From Deltaproteobacteria bacterium RIFCSPHIGHO2_02_FULL_43_33 (GTDB lineage Bacteria; Desulfobacterota; GWC2-55-46; UBA9637): DNA of 53,837 nt. The notes beneath the pieces were generated by a model that was given only the letters and a program-made list of their open reading frames with translations, made no database searches and had not been told where the DNA came from. Position 1 is the first letter of the stretch; the number at the start of each line of letters is the position of its first letter. This document shows, piece by piece, positions 1 to 53,837 of the stretch. Position numbers and translations under genes: made by a program. The stretch spans positions 1 through 53,837 of the forward strand of contig MGRL01000118.1 in assembly GCA_001798165.1 (NCBI GenBank), given 5' to 3'.

Positions 1-1
1 T

Positions 2-88
2 TTGCCATATTCAACAGGCAGAATAGGATTTGGGAGAATTGATCCTATGGAGAGTATAGCCCTAAATAAAATTACACATAAAGATTGA
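2..88 (+). CDS. Possible 3' end of a truncated upstream CDS (…LPYSTGRIGFGRIDPMESIALNKITHKD*)
   Basis: Open frame from the window edge to TGA at 86-88. Too short to assign. Confidence 0.3.
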   Translation: MPYSTGRIGFGRIDPMESIALNKITHKD

Positions 89-149
89 CATTACCCAAGA
101 ACAGACTGTCTTTGACTTTTAGACTGTCTTTAAGATATATTTAAGTGCA

Positions 150-935
150 ATGAATTCCGCTCACTTCGTTCAGGACAAGGTTATTGCGATTATTCCTGCA
201 CGGTATGGTTCTACCCGTTTAGATGGAAAACCGCTTTTAGACATAGCAGGAAAGCCTATGGTGGAGTGGGTCTATGAAAGGGCAAAGAAGGCAAAGCTCA
301 TAAATGATGTTATTGTAGCAACTGATGATAAAAGGATTTTTGACGCAGTCAAAGGTTTTCACGGCAAGGCGGTAATGACATCTGCATCTCATAAATCCGG
401 CATGGACAGGCTTGCAGAGGCAGCGGCAAATATTAAGTGCGATATAGTTGTAAATGTCCAGGGGGATGAGCCGCTGATTGAATCGGAGATGATAGACGAG
501 GCGATAAGGCCGATGGTTGATGATTCAGAAGTTTACATGGCAACGCTCAAGACAAAGATATTGGACGCGGAGGAACTTAACAGTCCGAATGTGGTGAAGG
601 TGGTGACGGATAGAAATAATTTTGCGCTTTATTTTTCCAGGTTGCCTATACCATATCATAGAGATGAATGGAAAGACCCTAAACACCTCACGATTCACGG
701 TTCACGGTTCACGGTCTTCAAGCACATTGGTTTGTATGTTTACCGAAAAGATTTTCTCCTGAAATTTGCCCGGATGAAACCGACGCTGTTGGAAGAGGCA
801 GAGAAACTTGAGCAGTTGAGGGTTCTGGAAAACGGCTATAAAATCAAGGTCGTTGAAACAAAGTATAATTCCATCGGAGTTGATACAAAAGAGGATTTGG
901 AAAAGGTGAGAAAGATAGTGAAAGAAAGTCGGTAG
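150..935 (+). CDS. kdsB: 3-deoxy-manno-octulosonate cytidylyltransferase
   Basis: [31 protein letters not shown] and NVQGDEPLI motifs; contains a repeat-derived segment [10 protein letters not shown]. Confidence 0.96.
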
Positions 936-948
936 TCAGGAGTCAGGA

Positions 949-2702
<1,754 letters not shown>

Positions 2703-2745
2703 GGCTCTGGTTGTTGACCTTATTGCCGAAGCCGTGCTGTTGACA

Positions 2746-2799
2746 GTAGTGTGCCGATTCATCGGCGTTTTTTTATACGCCCATAAATGGGCAAACTAC
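2746..2799. repeat. GTAG…CTAC double-palindrome element
   Basis: GTAGTGTGCCGATTCATCGGCG…CGCCCATAAATGGGCAAACTAC. Confidence 0.85.
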
Positions 2800-2829
2800 A
2801 CAAAAACAAAAAAGGTATTCTGAAAAGCA

Positions 2830-3729
2830 ATGGACAAACTAAAACCAATAAAAATCGGCAATATCAAAATCGGGGGCCTGACCCCGAATGTATCTATCGG
2901 GGGCAATGCCCCTTTTGTTTTAATAGCAGGACCGTGTGTAATAGAGGGCGAGAAAACAACCCTTGCTGTTGCCGCAAAACTAAAGGCTATTGCAGCCAAG
3001 CTCAAAATCCCGCTCATATTCAAGGCGTCCTATGACAAGGCTAACAGGACGTCGCTTCAATCATACAGAGGGCCTGGGCTTTATGCAGGGCTTGAAGTAT
3101 TAGCAGAGGTAAAAAAGAGGTTTAATCTGCCGATCCTTACTGATGTCCATTGTAAAGAGGACGTTCAAGAAGTTGCCATGGTTGCAGATATAATACAAAT
3201 ACCCGCATTCCTTTGCAGGCAGACAGATTTGATAATAGAGGCTGCAAACACAGGCAGGGTTATCAATATTAAAAAAGGCCAGTTCCTTGCGCCGTGGGAT
3301 GTCCGGCAGATAATTGACAAGGCTGTATCAACAGGAAATAGAAATATAACTATCACGGAAAGAGGCGCATCCTTTGGTTACAATAATCTTGTGGTTGACT
3401 TCAGGTCAATCCCTCTGATTAGGGAAATTGGCTATCCTGTGATATTTGACGCAACGCACAGCGTTCAGATTCCCGGCGGCCTCGGGAGTGCGTCAGGCGG
3501 GCAAAGAGAGATGGTGGAATACCTTGCAAGGGCTGCTGTTGCCGTAGGTGTTGATGGTATATTTATGGAGGTTCATTCAAACCCCGCTAAGGCGCTCTGC
3601 GACGGCCCGAATTCTTTAGCACTGAAAAGCCTCCCTGCGCTGCTGAAACAGTTGAAGGAAATAGATAGGGTGGTGAAGGGGAATGTTAGAGGTCGGAGGC
3701 TGGAGGTTAGAGGAAAAAAATCAAAATAA
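2830..3729 (+). CDS. kdsA: 3-deoxy-8-phosphooctulonate synthase
   Basis: VLIAGPCVIEGE, FKASYDKANRTS, FDATHSVQIPGG; N-terminus and C-terminus both contain repeat-derived sequence. Confidence 0.95.
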   Translation: MDKLKPIKIGNIKIGGLTPNVSIGGNAPFVLIAGPCVIEGEKTTLAVAAKLKAIAAKLKIPLIFKASYDKANRTSLQSYRGPGLYAGLEVLAEVKKRFNLPILTDVHCKEDVQEVAMVADIIQIPAFLCRQTDLIIEAANTGRVINIKKGQFLAPWDVRQIIDKAVSTGNRNITITERGASFGYNNLVVDFRSIPLIREIGYPVIFDATHSVQIPGGLGSASGGQREMVEYLARAAVAVGVDGIFMEVHSNPAKALCDGPNSLALKSLPALLKQLKEIDRVVKGNVRGRRLEVRGKKSK

Positions 3730-3790
3730 GCTTAAGGTTGGGGTCTCCTATCCCTCAACCTCTACCATCATTATTAGAAGGTGGAGGCAG

Positions 3791-4180
3791 ATGTCAAATT
3801 ACATTTTTCCTTTTGAGAAGTTGGATGTTTGGCGGATGGCTGTAGAATTGGCGGATTATACATTATCATTGCTTGAGCGGATACCCTTGAATAAGTATTT
3901 GCGTTTAGTTTCACAAATGGAGGGTGCGGTAGCTTCAATTTCCCAGAACATAGCAGAAGGGAAAGGGCGGCAATATAGAAAAGAATTTATCCAATATTTG
4001 AGTATTGCCCAGGGTTCTCTTTATGAAACAATAACGCTTAACGAAATATTCAGGAGAAGAGGTTTGTTTGCAAAAGAAGAATCGGAAGGAATTAAGGTAA
4101 GAGGCGAAGAAATAGATCGCAAATTGAATGGGTTGATGAATGCATTAAGAGGTACGAAGAGGCGGGAGGTTAGAGGATAG
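3791..4180 (+). CDS. Four-helix-bundle protein (23S rRNA intervening-sequence / S23 family); ATG 3791 preferred
   Basis: FPFEKLDVWRMAVELADYTLSLLERIP…SQNIAEGKGR. Confidence 0.85.
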   Translation: MSNYIFPFEKLDVWRMAVELADYTLSLLERIPLNKYLRLVSQMEGAVASISQNIAEGKGRQYRKEFIQYLSIAQGSLYETITLNEIFRRRGLFAKEESEGIKVRGEEIDRKLNGLMNALRGTKRREVRG

Positions 4181-4283
4181 GGGCAACAAAAGATGTTGGA
4201 GGTATGAGGTCTGAGGCAAAAAGTTTCTACCTCCAGCCTCTTACGATATTTGCCTCACTCCTCAAACCTCTAACATTTCCAAC

Positions 4284-5258
4284 ATGAAGTCTGATAAAAC
4301 AATATTGACCGCCAAGCGGGTTTTGAAAATAGAGGCCGAGGCCATAACGCATCTTGCCGCGCGGCTTGACGGAAATTTTTCAAAGGCCATTGACCTTATA
4401 TTGAATGCAACCGGCAAGGTCATCATAACCGGCATGGGAAAGAGCGGGCTTATCTGCCAGAAGATTGCGGCCACCTTTGCCTCAACCGGCACGCCTGCAT
4501 TTTTCCTGCATCCGGCTGAGGGCGTGCATGGCGATCTGGGTATGCTGATGAAAGATGACATCGTTATCGCAGTGTCCAACAGCGGCGAGACAGAGGAGCT
4601 TATACGGATTATACCCCTGATAAAAAGGATGGGGGTAAAACTTATTGCAATGACAGGGGATAAAAAATCCACCCTTGCGAAGGCAGGTGATGTTGTGCTG
4701 AATGTAGGCGTGAAGAAAGAGGCTTGTCCGCTTGGCCTTGCGCCAACCGCTTCTACTACTGTTACCTTGGCTATGGGAGACGCTATGGCAGTTGCCTTGC
4801 TTGAAAAAAAGGGTTTCAAAGAAAAAGACTTTGCGCTCCTTCATCCGGGAGGCAGTCTCGGCAAAAGGCTTTTAAAGGTAGATGAGCTTATGCACACAGG
4901 CAAGGGCATTCCGGTTGTTCATATACATGCATCCATGAAAGAGGCAATAATTGAGATAACCGCAAAGAGGCTCGGCGTAACAGGTGTGGTAGATGGGAAT
5001 GGCTGCCTTGTCGGCGCTGTCACAGACGGCGATTTAAGGAGGGCGCTGGAAAAAGGCAATGACATTCTGAATAAAAGGCTGAAGGATGTAATGACAAAAA
5101 ACCCCAAAAAGATAGCAAAGGGCGCATTTGCAGAATCTGCTTTAAAGCTGATGGAGGATTATTCTATAACAAGTTTATTTGTATATGAAGGTAAGAATGA
5201 GAATAAAATTGCAGGCGTCATCCATCTGCACGATTTGCTCAAGGCAGGGGTGGTGTAA
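4284..5258 (+). CDS. kdsD: D-arabinose-5-phosphate isomerase (SIS plus CBS domains)
   Basis: GMGKSGLICQKIAATFASTGTPAFFLHPAEGVHGDLGM; two C-terminal CBS-like repeats. Confidence 0.94.
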   Translation: MKSDKTILTAKRVLKIEAEAITHLAARLDGNFSKAIDLILNATGKVIITGMGKSGLICQKIAATFASTGTPAFFLHPAEGVHGDLGMLMKDDIVIAVSNSGETEELIRIIPLIKRMGVKLIAMTGDKKSTLAKAGDVVLNVGVKKEACPLGLAPTASTTVTLAMGDAMAVALLEKKGFKEKDFALLHPGGSLGKRLLKVDELMHTGKGIPVVHIHASMKEAIIEITAKRLGVTGVVDGNGCLVGAVTDGDLRRALEKGNDILNKRLKDVMTKNPKKIAKGAFAESALKLMEDYSITSLFVYEGKNENKIAGVIHLHDLLKAGVV

Positions 5259-5364
5259 AAAACAGGCGTAAAAAACACATTGTCCCAAAAGTAGCGTTGA
5301 TTTTTGGGGATTGTAAAAAATATTTGACAAACAGTTCTGATTTGAGGTAAAAAAGGAAGAAATT

Positions 5365-5652
5365 ATGGAAGACAGGGTTGTAAATATCCTTATAGATATT
5401 AAGGCAGATATCGGCGAATTGAAGAAAGGGCAGATAGATATCAGAGACCGTATGGGCAGATTTGAAAGCCGTATGGATGGTTTTGAAAACCGTATGGATG
5501 GACTTGAAGGTCGTATGGATGGTTTTGAAGGCCGTATGGACAGATTAGAGACAGATATAATAGAAGTCAAGACTACCGTTAGCGCCATAGCAGAGGCGGT
5601 GATAGAGACCTCAAGGGATGCTACCAAATTAAAGGCTGGGGGCAAATTGTAA
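5365..5652 (+). CDS. Small coiled-coil protein with five degenerate RMDGFEG heptapeptide repeats
   Basis: ATG with GGAAGAA upstream; 21-nt tandem repeat encoding RM[DG][GR][FL]E[SNGT]. Confidence 0.6.
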   Translation: MEDRVVNILIDIKADIGELKKGQIDIRDRMGRFESRMDGFENRMDGLEGRMDGFEGRMDRLETDIIEVKTTVSAIAEAVIETSRDATKLKAGGKL

Positions 5653-5872
5653 AAAAATTGTAAAAAAACCTTGACAACATGTTTGCTTATGGTGTAAAAA
5701 GAGCAGTATTAAAACGGCCCTGTTACTTTTCCGATTCATAAAAATATAAGGGAGGTGAGATAGAGAAAAGATGAGAATACTCTAACTCAGGGCTTGAGCT
5801 TTGAGAATTGTGTATTATAAATTGCTTCTTTAATAAAAAAAGAAGTAATAAATAAAAAAGGAGGAAGTAAAA

Positions 5873-7435
5873 ATGAAAAAGATTCTAATGGCAGTTTTTG
5901 CAATCCTGATGACTGCCGCATGGGTGGCGCCGGCAATGGCTGACACCACATTCTACGGCACATACAGGGTAAGATTGTTCAGCACGAACAACGCTTCAGA
6001 TTACAATAGTTCAGGAGATACTAAGACGTACAGCGGCGTTGGCTCTAATGTTACCACAACAGCAGCAGCCAATCCTACTGACAACAACTCATGGGTAGAC
6101 CAGAGGTTCCGTCTTGGCGTTGAGAGCAAGGCATCTGACAATCTGAGGGGTTTTGTGCAGTTAGAGATCGGCGATACTAATGGACCAAACAGAAGCCATG
6201 TATGGGGAAGCGGTGCAGCAGGCAATGACTGGGGTACAGCGAATAATGAGAATAACAGGGTAAATGTCCGTCAGGCATATCTTTCATTCAGCGCCGGCCC
6301 GGTCAGGGTAAAGGCAGGCAGACAGGTATTCGGCGATGCGCCGGATGGCGGCCAGTCTTTCAGGGTTGCTGATGACGGAGTCTATTACGGCCTTATAGAT
6401 GGCGGACTTATACTTGTCAGCCAGATTGACGCCTTTATATTAACAACAAAGGCAGTTGACCCGATGACACTTTATTTTGGTTATGCAAAGCTGACCGAAG
6501 CTTCTTATAGCGCTACTACATCAACCAGTGTTCCCAGCACCACAACAGATTCATCTGACAGAGATAACACCCTCTATATATTGCAGGCAACTGCTGCGCC
6601 ATCAGATACTTTAAAGGCAGGCGCCTATTTCCTGTATGACAGAGACAGAACAACGATAGTACAAACCTCTGCTACTAAATCTACGAACAGCACAGGCCAG
6701 AACAGTCCATGGTGGTTGGGTGCAGGGGTAGAGGCAAAGCTTAACCCAATCAACTTAAAGGTTCATGGTGCATATAAGGGCGGTAAACAAGACAAGGGTT
6801 GCCAGCCAGGCTCATGCGGTATTGCTGCTACAGGCAGCGCTGCTGACCGTAAATACAGCGCATATGCAATTGACGGCGATGTAAGCATGAATCTTGGCCA
6901 GGCAACAGTCGGCGTTGCCGCAGGTTTGGGCAGCGGAGACAAGAGCACACAGGATGAAAAGTCACAGAACTTTACCGGTGTTGTAGGTTCTTACGGCAAT
7001 CAGCTTGGCGTAAGACCAGCCATATTCTTTGACAATGGCGAGGTATCAAACGGCGGTGCAAGCCTTGCTACAGTCAGCTCAAACAGCATTGACAGAACCA
7101 CCCTCGGCAATATCACATTTGCCCAGCTTTATGGTTCTTTCAAGGCAACAGATGATTTGACGCTGAGCGGTCTCTATGCTGGTTTCTGGCATAGTCAGAA
7201 CAAGCAGACAACAGGAGCGGCAACTTCAACTGAATGGGAGAGCAAGCTCGGCACAGAATTTGACCTTACTGCAGTTTACAAGCTATATCCGCAACTTGCA
7301 ATAGTTGGTCAATTAGCATGGTTTATGCCAGGAGACGGCATTAAGAGCTCTAAGAACCAGGCTGGAAATTGGAGCGGTAATGCAGCCGACGATGCAGTCA
7401 GCGAGTACTTTGCAAAGATTCAGTATGACTTTTAA
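5873..7435 (+). CDS. Outer-membrane beta-barrel porin with signal peptide
   Basis: MKKILMAVFAILMTAAWVAPAMADTTFYGTYRVR…, aromatic C-terminal KIQYDF; strong AGGAGG RBS. Confidence 0.88.
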   Translation: MKKILMAVFAILMTAAWVAPAMADTTFYGTYRVRLFSTNNASDYNSSGDTKTYSGVGSNVTTTAAANPTDNNSWVDQRFRLGVESKASDNLRGFVQLEIGDTNGPNRSHVWGSGAAGNDWGTANNENNRVNVRQAYLSFSAGPVRVKAGRQVFGDAPDGGQSFRVADDGVYYGLIDGGLILVSQIDAFILTTKAVDPMTLYFGYAKLTEASYSATTSTSVPSTTTDSSDRDNTLYILQATAAPSDTLKAGAYFLYDRDRTTIVQTSATKSTNSTGQNSPWWLGAGVEAKLNPINLKVHGAYKGGKQDKGCQPGSCGIAATGSAADRKYSAYAIDGDVSMNLGQATVGVAAGLGSGDKSTQDEKSQNFTGVVGSYGNQLGVRPAIFFDNGEVSNGGASLATVSSNSIDRTTLGNITFAQLYGSFKATDDLTLSGLYAGFWHSQNKQTTGAATSTEWESKLGTEFDLTAVYKLYPQLAIVGQLAWFMPGDGIKSSKNQAGNWSGNAADDAVSEYFAKIQYDF

Positions 7436-7512
7436 CTAATCCCCTCACCCTTCCCTCTCCCATCAGGGGAGAGGATAAAGGAGAGGGGTGGTTTTAAAGG
7501 ATGTGAGTTTTA

Positions 7513-7548
7513 AAAGGGCGGGGTTTTAAAACCCGCCCTTTTTTATTG
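7513..7548 (+). terminator. Rho-independent terminator downstream of the porin
   Basis: AAAGGGCGGGGTTTTAAAACCCGCCCTTTTTT. Confidence 0.9.
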
Positions 7549-7605
7549 CTTTGGAGCGGTTCATTTTGCATTGACAATGCCTTGTTGCAATGCTAAATTT
7601 AAATC

Positions 7606-7800
7606 GTGAGATTAACAAAGAGGCAGAAGGAGAATGCGAGTAAGTATTTTCTGGATATTAGTAAATATGCCTTTGGCGCAGTTGTTGTAGGAAAATTTAT
7701 TTCTCTATCATCTATCCCTGAGTGGGTTTTCTGGATGGGATTATGTTTTGCTGTCCTTACATTTTTGAGTGGCATATTTTTAGATAGAGGAGGAGATTGA
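7606..7800 (+). CDS. Small two-TM membrane protein, 64 aa (DUF6722-like, uncertain)
   Basis: MRLTKRQKENASKYFLDISKYAFGAVVVGKFISLSSIPEWVFWMGLCFAVLTFLSGIFLDRGGD; paralogous in layout to 8925..9101. Confidence 0.6.
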   Translation: MRLTKRQKENASKYFLDISKYAFGAVVVGKFISLSSIPEWVFWMGLCFAVLTFLSGIFLDRGGD

Positions 7801-7801
7801 C

Positions 7802-7903
7802 ATGACTTCTTTAGGCATAGCTTTTATACTGCTATCTCTTGGTGTGATAGTTTTTTATCTGTATGTTCGCTACACAGAAAAACACTATCCAAAACATCAC
7901 TGA
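7802..7903 (+). CDS. 33-aa single-TM microprotein MTSLGIAFILLSLGVIVFYLYVRYTEKHYPKHH
   Basis: AGGAGG upstream (in ATAGAGGAGGAGATTGACATG); closely similar to the 33-aa ORF at 9243..9344. Confidence 0.65.
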   Translation: MTSLGIAFILLSLGVIVFYLYVRYTEKHYPKHH

Positions 7904-7940
7904 CCTTTTGCAGCAAGCAGGTGGACTGTACCTCACCCTA

Positions 7941-8008
7941 TGGCTGACACTCTTGCAACAGACGATACAGTCAGCGAATACTTTGCAAAGATTCAGTATG
8001 ACTTTTAA
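7941..8008 (+). pseudogene. Porin 3'-tail remnant (…DDTVSEYFAKIQYDF*)
   Basis: GACGATACAGTCAGCGAATACTTTGCAAAGATTCAGTATGACTTTTAA nearly identical to the 3' end of the porin (7388-7435). Confidence 0.8.
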
Positions 8009-8016
8009 GATTTAAT

Positions 8017-8074
8017 GTAGCTTGCCGATTTATCGGCGCATTATGAAATACGCCCAATAAATTGGGCAGCTGCA
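8017..8074. repeat. GTAG…CTAC double-palindrome element, degenerate right end
   Basis: GTAGCTTGCCGATTTATCGGCG…CGCCCAATAAATTGGGCAGCTGCA. Confidence 0.75.
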
Positions 8075-8082
8075 AAAACATA

Positions 8083-8118
8083 AAAAAGGGCGGGCATAAA
8101 ACCCCGCCCTTTTTTATT
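8083..8118 (+). terminator. Rho-independent terminator
   Basis: AAAAAAGGGCGGGCATAAAACCCCGCCCTTTTTT. Confidence 0.88.
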
Positions 8119-8192
8119 GCTTGACAGAGAAGAATATAAGTATTACATTATAGTCAAGTAATACAAAATTTAAATGTAAGGAACATATTGAT

Positions 8193-8438
8193 ATGCCTAT
8201 AAAAGCGGTTAAGATTACATCAAAGGGACAGGTTACTATTCCTAAAGAGATAAGGGATTTGTTGGAGAGCAATATAATAGAGTTTGAGATGGCAGGTGGA
8301 AATATAATGCTAAAACCTGTTAAAAGCATCGGCGGCTCTTTGAGCGGATATACAAAAAAATATGTCCCTTTGAAAGCGGTAAGGGAAGTTGTGTGGGAGC
8401 GGGTGGCACATGATAGAACAGGCCAAAAAACTGCCTGA
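8193..8438 (+). CDS. AbrB/SpoVT-family antitoxin (VapB-like)
   Basis: AVKITSKGQVTIPKEIRDLL motif. Confidence 0.88.
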   Translation: MPIKAVKITSKGQVTIPKEIRDLLESNIIEFEMAGGNIMLKPVKSIGGSLSGYTKKYVPLKAVREVVWERVAHDRTGQKTA

Positions 8439-8814
8439 TACAAATGTCATACTCAGGTATTTGCTGGCAGACGAGCCTCATCTTTATGATAAGGCCGATA
8501 GATTATTTGAACGGGTTAGGGTGGGTGAGGAAAAGGTTATTATCCTTGAGAGCGTTATTGTGGAATGCGTATATGTATTAACGAAATTTTATAAGGTCCC
8601 GAAAGATAAAGCATCCGAGAAGCTACAGGGGTTGTTGCATTACAGAGGGGTTGTAAATGATGATAAAAGAGAGTTGATTGAGGCATTAAGTCTCTTTGCC
8701 GATAAAAATTTTGATATTGTAGATTGCATATTATGGGCAAAGGCCAGAGGTTATGGCGCATCTTTAGTTAGTTTTGATGAAAGACTGAAAAGGCTGCACG
8801 AAGCTCATCCTTAA
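8410..8814 (+). CDS. PIN-domain toxin (VapC-like); ATG 8410 preferred, overlaps the antitoxin
   Basis: PDTNVILRYLLADEP … FDIVDCILWAKARGYGASLVSFDERLKRL; acidic PIN residues. Confidence 0.88.
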   Translation: MIEQAKKLPDTNVILRYLLADEPHLYDKADRLFERVRVGEEKVIILESVIVECVYVLTKFYKVPKDKASEKLQGLLHYRGVVNDDKRELIEALSLFADKNFDIVDCILWAKARGYGASLVSFDERLKRLHEAHP

Positions 8815-8852
8815 TTCGTCTCGCCAGGGTCACATCAAAGGTAAATTCCGTG

Positions 8853-8887
8853 AAAAAGGGCGGGCATAAAACCCCGCCCTTTTTTAT
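8853..8887 (+). terminator. Rho-independent terminator after vapC
   Basis: AAAAAGGGCGGGCATAAAACCCCGCCCTTTTTT. Confidence 0.88.
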
Positions 8888-8924
8888 TTGACACGTTATC
8901 TTTGTTGGGCTATATTTAAGCTGG

Positions 8925-9101
8925 ATGGAGAGACGGGCAAATTTAGCAAAGGCTTTATACGATATTGGGAAATTGACATTTGCGGCGTTGGTTATTGGAC
9001 AGTTTATATCAGAAAGTCAAAATTATTTTGTGTTGATAGGCGGATTGGGATTTACAATTATTGTTTTTATAGTTGCTTATAAAATAGATGGAAAGAGGTG
9101 A
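8925..9101 (+). CDS. 58-aa small membrane protein (not in ORF track)
   Basis: MERRANLAKALYDIGKLTFAALVIGQFISESQNYFVLIGGLGFTIIVFIVAYKIDGKR; layout parallels 7606..7800. Confidence 0.6.
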   Translation: MERRANLAKALYDIGKLTFAALVIGQFISESQNYFVLIGGLGFTIIVFIVAYKIDGKR

Positions 9102-9107
9102 CAAATT

Positions 9108-9224
9108 ATGTTAGAGGCAATAATCCTTTTTGGCATTCCGGCAGTAATCTTGATTATTGTGGGAATATATTTTACCTATAAGGATGCCCACCACAAAAGG
9201 CATACATCATTAAAACATCCTTAA
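9108..9224 (+). CDS. 38-aa single-TM microprotein MLEAIILFGIPAVILIIVGIYFTYKDAHHKRHTSLKHP
   Basis: GAAAGAGGTG upstream; His-rich C-terminus like its neighbours. Confidence 0.5.
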   Translation: MLEAIILFGIPAVILIIVGIYFTYKDAHHKRHTSLKHP

Positions 9225-9242
9225 AAAAGAAAGAAGATTGAT

Positions 9243-9344
9243 ATGGATATTCTTGGATATACTTTCTTGGGTCTTTCAATTGCTGTAATAGCTTTTTACC
9301 TCTTTGTTCGCTACACAGAAAAACACCATCCAAAACACCACTGA
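9243..9344 (+). CDS. 33-aa single-TM microprotein MDILGYTFLGLSIAVIAFYLFVRYTEKHHPKHH
   Basis: Paralog of 7802..7903 (shared F-Y-L-[YF]-V-R-Y-T-E-K-H-[YH]-P-K-H-H). Confidence 0.65.
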   Translation: MDILGYTFLGLSIAVIAFYLFVRYTEKHHPKHH

Positions 9345-9382
9345 CCTTTGCAGCAAGGAGGGTGGGCTCTGCCCATCCTACG

Positions 9383-9448
9383 GCTGACACTCTTGCAGTT
9401 GACGACGCAGTAAGCGAGTACTTTGCAAAGATTCAGTATGACTTTTAA
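9383..9448 (+). pseudogene. Second porin 3'-tail remnant
   Basis: GACGACGCAGTAAGCGAGTACTTTGCAAAGATTCAGTATGACTTTTAA. Confidence 0.8.
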
Positions 9449-9449
9449 T

Positions 9450-9500
9450 GTAGGGCAACCCTTTAGGGTTGCGGAGGGCAAGGCTTAAGCCTTGCCCTAC
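9450..9500. repeat. GTAG…CTAC double-palindrome element
   Basis: GTAGGGCA-ACCCTTTAGGGT-TGCGGAGGGCA-AGGCTTAAGCCT-TGCCCTAC. Confidence 0.85.
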
Positions 9501-9513
9501 ATAAGAAGAGCAC

Positions 9514-9550
9514 AAAAAAAGGGCGAGGTTTAACCCCCGCCCTTTTTTAT
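9514..9550 (+). terminator. Rho-independent terminator
   Basis: AAAAAAAGGGCGAGGTTTAACCCCCGCCCTTTTTT. Confidence 0.85.
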
Positions 9551-9564
9551 TACTTATCCTTAAC

Positions 9565-9630
9565 GTGGCTTGCCCATTTATGGGCGTCCGCCTGAGGCGG
9601 ATGAAAAACGCCGATGAATGGGCATACTAC
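9565..9630. repeat. GTAG…CTAC-type element with nested CCGCCTGAGGCGG palindrome
   Basis: GTGGCTTGCCCATTTATGGGCG-TCCGCCTGAGGCGGA-TGAAAAACGCCGATGAATGGGCATACTAC. Confidence 0.8.
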
Positions 9631-9732
9631 AAAAACTACAAAAACGTCGATAAGTCGGCAGACTACGAAAAAAATATTAAAATTTCCCATTGCAACAGGT
9701 AAAAAAATTCCATATAATAAATTGTCATATTT

Positions 9733-9787
9733 GTAGCTTGCCCATTCATGGGCGTATTTAAAAACCGCCGATAAATCGGCAGACTAC
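9733..9787. repeat. GTAG…CTAC double-palindrome element upstream of tRNA-Leu
   Basis: GTAGCTTGCCCATTCATGGGCG…CGCCGATAAATCGGCAGACTAC. Confidence 0.9.
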
Positions 9788-9805
9788 ATGTATCCCTGTA
9801 TTTTT

Positions 9806-9888
9806 GCGAGGGTGGCGGAACTGGCAGACGCGCCAGACTTAGGATCTGGTGGGCAACCATGGGGGTTCGATTCCCCCCTCTCGCACCA
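9806..9888 (+). tRNA. tRNA-Leu (anticodon TAG), CCA encoded
   Basis: GCGAGGG acceptor/CTCTCGC, loop ACTTAGGAT, GGTTCGATTCC T-arm, long variable arm. Confidence 0.95.
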
Positions 9889-9910
9889 AACCACAGGCAA
9901 TAGGTTTTTT

Positions 9911-9965
9911 GTAGCTTGCCCATTTATGGGCGCAGTTAAAAAACGCCGATGAATCGGCAGACTAC
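9911..9965. repeat. GTAG…CTAC double-palindrome element downstream of tRNA-Leu
   Basis: GTAGCTTGCCCATTTATGGGCG…CGCCGATGAATCGGCAGACTAC. Confidence 0.9.
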
Positions 9966-9993
9966 ATAATTATTTAAAAGGAGAGATATCGTA

Positions 9994-11262
9994 ATGAAAG
10001 TATCAATCGAAGATTTAAGCCCTGTAAAAAAGAGGATACTTATTGAGGTGCCGCCTGAAGATGTTGACCAGGAGATGGAGGCTGTGTATAGGGAGCTTGG
10101 GGAAAAGGTTTCCATAGACGGTTTTAGAAAAGGGAAGATACCAAAGGCGGTATTAGAGAGTCGTTATAAGGACTATGTGCTTGGAGAGGTTGTATCAAAG
10201 GTTATAGAAAACTCGTATCCAAAGGCTATCATGGAAAAGAGCCTGTCTCCTGTCTCGAGGCCTGATATAGATGTGAAGGAAGGCATAAAACAAGGCAAGC
10301 CTTTCTCATACTCAGCAACTGTTGAAGTAAGACCTCCTATAAAGGTAGAAGGTTATATTGGCATAGAGTTTAAGAGAGAAGCAGTGGTTGTTGCTGATGA
10401 TGAGGTGGAAAAGACTATGGTGGCCCTGCGGGAAAACAACGCATATTACAATGAGGTGGAGCGTCCTGCCCAGGAACAGGATATGGTTCTTGTAGATTTT
10501 GAAGGGTTTATAGAGGATAAACCCATAAAGAACGGGAAGGCGTCTGATTTTTATACAATAATAGGCTCAAAAAAGCTTGTCCCTGACATTGAAAATGCGC
10601 TGATAGGGATGAAAAAGGGCGAAGAAAAAGAGGTAAAGGCAAGATTTCCTAATGAATATGGTCATAAAGAATTAGCAGATAAAGAAGGCCTTTTTAAGCT
10701 GAAGCTTAAGGTAGTCAAGGAAAGGGTGTTGCCTGTGCTGGATGATGAGTTTGCGAAGGATTTAAAGCTTGACAATGTTGCCCAGTTAAAGGATAAAGTA
10801 AGAGAGGGCATCAAACTACAGAAAGAGGCAGCAGAGAAGGAAAAGGTTAAGAAAGAGATACTGGAAAAGCTTATTGAGAAAAACAGCTTTGATACACCTC
10901 CTGCGCTGGTGGCAAACTATTTACAGTCAATGATCTCCCAAACATTAGAGAAGGTGAAGAAGGGGATGGTAAGGCCTGAAGATGCGGCTGATATGACGTA
11001 TGAGAAACTGAGGGAAAAATATGCCAAAGTGGCTGAAATACGGGCAAAGGAAGAGATGATACTGGATGCAATAGCAAGGCAGGAAAACATAACTGTTTCA
11101 GCAGAAGAAGTGGATTTAAGGATAAGAGAAATAGCTGTCCAACGTTATCAAAATTATGAGGGCCTTAAAAAGAAGATTATTGAAGAAGGCTCTGAGAGTA
11201 TAATAATGGCAGGGATGCTGGAAGATAAGGTTTTTGATTTTGTAATTAAAAACAGGCAATAG
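9994..11262 (+). CDS. tig: Trigger factor
   Basis: MKVSIEDLSPVKKRILIEVPPEDVDQEME…GFRKGKIPKAVLESRY; PPIase domain; upstream of clpP-clpX. Confidence 0.95.
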   Translation: MKVSIEDLSPVKKRILIEVPPEDVDQEMEAVYRELGEKVSIDGFRKGKIPKAVLESRYKDYVLGEVVSKVIENSYPKAIMEKSLSPVSRPDIDVKEGIKQGKPFSYSATVEVRPPIKVEGYIGIEFKREAVVVADDEVEKTMVALRENNAYYNEVERPAQEQDMVLVDFEGFIEDKPIKNGKASDFYTIIGSKKLVPDIENALIGMKKGEEKEVKARFPNEYGHKELADKEGLFKLKLKVVKERVLPVLDDEFAKDLKLDNVAQLKDKVREGIKLQKEAAEKEKVKKEILEKLIEKNSFDTPPALVANYLQSMISQTLEKVKKGMVRPEDAADMTYEKLREKYAKVAEIRAKEEMILDAIARQENITVSAEEVDLRIREIAVQRYQNYEGLKKKIIEEGSESIIMAGMLEDKVFDFVIKNRQ

Positions 11263-11326
11263 GCTATAGGTGATAGGCAATAGGCAGTAGGAAAACCCCA
11301 TAGCCCATTGCCCATAGCCTGTATTT
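11251..11326. repeat. Two-armed heptad array (GGCAATA-type) between tig and clpP
   Basis: GGCAATA GGCTATA GGTGATA GGCAATA GGCAGTA … CCCCATAGCCCATTGCCCATAGCCTGTA. Confidence 0.85.
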
Positions 11327-11339
11327 TAAAGAGGTATTC

Positions 11340-11936
11340 ATGACATTAATCCCCATGGTTGTTGAGCAGACAGGCCGCGGAGAACGGGCGTATGATATAT
11401 ATTCAAGGCTTCTTAAGGATAGGATAATCTTCTTAGGCACAGCCATTGATGATAATGTTGCAAATCTTGTCATTGCCCAGCTGCTCTTTCTGGAATCCGA
11501 AGACCCTGATAAGGAGATACATCTTTACATAAATTCGCCAGGCGGGATTGTAAGCGCAGGGCTTGCTATATACGATACAATACAGTACGTTAAACCGCTT
11601 GTTTCCACAATATGTATGGGTCAGGCTGCAAGCATGGGGGCCCTTTTACTGGCAGCCGGCGCCCACGGCAAGAGATTTGCCCTTCCCCATTCAAGGATTC
11701 TGATACATCAGCCGCTGGGAGGGGCCCAGGGTCAGGCAACAGATATAGATATTCAGGCTAAAGAGATACTGAGACTCAGGGAAGAGTTGAATCTTATCCT
11801 TGCAAGACATACAGGCCAGTCAGTAGAAAAGATAAGCAGAGACACGGATAGAGATTTTTTTATGAGTGGTGGACAGGCGAAGGAATATGGTATAATTGAT
11901 TCGGTGATAGAGAAGCGGGTATCGCTCCACGTGTAA
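11340..11936 (+). CDS. clpP: ATP-dependent Clp protease proteolytic subunit
   Basis: [53 protein letters not shown]. Confidence 0.97.
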
Positions 11937-11958
11937 CTTATATCCATGAGGAGGTATT

Positions 11959-13221
11959 ATGGTAGACAAAAAAAGAGGAAACGATGCGTTAACCTGCTCA
12001 TTCTGCGGCAAGAGCCAGTCTGAGGTGAAGAAACTTATTGCCGGTCCGATGGTGTATATATGTGATGCATGTGTAGAACTCTGCAATGATATAATTGGCG
12101 AGGAATATGAGAAAGAGGAAATATCCCATGCCAGGGTGATGTCAGTTCCAAAACCTGCGGAGATAAAGAAGATTCTTGATGAGTATGTCATAGGGCAGGA
12201 GAAGGCAAAAAAGATACTTTCAGTTGCAGTGCACAATCATTATAAGAGGATTGAGAGCAAAGATAAGAAATTCAATACCGGCGGCGTTGAGCTTCAGAAA
12301 AGCAATATACTTTTGCTTGGCCCAACCGGCTCCGGTAAAACGCTCCTTGCCCAGACCCTTGCAAAAATACTCAATGTTCCCTTTACCATAGCCGATGCCA
12401 CAACATTGACAGAGGCAGGTTATGTGGGCGAAGATGTTGAAAACATAATTTTAAGCCTGTTGCAGAATTCTAATTATGAGATAGATAAGTGTCAGAAGGG
12501 GATTGTCTATATAGACGAGATAGACAAGATATCAAGAAAGTCTGACAGTCCGTCAATTACGCGGGATGTGTCCGGCGAAGGGGTTCAGCAGGCGCTGCTC
12601 AAGATAATTGAAGGGACTATTGCCAATGTCCCGCCAAAAGGCGGCAGAAAGCACCCTCAGCAGGAATTTCTGCAGGTAGATACAACCAATATACTTTTTA
12701 TATGCGGCGGAGCCTTTGCAGGCTTAGAGAATATAATACAGCAGCGGGTTGGGAGAAAGACCCTTGGTTTTGGCGCTGATATAAAAAAGAAGGCAGAGAG
12801 AAATGTAAATGAACTGCTCCGCGAGGTTCAGCCTGAGGATTTGTTAAAATATGGTTTGATACCTGAATTTGTTGGAAGGCTGCCTGTGGTGGCTGTCTTA
12901 GATGAACTGGATGAGTCTGCCCTGGTAAAGATACTGACAGAGCCGCGTAATGCCCTTGTTAAACAGTATCAGAAGCTCTTTGAATTTGAGAATGTAAAAC
13001 TCAAATTTACAGACAGCGCTATGGTCGCGATTGCAAGGGAGGCCATGAAGAGAAAGACCGGCGCAAGGGGGTTGAGGGCTATTCTTGAAAATGCAATGCT
13101 TGATGTGATGTACGATATGCCGTCGCAGACTAATATACGGGAATGTCTTGTTAATGAAGATATGATACTTGGCAAGGGAAATCCGATAATGGTCTATGAG
13201 AAGAAGGCAGAATCGGCGTAA
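11959..13221 (+). CDS. clpX: Clp protease ATP-binding subunit ClpX
   Basis: N-terminal [11 protein letters not shown]…CDAC zinc finger, [19 protein letters not shown]. Confidence 0.97.
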
Positions 13222-13225
13222 AGAA

Positions 13226-13293
13226 AGACAGGTAGAGGTTAAGGAAAGATAGAGTTTTTCTCAACCTCAACCTCAGCCTCAACCTTAACCTGT
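13226..13293. repeat. Two-armed short tandem hairpin between clpX and lon
   Basis: AGACAGGTAGAGGTTAAGG…TCAACCTCAACCTCAGCCTCAACCTTAACCTGTCT (right arm period 6). Confidence 0.75.
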
Positions 13294-13336
13294 CTTTTTA
13301 ACGAGGTGAACAATGTTCTTCAAGGAAAATAAAAAT

Positions 13337-15751
13337 ATGACAGAAGACGTAAAAGAAGTATCTGTTCCTCTTATTCCATTGCGGGATATAGTAATTTTTC
13401 CGCATATGGTTGTTCCGCTTTTTGTAGGAAGGGATAAGTCTGTAAAGGCGTTGGAACTTGCCATGTCTCAGGATAAGAGCATTCTTCTATCAGCCCAGAA
13501 AAAAGCAAAGACAGACGACCCTTCCCAGGATGATATACATAAAGTTGGCACCTTGGGCAATATATTGCAGCTTTTGAGACTGCCTGATGGAAGTGTTAAA
13601 GTTCTTGTAGAGGGAAAGAGAAGGGCAAAGATAAAGGAATTTGTTCCTTCTAAGGAATGTTTTATAGTCAAGGTTAACGAGATAAATGAAGAAGTTGATG
13701 ATACATTAGAAACTGAGGCGCTTACCAGAAATATTGCAAAGGCCTTTGAGACCTACGTAAAGCTTAACAAGAAAATACCTCCTGAGATGATTATGTCCGT
13801 ATCTTCCATTGATGAACCTGCAAGGTTAGCGGATACGATAGCTGCGCATCTGGTAATAAAACTGCAAGATAAGCAGGCCCTTCTGGAACTTACCAATGTT
13901 ACGCACAGACTGGAGAGGCTTTACGGCCTTATGGAAGGCGAGATAGAAATACTTGAGACGGAGCAGAAGATAAGGCAGCGTGTCAAAAAGCAGATGGAGA
14001 AGACACAGAAAGAGTATTACCTGAGCGAGCAGATGAAGGCTATTCAGAAGGAATTGGGCGAGAAAGATGAATTTAAAAGTGAGCTTCAGGAGCTTGAAGA
14101 TCGGATCAAAAATAAAAAGATGAGCAAGGAGGCCACAAAAAAGGCCAAGCAGGAGCTGAAAAAACTCAAACTCATGTCGCCAATGGCTGCTGAGGCTACT
14201 GTTGTAAGAAATTATCTTGACTGGCTGCTATCTCTTCCGTGGGCAGAGGTGACGGAGGAGAAAAAGGATATCAATGAAGCTGAAAAAATTCTTGAACAAG
14301 ACCATTATGGTTTGAAGCAGGTTAAAGAGAGGATTGTGGAACATTTGGCTGTTCATGGACTTGTGGAAGAGATGAAAGGGCCGATACTGTGCCTTGTTGG
14401 CCCGCCTGGCGTTGGAAAAACGTCATTGGCAAAATCCATTGCAAGGGCAACAAATAGAAAGTTTATACGTTTGTCTTTGGGCGGGGTGAGGGATGAGGCA
14501 GAGATTAGGGGTCACAGGAGAACATACATAGGTTCTATGCCTGGAAAGTTAATCCAGTCTTTAAAAAAGGCAGGCGCCAATAACCCTGTCTTTTTGTTAG
14601 ACGAGGTTGATAAGATGTCGACAGATTTCAGAGGCGACCCAGCGTCTGCATTGTTAGAGGTTTTAGACCCGGAGCAGAATCATAGTTTTAATGACCACTA
14701 TCTGGATTGTGATTATGATCTCTCGAAGGTGATGTTTATAACTACTGCTAATAATGTTCAGGGCATTCCCTATCCGCTATTGGACAGGATGGAAATCATA
14801 AGGATAGCCGGTTACACAGAAATAGAAAAGGTTCATATAGCCAAGAAATTTCTTGTGACAAAACAACTTAATGCCAATGGTATTGCTGCTGCAAATCTTG
14901 AGATTCCGGAGAATGCGATATTGGCAATTGTAAGAAGGTATACGCGGGAGGCGGGGGTAAGGAATTTAGAAAGGGAGATTGCCTCCATCTGCAGAAAGGT
15001 TGCAAAAGAGGTTTTAAAGAAGGGTAAGGATGTCAAGATAAAGCTATCTCCTAAAGGTGTAGCGAAATACCTTGGTATACCAAAATACCGCTACGGTAGA
15101 ATAGAGGAGAAGGATGAAATAGGCCTTGCAACAGGTCTTGCTTGGACAGAGACCGGCGGCGAATTGTTATCAATAGAGGTGACCGTGGTGCCTGGTACAG
15201 GTAAGCATATTATCACAGGCAAGCTTGGTGATGTAATGCAGGAATCTGCTCAGGCAGCGCTTACTTATATCCGTTCTAGAGCGGATGCTCTCGGCATAGA
15301 TAAGGATTTCTACCAGAAGGTTGATATACATATACATGTTCCTGAAGGCGCTATACCGAAGGATGGGCCATCTGCCGGTATTGCTATGGCTACTGCGATT
15401 GCTTCTACCTTTATGAAGGTCCCTGTGAGGAAAGATGTTGCGATGACAGGCGAGATAACGCTTCGCGGCAAGGTTCTGCCTATAGGCGGTTTAAAAGAAA
15501 AGATACTTGCCGCCCATAGGGGTATGATACCAAAGGTTCTTGTGCCAAAAGAGAATGAAAAAGATATTAAAGAGATTCCTTCCAGTGTCTTAAAAAAGGT
15601 GGAGATTTCTTTTGTGGAGAATATGGACGATGTGTTGAGGCAGGCGCTGGTTCTTGAAAAACCAGAAGAGATATTCAAGAAGAAGGAGGACATATACCAA
15701 AAAGAAGCTATTTCAGAAACGTCATCCAGTGACAGAGTCATTACACATTGA
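13337..15751 (+). CDS. lon: Lon protease (ATG 13337 preferred; ORF track starts 13313)
   Basis: [32 protein letters not shown] catalytic Ser. Confidence 0.96.
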
Positions 15752-15756
15752 ACGGA

Positions 15757-15900
15757 ATGCCAGCCGCAATCACCGCTCCTGCAACGGGGTCAAGGCGGGC
15801 TATGGAAATAACAAAATTCCTTACCGAGGAGAATCCCCTCAGATTGCCGCGGAATTCTTCAACAATTCTTGATATTGCAGCATTTCAAGATTATCTTTAA
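15757..15900 (+). CDS. Possible 47-aa ORF directly after lon
   Basis: MPAAITAPATGSRRAMEITKFLTEENPLRLPRNSSTILDIAAFQDYL; ATG 5 nt after the lon stop. Confidence 0.35.
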   Translation: MPAAITAPATGSRRAMEITKFLTEENPLRLPRNSSTILDIAAFQDYL

Positions 15901-16082
15901 ATAGTTGTGCTTAAAACGGCAAGAAAACGACAATAACGACAATAATTTGCTTGACAGAATGAATGAAAGTTGTTATAGCATTTACAAATTAGAGTAAGAT
16001 TCAGACTCAAAAAATTGAGTTTCAATATAATAATAAATGGCTCAAGGTTTTTGGCGTTAAAAATTTAAAAGGAGGAGAGGAT

Positions 16083-16358
16083 ATGACAAAGGGTGAGATC
16101 GTTGGTGTAATCTCAAAAGAAGCTGGGATTACAAAGGTTGCTGCTGAGAAGGCATTAGTTGCCTTTATAGATGCTGTGACAAAGTCTTTGAAGAAGGGTG
16201 ATTCGGTAGGTTTAGTTGGCTTCGGAACCTTTTCTGTTTCCAAGAGAAAGGCGAGAAAAGGACGCAACCCGCAGACTGGCAAGGAGATTAATATTCCTGC
16301 TGCAAAGGTGCCAAAGTTTAAAGCTGGCAAGGGTTTAAAAGACGCTGTAAGAAGATAA
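16083..16358 (+). CDS. hup: HU-family DNA-binding protein
   Basis: [25 protein letters not shown]…[37 protein letters not shown]. Confidence 0.97.
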
Positions 16359-16427
16359 AACAAAATATATTTTGTAGTAGTTGTAATAATAGTACATAAA
16401 GAGGCTCATAATATTTTGGTTAGAGAG

Positions 16428-16468
16428 ATCAGGAATGAGGAAGCGCATTTCCTTTTTCCTGATTTTTG
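16428..16468 (+). terminator. Rho-independent terminator after HU
   Basis: ATCAGGAATGAGGAAGCGCATTTCCTTTTTCCTGATTTTTG. Confidence 0.75.
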
Positions 16469-16498
16469 TTTCAACTGTTTTACTTTTTTCTGTATTTC

Positions 16499-16574
16499 GG
16501 GCGGATAGCTCAGTTGGGAGAGCGCAGCCCTTACAAGGCTGAGGTCACAGGTTCAATCCCTGTTCCGCCTACCA
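16499..16574 (+). tRNA. tRNA-Val (anticodon TAC), CCA encoded
   Basis: GGGCGGATAGCTCAGTTGGGAGAGCGCAGCCCTTACAAGGCTG…TCCGCCTACCA. Confidence 0.96.
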
Positions 16575-16575
16575 T

Positions 16576-16690
16576 TAAAAAAGTGAAAAGTGAAAAGTGA
16601 AAAGTGAAGAGTCAGAAGTCAGGAGTCAGCTGTTAAGAGACTAAAAATCTTATCTTTTAACTTTTAATCTTTTAGCTTTTGACTTCTTTT
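16576..16690. repeat. Two-armed heptad array between tRNA-Val and tRNA-Asp
   Basis: AAAAGTG x4, AGTCAGAAGTCAGGAGTC then CTTTTAACTTTTAATCTTTTAGCTTTTGACTTC as approximate complement. Confidence 0.85.
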
Positions 16691-16692
16691 TT

Positions 16693-16769
16693 GGGGCCGT
16701 AGTTCAATTGGTTAGAGCACCGCCCTGTCACGGCGGAAGTTGCGGGTTCGAGCCCCGTCGGCCCCGCCA
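16693..16769 (+). tRNA. tRNA-Asp (anticodon GTC), CCA encoded
   Basis: GGGGCCGTAGTTCAATTGGTTAGAGCACCGCCCTGTCACGGCGG…GGCCCCGCCA. Confidence 0.96.
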
Positions 16770-16908
16770 TATTATTGCCCCTCTTTGTTTGTTCTCAGTT
16801 TTAAAATTGAGGAACTTGCAAAGAGGGGTTTTTATTTATTATTGACACGGTGTTTTGTAATTGATAGGTTTATCCTTGTAAAAAACACAGAGACGTCTGG
16901 TGTAAAGT

Positions 16909-17562
16909 ATGGTCAACATGTTTCATGTTTATAAAAGCTATGAAAGGGCGATATCTGTCTTAACAGATATAACAGTAAAGATTGATAAAGGAGAATTTGT
17001 CTTTATAACCGGGGCAAGCGGGGCCGGTAAATCAACCTTATTAAAGCTTATTTTTTGTATAGAGCGACCTACGCAGGGCCAGATTATAATAGGTGGAAAG
17101 AATGTATCGCGGTTTACTGAAAAGGACACACCTCTTTTAAGAAGGAAAATAGGTTTTGTTTTCCAAGATTTTAAACTGCTGAACAATAAAACAGTTTTTG
17201 ATAATATCGCCCTCTCACTCCGAATTACAGGTATGGACAATAGGGAGATAAATAAAAGAGTTCTTAGGGTATTGGCTTATTTGGGGCTCCAACATAGGGC
17301 AAACTTCAAACCTTTGACGCTTTCAGGTGGTGAACAGCAGAGGGTTGCTATTGCAAGGGCATTGGCAAAAGAACCGACCATCCTATTAGCGGATGAACCT
17401 ACCGGTAATCTCGACCCTCAGAGGGCTGTTGATATATTTAATCTATTTAATGACATAAATGCCAGGGGGACTACGGTGATTGTCGCCACCCACGATCAGG
17501 CGCTCATAGAAAGATTTAATAAGAGGACAATCCATCTTGATAACGGTAAAATAGTTGAGTAG
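16909..17562 (+). CDS. ftsE: Cell-division ABC transporter ATP-binding protein FtsE
   Basis: [32 protein letters not shown]; followed by ftsX. Confidence 0.95.
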
Positions 17563-17586
17563 TCTAAAATTACTGGGTTCATCTAA

Positions 17587-18480
17587 ATGAATTATCTTAA
17601 GTGGCTTTTATATTTCTTTTCTGAGGCCTTTCAAACCATACGGAATAATCTTGTAACAACAAGTGTGACAATAACGACTATTGCAATCTCTCTGGCTGTT
17701 TGTGGGTTATTTGCCGGTATTTTTATAAACCTTAACAACATACTTGGCAGCATGGGTAGCCAGATTCAAGTTGTAGCCTATATGAAAGATGGGTTATCCA
17801 ATGATGCGATATTGAATATCAAAAGAGATATCGCCGCTATGCCGGAGGTGGATGACTTAGAATATATTTCTAAAGAAAGGGCTTTTTCTATTTTTAAGAA
17901 TGATGTAAAGGGGCAAAAAGGCATACTGGAAGGTCTGGACGCAAGTCCTTTTCCAGCCTCACTTGATATTAAGGTAAAAAAGGCATACAGAAATCCAGCA
18001 GGTATAAACGGCCTTGTGTCAAAACTAAAGATTGTTCATGGCATTGAGGATGTTCAATATGGTAGAGAGTGGGTGGATAAACTTTTTGCATTTGTAAGAT
18101 TTATAGAGATGTTTGCTCTCGTAATAGGCAGCTTTATTCTTTTGGCTACTATATTTATTGTGTCAAACACTATAAGGCTTGCAATATATGCCAGACGAGA
18201 GGAGATAGAAATTATGGGTCTTCTTGGTGCAACAAATATATTTATAAAAACCCCATTTCTTATAGAAGGTATTATTGAAGGTTTTTTAGGCGCAATTATT
18301 GCTGTTGGCATACTCTATCTTACCAGTCTCATATTGGTGATGAAAACACCCCCGCTTTTTGTATCGGCGATCTCTATGCCGTTTTCTATCTCATATTTTT
18401 CTTTAGGATTTATTGTTGTTGGGATTACACTTGGTTTATTAGGAAGCAGTATTGCCCTTAGGAAGTTTGTTAAGAACTAA
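17587..18480 (+). CDS. ftsX: Cell-division protein FtsX
   Basis: Permease-like, N-terminal YFFSEAFQTIRNNLVTTSVTITTIAIS; adjacent to ftsE. Confidence 0.94.
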   Translation: MNYLKWLLYFFSEAFQTIRNNLVTTSVTITTIAISLAVCGLFAGIFINLNNILGSMGSQIQVVAYMKDGLSNDAILNIKRDIAAMPEVDDLEYISKERAFSIFKNDVKGQKGILEGLDASPFPASLDIKVKKAYRNPAGINGLVSKLKIVHGIEDVQYGREWVDKLFAFVRFIEMFALVIGSFILLATIFIVSNTIRLAIYARREEIEIMGLLGATNIFIKTPFLIEGIIEGFLGAIIAVGILYLTSLILVMKTPPLFVSAISMPFSISYFSLGFIVVGITLGLLGSSIALRKFVKN

Positions 18481-18518
18481 TCTATCTGTTTCATCTTTTG
18501 GTTTCTGCCTGAAAAAAT

Positions 18519-18903
<385 letters not shown>

Positions 18904-18909
18904 AACCAG

Positions 18910-19464
18910 CTAAGCAGGGCAAATCATGGTGTCTATCCCCTGATTTGCCAGCCTGTCTGCTTCACTATTCTTTTCCCTGTTTATATGAATAATATCATAT
19001 CCATCAAAATGCATCAACAGAGCCATGGACTCTTTATAAAGAGGTTTCAATCCTTCGCTCTTTATTTTATATTCTCCTTTTATTTGCTTTACCATAAGTT
19101 CCGAATCTGCAAAGACTTTGATTGTTGAGACACCCATTGTCTTTGCCTCTTTTAAGGCAGTAATAAGGGCTTGGTATTCCGCAACATTATTTGTAGTCTT
19201 GCCAAGATACTTTCCTATTCTCCTTAAAACTTTTCCATCCTCTGATAAAATAAGCACCCCGATTCCTGCATGGCCTGGGTTTCCTCTTGCTGCACCATCT
19301 ACATAGATAGTGACTACTTCTCTTTTTTTAAATGTATCAGCAAACTGGAGAAGGAGAGATTGTATATCTTCCTTTGGTATTTCTGGAAAACGTTTCATTG
19401 TCTTCGCAATGTCAAAGGTTTCCGCCAATGTTTTTAAAATTTTATATTTAAGGTCGTCTTTCAC
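18910..19464 (-). CDS. RNase HI-like protein
   Basis: VTIYVDGAARGNPGHAGIGVLI; NNVAEYQALITAL; FADSELMVKQIKGEY; NSEADRLANQ. Confidence 0.92.
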   Translation of the reverse strand: MKDDLKYKILKTLAETFDIAKTMKRFPEIPKEDIQSLLLQFADTFKKREVVTIYVDGAARGNPGHAGIGVLILSEDGKVLRRIGKYLGKTTNNVAEYQALITALKEAKTMGVSTIKVFADSELMVKQIKGEYKIKSEGLKPLYKESMALLMHFDGYDIIHINREKNSEADRLANQGIDTMICPA

Positions 19465-19499
19465 TATTCAGTAGATAGAGCAGACAGATTGTTGTTTGT

Positions 19500-20222
19500 T
19501 TAGGAATTAGAAACCTTAGAGTGCCAATAAAGGATGCGATGACAGTGGGGGCAAAAAATGAGGTCAGAAGAACCTTTTTGTAATTGTATGTATGCCTGGG
19601 GAGGTATATTCATATAACAGCCCTGACAAGTGCCGTCTTCTACAGATACAATGGCTATGCCCTGCCTCTTTTGTTTTATTGTTTCGTATCGTTTTAAGAG
19701 GGAAGGAGGGATATCCTTAATAATTGCCGCCTTTTCCTCAGTTTTTTCTTTGAGGCCTTTCCCCCATTCCTCCTTATTTGTTATAATGGCCGTGTTTTTT
19801 CCTTCAAGCTCGGTTTTTTTATTCTGTAGCCTATCATCTGCTTCTTTTATAAGGCCTTTCTTTTCATCTACCTTTTCAATAAGTTTGCTGCGCTCTCCTT
19901 CTTTTGTCTGTTTTTCTTTTTTTGCTGTATTGAGCTCTTTTGTAGCTGCATTGAATTCTTTATCATTCTTTATATTTTTAAGTCTGTCCTCATTCTTTTT
20001 TATCCTCTCTGTGCACGAAAAGATTTCGTCATCCAATGTTTGCATTAATTTTTCTAATTCATCAAGCTCAACCTTTAATGTTGCTATCTTGGTTTCATGC
20101 TCTTTAATCTCTTCCAAAAGCCTTGCTATATCTGTATTATACTGTTTCTCTTCTTCCTCTATTATGCCTATTTGAATATCTATTGCCTGAACTTTCTCAA
20201 GCAGTAATAGTTGATTTTTCAA
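19500..20222 (-). CDS. Coiled-coil protein with C4-type zinc-ribbon domain
   Basis: N-terminal coiled coil; C-terminal VEDGTCQGCYMNIPPQ…FCPHCHRILY. Confidence 0.9.
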   Translation of the reverse strand: MKNQLLLLEKVQAIDIQIGIIEEEEKQYNTDIARLLEEIKEHETKIATLKVELDELEKLMQTLDDEIFSCTERIKKNEDRLKNIKNDKEFNAATKELNTAKKEKQTKEGERSKLIEKVDEKKGLIKEADDRLQNKKTELEGKNTAIITNKEEWGKGLKEKTEEKAAIIKDIPPSLLKRYETIKQKRQGIAIVSVEDGTCQGCYMNIPPQAYIQLQKGSSDLIFCPHCHRILYWHSKVSNS

Positions 20223-20245
20223 AGAGTTCCCCTTGGATAGTTATT

Positions 20246-20321
20246 TGGTGGGCCCACCTGGACTCGAACCAGGGACCGACCGGTTATGAGCCGGTGGCTC
20301 TTCCAACTGAGCTATGGGCCC
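20246..20321 (-). tRNA. tRNA with CAT anticodon (Met or lysidine-type Ile2; identity not resolved)
   Basis: Reverse complement GGGCCCATAGCTCAGTTGGAAGAGCCACCGGCTCATAACCGGTCGGTCCCTGGTTCGAGTCCAGGTGGGCCCACCA. Confidence 0.94.
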
Positions 20322-20401
20322 TTCTGAATTTTTAAACATTAATATTAGAGAAAACTAATTTATTTGTCAAGGATTTGTATTGTGTGCTATAATCCGCAAC
20401 C

Positions 20402-21151
20402 GTGTTGAGAAAGATTTTTATTTCAATAGCAGTGGTTATGGCCGCAGCCGCCGTCTGGTTTGGATTATGGATTCAAAGACTTCCTGATATAGAAGATTTG
20501 AACAAACCTGACCCTGGCTTCTCTATAAAGATCAAAGATGTCAGAGGGAAGACAAAAGATTGGGCCATAGGTGTTAAAAATTATTCCTGGGTTTCTTTGA
20601 CCCAAATCTCTCCATATCTTATTGATGCGGTAGTTGCCAGTGAAGATGATGCATTTTTTCAGCATGAAGGCTTTAATCTTGATGAGATAAAGGATGCCAT
20701 TAAAACTGACATAAAAAAGAAGAGATTCGCAAGAGGCGCTTCCACAATTACCATGCAGCTTGCAAGAAATCTTTATCTGAGCAAAGAGAAAACGCTTACA
20801 AGAAAACTCAAAGAGGCATATCTTACCTATCGTCTCGAGAAAGTTTTGACAAAGAAGAGAATATTGGAATTGTACCTGAACATGGTAGAATGGGGGCCTG
20901 GTATTTATGGCATTGGCGAGGCGTCTGAATATTACTTTGGCAAAAGTCCGTTAGAATTGAATCTGAAAGAGGCAACACTTCTGGCAGTAATCCTGCCTAA
21001 TCCTCGTTATTATAATCCTTATATCAGAATGGCGAGTGTGGAGAAGAGACAAAATTATCTCCTTGAGAGGATGCTGGCAGAGCATGATATTCAGGAAATA
21101 GAGTATGAGTTGACTGTAGCCGAACCTGTTGAGTTGAGAGAAAAATTATAA
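20402..21151 (+). CDS. mtgA: Monofunctional biosynthetic peptidoglycan transglycosylase
   Basis: EDDAFFQHEGFNLDEIKDAI; RGASTITMQLARNLYLSKEKTLTRKLKEA (GT51). Confidence 0.93.
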   Translation: MLRKIFISIAVVMAAAAVWFGLWIQRLPDIEDLNKPDPGFSIKIKDVRGKTKDWAIGVKNYSWVSLTQISPYLIDAVVASEDDAFFQHEGFNLDEIKDAIKTDIKKKRFARGASTITMQLARNLYLSKEKTLTRKLKEAYLTYRLEKVLTKKRILELYLNMVEWGPGIYGIGEASEYYFGKSPLELNLKEATLLAVILPNPRYYNPYIRMASVEKRQNYLLERMLAEHDIQEIEYELTVAEPVELREKL

Positions 21152-21155
21152 CATC

Positions 21156-21710
21156 ATGTTAGATTGGAATGCTAAATATACTATCGGAGCGTATGCCTCT
21201 TCAAAGAACCCCAGCAGATTGCTTATAGAATTATTTCCTCTCTTACCAAGGGGAAGGGCATTGGATATAGCCTGCGGCGAGGGGAGAAATGCCATTTTTC
21301 TTGCAAAGAACGGCTATAATGTGGACGCAATAGACATATCTGACATAGCAATAGAAAGAGGAAAGAAGACAGCAGAAAAGGATGGAATAAAAACAAACTT
21401 TATTCAGGCTGATATTGAAAACTATCAGATACCAGCGGAAACCTATGACCTTATAGTCAATTTCAATTATCTTCAAAGAACACTTATTCCTGCGATAAAA
21501 AACGGATTAAAAAAAAATGGAGTTGTGCTATTTGAAACCTTCACTTTAGAGCAGCAGGCTATATGGCCGCCAAAAAATCCTGAATTTTTACTTAAACCGA
21601 ATGAACTCCTGAAACTATTTGGTGATCTCCACATATTCTACTATAGAGAAGGTATCTTTGAAGAGGAAAGGAGAAAAGCTGTAGCATCTTTAGCAGGGGG
21701 GAAAATATGA
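21156..21710 (+). CDS. SAM-dependent methyltransferase (class I)
   Basis: GRALDIACGEGRNAIFLAKNGYNVDAIDIS. Confidence 0.88.
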   Translation: MLDWNAKYTIGAYASSKNPSRLLIELFPLLPRGRALDIACGEGRNAIFLAKNGYNVDAIDISDIAIERGKKTAEKDGIKTNFIQADIENYQIPAETYDLIVNFNYLQRTLIPAIKNGLKKNGVVLFETFTLEQQAIWPPKNPEFLLKPNELLKLFGDLHIFYYREGIFEEERRKAVASLAGGKI

Positions 21711-22687
21711 AAAAGAGACTTATATTTTCAATTATGGGCATTACCATTCTTCTTGCAGCAACCGTATCTTTTTCAGATGACAACTTGCATAGTTATTCCT
21801 ATAAGAGAGCCGACAGTGTATCGCTTTTTATTGGTGAAAAGACATGGCAAAGCACTGGTGACGATGAGTGGAACATTGCCGGAACCAAATCAGGCGGGCC
21901 TCCTAATATCCTTTCTGAACTTGAATTTCTCGGACTTGAAAGCACAGTCTATGAGATATACGGCGGCATACGAGAAGGCCGCGGCGCTATAACCGCTGGA
22001 TATGGTTTTGGGTCTATGCATGGCGGTATCTATAGGGACAGTGATTATCTGAAAGATAACCGTCAGGGACTTTTTTCTTTAAGTACAGGCGATGCTGGCG
22101 GCAAAGGCTGGAATGACCTATATTATTGGAATATAGATTACCACTACCGCCTGCTTACCAATGAGCCGGAAGAATACTACAATGAGAGATATCTTGATAT
22201 GCTTATAGGATACCAAGAGTGGCATGAGAAAGTTACTATGACCAATGGCGTTCAGAAGTTTGGAGGCGCTTTAGGGCCTTTTGCAGGTCTGAATTCAAAA
22301 TATGAATTCATGTGGAAGAGTTATCGTATTGGTCTGGAAGGGGGCTTACCGATATTTAACGGCTTCTCATTAAAGGGAAGCGCGCTGTTTATTCCTTATA
22401 ATGAGTATGAAGGAAAAGGCATATGGAATCTCCGCACCGATTTTAGGCAAGACCCAAGCTTTGAACACAAGGCGAGCGGAGGACGCGGCGCGCAACTGGA
22501 GGCCTCTGTTTTATATTACCTGTATTCCAAACTTACTATAGATTTGGGCTATAGATACTGGTATATAAAGTCAGGAAAAGGCGATGATACAACATATTTC
22601 TCAAATGGCGCTGTTTCTGTAACTCAATTTAATGAAGCGGTAAGCGAAAGACAGGGGGCTTTTATGAATATTAACTATATATTTTAA
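21707..22687 (+). CDS. Putative outer-membrane beta-barrel protein with signal peptide
   Basis: MKKRLIFSIMGITILLAATVSFSDD; alternating beta-like pattern; C-terminal NINYIF. Confidence 0.65.
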   Translation: MKKRLIFSIMGITILLAATVSFSDDNLHSYSYKRADSVSLFIGEKTWQSTGDDEWNIAGTKSGGPPNILSELEFLGLESTVYEIYGGIREGRGAITAGYGFGSMHGGIYRDSDYLKDNRQGLFSLSTGDAGGKGWNDLYYWNIDYHYRLLTNEPEEYYNERYLDMLIGYQEWHEKVTMTNGVQKFGGALGPFAGLNSKYEFMWKSYRIGLEGGLPIFNGFSLKGSALFIPYNEYEGKGIWNLRTDFRQDPSFEHKASGGRGAQLEASVLYYLYSKLTIDLGYRYWYIKSGKGDDTTYFSNGAVSVTQFNEAVSERQGAFMNINYIF

Positions 22688-22717
22688 AGGTTCTATATTT
22701 TATAAAATTTGAATGAA

Positions 22718-23047
22718 TCACCACTTTTTAAATATGAAAAAGACAGCCCCAATCATCATTGAGAATCCGACAAGGTAATTCCATTTCAACTCTTCCTTAA
22801 GATAAATGATAGAGAATGCACAAAATACGACCAATGTAATAACTTCCTGAATTGTCTTCAACTGGGCAGCAGAGAACTGGTAATGCCCTATGCGGTTGGC
22901 AGGCACCTGGAAGCAATATTCCGCAAAGGCAATAAACCAGCTTATCAGAATGACCTTGAACAGAGGGGACTGTTTATACTTCAGATGGCCATACCATGCA
23001 ATGGTCATAAATACATTGGATATGGTTAAAAGAATAATTGTTTTCAT
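22718..23047 (-). CDS. DMT-family / DUF486 small membrane protein
   Basis: MKTIILLTISNVFMTIAWYGHLK…FAEYCFQVPANRIGHYQFSAAQLKTIQEVITL. Confidence 0.85.
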   Translation of the reverse strand: MKTIILLTISNVFMTIAWYGHLKYKQSPLFKVILISWFIAFAEYCFQVPANRIGHYQFSAAQLKTIQEVITLVVFCAFSIIYLKEELKWNYLVGFSMMIGAVFFIFKKW

Positions 23048-23146
23048 ATAAATAGCTCTCTCCTATGAAAGAGTAAGATATAAAATTTATTTTAAAATAG
23101 CATACCACACATGATATAATTTCTAAAATAAACTTTTTACGAGAGA

Positions 23147-24226
23147 GTGTATTTGGCAGTGAGGACAGATGGTTCAAATAGCATAAGGAGTATCCTTGTT
23201 AGAGCGCCGAACTGGATTGGCGATGCAGTGCTTTGCCTTCCTGCAATAGAGGCTCTCCAATCAGCTTACCCGCAGTCTGAGATAACTGTTCTTGCCAAGC
23301 CTTGGGTCGGCCCTGTTTTCTTGAATAATCCGTTTGTAAAGGGGATTATTTATTACGATTCATTGGAAAAACACGGCGGCATTATTGGGAAATGGAGATT
23401 AATTAAGGATATTAGAGGGTGTCATTTTGATATGGCTGTGCTTTTTCAGAATGCGTTTGAGGCTGCCCTTATAATATTTTTAGCAGGAATACCGCAAAGA
23501 ATTGGTTATTCCATGGATTTGAGGGGGGTTTTTCTTACGCAGCCAATAAAATTGACTCCAGACATAAAGAGGACCCATCAGGTTTTTTATTATTTAAATA
23601 TTATGACTGCAGGGTCTGGCGATAGGGGCCAGTGGACAGGAGATAAAATCAGACCAAAATTATATTTAACTGATAAAGAAAAGGAATATGCTAAAAGGAT
23701 TCTTAAGAGCAAGGGTGTTGCTGAAAACAATATTATTATTGGTGTAGCGCCTGGGGCAAGTTATGGGCCTGCCAAGAGATGGATGACAGACAGGTTTAGA
23801 GAAGTGGCTAAAAGATTTATTCGTAATTATGGGGCAAAGATTATTGTATTTGGGGGGAAGGATGACAGTGGTATCTGCAAAAGTGTTTTGAATGACAGTG
23901 AGGGTTTGAATTTGGCAGGAAAGATTGACCTAAGAGAAAGCATCGCCCTCATGCATAAATGTAATTTGTTTATAACCAATGACAGTGGACCTATGCATAT
24001 TGCAGCGGCGCTCGGAATACCAACTGTTGCAATTTTTGGTTCTACGGATCCGAGCCTTACTGGTTCTATTGGTGATAAGGTTGTAGTTATAAAAAAAGGT
24101 ATTGAGTGCAGCCCGTGTTTTGAAAGAGTGTGTAAATACGGGCACTATAATTGTTTTAAAATGATTGCAGTGGATGATGTATACGAGGCATCAATAAGGC
24201 TTATTAAGGAATTTGCAAATGCATAA
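23147..24226 (+). CDS. waaF: Lipopolysaccharide heptosyltransferase II (GT9); start uncertain
   Basis: ILVRAPNWIGDAVLCLPAIEALQSAYP; NDSGPMHIAAALGIPTVAIFGSTDP; CSPCFERVCKYGHYNCF. Confidence 0.93.
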   Translation: MYLAVRTDGSNSIRSILVRAPNWIGDAVLCLPAIEALQSAYPQSEITVLAKPWVGPVFLNNPFVKGIIYYDSLEKHGGIIGKWRLIKDIRGCHFDMAVLFQNAFEAALIIFLAGIPQRIGYSMDLRGVFLTQPIKLTPDIKRTHQVFYYLNIMTAGSGDRGQWTGDKIRPKLYLTDKEKEYAKRILKSKGVAENNIIIGVAPGASYGPAKRWMTDRFREVAKRFIRNYGAKIIVFGGKDDSGICKSVLNDSEGLNLAGKIDLRESIALMHKCNLFITNDSGPMHIAAALGIPTVAIFGSTDPSLTGSIGDKVVVIKKGIECSPCFERVCKYGHYNCFKMIAVDDVYEASIRLIKEFANA

Positions 24227-24764
24227 AAAGGTTGCAGTTTTTCTTGACAGGGATGGAACAATCAACGAAGATACAGGTTATCTTGATTCACAAGAGAAAC
24301 TGGTTATTATTGCTGGTGTATCTTCTGCGATAAAAAGACTCAATTCAAAAGGGTTTAAGGTCGTTGTTATAACAAATCAATCAGGTGTTGCCAGAGGGTA
24401 TTTTTCAAGAGATGCATTAGATGCCATAAATAAAAGGCTTGAGGATATTCTTAAAAAAGATGACGCCCACCTTGACGGCATATATTACTGTCCGCATCAC
24501 CCTGATGATAATTGCGAGTGCAGAAAGCCCAAGACAGGGATGCTTGAAAAGGCAAAAAAAGATTTGCATATAAACTTGGAACAATCTTATGTTGTGGGCG
24601 ACAAGGTTTCTGATGTTGAGATTGCACGTAAGATTGGGGGGAAGGGCATACTTGTTCTTACCGGCATGGGAAAGGATGAGGAAAAGAGGCTTATTCACAA
24701 ACCGTCTTATATTGCCAACAATCTAAAGGATGCTGTTGAATGGATAATTAAAGACAGGCAATAG
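24219..24764 (+). CDS. gmhB: D-glycero-manno-heptose bisphosphate phosphatase
   Basis: VAVFLDRDGTINEDTGYL; CPHHPDDNCECRKPKTGML. Confidence 0.94.
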   Translation: MHKKVAVFLDRDGTINEDTGYLDSQEKLVIIAGVSSAIKRLNSKGFKVVVITNQSGVARGYFSRDALDAINKRLEDILKKDDAHLDGIYYCPHHPDDNCECRKPKTGMLEKAKKDLHINLEQSYVVGDKVSDVEIARKIGGKGILVLTGMGKDEEKRLIHKPSYIANNLKDAVEWIIKDRQ

Positions 24765-24824
24765 GTGATAGGCTATGGGTTTTTGCCCAGTACCTATAGC
24801 CCATAGCCTATAACCTATAACCTT
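24754..24824. repeat. Two-armed heptad array between gmhB and waaC
   Basis: GGCAATA GGTGATA GGCTATG … CCTATAGCCCATAGCCTATAACCTATAACC. Confidence 0.85.
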
Positions 24825-24831
24825 TATTTTT

Positions 24832-25881
24832 ATGAAAATCCTTATTATAAAACTTTCATCCATTGGTGATGTTATCCATACCCTGCCCTGCCTCTATGCC
24901 CTAAGAAGCGCGTATCCATCTGCAAAGATAGACTGGATTGTGGAAGAAGAGGCGAGCAATATTCTTGTTAGCCATCCTTTTTTGAATGAGGTGTTTGTAA
25001 TTAAAAAGCGCGGCTGGTTTAAAGATTTTAAAAAGACATACAATATCGCTAAAAGTATCAAGGCATTAGATTACGACATGGTTCTTGATTTCCAGGGTCT
25101 TTTAAAGAGCGGGGTATGGGTATTTTTGTCCAATGGGAAGAGGCGAATAGGTTTTGATAAATCCGGAGAATTGAGCTATCTTTTTTTAAATGAAAAACTC
25201 CCTCCCTATAATCCTGACAAACACGCTGTTGACAGGTATTTAGATATAGCGTCGTATCTTGGCCTTAAACATGAAAAGGTTCGTTTCCCAATCTTTGTCT
25301 CAGAGAGTGAAAAAAAGAAGATTTCTGGATTGCTGAAAACAAACGGCATATGGGAAGGGACTCCGTTTATAGTTATAAATCCTATGGCGAGGTGGGAGAC
25401 CAAGCTATGGGACATTAGAAAATTTGCCGATTTGTGTAATGAGATAATGGACAGGTTTTCTTGTAAGGTGGTTATTGTAAGCGCATCATCTGGAAAGGAA
25501 ATTCAAGAGATTGCATTCTTGACGGATAACAGGATAATAGATTTGGCAGGCAAAACTACTTTAAAAGAGCTTTCTTACTTAATGAGTCTTTCAAAGATGG
25601 TTATTACCGTTGATTCCGGACCGATGCATATTGCCGCTGCAATGGGTGTTCCGGTTATCGCCATATTCGGGCCAACTGCGCCATGGAGGACAGGGCCTTA
25701 TGGCGAAGGACATACTGTAATCAGGAAAGAGCTGCCTTGCAGCCCATGTTTTTCCAAGGTTTGTAAAGATAAGGGCTTGATATGTATGAAAAGTATAGAA
25801 GTAAAGGATGTATTGAAGGCAGTGGAGGCAGGGTTGAAAAAGACTAAGGGAGGCGGTGGTGGATTATATTCTACAACTTGA
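24832..25881 (+). CDS. waaC: Lipopolysaccharide heptosyltransferase I (GT9)
   Basis: MKILIIKLSSIGDVIHTLPCLYALR; VDSGPMHIAAAMGVPVIAIFGPTAPWRTGPYG. Confidence 0.93.
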   Translation: MKILIIKLSSIGDVIHTLPCLYALRSAYPSAKIDWIVEEEASNILVSHPFLNEVFVIKKRGWFKDFKKTYNIAKSIKALDYDMVLDFQGLLKSGVWVFLSNGKRRIGFDKSGELSYLFLNEKLPPYNPDKHAVDRYLDIASYLGLKHEKVRFPIFVSESEKKKISGLLKTNGIWEGTPFIVINPMARWETKLWDIRKFADLCNEIMDRFSCKVVIVSASSGKEIQEIAFLTDNRIIDLAGKTTLKELSYLMSLSKMVITVDSGPMHIAAAMGVPVIAIFGPTAPWRTGPYGEGHTVIRKELPCSPCFSKVCKDKGLICMKSIEVKDVLKAVEAGLKKTKGGGGGLYSTT

Positions 25882-26434
25882 TAAAAGCCTTTTTTATATC
25901 TTAAATACAAAGTATACCAACTATTTCCTGGATTTTTTAATGCCATTTATAACTACAAAGGCAAACTTTGTAGGTTTGATACTCTTTAGCTGGGTCATAA
26001 TCTTTATCCTTGGTAAGTGGAAAGACAGAAGAACATTAATAATTGTGGTGCTCGCAGTTTTAATGAGCGATTTTGTAGCAGATGTCCTTAAGCATCTTGT
26101 TTATAGGGTTCGGCCATGCAATGCGCTTTATGACATCCGCCTCTTGGTTGGTTGCACCTCATCCTTTTCTTTTCCTTCAGGACATGCTACCAATGCCTTT
26201 GCTGTAGCAGTCTATCTGTCATATGCCTACAGAAGATATTCTCCAGCCTTCTTATTATTCGCAGTCCTTATTGCGTATTCCAGGATATATGTTGGGGTCC
26301 ATTATCCATTAGATGTTTTAGGAGGAGCGTTTGCTGGAAGTATAGGCGCTATTTTTATCATAGAGATAGATAAAAAATATATCCCAGTTGTTGTTTCGTG
26401 GCTCCATAAGAGATATGCCGGTATGCGGTCTTAG
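25856..26434 (+). CDS. PAP2-family phosphatase
   Basis: KHLVYRVRPC…FPSGHATNAFA…SRIYVGVHYPLDVLGG. Confidence 0.92.
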   Translation: MVDYILQLDKSLFYILNTKYTNYFLDFLMPFITTKANFVGLILFSWVIIFILGKWKDRRTLIIVVLAVLMSDFVADVLKHLVYRVRPCNALYDIRLLVGCTSSFSFPSGHATNAFAVAVYLSYAYRRYSPAFLLFAVLIAYSRIYVGVHYPLDVLGGAFAGSIGAIFIIEIDKKYIPVVVSWLHKRYAGMRS

Positions 26435-26465
26435 CGTCTTTGCTGATGAGCACAATGAGTTATAA

Positions 26466-28037
26466 ATGAATTTTAATAAGAAATATTTTTTTATAACATT
26501 ATTTGGCATAACCATATTCCGTCTCTGGTATATATGGCAAGGCCCTTTTGACCTTTCACCTGATGAGGCGCATTATTGGGAATGGTCAAGAAGGCTGGAT
26601 TTGAGCTATTATAGCAAAGGCCCTATGGTTGCGTATATCATAGCCTTTTTCACAAAGGTTGGAGGCAATAATGAGTTTTCGGTAAGAATTGGGGCAGTGA
26701 TTATTGCTGCTGTTGTTTCTATACTCCTCTATATTATGGCGCGTGATATATTTAATAGTGAAAGGGCTGGTTTTTTTGCTGGTTTGCTTCCGTCTATTAC
26801 GCCGCTTTACGCTGCAGGCTCTGTTCTTATGACAACAGACGCCCCGCTTATACTTTTCTGGGGTATTGCCATATATTTTTTTAGAAAGGCGCTGCTTACA
26901 AGAAAGGAGAGATATTGGTATCTTACGGGTATTGCTATTGGCATAGGTCTTCTCAGTAAATATACAATGGCTATTATCTTTCCGTGCATCATGCTTTATC
27001 TCTTTTTTTCAAGGGATGATGGATTCTGGCTTAGAAAAAAAGAGCCATATATTGCTGGTATTATAAGTTTCTTTATCTTTAGCCCGGTAATTATATGGAA
27101 TAGCCAGCAGGGCTGGGTTACTGTGAGGCATACTATGGGCCAGGTGCATGTAGAGAAAGGCCTGATGCTATCAATAACAGCGCTTATGGAATTCTTAGGT
27201 TCTCAGCTTGGTCTGATAACACCGTTCATCTTTATTGCTGTTATATATAGTATCTTCAGGGTAACTATTATTGGTTTTAAGGAAAAGCAGAGAGATTATA
27301 TGCTCCTCTTTTTTACCTCAGTGCCTGTGTTTGTATTTTTCCTATTTAAAAGTCTTCAAGCAGAGGTTGAGGCAAACTGGGCAGCCCCTGCCTATTTTAC
27401 TGCATTTGTTACTATTGGTATTTATGCTTGTCCCGTTATGCCTTCAAACGGGAATGGTGTTTATGAACGTTTTTATGGTAAAAAACTTGTCCCGTTATGC
27501 CTTCAAACGGGATTGGTTAAACTGGGATTTGCAATAATGCTGGCTGCCGGTTTTCTATCAACAACCGTTACTTACTTCCCAGGTATTCTTAAGATAGTGG
27601 GAATGGAAGACCTTGAGGCAAAAGCGCCGATTAATCGTATTATAGCTTGGAAAGAGCTTGGCTCAAATGTGGGTTATATTTATTATGACATGGCAAGAAA
27701 AAAAGAAACATTTATCTTTAGCGACACCTATCAGATGGCCAGCGAGCTGGCATTTTATGTTCCAGATAATCCTATTACCTATAATGTAAATCTTGGCAAC
27801 AGAAGAATGAACCAATATGATATATGGGGCGGTTTAAATTCACAAAAAGGTAACGATGCTATTTATGTGAAAGGTGGAGATGCAGCGATTGATATTATGG
27901 TTAAGAATGCATTTAAGAAATGCAGGAGAGCGCCGCTCTTTAAGGCATATAGAGGTGATTTATTAGTAAGAAAGGCTACAATATACCGCTGCTATAACTT
28001 CAAAGGTATATCTGAAAAAGAGGTTCATGTTTATTAG
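26466..28037 (+). CDS. ArnT/PMT-like glycosyltransferase family 39 (multi-TM)
   Basis: GPFDLSPDEAHYWEWSRRLDLSYYSKGPMVAYII. Confidence 0.9.
   Translation: MNFNKKYFFITLFGITIFRLWYIWQGPFDLSPDEAHYWEWSRRLDLSYYSKGPMVAYIIAFFTKVGGNNEFSVRIGAVIIAAVVSILLYIMARDIFNSERAGFFAGLLPSITPLYAAGSVLMTTDAPLILFWGIAIYFFRKALLTRKERYWYLTGIAIGIGLLSKYTMAIIFPCIMLYLFFSRDDGFWLRKKEPYIAGIISFFIFSPVIIWNSQQGWVTVRHTMGQVHVEKGLMLSITALMEFLGSQLGLITPFIFIAVIYSIFRVTIIGFKEKQRDYMLLFFTSVPVFVFFLFKSLQAEVEANWAAPAYFTAFVTIGIYACPVMPSNGNGVYERFYGKKLVPLCLQTGLVKLGFAIMLAAGFLSTTVTYFPGILKIVGMEDLEAKAPINRIIAWKELGSNVGYIYYDMARKKETFIFSDTYQMASELAFYVPDNPITYNVNLGNRRMNQYDIWGGLNSQKGNDAIYVKGGDAAIDIMVKNAFKKCRRAPLFKAYRGDLLVRKATIYRCYNFKGISEKEVHVY
27427..27453. repeat. 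27-bp palindromic repeat copy 1 (CTTGTCCCGTTATGCCTTCAAACGGGA)
   Basis: Identical to 27486..27512. Confidence 0.92.
27486..27512. repeat. 27-bp palindromic repeat copy 2
   Basis: Identical to 27427..27453, offset 59 nt (not a multiple of 3). Confidence 0.92.
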
Positions 28038-28046
28038 CCTGATGAT

Positions 28047-29048
28047 TTGAGATTTTTGTTTCAGCAACCTCATTTTCTTAAGTCTGTCCTAATGGAGGGT
28101 ATTTTGAGCGATAGTATGGTTTCAATAGTCATACCGGTCTATAACGAAGAAGAGAGTGTTCCAGTCCTTTATAAGGCTATAAAGAATGCAATGGATGATG
28201 CCGGAGTTGGCTACGAGATTATCTTTGTTGATGATGGCAGTAAAGACAACACATTTTCTATTTTGAGTGAGATTCAAAAGGGAGATGGAAAGGTTGTTGT
28301 TATAAGTTTCAGACGTAATTTTGGCCAAACTGCTGCAATGTCAGCCGGTTTTGATTATGCTAAGGGAGATGTTATTGTTACCATGGATGCAGATTTACAA
28401 AATGACCCCAAAGATATTCCGAGGCTTGTGGAAAAAGCGAAAGACTATGATGTGGTAAGCGGGTGGAGAAAGAATAGAAAGGATCCGTTTTTTTCCAGAA
28501 GACTGCCATCAATGATGGCCAACTGGCTGATTTCAAAGGTAACGGGTGTTTATCTCCATGACTATGGCTGCACACTCAAGGCATATAGAAAAGAGGTTGT
28601 AAAAAATATAAAACTCTATGGCGAAATGCACAGGTTCATACCTGCTATTGCCAGCTGGGTCGGTGCATCTTTTACCGAAGAGGTTGTAGAGCATCATCCG
28701 AGGAGATTTGGAAAATCCAAATACGGCATTTCAAGAACTGTGCGGGTTATACTTGATCTTATAACAGTGAAATTCCTTCAGAGCTTTTCTACAAGGCCAA
28801 TTCATGCATTTGGTACACCAGGATTGGTATTAGGGGGTACGGGTTTTTTAATATCTCTATACTTAAGTTATGATAAGCTGATACTCGGTCATCAGATTGG
28901 CAACAGGCCGCTCCTTTTGCTCAGCGCCCTTTTTATAATCCTTGGCGCCCAGCTTGTTGTAATGGGGCTTCTTGGCGAAATGCTTGCACGGATTTATCAT
29001 GAGTCGCAAGGCAAGCCAATTTATATTGTTAAAAAGGTTTTGCGGTAA
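28047..29048 (+). CDS. GT2 (dolichyl-phosphate mannose synthase/GtrB-like) with C-terminal TM segments
   Basis: VSIVIPVYNEEESVPVLYKAI; VTMDADLQNDPKDIPRLV. Confidence 0.93.
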   Translation: MRFLFQQPHFLKSVLMEGILSDSMVSIVIPVYNEEESVPVLYKAIKNAMDDAGVGYEIIFVDDGSKDNTFSILSEIQKGDGKVVVISFRRNFGQTAAMSAGFDYAKGDVIVTMDADLQNDPKDIPRLVEKAKDYDVVSGWRKNRKDPFFSRRLPSMMANWLISKVTGVYLHDYGCTLKAYRKEVVKNIKLYGEMHRFIPAIASWVGASFTEEVVEHHPRRFGKSKYGISRTVRVILDLITVKFLQSFSTRPIHAFGTPGLVLGGTGFLISLYLSYDKLILGHQIGNRPLLLLSALFIILGAQLVVMGLLGEMLARIYHESQGKPIYIVKKVLR

Positions 29049-29074
29049 ACCCAAGGATTATCCATACGAAGCTT

Positions 29075-30064
29075 ATGAAAAGGTACATTTTTTTGATAAT
29101 AAAGATATTTGTGAGTATTGCACTCTTGATATTCCTCTTTAAAAAAGCGGATATGGGGAATGTCTGGGCAATTATGCAGTCTATGAATTTCCTGATACTT
29201 GCGGCGGTGGCGCTTTTATATGCAGTCTCACAGATTATATCTACATACAGATGGTCTTTATTTCTGCCTAATGCAGGAATTCATGTGCCGTTTTTAAAAC
29301 TGGTTTCTTTGTATTATGTCGGCATGTTTTTTAATATTTTCCTCCCGTCAGCCATAGGGGGCGATGTGGTGAAAAGCTATTACCTGTATAAATTCTCAGG
29401 AAAGGGCGGAAACTCCCTTGCCTCGGTATTTCTGGACAGATTTACCGGCTTTTTTGCCCTGGTTACGATTGCAGTTGTTTCACTTATATTTGGCTACAGC
29501 TACATAAAAGATACATATGCCCCAACCCTTATCATAGCGCTTGCAGCAGCATTCTTTTTATCAAGCATTATCTTATGGAACAAAAGTTTGCATAATTGGG
29601 CGCTCGTAATAATCAGCAAGATAAAGCTGTTCGGCATAAATGAAAAGATTGAATCGCTTTATAATGCGGTCATGCTGTATAAAAGCAAACCCTTTATTCT
29701 TTTAAAGGCGTTTGGGGTGTCGTTCGTTATACAGTTTATAAGTATCAGCATCTTTTATCTTATATCAAAGGGTTTTGGCATGACTGTATCTATGGGGTAT
29801 TTCTTCCTTTTTGTGCCTATTGCCGTGTCTATCTCAATGATACCGATTTCTTTGTCAGGGCTTGGTTTGAGGGAAGGCGCATTTGTATATCTGTTTACAA
29901 AGGTCGGAACTACGGATGCGCAGGCATTAAGCATTTCCCTTGCCGGCTTTGCAGTAATGGTTATGCTTGGGTTGATAGGCGGTGTTGAATATATGAGGCT
30001 TGGAGGGGTGAAAGAGGCAGTCAAGAGTCATCCGCCTCAGGCGGAGTCAAAAGTCAGGAGTTAG
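29075..30064 (+). CDS. UPF0104 / lysylphosphatidylglycerol synthase-TM (YbhN-like) flippase-family protein
   Basis: FNIFLPSAIGGDVVKSYYLYKFSG…SLASVFLDRFTGFFAL. Confidence 0.88.
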   Translation: MKRYIFLIIKIFVSIALLIFLFKKADMGNVWAIMQSMNFLILAAVALLYAVSQIISTYRWSLFLPNAGIHVPFLKLVSLYYVGMFFNIFLPSAIGGDVVKSYYLYKFSGKGGNSLASVFLDRFTGFFALVTIAVVSLIFGYSYIKDTYAPTLIIALAAAFFLSSIILWNKSLHNWALVIISKIKLFGINEKIESLYNAVMLYKSKPFILLKAFGVSFVIQFISISIFYLISKGFGMTVSMGYFFLFVPIAVSISMIPISLSGLGLREGAFVYLFTKVGTTDAQALSISLAGFAVMVMLGLIGGVEYMRLGGVKEAVKSHPPQAESKVRS

Positions 30065-30077
30065 GAGGTATATGTAT

Positions 30078-30245
30078 ATGGCCATTGATAAGGAATTGCT
30101 TGACATCCTTGCATGTCCAAAGTGCAAGGGCGATATAAAATTAACAGAAAAAGGGGATGGGCTTATATGCGATACATGCAAACTCATGTATCCTGTAAAG
30201 GATGGTATCCCGGTGATGCTGATAGATGAAGCGGTTCAAATCTGA
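30078..30245 (+). CDS. Trm112/YcaR-family zinc-ribbon protein, 55 aa (not in ORF track)
   Basis: MAIDKELLDILACPKCKGDIKLTEKGDGLICDTCKLMYPVKDGIPVMLIDEAVQI. Confidence 0.93.
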   Translation: MAIDKELLDILACPKCKGDIKLTEKGDGLICDTCKLMYPVKDGIPVMLIDEAVQI

Positions 30246-30321
30246 TTTGCAGCGATTATAAAGACAGATTACACAGATTAAAAATTTGTGTAATCATATT
30301 ATAAACTCTGTGTAATCAACT

Positions 30322-31068
30322 ATGGAAAAGATTTCTGTTACCATAATAACCCTCAACGAAGAGGCAAATATCTGCGCTTGTCTTGAAAGCGTCCAATGGG
30401 TGGACGAGATACTTGTCTCGGATTCGGGAAGCAGCGACAGGACTGTTGAGATTTGCAAAGAATATGGCGCAAAGGTTTTTGTTGACGAATGGCAAGGTTT
30501 TGGCAAACAGAAGAATTTAATTGCAGGCAAGGCTAAAAATAACTGGATTTTAAATATTGACGCAGATGAGAGGGTGACGTCTGATTTGAGAAAAGAGATA
30601 GAATCGGTTTTGAATAATGGCGGCTGCAATGGATACAATATCCCGCGTAAAAATTTTTTCGGAGAAAGATGGATAAAATATTGCGGCTGGTATCCTGATT
30701 ATAATCTAAGGCTATATAAAAAAGATAAAGGACAATTTAATGAAAGAACCGTGCATGAGGCGGTTCAGATTGAAGGAAGGGCGGGCTGTCTTAAAGCGTC
30801 ATTAGAACATTATACCTATAAAGATATAAGTGATTACCTCAAACGGATGGACAGATATTCTGCTTTGGCTGCAGAGGAGATGTTCAAGAAAGGCTGTAAG
30901 GCCGGTTATTTTGATATCTTATTTAGGCCGCTTTTTACATTTCTAAAGATGTTTTTCCTGCAGAAAGGTTTTCTGGAAGGTTACATAGGCTTGATGCTGT
31001 CAGGTCTTTATTCAGCGTATACTTTCTCAAAATATACTAAACTCTGGGAGATATCAGGGAAGAAATAA
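30322..31068 (+). CDS. GT2 LPS-core glycosyltransferase (WaaE/KdtX-like)
   Basis: ISVTIITLNEEANICACLESVQWVDEILVSDSGSSDRTVEI; LNIDADERVT. Confidence 0.9.
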   Translation: MEKISVTIITLNEEANICACLESVQWVDEILVSDSGSSDRTVEICKEYGAKVFVDEWQGFGKQKNLIAGKAKNNWILNIDADERVTSDLRKEIESVLNNGGCNGYNIPRKNFFGERWIKYCGWYPDYNLRLYKKDKGQFNERTVHEAVQIEGRAGCLKASLEHYTYKDISDYLKRMDRYSALAAEEMFKKGCKAGYFDILFRPLFTFLKMFFLQKGFLEGYIGLMLSGLYSAYTFSKYTKLWEISGKK

Positions 31069-32259
31069 TTGACCTCATTTAAAGATATAAGAAAAATCCT
31101 TGTCATAAAACTTCGTCATATCGGCGATGTCCTCTTAACCATACCTGCCATAAGGGCAGTCAAAGATACCTTCCCCAATGCCGGCATAACAGTTGTTGTG
31201 AATTCAGGGACAGAGGCTGCGATTGAGGGGAATCCCCTTATTAACGAGATATTTGCGCTGGATAGGTCTATATTCAAACAATCTCTTTTTAAAAGGGTCG
31301 GATACGAGATTTCTTTTGTAAAGAAATTGAGGGGCGGACATTTTGATATGGCAATTGATTTAACAGGTGGCGACAGACCGGCATTATATTCTTTTCTCAG
31401 CGGCGCAAGATATAGAATAGGATATGATGCGACGGACGGCTTTGCAGGCAAGAGATTCTTATATACACGCAGATTCAAGGTTAATAGAGAAAACCATACT
31501 GTCATTCAAAATTTGGAACTTTTAAGCAAGGCCGGCATAGGAACGGGAGACCACAAGGGTCTCCCCTACGACTGTAGGGGCGGGGCTTGTCCCCGCCCGA
31601 CTTTAACCATTGATTTTTATATCCCAGAGGAAGACGAAAAATGGCTGAGCGCTGATTTGAAGGAAAAGGGCGTAAAAAGGGATGATGTTATTGTCCATAT
31701 CCATCCTACCTCCCGCTGGCTTTTTAAATGCTGGCGAGACGAGGCTATGGCTGATGTGATAGACCGCATTCAAGAACAGTACGGCGCAAAGGTTGTTGTT
31801 ACCTGCAGCCCTGATAAAAGAGAGATGGATAAGGCAAACAGGATTATTGAACTTGCCGAAAATAAACCAATTTCATTTATAGGTGATATAAGCCTCAAAA
31901 AACTCGGCGCTATTTCAAAAAGGGCAAAACTCTTTTTTGGTGTAGATTCAGCGCCTATGCATATAGCCGCTGCTGTTAATACGCCTGTGGTGGCGCTCTT
32001 CGGCCCGTCAGGCGCATTCCACTGGGGGCCGTGGGACAATGACTACAAGAGGCAAGGGGCAAGGGGCAAGGGGCAAGAAGAACCTTATAAAAAGCAAAAT
32101 GGCGTTCAGACCTTTGGAAAGCATACGGTAATTCAGAGGGAGTGGGACTGCATCCCCTGCGGCGAGGATGGATGTTATGGAAGCAAGATAAGCGACTGTC
32201 TTTATGACATTAGTGTTGATGAGATAATGGACATCATAGGAATGTATTTCAAGAACTAA
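31069..32259 (+). CDS. GT9 heptosyltransferase (WaaQ-like), TTG start
   Basis: ILVIKLRHIGDVLLTIPAIRAVKDTFP; GVDSAPMHIAAAVNTPVVALFGPSGAFHWGPW. Confidence 0.9.
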   Translation: MTSFKDIRKILVIKLRHIGDVLLTIPAIRAVKDTFPNAGITVVVNSGTEAAIEGNPLINEIFALDRSIFKQSLFKRVGYEISFVKKLRGGHFDMAIDLTGGDRPALYSFLSGARYRIGYDATDGFAGKRFLYTRRFKVNRENHTVIQNLELLSKAGIGTGDHKGLPYDCRGGACPRPTLTIDFYIPEEDEKWLSADLKEKGVKRDDVIVHIHPTSRWLFKCWRDEAMADVIDRIQEQYGAKVVVTCSPDKREMDKANRIIELAENKPISFIGDISLKKLGAISKRAKLFFGVDSAPMHIAAAVNTPVVALFGPSGAFHWGPWDNDYKRQGARGKGQEEPYKKQNGVQTFGKHTVIQREWDCIPCGEDGCYGSKISDCLYDISVDEIMDIIGMYFKN

Positions 32260-32260
32260 C

Positions 32261-33364
32261 ATGGCATTTACCATACTACACACAGAATCATCAAAAGGAT
32301 GGGGAGGACAGGAAAACAGAACCCTTAAAGAATCCATTGGTTTGAAAAAAATGGGCGCAAGGGTTATCATTGCATGTCAGCCTGACAGCAAACTGGCAAA
32401 GGTTGGGGCTGAGAATGGCATAGAGATAAGAACAGTAAGGATGGAAAGCAGCATTTCACCATCTGCCATTTTCTCCCTCTTAAAGATTATAAAGCAAGAA
32501 AACGTTAATATCGTTTGTACCCACAGCGGCAAAGACAGCATGCTTGGGGCAATTGCAGGAAGGCTTTCAAGTAAAAAGCCGAAGATTGTCAGAACAAGAC
32601 ATCTTGCGCTGTCGATAACATCTAAAATTACATATTCCATTTTCCCGCACAAGGTTGTGACAGTCAGCGAGTATGTTGGAAAATATCTTATTGAAGAAAA
32701 AGGCATAGCAGCAGGCAAGGTGTTCAGCATTCCAACAGGTGTTGATTTGGAAGTCTTCAACCCGGATGTTGTAAAAGCTGTTTCAAGGGAAGAACTGGGC
32801 ATATCACCAGATGCTGTCATTGTAGGAACAATAGCCATCTTAAGGCGGAAAAAAGGACACCATACGCTGCTTGACGCAATACCGTCGGTGCTAAAGGAAT
32901 TTCCTGATACTGTTTTTCTCTTTGTTGGTGATGGCCCGCAGAAAGAAAATATAGAAAAAAAGATTTCAGAATTTGGAATAGCTGAAAATGTCAAACTTCT
33001 TGGATTAAGAAAGGACATACCGGAGATATTAAAAACAACAGATTTGTTCGTTTTGCCTACATTGCAAGAGGCATTGGGTACGTCATTTCTTGAGGCAATG
33101 GCAATGAAAAAGCCTGTGATAGGGACGAATGTTGGAGGTGTCCCTGAGGTGGTTAATAACGGCATCGCAGGGATACTTGTAGAACCTGAAAAGCCTGTTG
33201 TCCTGGCAGAGGCAGTAATAGCCCTTCTAAAGGACAAAGAAAAGATGAGAAGAATGGGCGAGGAAGGAAGAAGAATAGTTGAAAAGAAATACAGCGTTGA
33301 TGTGATGGCAAAGCGGTTGTATGAGTTTTATAGTTCATTGCTTGTTGTTGCCGTTAAACAATAA
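32261..33364 (+). CDS. GT4 glycosyltransferase
   Basis: SKGWGGQENRTL…VPTGVDLEVFNP (as IPTGVDLEVFNP)…LPTLQEALGTSFLEAMAMKKPVIGTNVGGVPEVV. Confidence 0.93.
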   Translation: MAFTILHTESSKGWGGQENRTLKESIGLKKMGARVIIACQPDSKLAKVGAENGIEIRTVRMESSISPSAIFSLLKIIKQENVNIVCTHSGKDSMLGAIAGRLSSKKPKIVRTRHLALSITSKITYSIFPHKVVTVSEYVGKYLIEEKGIAAGKVFSIPTGVDLEVFNPDVVKAVSREELGISPDAVIVGTIAILRRKKGHHTLLDAIPSVLKEFPDTVFLFVGDGPQKENIEKKISEFGIAENVKLLGLRKDIPEILKTTDLFVLPTLQEALGTSFLEAMAMKKPVIGTNVGGVPEVVNNGIAGILVEPEKPVVLAEAVIALLKDKEKMRRMGEEGRRIVEKKYSVDVMAKRLYEFYSSLLVVAVKQ

Positions 33365-33377
33365 ATCAAACATCCAA

Positions 33378-33453
33378 GGAGTTGGAGGTCAGAGGATTGA
33401 GGATAGAGGCTGTTGCCTCATACCTCATGCCTCAATCCTCAAGCATTATGAGG
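33378..33453. repeat. Two-armed heptad array upstream of the polysaccharide deacetylase
   Basis: GAGGTCA GAGGATT GAGGATA GAGGCTG … CCTCATA CCTCATG CCTCAAT CCTCAAG. Confidence 0.88.
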
Positions 33454-34275
33454 TCCGCCCCTGTTTTTATGTATCACCATGTAAATCAGAATAAGGGCGA
33501 TATGGTTACAGTAAGCCCCGATGTATTTGAAGCACAGATGCGGTTTTTGAAAGAGGCAGGGTATAGAACATTGAACGCTGATGAGTTGGTTGCCTTTGCC
33601 GGTGGGAACCTTGCAATAAAAGAAAAAGCTGTAGCCATTACATTTGACGACGGTTATCTTGATAATTATGTTTATGCCTTTCCTATTTTAAAAAAGTATA
33701 ACATTAAGGCAATAATCTTCTTGGTTGTTGATTGGGTGGAAGAGGCGTCAAACAGAGTCAGGAGCCAGAAGCCTGCCCCCGAATGTATCTATCGGGGGTC
33801 GGGAGTCAGGAGTAATACAATACCGATTCCGTCTCACCATGAAGGCAAAAATATGATAGCAAGAGGCCATACCCATAAAGTTATTATGAACTGGGATATG
33901 ATAAAGGAGATGCAGAAAAGCGGCTTAATAGAATTTTATTCTCATACCATGAGCCACAGGAAGTGTGCTGAATTGTCAGGTGATGAACTGATAAAAGAAC
34001 TTAAAGATTCAAAAAGAATTATAGAGGAAAACCTGAATACACCGTGTCCGTATCTCTGCTGGCCAAAAGGGTCGCATAAAGAAGATTCTATTGAAGCGGC
34101 GAAAGAGGCAGGGTATAAGGCATTGTTTACAACAAAGAGGGGCATAGTTAAAAAAGGCTCTGATAGGTTTTCTATAGAGCGGATTGTTGTGAAAAATAAT
34201 ATTGGCTGGTTTAAAAACAGAGTGCGGATTTATACGAGTCCGCTGCTTTCAAAAATATATCTTGCAATAAGATGA
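33448..34275 (+). CDS. Polysaccharide deacetylase (NodB domain); ATG 33448 preferred
   Basis: VAITFDDGYLDNYVYAFPILKKYNIKAIIFLV; FYSHTMSHRKCAELS. Confidence 0.88.
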   Translation: MRSAPVFMYHHVNQNKGDMVTVSPDVFEAQMRFLKEAGYRTLNADELVAFAGGNLAIKEKAVAITFDDGYLDNYVYAFPILKKYNIKAIIFLVVDWVEEASNRVRSQKPAPECIYRGSGVRSNTIPIPSHHEGKNMIARGHTHKVIMNWDMIKEMQKSGLIEFYSHTMSHRKCAELSGDELIKELKDSKRIIEENLNTPCPYLCWPKGSHKEDSIEAAKEAGYKALFTTKRGIVKKGSDRFSIERIVVKNNIGWFKNRVRIYTSPLLSKIYLAIR

Positions 34276-34319
34276 AAAATCTATCACCCGCCCGTAAAGC
34301 ATCCATTTAGGATGTTTTA

Positions 34320-34386
34320 CTCCCCTCCCGTCAAGGGAGGTGGAGTTCCCTCTCCCCTTGCGGGAGAGGGTTAGGGTGAGGGGTGT
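34320..34386. repeat. CCCTCTCCC-type inverted repeat element
   Basis: CCCTCCCGTCAAGGGAGG…CCCTCTCCCCTTGCGGGAGAGGGTTAGGGTGAGGGG. Confidence 0.85.
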
Positions 34387-34400
34387 ACTCGGAGTGAAGG

Positions 34401-35525
34401 ATGAGACTAAATCCTTTGGACGGCATTCTTTATTTGTCAATGAAGATGGTCAAGGCATTTGACAGGCGCGACACTGATTTGAAATATTTTGACCCTGATA
34501 AAGTTAAAAGCATCCTCGTTGTTTCATCAACAGCTATAGGTGATACCCTTCTTTCAACACCTGCAATAAAGGCTGTGAGAGAGCGCTATCCGGATGCAAA
34601 GATTATTGCCCATTTTAATAAATCAAATATAGAGATGTTTGAGAATAATCCTCATATAGATGGGGTAATTTCATATTATGGCGGCTATAAAAGGTTTTTT
34701 ACAACTATACGAGAGCTCCGTAAGCATAAATTTGACCTTGTACTCATATTTCACGGCAATGAGCCGCAGGCAACGCCGATGGCATATTTTTCAGGCGCAA
34801 ATTTTATTGTGAAGCTGCCGAATACGAGTAAATATGGGTTTCTTCTGTCCAACACCACTTCCCACCTCCACCCTCCCACCTCCGACTTGCAACATGGTAT
34901 AGAACAACGATTGAAGGTTGCGGCTGTTGTTGGTTGTAATAGCAAAGATAAGAGGATGGTTTTACCTATTGAGAAAAAAGATGAAGACGCTATAATAAAG
35001 TTTCTTGTGAGTGAAGGTATAAAGGATAATATGCTGGTGGGATTCCAGGTTGGAGCGTCTACAGTAAGCAGGATGTGGTTTGCTGACAGGTTTGTAGAGC
35101 TTGGAAAGAGGCTTATTTCAGCATACCCCGATATTAGAGTTGTCATTACTGGTTCCCCTTCAGAGAGAGAGCATTGTAGTAAGATTGCAGAAAATATTGG
35201 CAGAGGGGCTGTTGTTTCTGCTGGAAGGTTTCCCTTAAGACAGGTGCCTGCCCTTATTAAACAGTTCAAGGTTTTAGTAACCGGTGATACCGGAATCATG
35301 CATATTGCTATTGCAGTTGGAACATCTGTTGTTGCGCTCTATGCTGTTGCGGACTTCCGAAGGACGGGGCCTTATTATGATTTGGAAAAGCACAGGGTTA
35401 TCCAAAAATGGAAGACCTGTGCCCCATGCGTTAGTAAAAAGTGTGCGTATCAGAAGTGCATGGAAAATATAAACGTTGATGAGGTGTTTAATGCCGTTAC
35501 GGATATTATTGGAGTAAGAACATGA
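34401..35525 (+). CDS. GT9 heptosyltransferase family protein
   Basis: ILVVSSTAIGDTLLSTPAIKAVRERYP; TGDTGIMHIAIAVGTSVVALY; CAPCVSKKCAYQKC. Confidence 0.9.
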   Translation: MRLNPLDGILYLSMKMVKAFDRRDTDLKYFDPDKVKSILVVSSTAIGDTLLSTPAIKAVRERYPDAKIIAHFNKSNIEMFENNPHIDGVISYYGGYKRFFTTIRELRKHKFDLVLIFHGNEPQATPMAYFSGANFIVKLPNTSKYGFLLSNTTSHLHPPTSDLQHGIEQRLKVAAVVGCNSKDKRMVLPIEKKDEDAIIKFLVSEGIKDNMLVGFQVGASTVSRMWFADRFVELGKRLISAYPDIRVVITGSPSEREHCSKIAENIGRGAVVSAGRFPLRQVPALIKQFKVLVTGDTGIMHIAIAVGTSVVALYAVADFRRTGPYYDLEKHRVIQKWKTCAPCVSKKCAYQKCMENINVDEVFNAVTDIIGVRT

Positions 35526-36676
35526 AAAAGCTCGGTATTGTTTGGGATAATAAGGTCAACAGGTGGGTGCTCCAGCGGTTTGAGCCATTGAAAAATGATA
35601 TTGATATTACAGTCTTTGTAGGGGAAAGGAATGATTACGATGTAAGACCTGTAGATTTAAATATAAAACAGTTAACTCATATTGAGGAAGCCTCGCTTGC
35701 CATACAAAAACCTTCAATAGTATATAAACGCATCTTAAAAGCCCCTTACAAGAGGATGGATTTTTACTATTTTTCCTTGCAAAAATATCTGAAAGGAGTT
35801 GATGCGGTCTACTCCTGCGATATAACCCGTTCTGCGTATACTCTGGCCAGCTTAAAGGATGAGCTTGGTTTTAAGTTACTGCTTTCATGGTGGGAGAATA
35901 TACCATACAGGGCAGTCTTTGATGAAAAGACCAGTTATCATAAAAAGCTCATTATGGAAAAGGTGGATATGTTTCTCCCTTTCACAGAAACGGCAAGAAA
36001 GATTTTGCTATTGGAAGGAGTGCCTGAAGAGAAGGTGGAGGTTGTGTACCCAGGGGTTGATTTGGAGAGGTTCAAGCCTGGCCCTAAACCAGAAGATTTG
36101 CTTACTCAGAATAATATTCCACAAAACTCATTTGTCATTTTATATGTCGGCAAACTTGTTTCATGGAAAGGCGTGCATAATCTTGTCTATACTGCCAGGG
36201 TTTTAAAAGAAAAAGGAGTCAAAGATTTTGTTGTGGCTGTTGCAGGGAAAGGCGCTCAAAAAGAGAATATGGCGAGGTTGATAAGGGAGACGAATACAGA
36301 AAGTCATTTTAGGTTTTTAGATTTTGTTTCTTATGATGAAATGCCTGATGTCCACAGAATGGCCGATGTCTTTGTGCTTCCGAGCTATCCTACAATGACA
36401 TGGCAGGAGCAGTTTGGAATGGTGCTTATAGAAGCAATGGCCTGCGGCAAGCCTGTGATTTCTACAAATTCAGGTTCAATCCCTGAAGTGATAGGAGATG
36501 CCGGGATTTTAATATCCCCTGGCAATTTTTTCCAATTGGCAGAAATTATACTTAACCTCATGAGCAATAGAGGATTTGCATTGGAAGTTGGAAATAGAGG
36601 CAGGCAAAGAGTGGAAACATATTTTGATGCGCAAAAGAATGCAATGAAATTTTATGAGGTGGTAAAAGCGCTTTAA
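35522..36676 (+). CDS. GT4 glycosyltransferase
   Basis: VYPGVDLERFKPGP; YVGKLVSWKGVHNL; QFGMVLIEAMACGKPVISTNSGSIPEVI. Confidence 0.92.
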   Translation: MKKLGIVWDNKVNRWVLQRFEPLKNDIDITVFVGERNDYDVRPVDLNIKQLTHIEEASLAIQKPSIVYKRILKAPYKRMDFYYFSLQKYLKGVDAVYSCDITRSAYTLASLKDELGFKLLLSWWENIPYRAVFDEKTSYHKKLIMEKVDMFLPFTETARKILLLEGVPEEKVEVVYPGVDLERFKPGPKPEDLLTQNNIPQNSFVILYVGKLVSWKGVHNLVYTARVLKEKGVKDFVVAVAGKGAQKENMARLIRETNTESHFRFLDFVSYDEMPDVHRMADVFVLPSYPTMTWQEQFGMVLIEAMACGKPVISTNSGSIPEVIGDAGILISPGNFFQLAEIILNLMSNRGFALEVGNRGRQRVETYFDAQKNAMKFYEVVKAL

Positions 36677-36679
36677 CCA

Positions 36680-36758
36680 CCCTCCCCTTAATCCCCTCCC
36701 GTCAAGGGAGGGGAAGTTCCCTCTCCCCTTGCGGGAGAGGGTCGGGGTGAGGGGGATT
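36680..36758. repeat. CCCTCTCCC-type inverted repeat element
   Basis: CCCTCCCGTCAAGGGAGGGGAAGTTCCCTCTCCCCTTGCGGGAGAGGGTCGGGGTGAGGG, near-identical to 34320..34386. Confidence 0.88.
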
Positions 36759-36768
36759 TTTATAACTT

Positions 36769-37746
36769 ATGCACATTGTCCACTATTATCCAAAAAAGCT
36801 TCCTGTTAAGGAATACGGCGGCATTGAAAGGGCCATTGTTTGGCTCATTAAAGGTCTCAAAGAATTTGGCCACACGGTAACCTTTATCGGGCCTGAAGGT
36901 TCAGCAATTCCTCATTGCGTAAATATCTGCGGCCCTTTTGACGGCATAGATATACCTTCTCCTCAAATGCTAAAAAAACTGTTGCCTCGCGATGCTGATA
37001 TAGTTCACTTTCACAGTGATGATAAATTTGATGGGAACTATGGTATTCCTGCAATTGTAACTGTTTATGGGTGTCGAGATAATATACATGGATTAGGCAG
37101 AAATTATTGTTTTATTTCCGATGCCCAGAGGCAATACTGGGGCTATTTTCAAAAGCCATTTATCCATATTGGGCTTGACCCTGGTGAATATATCTACAGA
37201 GAAGACAAAGACGACTACTTTCTCTTTCTTTCCCGTGTGGATTGGAAGGTTAAAGGCGTTGACTGGGCTGTAAAGGTTGCAGAAAAGACAGGCGTCAGAC
37301 TTATAATAGCAGGAAATGTTCATAGGAGGTCGTTTGTCAGCAGCTATTTCAGGGGTTATCTCAAGAAAAAACTTTCGGATAAAATTACCTATATCGGGCC
37401 GGTTGGAGGAGAATTAAAGGCAATGCTTCTTGCAAAGGCAAGGGCGTTGATATTCCCAACTCAATGGTGCGAGGCATTCGGTATTGTTACCATAGAGGCG
37501 CTGACAAGCGGAACACCGGTCATTACAACGCATAACGGTGCGATGCCTGAGATTATAGAGAACGGAAAGCATGGTTTTTTGTGCAAGGATGTTGACGAGA
37601 TGGCGGAGGCTGTAAAAAAAGTTGACAGCATTAAGCCGCAAGATTGTTTAAAACGGATTGACGAAAAATTTAATTATAAGAAGATGGCGGAAGAATATGC
37701 GAAATTATATCAATCTGTCTTGAAGAGTGGGAATAGGCTTATATGA
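36769..37746 (+). CDS. GT4 glycosyltransferase
   Basis: KEYGGIERAIVWLIKGLKEFGH; FPTQWCEAFGIVTIEALTSGTPVITTHNGAMPEII. Confidence 0.92.
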   Translation: MHIVHYYPKKLPVKEYGGIERAIVWLIKGLKEFGHTVTFIGPEGSAIPHCVNICGPFDGIDIPSPQMLKKLLPRDADIVHFHSDDKFDGNYGIPAIVTVYGCRDNIHGLGRNYCFISDAQRQYWGYFQKPFIHIGLDPGEYIYREDKDDYFLFLSRVDWKVKGVDWAVKVAEKTGVRLIIAGNVHRRSFVSSYFRGYLKKKLSDKITYIGPVGGELKAMLLAKARALIFPTQWCEAFGIVTIEALTSGTPVITTHNGAMPEIIENGKHGFLCKDVDEMAEAVKKVDSIKPQDCLKRIDEKFNYKKMAEEYAKLYQSVLKSGNRLI

Positions 37747-38852
37747 AAATTCTTGTTATAGGCTCTCCCAAGAGAGACTTTCATATCGGGTTTGACATGC
37801 TTGTTTTGGGTCTTAGCAGGGCAGGTATAGCCTTTGACCATTATCCAAATATTCTTACCCAGAGCTACGGACATACAGGAACTTATCAGCTCAAGTTTGA
37901 CGATGCAGACATTTCATATCCTGAATATTGCGCTATTGTAAATAATTTAAAGAAGAAAAATTACGATTTAATTATAACCATGGTCTGCCGTGTAGATTAT
38001 AATAGAGGGAAACACGGATATCTGTCAAAAATATCACGGAAGTTTAAATACTCTCTCGCATCTAATAAATACAAGATGGGCGGCACGTTGGTTGTTGACT
38101 GGCTCAAGCAGGGCATGGAGCTGCCGCCAATCATTGTGCTTGACGACCTTGACGAGCCGTTTATCCACCCTGTTGATTATGACCTCCTCTTAAACTGTGC
38201 ACTTTATTTTAAAAGGGAATTGCCTTTTGATAGGTTTCTATGTTTTAGATTGTTTGATTCAAGACTGAGCAAGAATCAGTTAATGCCTCTGGCTGAAAAA
38301 CTAAGGCCGCTATGGACTTCGTATGATTTGAACTCAATTGCCGCATTTACAAACCTTGAGGCGTTTAAGCCATACAGCGAGCGGTATATAGATATTACAT
38401 TTCTCGGCAATACTCATTCCAGTTATAACCGTCAAAAACTATTGCCATTGCTTGACAGATTAGAGGCAAAATATAATGTAATAACTCCCAGGAGCGGCAG
38501 GCGCAGCAAACCGGAATTTTATGAATTGCTGAAACGTTCTAAAATATGCGTAAGTCCTGACGGCAGAGGATGGGATACGCCAAAGCATTATGAACTGCCT
38601 CTTTGCGGCGGGCTTTTGTTTCTTACCAGACCTACGATTGAGCTTGGAATAGGTTTCAAAGACGGCGAGAACTGTGTTTTTGTGGATAACCTTTTCAGAG
38701 ATTTTGAAGAACGCGCAGGATATTATCTGTCAAATCCAGCTTTGAGCGCTACTATTGCCAGGAACGGATACGAGTTTGCCGGAAAATATTTAAATAATAT
38801 AAAGCTGGCAGAATATGTCCTTCAAACAACAAAAGAGGCTATTGGAAAATAA
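37743..38852 (+). CDS. CgeB-like glycosyltransferase-family protein (uncertain)
   Basis: ITFLGNTHSSYNRQKLLPLL; SKICVSPDGRGWDTPKHYELPLCGGLLF. Confidence 0.6.
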   Translation: MKILVIGSPKRDFHIGFDMLVLGLSRAGIAFDHYPNILTQSYGHTGTYQLKFDDADISYPEYCAIVNNLKKKNYDLIITMVCRVDYNRGKHGYLSKISRKFKYSLASNKYKMGGTLVVDWLKQGMELPPIIVLDDLDEPFIHPVDYDLLLNCALYFKRELPFDRFLCFRLFDSRLSKNQLMPLAEKLRPLWTSYDLNSIAAFTNLEAFKPYSERYIDITFLGNTHSSYNRQKLLPLLDRLEAKYNVITPRSGRRSKPEFYELLKRSKICVSPDGRGWDTPKHYELPLCGGLLFLTRPTIELGIGFKDGENCVFVDNLFRDFEERAGYYLSNPALSATIARNGYEFAGKYLNNIKLAEYVLQTTKEAIGK

Positions 38853-40156
38853 TGCCGGCTAAACGAGTTCTCATTTTAGATACAGGCAAAGAATGGGGTG
38901 GCGGGACCAACAGCCTCCTTGAACTTCTAAAAAGGTTTGTCCCCGAAGGCAGTAATCGGGGAATTGATACAAGCAAATATCATTTTACAGCCTTATTTTA
39001 TAACAACTATAAAAAGGGGAATGAGTCGGACATAAAGACGGAGATTGAGAAACTTGGGATAGATTTTTTTATTTTGGAACAACAGGGGCAATCTTTTTTG
39101 TCAAAGATGCTCAAAGAGATCATCAGGGTTCTATTCTTTTTCGGCAGAAGGCTTAAAAAATATTTCATATTCTTGATTGACTATAAATTCAGAATTGAGC
39201 CGAATGCGGTAAAGATAGCTGAGATTTTAAAGAGTCAAAACGTGAACATGCTTTATATGAACAATCAACCCTCGTCAAACCTTGAAGGCATTATAGCGGG
39301 AATGGCATTGAACCTGCCGTGCATTCAGCACTCAAGGGTAGATGTAAGATTGAATAAGGTTGAAGCGGATGCGGTAAATAATTGCATTTCAAAGGTGATA
39401 TGCGTATCAAACGGCGTCAGGGATAGCCTTGTAAGCAGCGGGGTTTTGCCTGAAAAATGTATTGTTGTTTACAACGGCATTGACCCTGATATGAAACCCA
39501 TCACTTCTGCTTCAGCAATCAAAAGGATGTATGGTATAAATGACAATGAGATTTTAATAGGCACGGTTGGTTCTCTTATAAAGAGGAAGAGGATAAATGA
39601 TTTGATTAAGGCATTGGATAAAATGCAGACGCAAGAGGGTAGCGTTGCCCTTTATGGGCAACGGAAATCATTGGGGATAAACCCCAACGTTACAACTAAA
39701 ATGGGGCAAGGGGGGATCAAGTGTATGATTGTCGGCGACGGTACTGAAAAAGAAAATCTCCAGAGAGAGGTTTTAAGAATGGGATTGCAGGACAGGGTTA
39801 TTTTTACAGGTTTTCAAACTGATGCAATTTCATACGTTAATGCCATGGACATATTTGTGCTGCCGTCTGAAAATGAGGGTCTGCCGAGGGTTATACTTGA
39901 GGCAATGCTTATGGCAAAGCCTGTGGTCGCATATAATGTAACCGGCCCTTCAGAGCTTGTTGTTGACGGTGAAACCGGATTTTTGGTTTCAGTAAAGGAG
40001 ACTGATATGTTTGCAAATGCCCTATCGAAACTTGTGGCTTCGGATAATTTGAGAAGAGGAATGGGTGAAAAGGGTAGAATGAGGGTGATAGAAAGGTTTG
40101 CAATTGATAAATATGTAAATGGCGTTAGTAATATATTTGAAGAGGTTTTAGGATAA
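38852..40156 (+). CDS. GT4 glycosyltransferase with repeat-derived insertions
   Basis: VVYNGIDPDMKP; GTVGSLIKRKRINDLIKAL; LPSENEGLPRVILEAMLMAKPVVAYNVTGPSELV. Confidence 0.92.
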   Translation: MPAKRVLILDTGKEWGGGTNSLLELLKRFVPEGSNRGIDTSKYHFTALFYNNYKKGNESDIKTEIEKLGIDFFILEQQGQSFLSKMLKEIIRVLFFFGRRLKKYFIFLIDYKFRIEPNAVKIAEILKSQNVNMLYMNNQPSSNLEGIIAGMALNLPCIQHSRVDVRLNKVEADAVNNCISKVICVSNGVRDSLVSSGVLPEKCIVVYNGIDPDMKPITSASAIKRMYGINDNEILIGTVGSLIKRKRINDLIKALDKMQTQEGSVALYGQRKSLGINPNVTTKMGQGGIKCMIVGDGTEKENLQREVLRMGLQDRVIFTGFQTDAISYVNAMDIFVLPSENEGLPRVILEAMLMAKPVVAYNVTGPSELVVDGETGFLVSVKETDMFANALSKLVASDNLRRGMGEKGRMRVIERFAIDKYVNGVSNIFEEVLG

Positions 40157-41308
40157 GTGATCTATATAATATTGACCTATCTGTTTTCACCGCTTATTTA
40201 TATCCTGCTCTTCTTTAGAAAAAATAAGACAGAACGGGTTTTAGTAATCCAGACCGCCAAGATCGGCGACCTAATCTGCTCCACGCCTGTTTTCAGGGCA
40301 ATTAAAAAGAAATATCCGGATGCGCATCTGTCTGCGCTTGTAAATCCTCTTGCCAGAGGACTGCTTGAATATAATCCGTATATAAACGAAATAATCTCTT
40401 TAGACAACGGCTTATATAAAGGATTTACAGGCAAGATGTGGCTGGCAAAACTGTTTCGTAATGGAAGGTATGATATTGCAGTGTCTCTTAACCCTAATGT
40501 TCCGTTTACCCTTGCAATGTTCTGGGGGCTTATTCCTGTAAGGGTTTCTCTTATGCCGGATCCCCGCTTAAAACCTGCTGGGACAAGTTTTTCAGGAATT
40601 ACTTATAGATTCGCATCAATGTTTTCTACTCATCTTGAAAAACATATCAGAGGCAGGCTTGTCGCAGAGACATATATGGAAATGCTGAAGGCAATTGGTA
40701 TAGGTGATAAGTATATTTCAAAAGATGTTTTTAAATCGCCTGACGCTGATGATAAAGTTGAAAAGTTTTTAAAATCCGCAATCCGCAATCCGCAATCCGC
40801 AATCAAAATCGGCCTTGCGGTTACAAGCGGAAACAGGATGAAGGAGTGGGGCGCCGAGAAAATGGCGGCCATTGCGGACAGGTTAATAAGAGAGTTAAAT
40901 ACATGCATAGTGTTTATCGGCTCTGAAAAAGACAGAGATATCTCTAATAAAATATTGAGCATTACAGGGCGCAAAGATATGATAATAGATGCGATTGGCA
41001 AGTTTAATCTCTCTGAGCTTCCAGCGCTCGTTCAACGCTTATCGCTCTTTATAGGTGTTGATACCGGAATTACCTATATGGCAGATGCATTGAATGTGCC
41101 GCTTGTTGACATTGCCGGGCCATCTGATATGGAAGACCAAAGGCCGACAGGCAGAAATGTTATAATCATACAGAAAAAAGATATTGCATGTGTTCCATGC
41201 TCTCACACATTTCATGCACCCTACGCATGCAGATACGGACATAGGGAATGTATAGCGAGTATTACCGTAGAGGAGGTTTTTGAAAGTGCTTCAGAACTTT
41301 TGGCTTAA
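40157..41308 (+). CDS. GT9 heptosyltransferase family protein (GTG start)
   Basis: RVLVIQTAKIGDLICSTPVFRAIKKKYP; GVDTGITYMADALNVPLVDIAGPSD; CVPC…CRYGHREC. Confidence 0.9.
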   Translation: MIYIILTYLFSPLIYILLFFRKNKTERVLVIQTAKIGDLICSTPVFRAIKKKYPDAHLSALVNPLARGLLEYNPYINEIISLDNGLYKGFTGKMWLAKLFRNGRYDIAVSLNPNVPFTLAMFWGLIPVRVSLMPDPRLKPAGTSFSGITYRFASMFSTHLEKHIRGRLVAETYMEMLKAIGIGDKYISKDVFKSPDADDKVEKFLKSAIRNPQSAIKIGLAVTSGNRMKEWGAEKMAAIADRLIRELNTCIVFIGSEKDRDISNKILSITGRKDMIIDAIGKFNLSELPALVQRLSLFIGVDTGITYMADALNVPLVDIAGPSDMEDQRPTGRNVIIIQKKDIACVPCSHTFHAPYACRYGHRECIASITVEEVFESASELLA

Positions 41309-42605
41309 GCCTGCCCCGCACTTGATGCGGGGTTTTAATCAGGGGATTGAGGATAGGCTGTACGGGTTTATCCCACCGCTCCTTTTAATCTACATCTTTT
41401 TCCAGCCTTTTAATCATTTTGCAGGAATAAAGAATACGGCATTTATTTTAATGTCGTTGTTATTTCTCATAAAGATTACGAGGAAAGGCATAAATATTCA
41501 TTGGAAAGACAGCACCATAATAGCCCTTTTCATATTGGGGCTTGTTATCTTGATAAGCATTTTTTTGAGCAACTATGTAATTGACAGCCTAAATGCATTT
41601 AGAAAAAATTTCCTATATCAGACGGTAGCTTTTTTTGTCATAGTAACTGAATTTCATGAAGTTGAGAAACTCAAGGCCTTATTGCATACAGTTATAGTAA
41701 GCTTTATTACAGTAACACTGATTATCTTTATCAAAAACCCTCCGGCAAATCTGCTCAATATCCTTGAGGTAAAGGCGCAAAAAGAGACCTTCTTAAGGGG
41801 CTATGCCCTCAATGCGGCGTTCTATGTGCCATTTACTATAGGCTATCTTTTCAGCACAAAAGACAGGTTATCAATTAAGGCGTTCTATTGGCTTATGCTT
41901 TTGGCGGAATTTGTGCTGGTCTGGCTCTATTACAGCTCAAGGACAACGCTTGCGGCTGTTTTGGCGGCAGGTGTTATTATGATTGTAATGTCTAAAAGGT
42001 ATAAGATGCTTCTGGCAATGCTTATTGTTTTTCTTGGTGTCGGGATTATTACCTATTTTAAAAAGCCTGAGCTGCTTGAAAGACATAAAACACTGCTTTA
42101 TCCTGCTACCTACATGACTAATGAGGGCTTAAGCGGAAGGCTTGGCATATGGAAAGGCACGATTGATATGATAAAGGATAGACCGGCGCTTGGCTATGGT
42201 TATGGCTGGAAAAAGATAGCTATAGTAGCGAGAGAAGAGGGTTATTTGGAGAGATGGAAGGAAAAATGGCCTGACACCTATGATTTTTTTGAAAAAGGAG
42301 GCTATGGCAGGGCAAGCCCTCACAACTTAATTTTGCAGATACTTTTTGAGGTAGGGATATTGGGATTGCTCGCATTCATGTTGTTTTGGGCGACAGTTTT
42401 TCTCAAGACTACAGGCATCATAAAAAAAGGCTGCGCATCTGAATTGAGCTGTTTTGTAAAATATGGAGTATTGGGAGTTCTTGTGGCTTATTCAATAATA
42501 AATATTACAAATAGCCTGTGGGAAGAAACATATGGAGTCCTTACCTTTGCCCTATCTGCTATCACAGTGGTTATCTATGAACAAAATAGATGCAAAAACC
42601 ATTAA
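41280..42605 (+). CDS. O-antigen ligase (WaaL/Wzy_C-like); start may be ATG 41325
   Basis: Multi-TM; GLSGRLGIWKGTIDMIKDRPALGYGYG…SPHNLILQILFEVGILGLLAF. Confidence 0.9.
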   Translation: MKVLQNFWLKPAPHLMRGFNQGIEDRLYGFIPPLLLIYIFFQPFNHFAGIKNTAFILMSLLFLIKITRKGINIHWKDSTIIALFILGLVILISIFLSNYVIDSLNAFRKNFLYQTVAFFVIVTEFHEVEKLKALLHTVIVSFITVTLIIFIKNPPANLLNILEVKAQKETFLRGYALNAAFYVPFTIGYLFSTKDRLSIKAFYWLMLLAEFVLVWLYYSSRTTLAAVLAAGVIMIVMSKRYKMLLAMLIVFLGVGIITYFKKPELLERHKTLLYPATYMTNEGLSGRLGIWKGTIDMIKDRPALGYGYGWKKIAIVAREEGYLERWKEKWPDTYDFFEKGGYGRASPHNLILQILFEVGILGLLAFMLFWATVFLKTTGIIKKGCASELSCFVKYGVLGVLVAYSIINITNSLWEETYGVLTFALSAITVVIYEQNRCKNH

Positions 42606-43620
42606 AAAAATTCTCTTAATCCGCCGCGACAATATCGGCGACCTTATATGCACAACCCCTGCTATTCATGCATTGCGTGCGAGATTTTCCGAGGCAAAGA
42701 TAGGCATTCTTGTAAATAGCTATAATGCCGATGCAATAACTGATAATCCTGATATTGATGAAGTTTATGTTTATGAGAAGGCTAAGCATGTTGAAGGTAA
42801 AAGCAGATTTTCGGTTTGGTTAGCAAATCTCAAGCTTTTCTTAAAGATAAGAAAAGAAAGATATGATATAGCAATTGCATTCGGATATAGTTATTCTCCA
42901 AGCTTAGCCAGACACACTTTTCTAACCGGTTCAAAGAAGAGAATAGGATATGTACCGATTGGGAAGAAGCTGCCTTTTTACAACTTTCCTCTTGAGGAGC
43001 CATCAGCGCCAATTCATGAGGTAGCTGCCGCATTTAGACTTATTGAGCCACTTGGTATTAACGGGGAGCCGTCAAAATTTGTTTTAAGGCCAGATAATAA
43101 TGAAAGAGGAAAAGTTTTACGCTCTCTTCAATCAGAAGGCTCGGATTGCAGCAATATGGTAGCTATACACATAAGCAGCAGGAAGGAAAATAACCGTTGG
43201 CCTGCGGATAGATTTATCGAGTTTGGCAATGAATTAATAAAAAAGCATAATGTAATGCCTTTGATCCTTTGGGCGCCGGGGAGCAGTGAAAACCCATATC
43301 ACCCTGGGGATGATGAAAAGGCTGCGGAGATAGCAGAAAGGATGGATTCAAGGCCTCTTTTATATAAGACTACAAAGCTGAAGGAGCTTATTGCTGCTAT
43401 AAGCGTATGCAAATTGATAATATGCTGCGACGGCGGCGCTATGCATATTGCAGCTGCCCTTGGCAAGCCTATAGTAACGATATGGGGTTCTACTGATAAA
43501 AGGAGATGGGCGCCATGGAAGGCTGAATATATTATACTTCAAAAGAAGATTCTGGCTGATGAGGTTACTGTAGAAGAAGCGATTGCTGCATTTGGAAAAT
43601 TGTGGAACGGTTTGAGGTAA
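42577..43620 (+). CDS. GT9 heptosyltransferase family protein lacking the C-terminal Cys motif; ATG 42577
   Basis: KILLIRRDNIGDLICTTPAIHALRARFSEAK; CCDGGAMHIAAALGKPIVTIWGSTDKRRWAPW. Confidence 0.9.
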   Translation: MNKIDAKTIKKILLIRRDNIGDLICTTPAIHALRARFSEAKIGILVNSYNADAITDNPDIDEVYVYEKAKHVEGKSRFSVWLANLKLFLKIRKERYDIAIAFGYSYSPSLARHTFLTGSKKRIGYVPIGKKLPFYNFPLEEPSAPIHEVAAAFRLIEPLGINGEPSKFVLRPDNNERGKVLRSLQSEGSDCSNMVAIHISSRKENNRWPADRFIEFGNELIKKHNVMPLILWAPGSSENPYHPGDDEKAAEIAERMDSRPLLYKTTKLKELIAAISVCKLIICCDGGAMHIAAALGKPIVTIWGSTDKRRWAPWKAEYIILQKKILADEVTVEEAIAAFGKLWNGLR

Positions 43621-43624
43621 GAAA

Positions 43625-44815
43625 TTGAATATTGGTCTTATAAGGATGAAATATACGCCTTATGGAGGGGCAGAGGTCTTTGTCTCCAGATTTGTTGGCG
43701 AACTTTTGAAAAGAGGCCATACCTGCCACATATTTGCAAATAAGTGGGATATAGGTTCACGACTCACGACTCACGACTCACGACTAATATTCCATAAGAT
43801 TAAAACATTCGGCCCTTCATTTTTGCGCGTACTATCGTTTGCCATAAATAGCTATTTTGCTGTCAAAAAGGCAAGTCTTGATATTATTTTAAGTTTTGAC
43901 AGGACGCTTTATCAGGATATCTATAGGGCAGGGGATGGCTGCCATAGAGAATGGCTGATACAGAGAAGCAAGTCAGAAGTCAGAAGTCAGAAGTCAGAAG
44001 TCAGAAGAATAATAAAAAAAATAATCACTTCTTTGAACCCGCTTCATCTTACACTGCTTTACCTTGAAAAAAGGCTTTTCAAAAGCAAAAGATTGAAATT
44101 GGTAATTGCAAACTCAAAGCGGGGAAAGGATGAGATAATAAGGCATTATAAATTGCCTGAAGAAAAGATTTGTGTTATATACAACGGAATTGACTTAAAG
44201 CAATTCAACCTTGATGAAAAAGGCAAAATGAGAGCTGTTTATAGGGAACGGCTCGGAATTAAAAGCGAGACAACACTTCTGTTTGTCGGCTCTGGTTTTG
44301 AGAGAAAAGGTCTGCGGTTTCTGATAGAGGCGCTTGGTATTTTAAAGAAAGAAAGCAGGGTGGGTTCTGCCCGCCAGAAAATAGTGAAGCTGGTTGTTGT
44401 AGGAAAAGGAAAGACCGAGAAGTATCGGGAGATAGCGGACAGATGCGGTGTGGGAACGGATATAACATTTGTCGGTCCCGTGAAAGATGCGCAAAGTTAT
44501 TATTATGCCGCTGATATTTTTGTCCTTCCGTCTATCTACGAGCCTTTTAGCAATGCCTGTCTGGAGGCAATGGCAAGTGGTTTGCCTGTTATAACCTCAA
44601 GGATAAATGGGGCTTCTGAAATACTGACGGATGAAAAGGATGGAATGATTGTAGACGATCCGACTAACCCAAAAGAATTGGCTTTCAAGATTAAGCCTTT
44701 ATTGGGTGAGGAAACAAGGTTGGCAGCGGGCAAAATGGCGCAAATGGCTGTAGAGGGCTATACCATAGAAAAGAATGTAGAAAAATTTTTAAAGTTAATT
44801 GAGGAGATACAATGA
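43625..44815 (+). CDS. GT4 glycosyltransferase (WaaG-like) containing two heptad arrays; TTG start
   Basis: GGAEVFVSRFVGELLKRGHTCHIFANKW; YNGIDLKQFN; LPSIYEPFSNACLEAMASGLPVITSRINGASEIL. Confidence 0.9.
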   Translation: MNIGLIRMKYTPYGGAEVFVSRFVGELLKRGHTCHIFANKWDIGSRLTTHDSRLIFHKIKTFGPSFLRVLSFAINSYFAVKKASLDIILSFDRTLYQDIYRAGDGCHREWLIQRSKSEVRSQKSEVRRIIKKIITSLNPLHLTLLYLEKRLFKSKRLKLVIANSKRGKDEIIRHYKLPEEKICVIYNGIDLKQFNLDEKGKMRAVYRERLGIKSETTLLFVGSGFERKGLRFLIEALGILKKESRVGSARQKIVKLVVVGKGKTEKYREIADRCGVGTDITFVGPVKDAQSYYYAADIFVLPSIYEPFSNACLEAMASGLPVITSRINGASEILTDEKDGMIVDDPTNPKELAFKIKPLLGEETRLAAGKMAQMAVEGYTIEKNVEKFLKLIEEIQ

Positions 44816-45834
44816 AATCAATCTTAAGATATAAAAGAGGGCTTGCAATACTGAATGATTTTAAAAAGGCGAGGGTTCTTGTTATTGGCGATCTCGTCAT
44901 GGATCATTTTATCTGGGGAAAGGTGAGACGAATATCGCCAGAGGCCCCTGTGCCTGTTGTAGAGGTTAATTCAGAGAGCCTTATGCTGGGCGGCGCTGCA
45001 AATGTGGTAAATAACATACACAGCCTTGGAGGAAAGGTTATTGTATGCGGTGTTATTGGGAGAGATGAGATGGGTAAAAACCTTGTCCATGAACTGAGAA
45101 CAAAAGGCATATCTTCAGACGGCGTTATTGTTGAGGAGAAGCGGCCAACTTCAGTAAAAACAAGGGTGATAGCCCACAGCCAGCAGGTAGTGAGGTTTGA
45201 TAGAGAAAATAAAGAAAAGATACATCTGGATACTATGAAGAACATCATGGACTATACAAAGGATAAAATAAATTCAGTTGATGCGATAGTTATCTCAGAT
45301 TATGCAAAAGGTGTCATATCCGAAGAGCTGGTGGAAGAGGTTATAACCCTCGCCAAGAAAAGAGGTAAACCGGTCGCTGTTGATCCAAAGGTCAGCCATT
45401 TTGATTATTATAAATATGCAACGATAGTGACCCCCAATAATGACGAGGCATCTCAGGCCTCTGGCATAGATATTGAAAATAATAAAGGCAATAAAAGCTT
45501 ATTGCGGGCTGGCGAAATGCTTCTCAACAAAATTGGGAGCGATGCGGTTCTCATAACAAGAGGCGAGCATGGCATGAGTCTGTTTGAAAGCAACGGGGAG
45601 ATAACGCATATTCCCACTGTTGCAAAAGAGGTTTATGATGTAAGCGGCGCCGGAGATACTGTAATAGGAACAGTAGCCCTTGCTATTGCGTCAGGAGCAA
45701 GCTTTAAAGAAGCGGCAGTTGTTTCTAATTTTGCGGCAGGTGTTGTTGTTGGCAAGGTGGGTACTGCCACTGTCACACCGGAAGAAATGAAGAATGCTAT
45801 CAAGGATGGGTTGAGCGCCAAAAAACTCCGATGA
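44812..45834 (+). CDS. hldA: D-glycero-beta-D-manno-heptose-7-phosphate kinase (PfkB family, kinase domain only)
   Basis: ARVLVIGDLVMDHFIWGKVRRISPEAPVPVVEV; LGGAANVVNNIHSLGG; DVSGAGDTVIGTVALA. Confidence 0.93.
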   Translation: MKSILRYKRGLAILNDFKKARVLVIGDLVMDHFIWGKVRRISPEAPVPVVEVNSESLMLGGAANVVNNIHSLGGKVIVCGVIGRDEMGKNLVHELRTKGISSDGVIVEEKRPTSVKTRVIAHSQQVVRFDRENKEKIHLDTMKNIMDYTKDKINSVDAIVISDYAKGVISEELVEEVITLAKKRGKPVAVDPKVSHFDYYKYATIVTPNNDEASQASGIDIENNKGNKSLLRAGEMLLNKIGSDAVLITRGEHGMSLFESNGEITHIPTVAKEVYDVSGAGDTVIGTVALAIASGASFKEAAVVSNFAAGVVVGKVGTATVTPEEMKNAIKDGLSAKKLR

Positions 45835-46382
45835 GTAAGCCAAAGGAATCGAGTTTAGTCAAATTAATAGCCAGCCTTATAACAGGCGATAAAGAAATTG
45901 TAAAGCCTGTTTTAAAAAAAACGGAGCATAAATTCGGCAGTATAGATTTTTTAAGTGGAAAGATTAACTTCAAGCATACCGATTACTATAAGGAAGAGAT
46001 GGGAGAGGGTTTGTTCAGAAAAATTCTTTCATTTGAAAAGCTTATTAAACCAGACTCGTTGCCTGATATAAAGCTTTTCACAAACTCCTTGGAAAGTGAA
46101 TATCTTACCGGAGACGGAAAGAGAGTAATAAATATAGACCCTGGTTATGTTTCTATGGAAAAGATGGTTCTTGCAAGCTGTAAAAATTTTGCGCACAGGG
46201 TATATCTCAAGAATGGGGTATATGCTGATTTAACCCTTGTCTATAGGGCCGGTAACTTTCAATCACTGGAATGGACATTCCCTGATTATGCGGAAGAAGG
46301 GGTGAGGAATATGCTGAAGGGTATCAGGGAGAGGTATGGCCACCAACTGCAAAGGAGAGACTATAAGTGCTTAAAAGCATGA
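45831..46382 (+). CDS. DUF4416-family protein
   Basis: FGSIDFLSGKINFKHTDYYKEEMGEGLFRKILSFEKLI; NIDPGYVSMEKMVLASCKNFAHRVYL. Confidence 0.85.
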   Translation: MSKPKESSLVKLIASLITGDKEIVKPVLKKTEHKFGSIDFLSGKINFKHTDYYKEEMGEGLFRKILSFEKLIKPDSLPDIKLFTNSLESEYLTGDGKRVINIDPGYVSMEKMVLASCKNFAHRVYLKNGVYADLTLVYRAGNFQSLEWTFPDYAEEGVRNMLKGIRERYGHQLQRRDYKCLKA

Positions 46383-47239
46383 CAGGTTATGGCACAGCTG
46401 AGTTTTCAATTGGCGAAGACAGGTTTTCTCTTGAGATAAAAAGCGTAAACCATCGTTTCGTAGAGATAAATGTTAGAACACCTGATAAGTTTTCCCTATT
46501 AGAAAATAAGATAAGAGACGAGATAAAACAGCATTTTTCCAGAGGCTCTTTTTATGTATCAATTAGCGCTGGCAGAGAAATAGCAGGAGCAATCAATATA
46601 AATATTCCTGTTGCCAAGCAGTGTCTTGCTATGCTCCGGGGGCTTCAAAAAGAGCTTGGTTTAAAGGGTGACATAGATATTGAACTGCTTTTAAAATTTA
46701 AGGAGATATTTTCTATAGGAGAGGCAGAGCAGGATTTAGAAAAATACTGGGAAGGGCTTAAGTATGGTCTGAGCAGCGCTCTTGGTTCTCTGAAGAAGAT
46801 GAGAGAGGAAGAGGGCTCTGCCCTTTCAGATGATATTGCATCAAGGCTTAATTGTATGGAAGATATTGCATATGAAATGGATGAAAGGGCGCCTGTCGTA
46901 GCAGAGACGTATAGAGAAAAGCTGAGACAGAGGATGGCTAACATGCTTGGTAATGCAAATGTAGATGAGGCGCGATTATTGACAGAGGTTGCTATTTTTG
47001 CAGAGCGAGGCAACATTACAGAAGAGTTGGTGCGGCTAAAGAGCCATTTTGCGCAGTTTAAAGATATGGTCAAGCTCGGTGAACCGGTCGGCCGAAAGAT
47101 GGATTTTCTGTGTCAGGAGATTTTAAGGGAGATAAATACCATCGGCTCTAAGGCCAATGATTCTGAACTGGCGAACCTGGTTGTATCAGCAAAGGCGGAA
47201 CTGGAGAAAATACGGGAACAGGTGCAAAATATTGAATAA
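46367..47239 (+). CDS. yicC: YicC-family endoribonuclease
   Basis: LKSMTGYGTAEFSIGEDRFSLEIKSVNHRFVEINVR; C-terminal KMDFLCQEILREINTIGSKA. Confidence 0.95.
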   Translation: MLKSMTGYGTAEFSIGEDRFSLEIKSVNHRFVEINVRTPDKFSLLENKIRDEIKQHFSRGSFYVSISAGREIAGAININIPVAKQCLAMLRGLQKELGLKGDIDIELLLKFKEIFSIGEAEQDLEKYWEGLKYGLSSALGSLKKMREEEGSALSDDIASRLNCMEDIAYEMDERAPVVAETYREKLRQRMANMLGNANVDEARLLTEVAIFAERGNITEELVRLKSHFAQFKDMVKLGEPVGRKMDFLCQEILREINTIGSKANDSELANLVVSAKAELEKIREQVQNIE

Positions 47240-47903
47240 AACAAAAGACAGCAGGCAACCGGCAACCGGCAATAGTAAAGGCATCCTTTTTATAGTCTCT
47301 GCCCCTTCAGGGGCTGGTAAGACAACCCTTTGCAGGATGGCGGTTGACTATTTTTCTGATTTGAGGCATTCTATATCATACACGACAAGGCCTTCCAGAG
47401 AAGGTGAAAAGAACAGTATTGATTATCACTTTGTAAGCCAGCAGTTTTTTCAGAAGATGCTTAATAATGCTGAATTTCTGGAGTGGGCAGAGGTTCATGG
47501 AAACAGATACGGAACCTCTCGGAATGATATCAATGCCCTTCTTGAAAAAGGTTTAGATATAATTTTGGATATAGATGTCCAGGGTGCGAGACAGGTCAAG
47601 CAACGGTTATTAGCGAACAGTGAACAGCCGGCAGTTTTTATCTTTATCCTCCCGCCGTCACTGAAAGTTTGTGAAGAAAGGATTAAAACCAGAGGTAAAG
47701 ACAGCCCTGAAGTCATAGCAGGCAGGTTAGAAAATGCAAGGACTGAGATAAGAGAATCCATTAAGTATGATTTTATAATTATCAATGATAATCTTGAAGA
47801 TGCCTTTGAAAGACTTAAGTCAATTATCTTAGCTGAAAGAAGCAGAAGAGAAAGGATGATGGGAGAGGTTAAAAGAATCTATAGCGAGGTGTTGGATTTA
47901 TAA
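47232..47903 (+). CDS. gmk: Guanylate kinase (TTG 47232 or later start)
   Basis: ILFIVSAPSGAGKTTLCRMAVD; SYTTRPSREGEKNSIDYHFVS. Confidence 0.95.
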   Translation: MNKTKDSRQPATGNSKGILFIVSAPSGAGKTTLCRMAVDYFSDLRHSISYTTRPSREGEKNSIDYHFVSQQFFQKMLNNAEFLEWAEVHGNRYGTSRNDINALLEKGLDIILDIDVQGARQVKQRLLANSEQPAVFIFILPPSLKVCEERIKTRGKDSPEVIAGRLENARTEIRESIKYDFIIINDNLEDAFERLKSIILAERSRRERMMGEVKRIYSEVLDL

Positions 47904-47974
47904 ATTTACGAATTGCGATTTAAAAATCTGAAATCGTAAATCTGAAATCGTAAATCTTAAAAGGGAGGTATTAC

Positions 47975-48205
47975 ATGGCAAGGATAACAGTTGAAGATAG
48001 CATGAAAATGGTGCCGAACAGATTTGCACTCGTGGTGATTGCATCGGAGAGGGCAAAGAATTTATTGAGAGGCGCTAAACCATTTGTAAATTCAGACAAC
48101 CGCGCTATTGTTACCGCATTGAGGGAGGTTGCGGCAGGCAAAATTACCTATAAGGAGACCAAGGCTTTCACAAAGAAGAGACACGAGTTATATTCTGCAG
48201 ATTAA
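47975..48205 (+). CDS. rpoZ: RNA polymerase omega subunit
   Basis: MARITVEDSMKMVPNRFALVVIASERAKNLLRG. Confidence 0.94.
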   Translation: MARITVEDSMKMVPNRFALVVIASERAKNLLRGAKPFVNSDNRAIVTALREVAAGKITYKETKAFTKKRHELYSAD

Positions 48206-48225
48206 GTATCTTGTAAGATTCAGTA

Positions 48226-48258
48226 AAAAATCCCCTGTATAAACAGGGGATTTTTATT
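48226..48258 (+). terminator. Rho-independent terminator after rpoZ
   Basis: AAAAAATCCCCTGTATAAACAGGGGATTTTTAT. Confidence 0.92.
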
Positions 48259-48521
48259 TTCAATCACCTTTCCCAGTTAGAAAGTTGAAGAGCCTCGCAG
48301 CAATTTGAGATATTATATGGTAGTCCATAATAGAATTGACATAAAACAAAAATCTCCCCATGCGGTCATTCCCGCAGGTTTTTAGCGGGAATCTGGTTTT
48401 ATTAACACCATATCCCCGATAAAGGCATTCGGGGATGACAGATTTATCTTGTCTATGTTGTTACTATTATGGACTGATTAGTATATGGCCGTAGCTTTCT
48501 AACGGGGCTTTCTAAAGGGGC

Positions 48522-50342
48522 TTGCAAAAAGAGCTTAATTGGGTTATTTTAAGCCGCATGTTAATCAGAAAACAGAAATTAGGAATCACTAAAAAACTCA
48601 TTTCTCTCTTCTCATTTCTCATTTCTTTATTTCTTGTCTCAGGTTGCACCAAAATGGATAAAGAAGCTGGCGCGGAGCAGGTTGTCAACAACCATGAGAC
48701 TGCTCCTGCCTATGGCGATACCCTTGTAGAAGGCACAATCGGAGAGCCAAGTGTTTTAATCCCCATGCTTGCAGGCGATGCCGCTTCCCATGATGTTGCG
48801 AGCCTTGTTATTAACGGGCTGGTAAAATACAATAAAGACCTAACCATCGTCGGAGACCTTGCCGAGTCATGGGATATATCCAAAGATGGCCTTGTAATCG
48901 CCTTTCACTTAAAGAAAGGCATCAAATGGACTGATGGGGTTGAGTTCACTGCCGAAGATATCCTTTTTGGTTATAAAACCATAATAGATGAAAAAACGCC
49001 TACTGCATATTCAGAGGATTATAAACAGGTAAAAAAGGCAGAAGCCTTAGACAGATATACATTCCGGATAACATATGAAAAACCCTTTGCCCCTGCATTA
49101 AGCAGCTGGGGTAATCTGACTATACTTCCCAAACACCTCTTACAAGGAAAGGATATAACGAAAAATGAATTAGGAAGACACCCGATTGGTATGGGGTCGT
49201 TCAAATTTGTGAAATGGACGCCTGGACAGGAGGTTGTGCTTGAGGCAAATCATGATTATTTTGAGGGCAGACCATATATAGATAAATATGTATACCGTGT
49301 AATACCGGATCCAGCAACCATGTTTTTGGAGCTTAAGGCAGGCGGCATAGACTGGATGGGCCTTACGCCGATTCAATACAACCGCCAGACAGACACACCA
49401 TATTTTAAAAATAATTTTAAAAAATATAGATACCCTGCCCCTGTCTATACTTACATGGGATTAAATCTGTGCTTGAAACGAGATAAAACTACAGGGCAGT
49501 GTATTGAAAAGCATCCGTGGTTTTCTGATAAAAGGGTTCGTCAGGCCATAGCATACGCCATAGATAAACAGGAGATTGTAGATGGCGTGTTGTTCGGCCT
49601 TGGAAGCCCTGCCACAGGCCCCTATGTTCCAAATACATGGTCATATAATCCGAATGTAAAGAAATATGAATATAACCCGGAAAAGGCAAGAGGGCTTTTG
49701 GCAGAGGCAGGGTGGAGAGATACAGGGATAAAACTACCTTTGTGGACCCCTTCGCTAATTAAAAGATTGACAAAATGGGCAGGCTGGGATGTTAAAGACG
49801 GGATACTGGATAAAGATGGCAGGTCGTTTGAGTTTACAATTCTCACAAATCAGGGAAATAACGTGAGGATAAATACAGCAACCATCATACAATGGCAGCT
49901 GGCAAAGGTTGGCATAAGAGTAAATGTGAGAACCCTTGAATGGTCTACATTTATAAATGAGTTCATAGACAAAAGAAGGTTTGAGGCAGTTATCCTCGGA
50001 TGGAGCCTCGGTCTTGACCCTGACCAGTATGATATCTGGCATTCAAGCAAGACTAAAGAAAAGGAATTTAACTTTGTAAGCTATAACAATCCAGAGGTAG
50101 ATGCGCTCTTAGAAAAGGGAAGAAGGACATTTGATATAGAGCAAAGGAAAAAGGCATATTTCAGGATTCAGGAAATACTGGCAGATGAACTCCCGTATAT
50201 CTTTCTCTATGTGCCTGACGCAACGCCCATTGTCCATGCAAGGTTCAAAGGCATAGAGCCCGCGCCGCTCATCGGCATGGGTTATAACATCCACAAATGG
50301 TATGTGCCCGAAGGGTTGCAGAGGCATAAGGTGATACAGTAG
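48522..50342 (+). CDS. Peptide ABC transporter substrate-binding lipoprotein (SBP_bac_5); start may be ATG 48558 or later
   Basis: Lipobox LFLVSGC; ESWDISKDGLVIAFHLKKGIKWTDGVEFTAEDILFGYK. Confidence 0.93.
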   Translation: MQKELNWVILSRMLIRKQKLGITKKLISLFSFLISLFLVSGCTKMDKEAGAEQVVNNHETAPAYGDTLVEGTIGEPSVLIPMLAGDAASHDVASLVINGLVKYNKDLTIVGDLAESWDISKDGLVIAFHLKKGIKWTDGVEFTAEDILFGYKTIIDEKTPTAYSEDYKQVKKAEALDRYTFRITYEKPFAPALSSWGNLTILPKHLLQGKDITKNELGRHPIGMGSFKFVKWTPGQEVVLEANHDYFEGRPYIDKYVYRVIPDPATMFLELKAGGIDWMGLTPIQYNRQTDTPYFKNNFKKYRYPAPVYTYMGLNLCLKRDKTTGQCIEKHPWFSDKRVRQAIAYAIDKQEIVDGVLFGLGSPATGPYVPNTWSYNPNVKKYEYNPEKARGLLAEAGWRDTGIKLPLWTPSLIKRLTKWAGWDVKDGILDKDGRSFEFTILTNQGNNVRINTATIIQWQLAKVGIRVNVRTLEWSTFINEFIDKRRFEAVILGWSLGLDPDQYDIWHSSKTKEKEFNFVSYNNPEVDALLEKGRRTFDIEQRKKAYFRIQEILADELPYIFLYVPDATPIVHARFKGIEPAPLIGMGYNIHKWYVPEGLQRHKVIQ

Positions 50343-50438
50343 AAAGCAGCATTCAGAATTCAGAAGTCAGCAGTCAGAATTAGAAAAGATTGCGGCTATT
50401 CTGAATTCCTGATTCTGGCTCCTAAATTCTTACTTATT

Positions 50439-51413
50439 ATGTTTACTTATTTACTTAAAAGACTCCTTGAGATGATTCCAACGTTGATTGGAATTACGCT
50501 CATCTCTTTCTTCATCATCCAACTTGCGCCGGGCAAGCCGACTGATGTGCTGGCTGATTTGAACCCCAAGATGACGCCGGAGGCGAGGGAGAGGCTTGAG
50601 AAATATTACGGCCTTGACAAGCCCATACATATTCAGTATGTCATGTGGCTTAAAAGAATTGTGAAGCTTGATTTTGGAGATTCTTTTTCCACTGACAGGC
50701 GGCCTGTATGGACAAAGATTAAAGAGAGGCTCCCTATCACAATCTTGATTAACACCCTTGCATTGGTTTTAATCTTTATTATCGCCATCCCCATAGGCGT
50801 GTCATCCGCTGTCAGGCCGTATTCCCTTTATGACAAGATTACGACAGTTGTTGTGTTTATAGGTTTTGCCATTCCAACATTCTGGCTTGCGCTTCTTCTT
50901 ATGATACTCTTTGGCGTTAACTTGCACTGGCTTCCCATATCCGGACTTAAATCTATGGGCTATGAAAATCTTTCCGCCCTTGGAAAGATTTGGGACTGGA
51001 CTCAACACCTCATTCTCCCCATGACTCTGGAGGCATTCGGCGGCCTTGCAGGGTATTCAAGATATATGAGAAGCAGTATGCTGGAGGTTGTCCGGCAAGA
51101 CTATATTACGACTGCCCGGGCAAAGGGGTTATCAGAGAGAAAGGTCATATATAAACATGCCTTGAGGAATGCGCTCTTGCCTGTAATAACCCTGCTTGGC
51201 ATGTCAATTCCGGGGCTAATAGGCGGGAGCGTTATTTTTGAAAATATCTTCAGCATTCCCGGCATGGGTCAGCTCTTTTTTCAGTCCGTGATGATGAGAG
51301 ATTATCCTGTCATCATGGGCATATTGACCATCGGCGCAATATTGACCTTGCTTGGCAATTTACTGGCGGATATTGGGTATGCGGTGGCGGATCCGAGGAT
51401 AAGGACGCGATGA
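50439..51413 (+). CDS. Peptide ABC transporter permease (OppB/DppB-like)
   Basis: [60 protein letters not shown]. Confidence 0.94.
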
Positions 51414-51482
51414 ACAAAGCTTGAGGTATGAGGTTTGAGGCAGAAACCTCTGACCTCTATCCTCCAACCGCTAACATTTTTT

Positions 51483-52331
51483 ATGAATCAATCAACTCTC
51501 ATAAATCTTTTCTGGCGCAGGTTTAAAAAGAACCGCCTTGCGTTTCTTGGCGGGATTATTGTGTTTTTATTTTTTGCCATTGCTGTTCTGGCGCCCTTTA
51601 TTGCGCCTTATGGCCCTGATGGAATAAATGTCAAGCATGTGCTTGAGCCGCCGAGTCTCAGTCATCCATTCGGCACAGACGACCTTGGCAGGGACATCTT
51701 AAGCCGCGTTATTTACGGCTCAAGGATTTCTCTTGCAGTTGGTTTTGTTGCAGTTGGGATTGCAACTCTGATTGGTATTATTTTAGGGGCATTGTCAGGC
51801 TATTACGGAGGTTGGCTTGATACTGTTATTATGCGTTTTGTTGACATCATGCTTGCCATCCCAACCTTTTTTTTAATCCTTGCAGTCATTGCCATGCTTG
51901 AGCCAAGCATCTGGAACATAATGATTGTCATCGGCATAACATCATGGATGGGTGTGGCAAGGCTTGTAAGGGCAGAGTTCTTATCCCTGAAAGAAAGAGA
52001 GTTTGTCCTTGCTGCAAGGGCATTAGGGGCAAGCGACTTTAGGATAATCTTCAGGCATATCCTGCCCAATGCCATGTCCCCTGTGCTTGTGTCAGCGGTA
52101 TTGGGCATTGCTGGCGCAGTACTGGTTGAATCAGCCCTGAGCTTTCTCGGCATAGGCGTCCAGCCTCCCACAGCAAGCTGGGGGAATATACTAACAATCG
52201 GCAAGGACAATATTGAGATTGCGTGGTGGATATCGGTATTTCCCGGTCTTGCAATTTTTGTAACTGTGCTTGCGTATAACCTTCTGGGCGAGGGGATACG
52301 GGATTCTATTGACCCGAGGTTGAAGATATGA
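51483..52331 (+). CDS. Peptide ABC transporter permease (OppC/DppC-like); ATG 51483 preferred
   Basis: [45 protein letters not shown]. Confidence 0.94.
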
Positions 52332-53320
52332 CCGAACCCTTACTCCAAATAACCGACCTCCGCACCTCTTTCTTCACCGATGCCGGCGAGGTCAAGGCTG
52401 TGCGGGGCGTAAGTTTTAGCCTTGATAAGGGCAAGACCCTCGGGCTTGTGGGCGAGAGCGGGTGCGGGAAGAGCGTTACCGCGCTTTCCATTATGCGGCT
52501 TGTCTCTTTTCCAGGCAGAGTTATAAAAGGAGAGGTGCTTTATAGAGTCAAAGAGTCAGAGAGTCAAAGAGTCAGAGAGAAAGACCTACTTAAGATTTCT
52601 GAAGATGAGATGCGAAAGATAAGGGGCGCCGAGATTGCAATGGTCTTTCAGGAGCCCATGACATCGCTCAATCCTGTGCTGACTATTGGCAATCAGATTT
52701 CAGAGGCCATTTCTCTGCACCAAAATCTGAATAAAAGAGAGGTCATTGATAAAGCAATAGAGATGCTGAAACTTGTCGGCATCCCTTCGCCTGAAAAAAG
52801 GATAAAAGACTATCCTCACCAAATGAGCGGCGGCATGAGGCAGAGGGCTATGATTGCAATGGCGCTTTCATGCAATCCAAGTATTTTGATAGCAGACGAA
52901 CCTACAACAGCGCTTGATGTTACCATTCAGGCACAGATTCTTGAACTTATTCAGGGACTGCAAAAAAAACTTGATATGGCCATGATTCTCATTACCCACG
53001 ACCTCGGCGTGGTTGCAGAGGCAGTTGATAATGTGGCAGTGATGTATGCTGGAAAGATTGTGGAATATGCTGATACAAAGACATTGTTTGAAGAACCCAT
53101 GCATCCGTATACTGTCGGGCTTTTAAATTCTTTGCCGACAATGGAAAAGGATGGCGGGGCATTGAAAACAATCCCCGGCACAGTGCCTGGGCTTCTGAAT
53201 CTTCCAGCAGGATGCACTTTCTATGACCGATGCCCGAAGGCAGACTCAGGCTGCACAGAGCATGAGCCGGAGTTGGTGGAAATTAAAAAAGAACATTTAG
53301 TAGCTTGTTATAAAGCGTAG
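52328..53320 (+). CDS. Peptide ABC transporter ATP-binding protein (OppD/DppD-like)
   Basis: [58 protein letters not shown]. Confidence 0.94.
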
Positions 53321-53335
53321 TTTGCCGATTTATCT
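53317..53335. repeat. Truncated left half of a GTAG-type palindromic element
   Basis: GTAGTTTGCCGATTTATC, then divergence. Confidence 0.5.
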
Positions 53336-53713
53336 AATTTGTGTTGAATCTCCGCACATATTGCTTAACAGAAAAACCGCAATAACTCTTAACCCGAAAA
53401 ATGCATTTAGTTTTTATTTTTCGGGGCAAATGCAAGATTTGAGTCAAAGACAAGGAAAAGATGGCTGGATAAAACGGAGCATACTCTTTTAGGTATGTGA
53501 GTATTTAGACAGTTAGCTTTGACGCAGTATTTGGCCGAAGATTGCGTTTGTCAGAAAATGCAAATGCATTTTCTGGGTTAAGTGCGCCTCAATATCTTTT
53601 GCTTCATTGAATATACTCACACTTGCCAATATAGACGCCCCGCAAATATACCAAATTCTTGATGGTGAATGAAAGAAGACAGTATGGTCAGCAATTGGAG
53701 AGAAATTGCAAGA

Positions 53714-53729
53714 TGTGATTTGGGTCACA
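53714..53729. promoter_or_regulatory. CRP/FNR-superfamily-type operator TGTGA-N6-TCACA
   Basis: TGTGATTTGGGTCACA; centre 53721.5; candidate -10 TATCAT at 53751-53756. Confidence 0.6.
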
Positions 53730-53796
53730 TTACTTCTCCCCTATTTGTACTATCATATAAAACAGATTTTAATTTATATAAAGGAGGGCCTATCTT

Positions 53797-53837
53797 ATGT
53801 TACCAAATATTTTGATGTTATGGTCTGACCAGCCGGT
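53797..53837 (+). CDS. 5' end of a CDS truncated by the window (MLPNILMLWSDQP…)
   Basis: AAGGAGGG RBS upstream of ATG 53797, open to the window end. Confidence 0.6.
   Translation, partial: MLPNILMLWSDQP

Follow-up and report, generated by a model that had tools for sequence, protein, structure and literature searches.

Results and discussion

The 21-bp palindrome shared by a kdsA gene and a polysaccharide deacetylase gene of Deltaproteobacteria bacterium RIFCSPHIGHO2_02_FULL_43_33 is, with a probability of roughly 85% on the sequence comparisons presented here, the hairpin of a 27-bp mobile REP-like repeat that inserts without target-site duplication and lengthens the encoded proteins by nine residues. 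The window, i.e., the whole stretch of DNA analysed (53,837 nt, contig MGRL01000118.1), belongs to a genome of 2.19 Mb in 126 contigs (94% complete). The genomes that were compared are metagenome assemblies, and copies were read from the sequence stretches around pattern matches. In the window, CCCCGAATGTATCTATCGGGG is found exactly at 2882-2902 and 33777-33797 (both +), with a shuffle expectation of 0. As the preliminary description had proposed, the two copies are read in different frames (LTPNVSIGG in kdsA, PAPECIYRG in the deacetylase), and the shared unit is the DNA rather than a peptide, as indicated by the covarying hairpin stem and by the reading of copies in several frames. Its small repeated unit was also borne out, but the extent is 27 bp, of which the 21-bp palindrome is the hairpin; the similar left flanks that it had pointed out (GCCTGA and GCCTGC) are part of the element, namely its 5' tag CYTG. 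The term palindrome is apt for the inverted arms, but the symmetry is imperfect, with 6-bp perfect arms (7 bp in the deacetylase copy) around a 9-nt loop.

Copies within the window

The kdsA gene (3-deoxy-D-manno-octulosonate 8-phosphate synthase; 2830-3729, +) carries the element, consisting of tag CCTG and hairpin, at 2877-2903 (+); the first stem pair of this copy is A:G, leaving a 6-bp stem. In the polysaccharide deacetylase gene (PF01522; 33382-34275, +), the element occupies 33772-33798 (+) within an array of GTCAGGA-type heptamers. Further copies lie beyond this initially described pair: one with a TTTG tag and a CCCCGA stem at 38936-38962 (+) in a family-1/4 glycosyltransferase gene, adding the residues FVPEGSNRG; one with the stem CCCGTT/AACGGG at 27427-27453 (+) in a PMT-family glycosyltransferase gene, followed in the same gene by a second copy in another frame at 27486-27512 (+); and one at 40561-40587 (-), antisense inside a heptosyltransferase-family gene (40157-41308, +). 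Lastly, an intergenic CCCCGA-N9-TCGGGG hairpin lacking the CYTG tag is present at 48413-48439 (-); positions 48414-48434 (-) form a third match to CCCCGAATGTATCTATCGGGG, with 3 mismatches, and this hairpin is probably a related or decayed copy.

Other repeats occur in the same surroundings. Between 48371 and 48434, an intergenic ATTCCCGC..GCGGGAAT hairpin, a second repeat type, lies beside the untagged CCCCGA hairpin. Arrays of GTCAGGA-type heptamers run in frame inside genes, where they encode VRSQKSE-type peptides, at 33742-33815 of the window and at two further loci (a BioA-like ORF, L022, and a ThiD-like ORF, L024). These arrays often host the 27-bp element and recall heptanucleotide tandem repeats that have been described in other settings.

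Empty sites in orthologous genes

The insertion is delimited by orthologs that lack it. About 100 KdsA orthologs, including that of a same-genus genome (G001), read IGG-x-x-PFVLIAGPC without the nine residues, so that LTPNVSIGG is extra, as had been suspected; N-termini of equal length in orthologs without the repeat, which would speak against an insertion, were looked for in this set, and the claim survived. At the nucleotide level, the same-genus kdsA reads AAAATCGGGGGCAATGCCCCT, and the window is identical to it apart from exactly 27 additional base pairs. In the deacetylase ortholog of another genome (G005), the heptamer array is likewise present but the 27 bp are missing. The orthologs of other interrupted genes were fetched by one concatenated query and then aligned; presence or absence of the 27 bp, or of the nine amino acids, relative to empty orthologs was found in this way for TopA, RsmH, FolC, a beta-ketoacyl synthase, a glycosyltransferase, and an N6-methyltransferase. 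The glycosyltransferase copy at 38936-38962 is present in G001 and G006 and absent from G002-G005, and in the PMT-family gene the inserted residues are missing from two orthologs. It is thus the empty sites that show insertion into two unrelated genes, as first claimed; the pair of identical copies did not by itself amount to direct evidence. A loop with a function specific to kdsA was rejected, as the segment is absent from orthologs and present in unrelated genes.

The boundaries of the 27 bp are unambiguous at topA, the glycosyltransferase, and the ketoacyl synthase, and at these three sites no target-site duplication was found. In kdsA, the junction can be placed only to within 9 bp, since ATCGGGGGC, the end of the element, recurs in the target there. 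A 9-bp target duplication, which the occurrence of ATCGGGGGC on both sides in kdsA might imply, was rejected since the other sites show none. The same feature bears on an origin by replication template switching or gene conversion between hairpins, without enzyme-encoded transposition: the empty kdsA site already held the last 9 bases of the element, and one copy (at L308) is nested within the loop of another. However, the inserts in topA, the glycosyltransferase, and the ketoacyl synthase have the exact length and tag although their sites do not resemble the element, and such an origin is considered improbable.

Two observations concern related genomes. The topA insertion is common to two genera (G000 L240 and G002 L169; approximately 94% identity) while other family members are without it, and this pattern of sequence identity suggests that the filled allele may have spread by gene transfer. 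In addition, the KdsA N-terminus at G004/L026 is identical to that of JACRNJ01, a groundwater 'Deltaproteobacteria' metagenome genome of the same family.

Anatomy of the 27-bp element

The unit comprises a 4-nt tag (C-Y-T-G), a 7-bp stem, a 9-nt loop, and the 7-nt returning stem arm, with the consensus CYTG, Y-CCC-N3, loop A-K-G-N-N-T-N-N-A, and N3'-GGG-R. Most copies were gathered with the general pattern CYTGY-CCC-N3-AKG-NN-T-NN-A-N3-GGG, in which the inner stem positions were left free. At these positions, complementary variants recur (CCCCGA/TCGGGG, CCCCGC/GCGGGG, CCCTGA/TCAGGG, CCCTGC/GCAGGG, and CCCGTT/AACGGG), and Watson-Crick pairing at the four variable stem pairs holds in 65, 68, 75, and 74 of the 75 tagged copies of this genome, respectively, a complementarity that was never attained in 5000 shuffles. 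This near-perfect covariation identifies the hairpin as the object that is conserved. Its loop measures 9 nt in 40 of 41 family-like perfect hairpins, and as DNA the element hairpins have stabilities of -6 to -8 kcal/mol. The T and the G of the tag are each 100% conserved in the tag-selected set, a conservation that is partly built in because the tag entered the collecting pattern; a tag-blind listing of the flanks also returned a recurrent GCYTGY 5' of the hairpin, with the tag in roughly 60% of cases. The bases 5' of the element favour A-A-G.

Copy number and distribution

The genome-wide search for CCCCGA/TCGGGG palindromes that the preliminary description had recommended returned 31 occurrences of CCCCGA-N9-TCGGGG vs 0 for a reversed control pattern; together with the shuffles, this led to the rejection of a chance repeat. 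With up to 2 mismatches allowed, the tagged general pattern gave 107 matches (60 + 47) in this genome, whereas the control gave 1 (0 + 1), and at least 91 element copies were collected from the 2.19 Mb. The tagged pattern was matched in 11 of 11 genomes of the order, and the other ten contain 11-105 occurrences of CCCCGA-N9-TCGGGG each. Elsewhere in the class, 0-3 copies are the rule, except in four genomes of one family with 14-33. As to carriage by phages, a strict element match was found in only 2 viral contigs.

Some copies are part of larger arrangements. A flank of the form AAAGCCTGCCCCTGA..TCAGGGgattgcgttt recurs beside element copies at seven loci (L295, L300, L305, L306, L312, L323, and L325), which suggests a longer repeat carrying the 27-bp element there. 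Composite insertions are also seen, in which the CYTG element adjoins other REP-like hairpins within one gene (L146/L247 in dxr; L155).

Host genes and reading frames

Since 27 bp equal nine codons, insertion preserves any reading frame, and as most frames are also stop-free, genic insertions add nine residues. Pfam- or ortholog-recognised genes, 32 in number, host 34 of the 91 collected copies (29 sense and 5 antisense), and the remaining ones lie in unverified ORFs or spacers. All three sense frames are used, with peptides of the PAPExxxRG type being commonest, followed by the GLPPNxSIGG and CPRMxLSG types. Many of the hosts are housekeeping genes; those in this genome include UvrC, TopA, PriA (two copies), PolX, RsmH, TilS, CysS, SelB, Dxr, FolC, and KdsA, and antisense copies lie in the genes for GlyS, a HemW-like protein, and ComEC. 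In relatives, copies were found in genes for CarB, RpsA (ribosomal protein S1), SecA, and MurE-like and ArgJ-like proteins, and in other ORFs, in some of which the copy may fall outside the true start.

Tolerance in essential genes would be explained if the inserted segment were removed or skipped during expression, by intein-like removal or ribosomal bypassing. This appears extremely unlikely, as the intragenic copies in recognised genes keep the frame open and, wherever an empty ortholog allows comparison, account for exactly 27 extra nt; moreover, we know of no excision or bypass signal for the element. A regulatory or RNA element kept for its function, such as a terminator, an attenuator, or an mRNA-stability hairpin, would fit both the stability of the hairpins and the sense-strand preference of the intragenic copies, which at 29:5 exceeds what open frames predict (198 sense vs 176 antisense). 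It is nevertheless judged very unlikely: the same sites are empty in orthologs, the host genes are unrelated, a U-tract is absent, and an Rfam search of the window at gathering scores gave no match at the element, the only hits being RNase P and tRNAs.

For KdsA, the structure modelling that had been suggested yielded an AlphaFold2 model with a mean pLDDT of 91 and a barrel mostly above 90. In it, the insert precedes the catalytic barrel and lies where strands 7-9 and 21-23 are joined by a loop of low confidence. The 267-residue A. aeolicus KdsA aligns only from query residue 29 and has no N-terminal hairpin, so this hairpin is dispensable in the family, and the model suggests that the nine-residue loop may be tolerated.

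Possible routes of movement

Copies of the 27-bp element stand inserted after purine-rich sites (about RAR^) without target-site duplication; if the element is mobile as proposed, genic insertions could survive where the site tolerates a loop, as the N-terminal beta-hairpin loop of KdsA may do. The hairpin might be recognised as single-stranded DNA by an enzyme of the HUH type or another type, and the element would presumably be selfish, bringing the host gene no benefit. Tagged-hairpin insertion without target duplication resembles the single-stranded transposition of Y1 HUH enzymes (IS200/IS605 and the RAYT group).

The element might then be a classical REP mobilised in trans by a RAYT (a Y1 HUH transposase), with the tag in the role of GTAG. 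The 4-nt unpaired 5' tag next to a hairpin and the single-stranded type of insertion without target duplication agree with this, and the window's genome has four Y1_Tnp genes. However, 34 Y1_Tnp loci of these genomes, covering 103 kb, contain only 4 element copies, which is near the background density; GTAG hairpins, by contrast, are found on the flanks of several of these Y1 genes and act as an internal positive control. Furthermore, four genomes that carry element copies (G008, G019, G024, and G043) have no PF01797 match, and one of these (G024), which is 100% complete, has 119 tagged matches at up to 1 mismatch. RAYT mobilisation is thus not supported by neighbourhood or phyletic presence and is regarded as unlikely, and no mobilising enzyme or matching transposase for the 27-bp element was found by these two approaches. 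With the Y1 link failing, the mobilising enzyme would be of another kind, act from elsewhere, or have been lost. Separately, at L025:1054-1900 a Y1 (RAYT-like) gene is interrupted and flanked by several GTAGGGCAGGGCTTCAGCCCTGC hairpins (peptide VGQGFSPAL), which makes this locus of the same genome a canonical GTAG REPtron.

A more far-reaching proposal is advanced tentatively, with the odds somewhat against it: the element may represent a class of tagged-hairpin mobile DNA separate from GTAG/RAYT and CGTC REPs, copied by a non-Y1 enzyme, whose nine-codon length enables it to colonise protein genes, including essential ones, across the whole order. If true, such elements would keep supplying proteins with nine-residue insertions.

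The best-known in-frame palindromic insertions are those of Rickettsia, and the 27-bp element is a clear example from an unrelated lineage that metagenomes have made known. It comes with exact empty sites, a sharply bounded 27-bp unit, and presence or absence among close relatives. Two questions are thereby opened to testing: by what route REP-like hairpins move when no RAYT is associated with them, and how proteins accommodate random insertions of nine residues. For annotation, the warning is that extra residues in such genes are to be read as mobile DNA, not as functional loops.

Comparison with known repeats

GTAG and CGTC REPs are short hairpins with an unpaired tag at one end, present in tens to hundreds of copies, and REPs within ORFs, including DNA-repair and tRNA-synthetase genes, have already been reported (Di Nocera et al. 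2013, PMC3733652). REPs are mainly extragenic; of the 91 copies collected here, 34 are in recognised genes and the others in unverified ORFs or spacers. The 27-bp element shares several general properties of REPs: it lies within the 20-40 bp expected of a hairpin-forming repeat and has a 7-bp covarying stem, it has an unpaired tag, CYTG, directly 5' of the stem (the tag being part of the search pattern), and it is present in many highly similar copies per genome (31 strict, at least 91 by the broader count). It differs from GTAG REPs, which have a GTAG (or GTRG) tag and flank a Y1_Tnp gene, in carrying CYTG instead and in being near background density beside such genes. CGTC REPs have a stem of 8-9 bp, a loop of 4-5 nt, and, like the element, no associated transposase gene (PMC3733652); the element departs from them by its CYTG tag, 7-bp stem, and 9-nt loop. 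It is further distinguished from REPs as a fixed 27-bp unit, found mostly as single copies, with exact empty sites. MITEs are likewise small non-autonomous repeats with inverted symmetry, but the 27-bp element has neither a target-site duplication (three sites) nor long terminal inverted repeats.

The Rickettsia palindromic elements (Ogata et al. 2000/2002, as summarised in PMC10969869 and PMC3733652) occur in frame in many unrelated protein genes, and those of the RPE-1 type are about 150 bp long and encode a conserved peptide. The 27-bp element is like them in lying in frame in unrelated genes with empty orthologs. It differs from the RPE-1 type in its length of 27 bp, in the nine residues that it contributes, and in its use of three sense frames as well as antisense.
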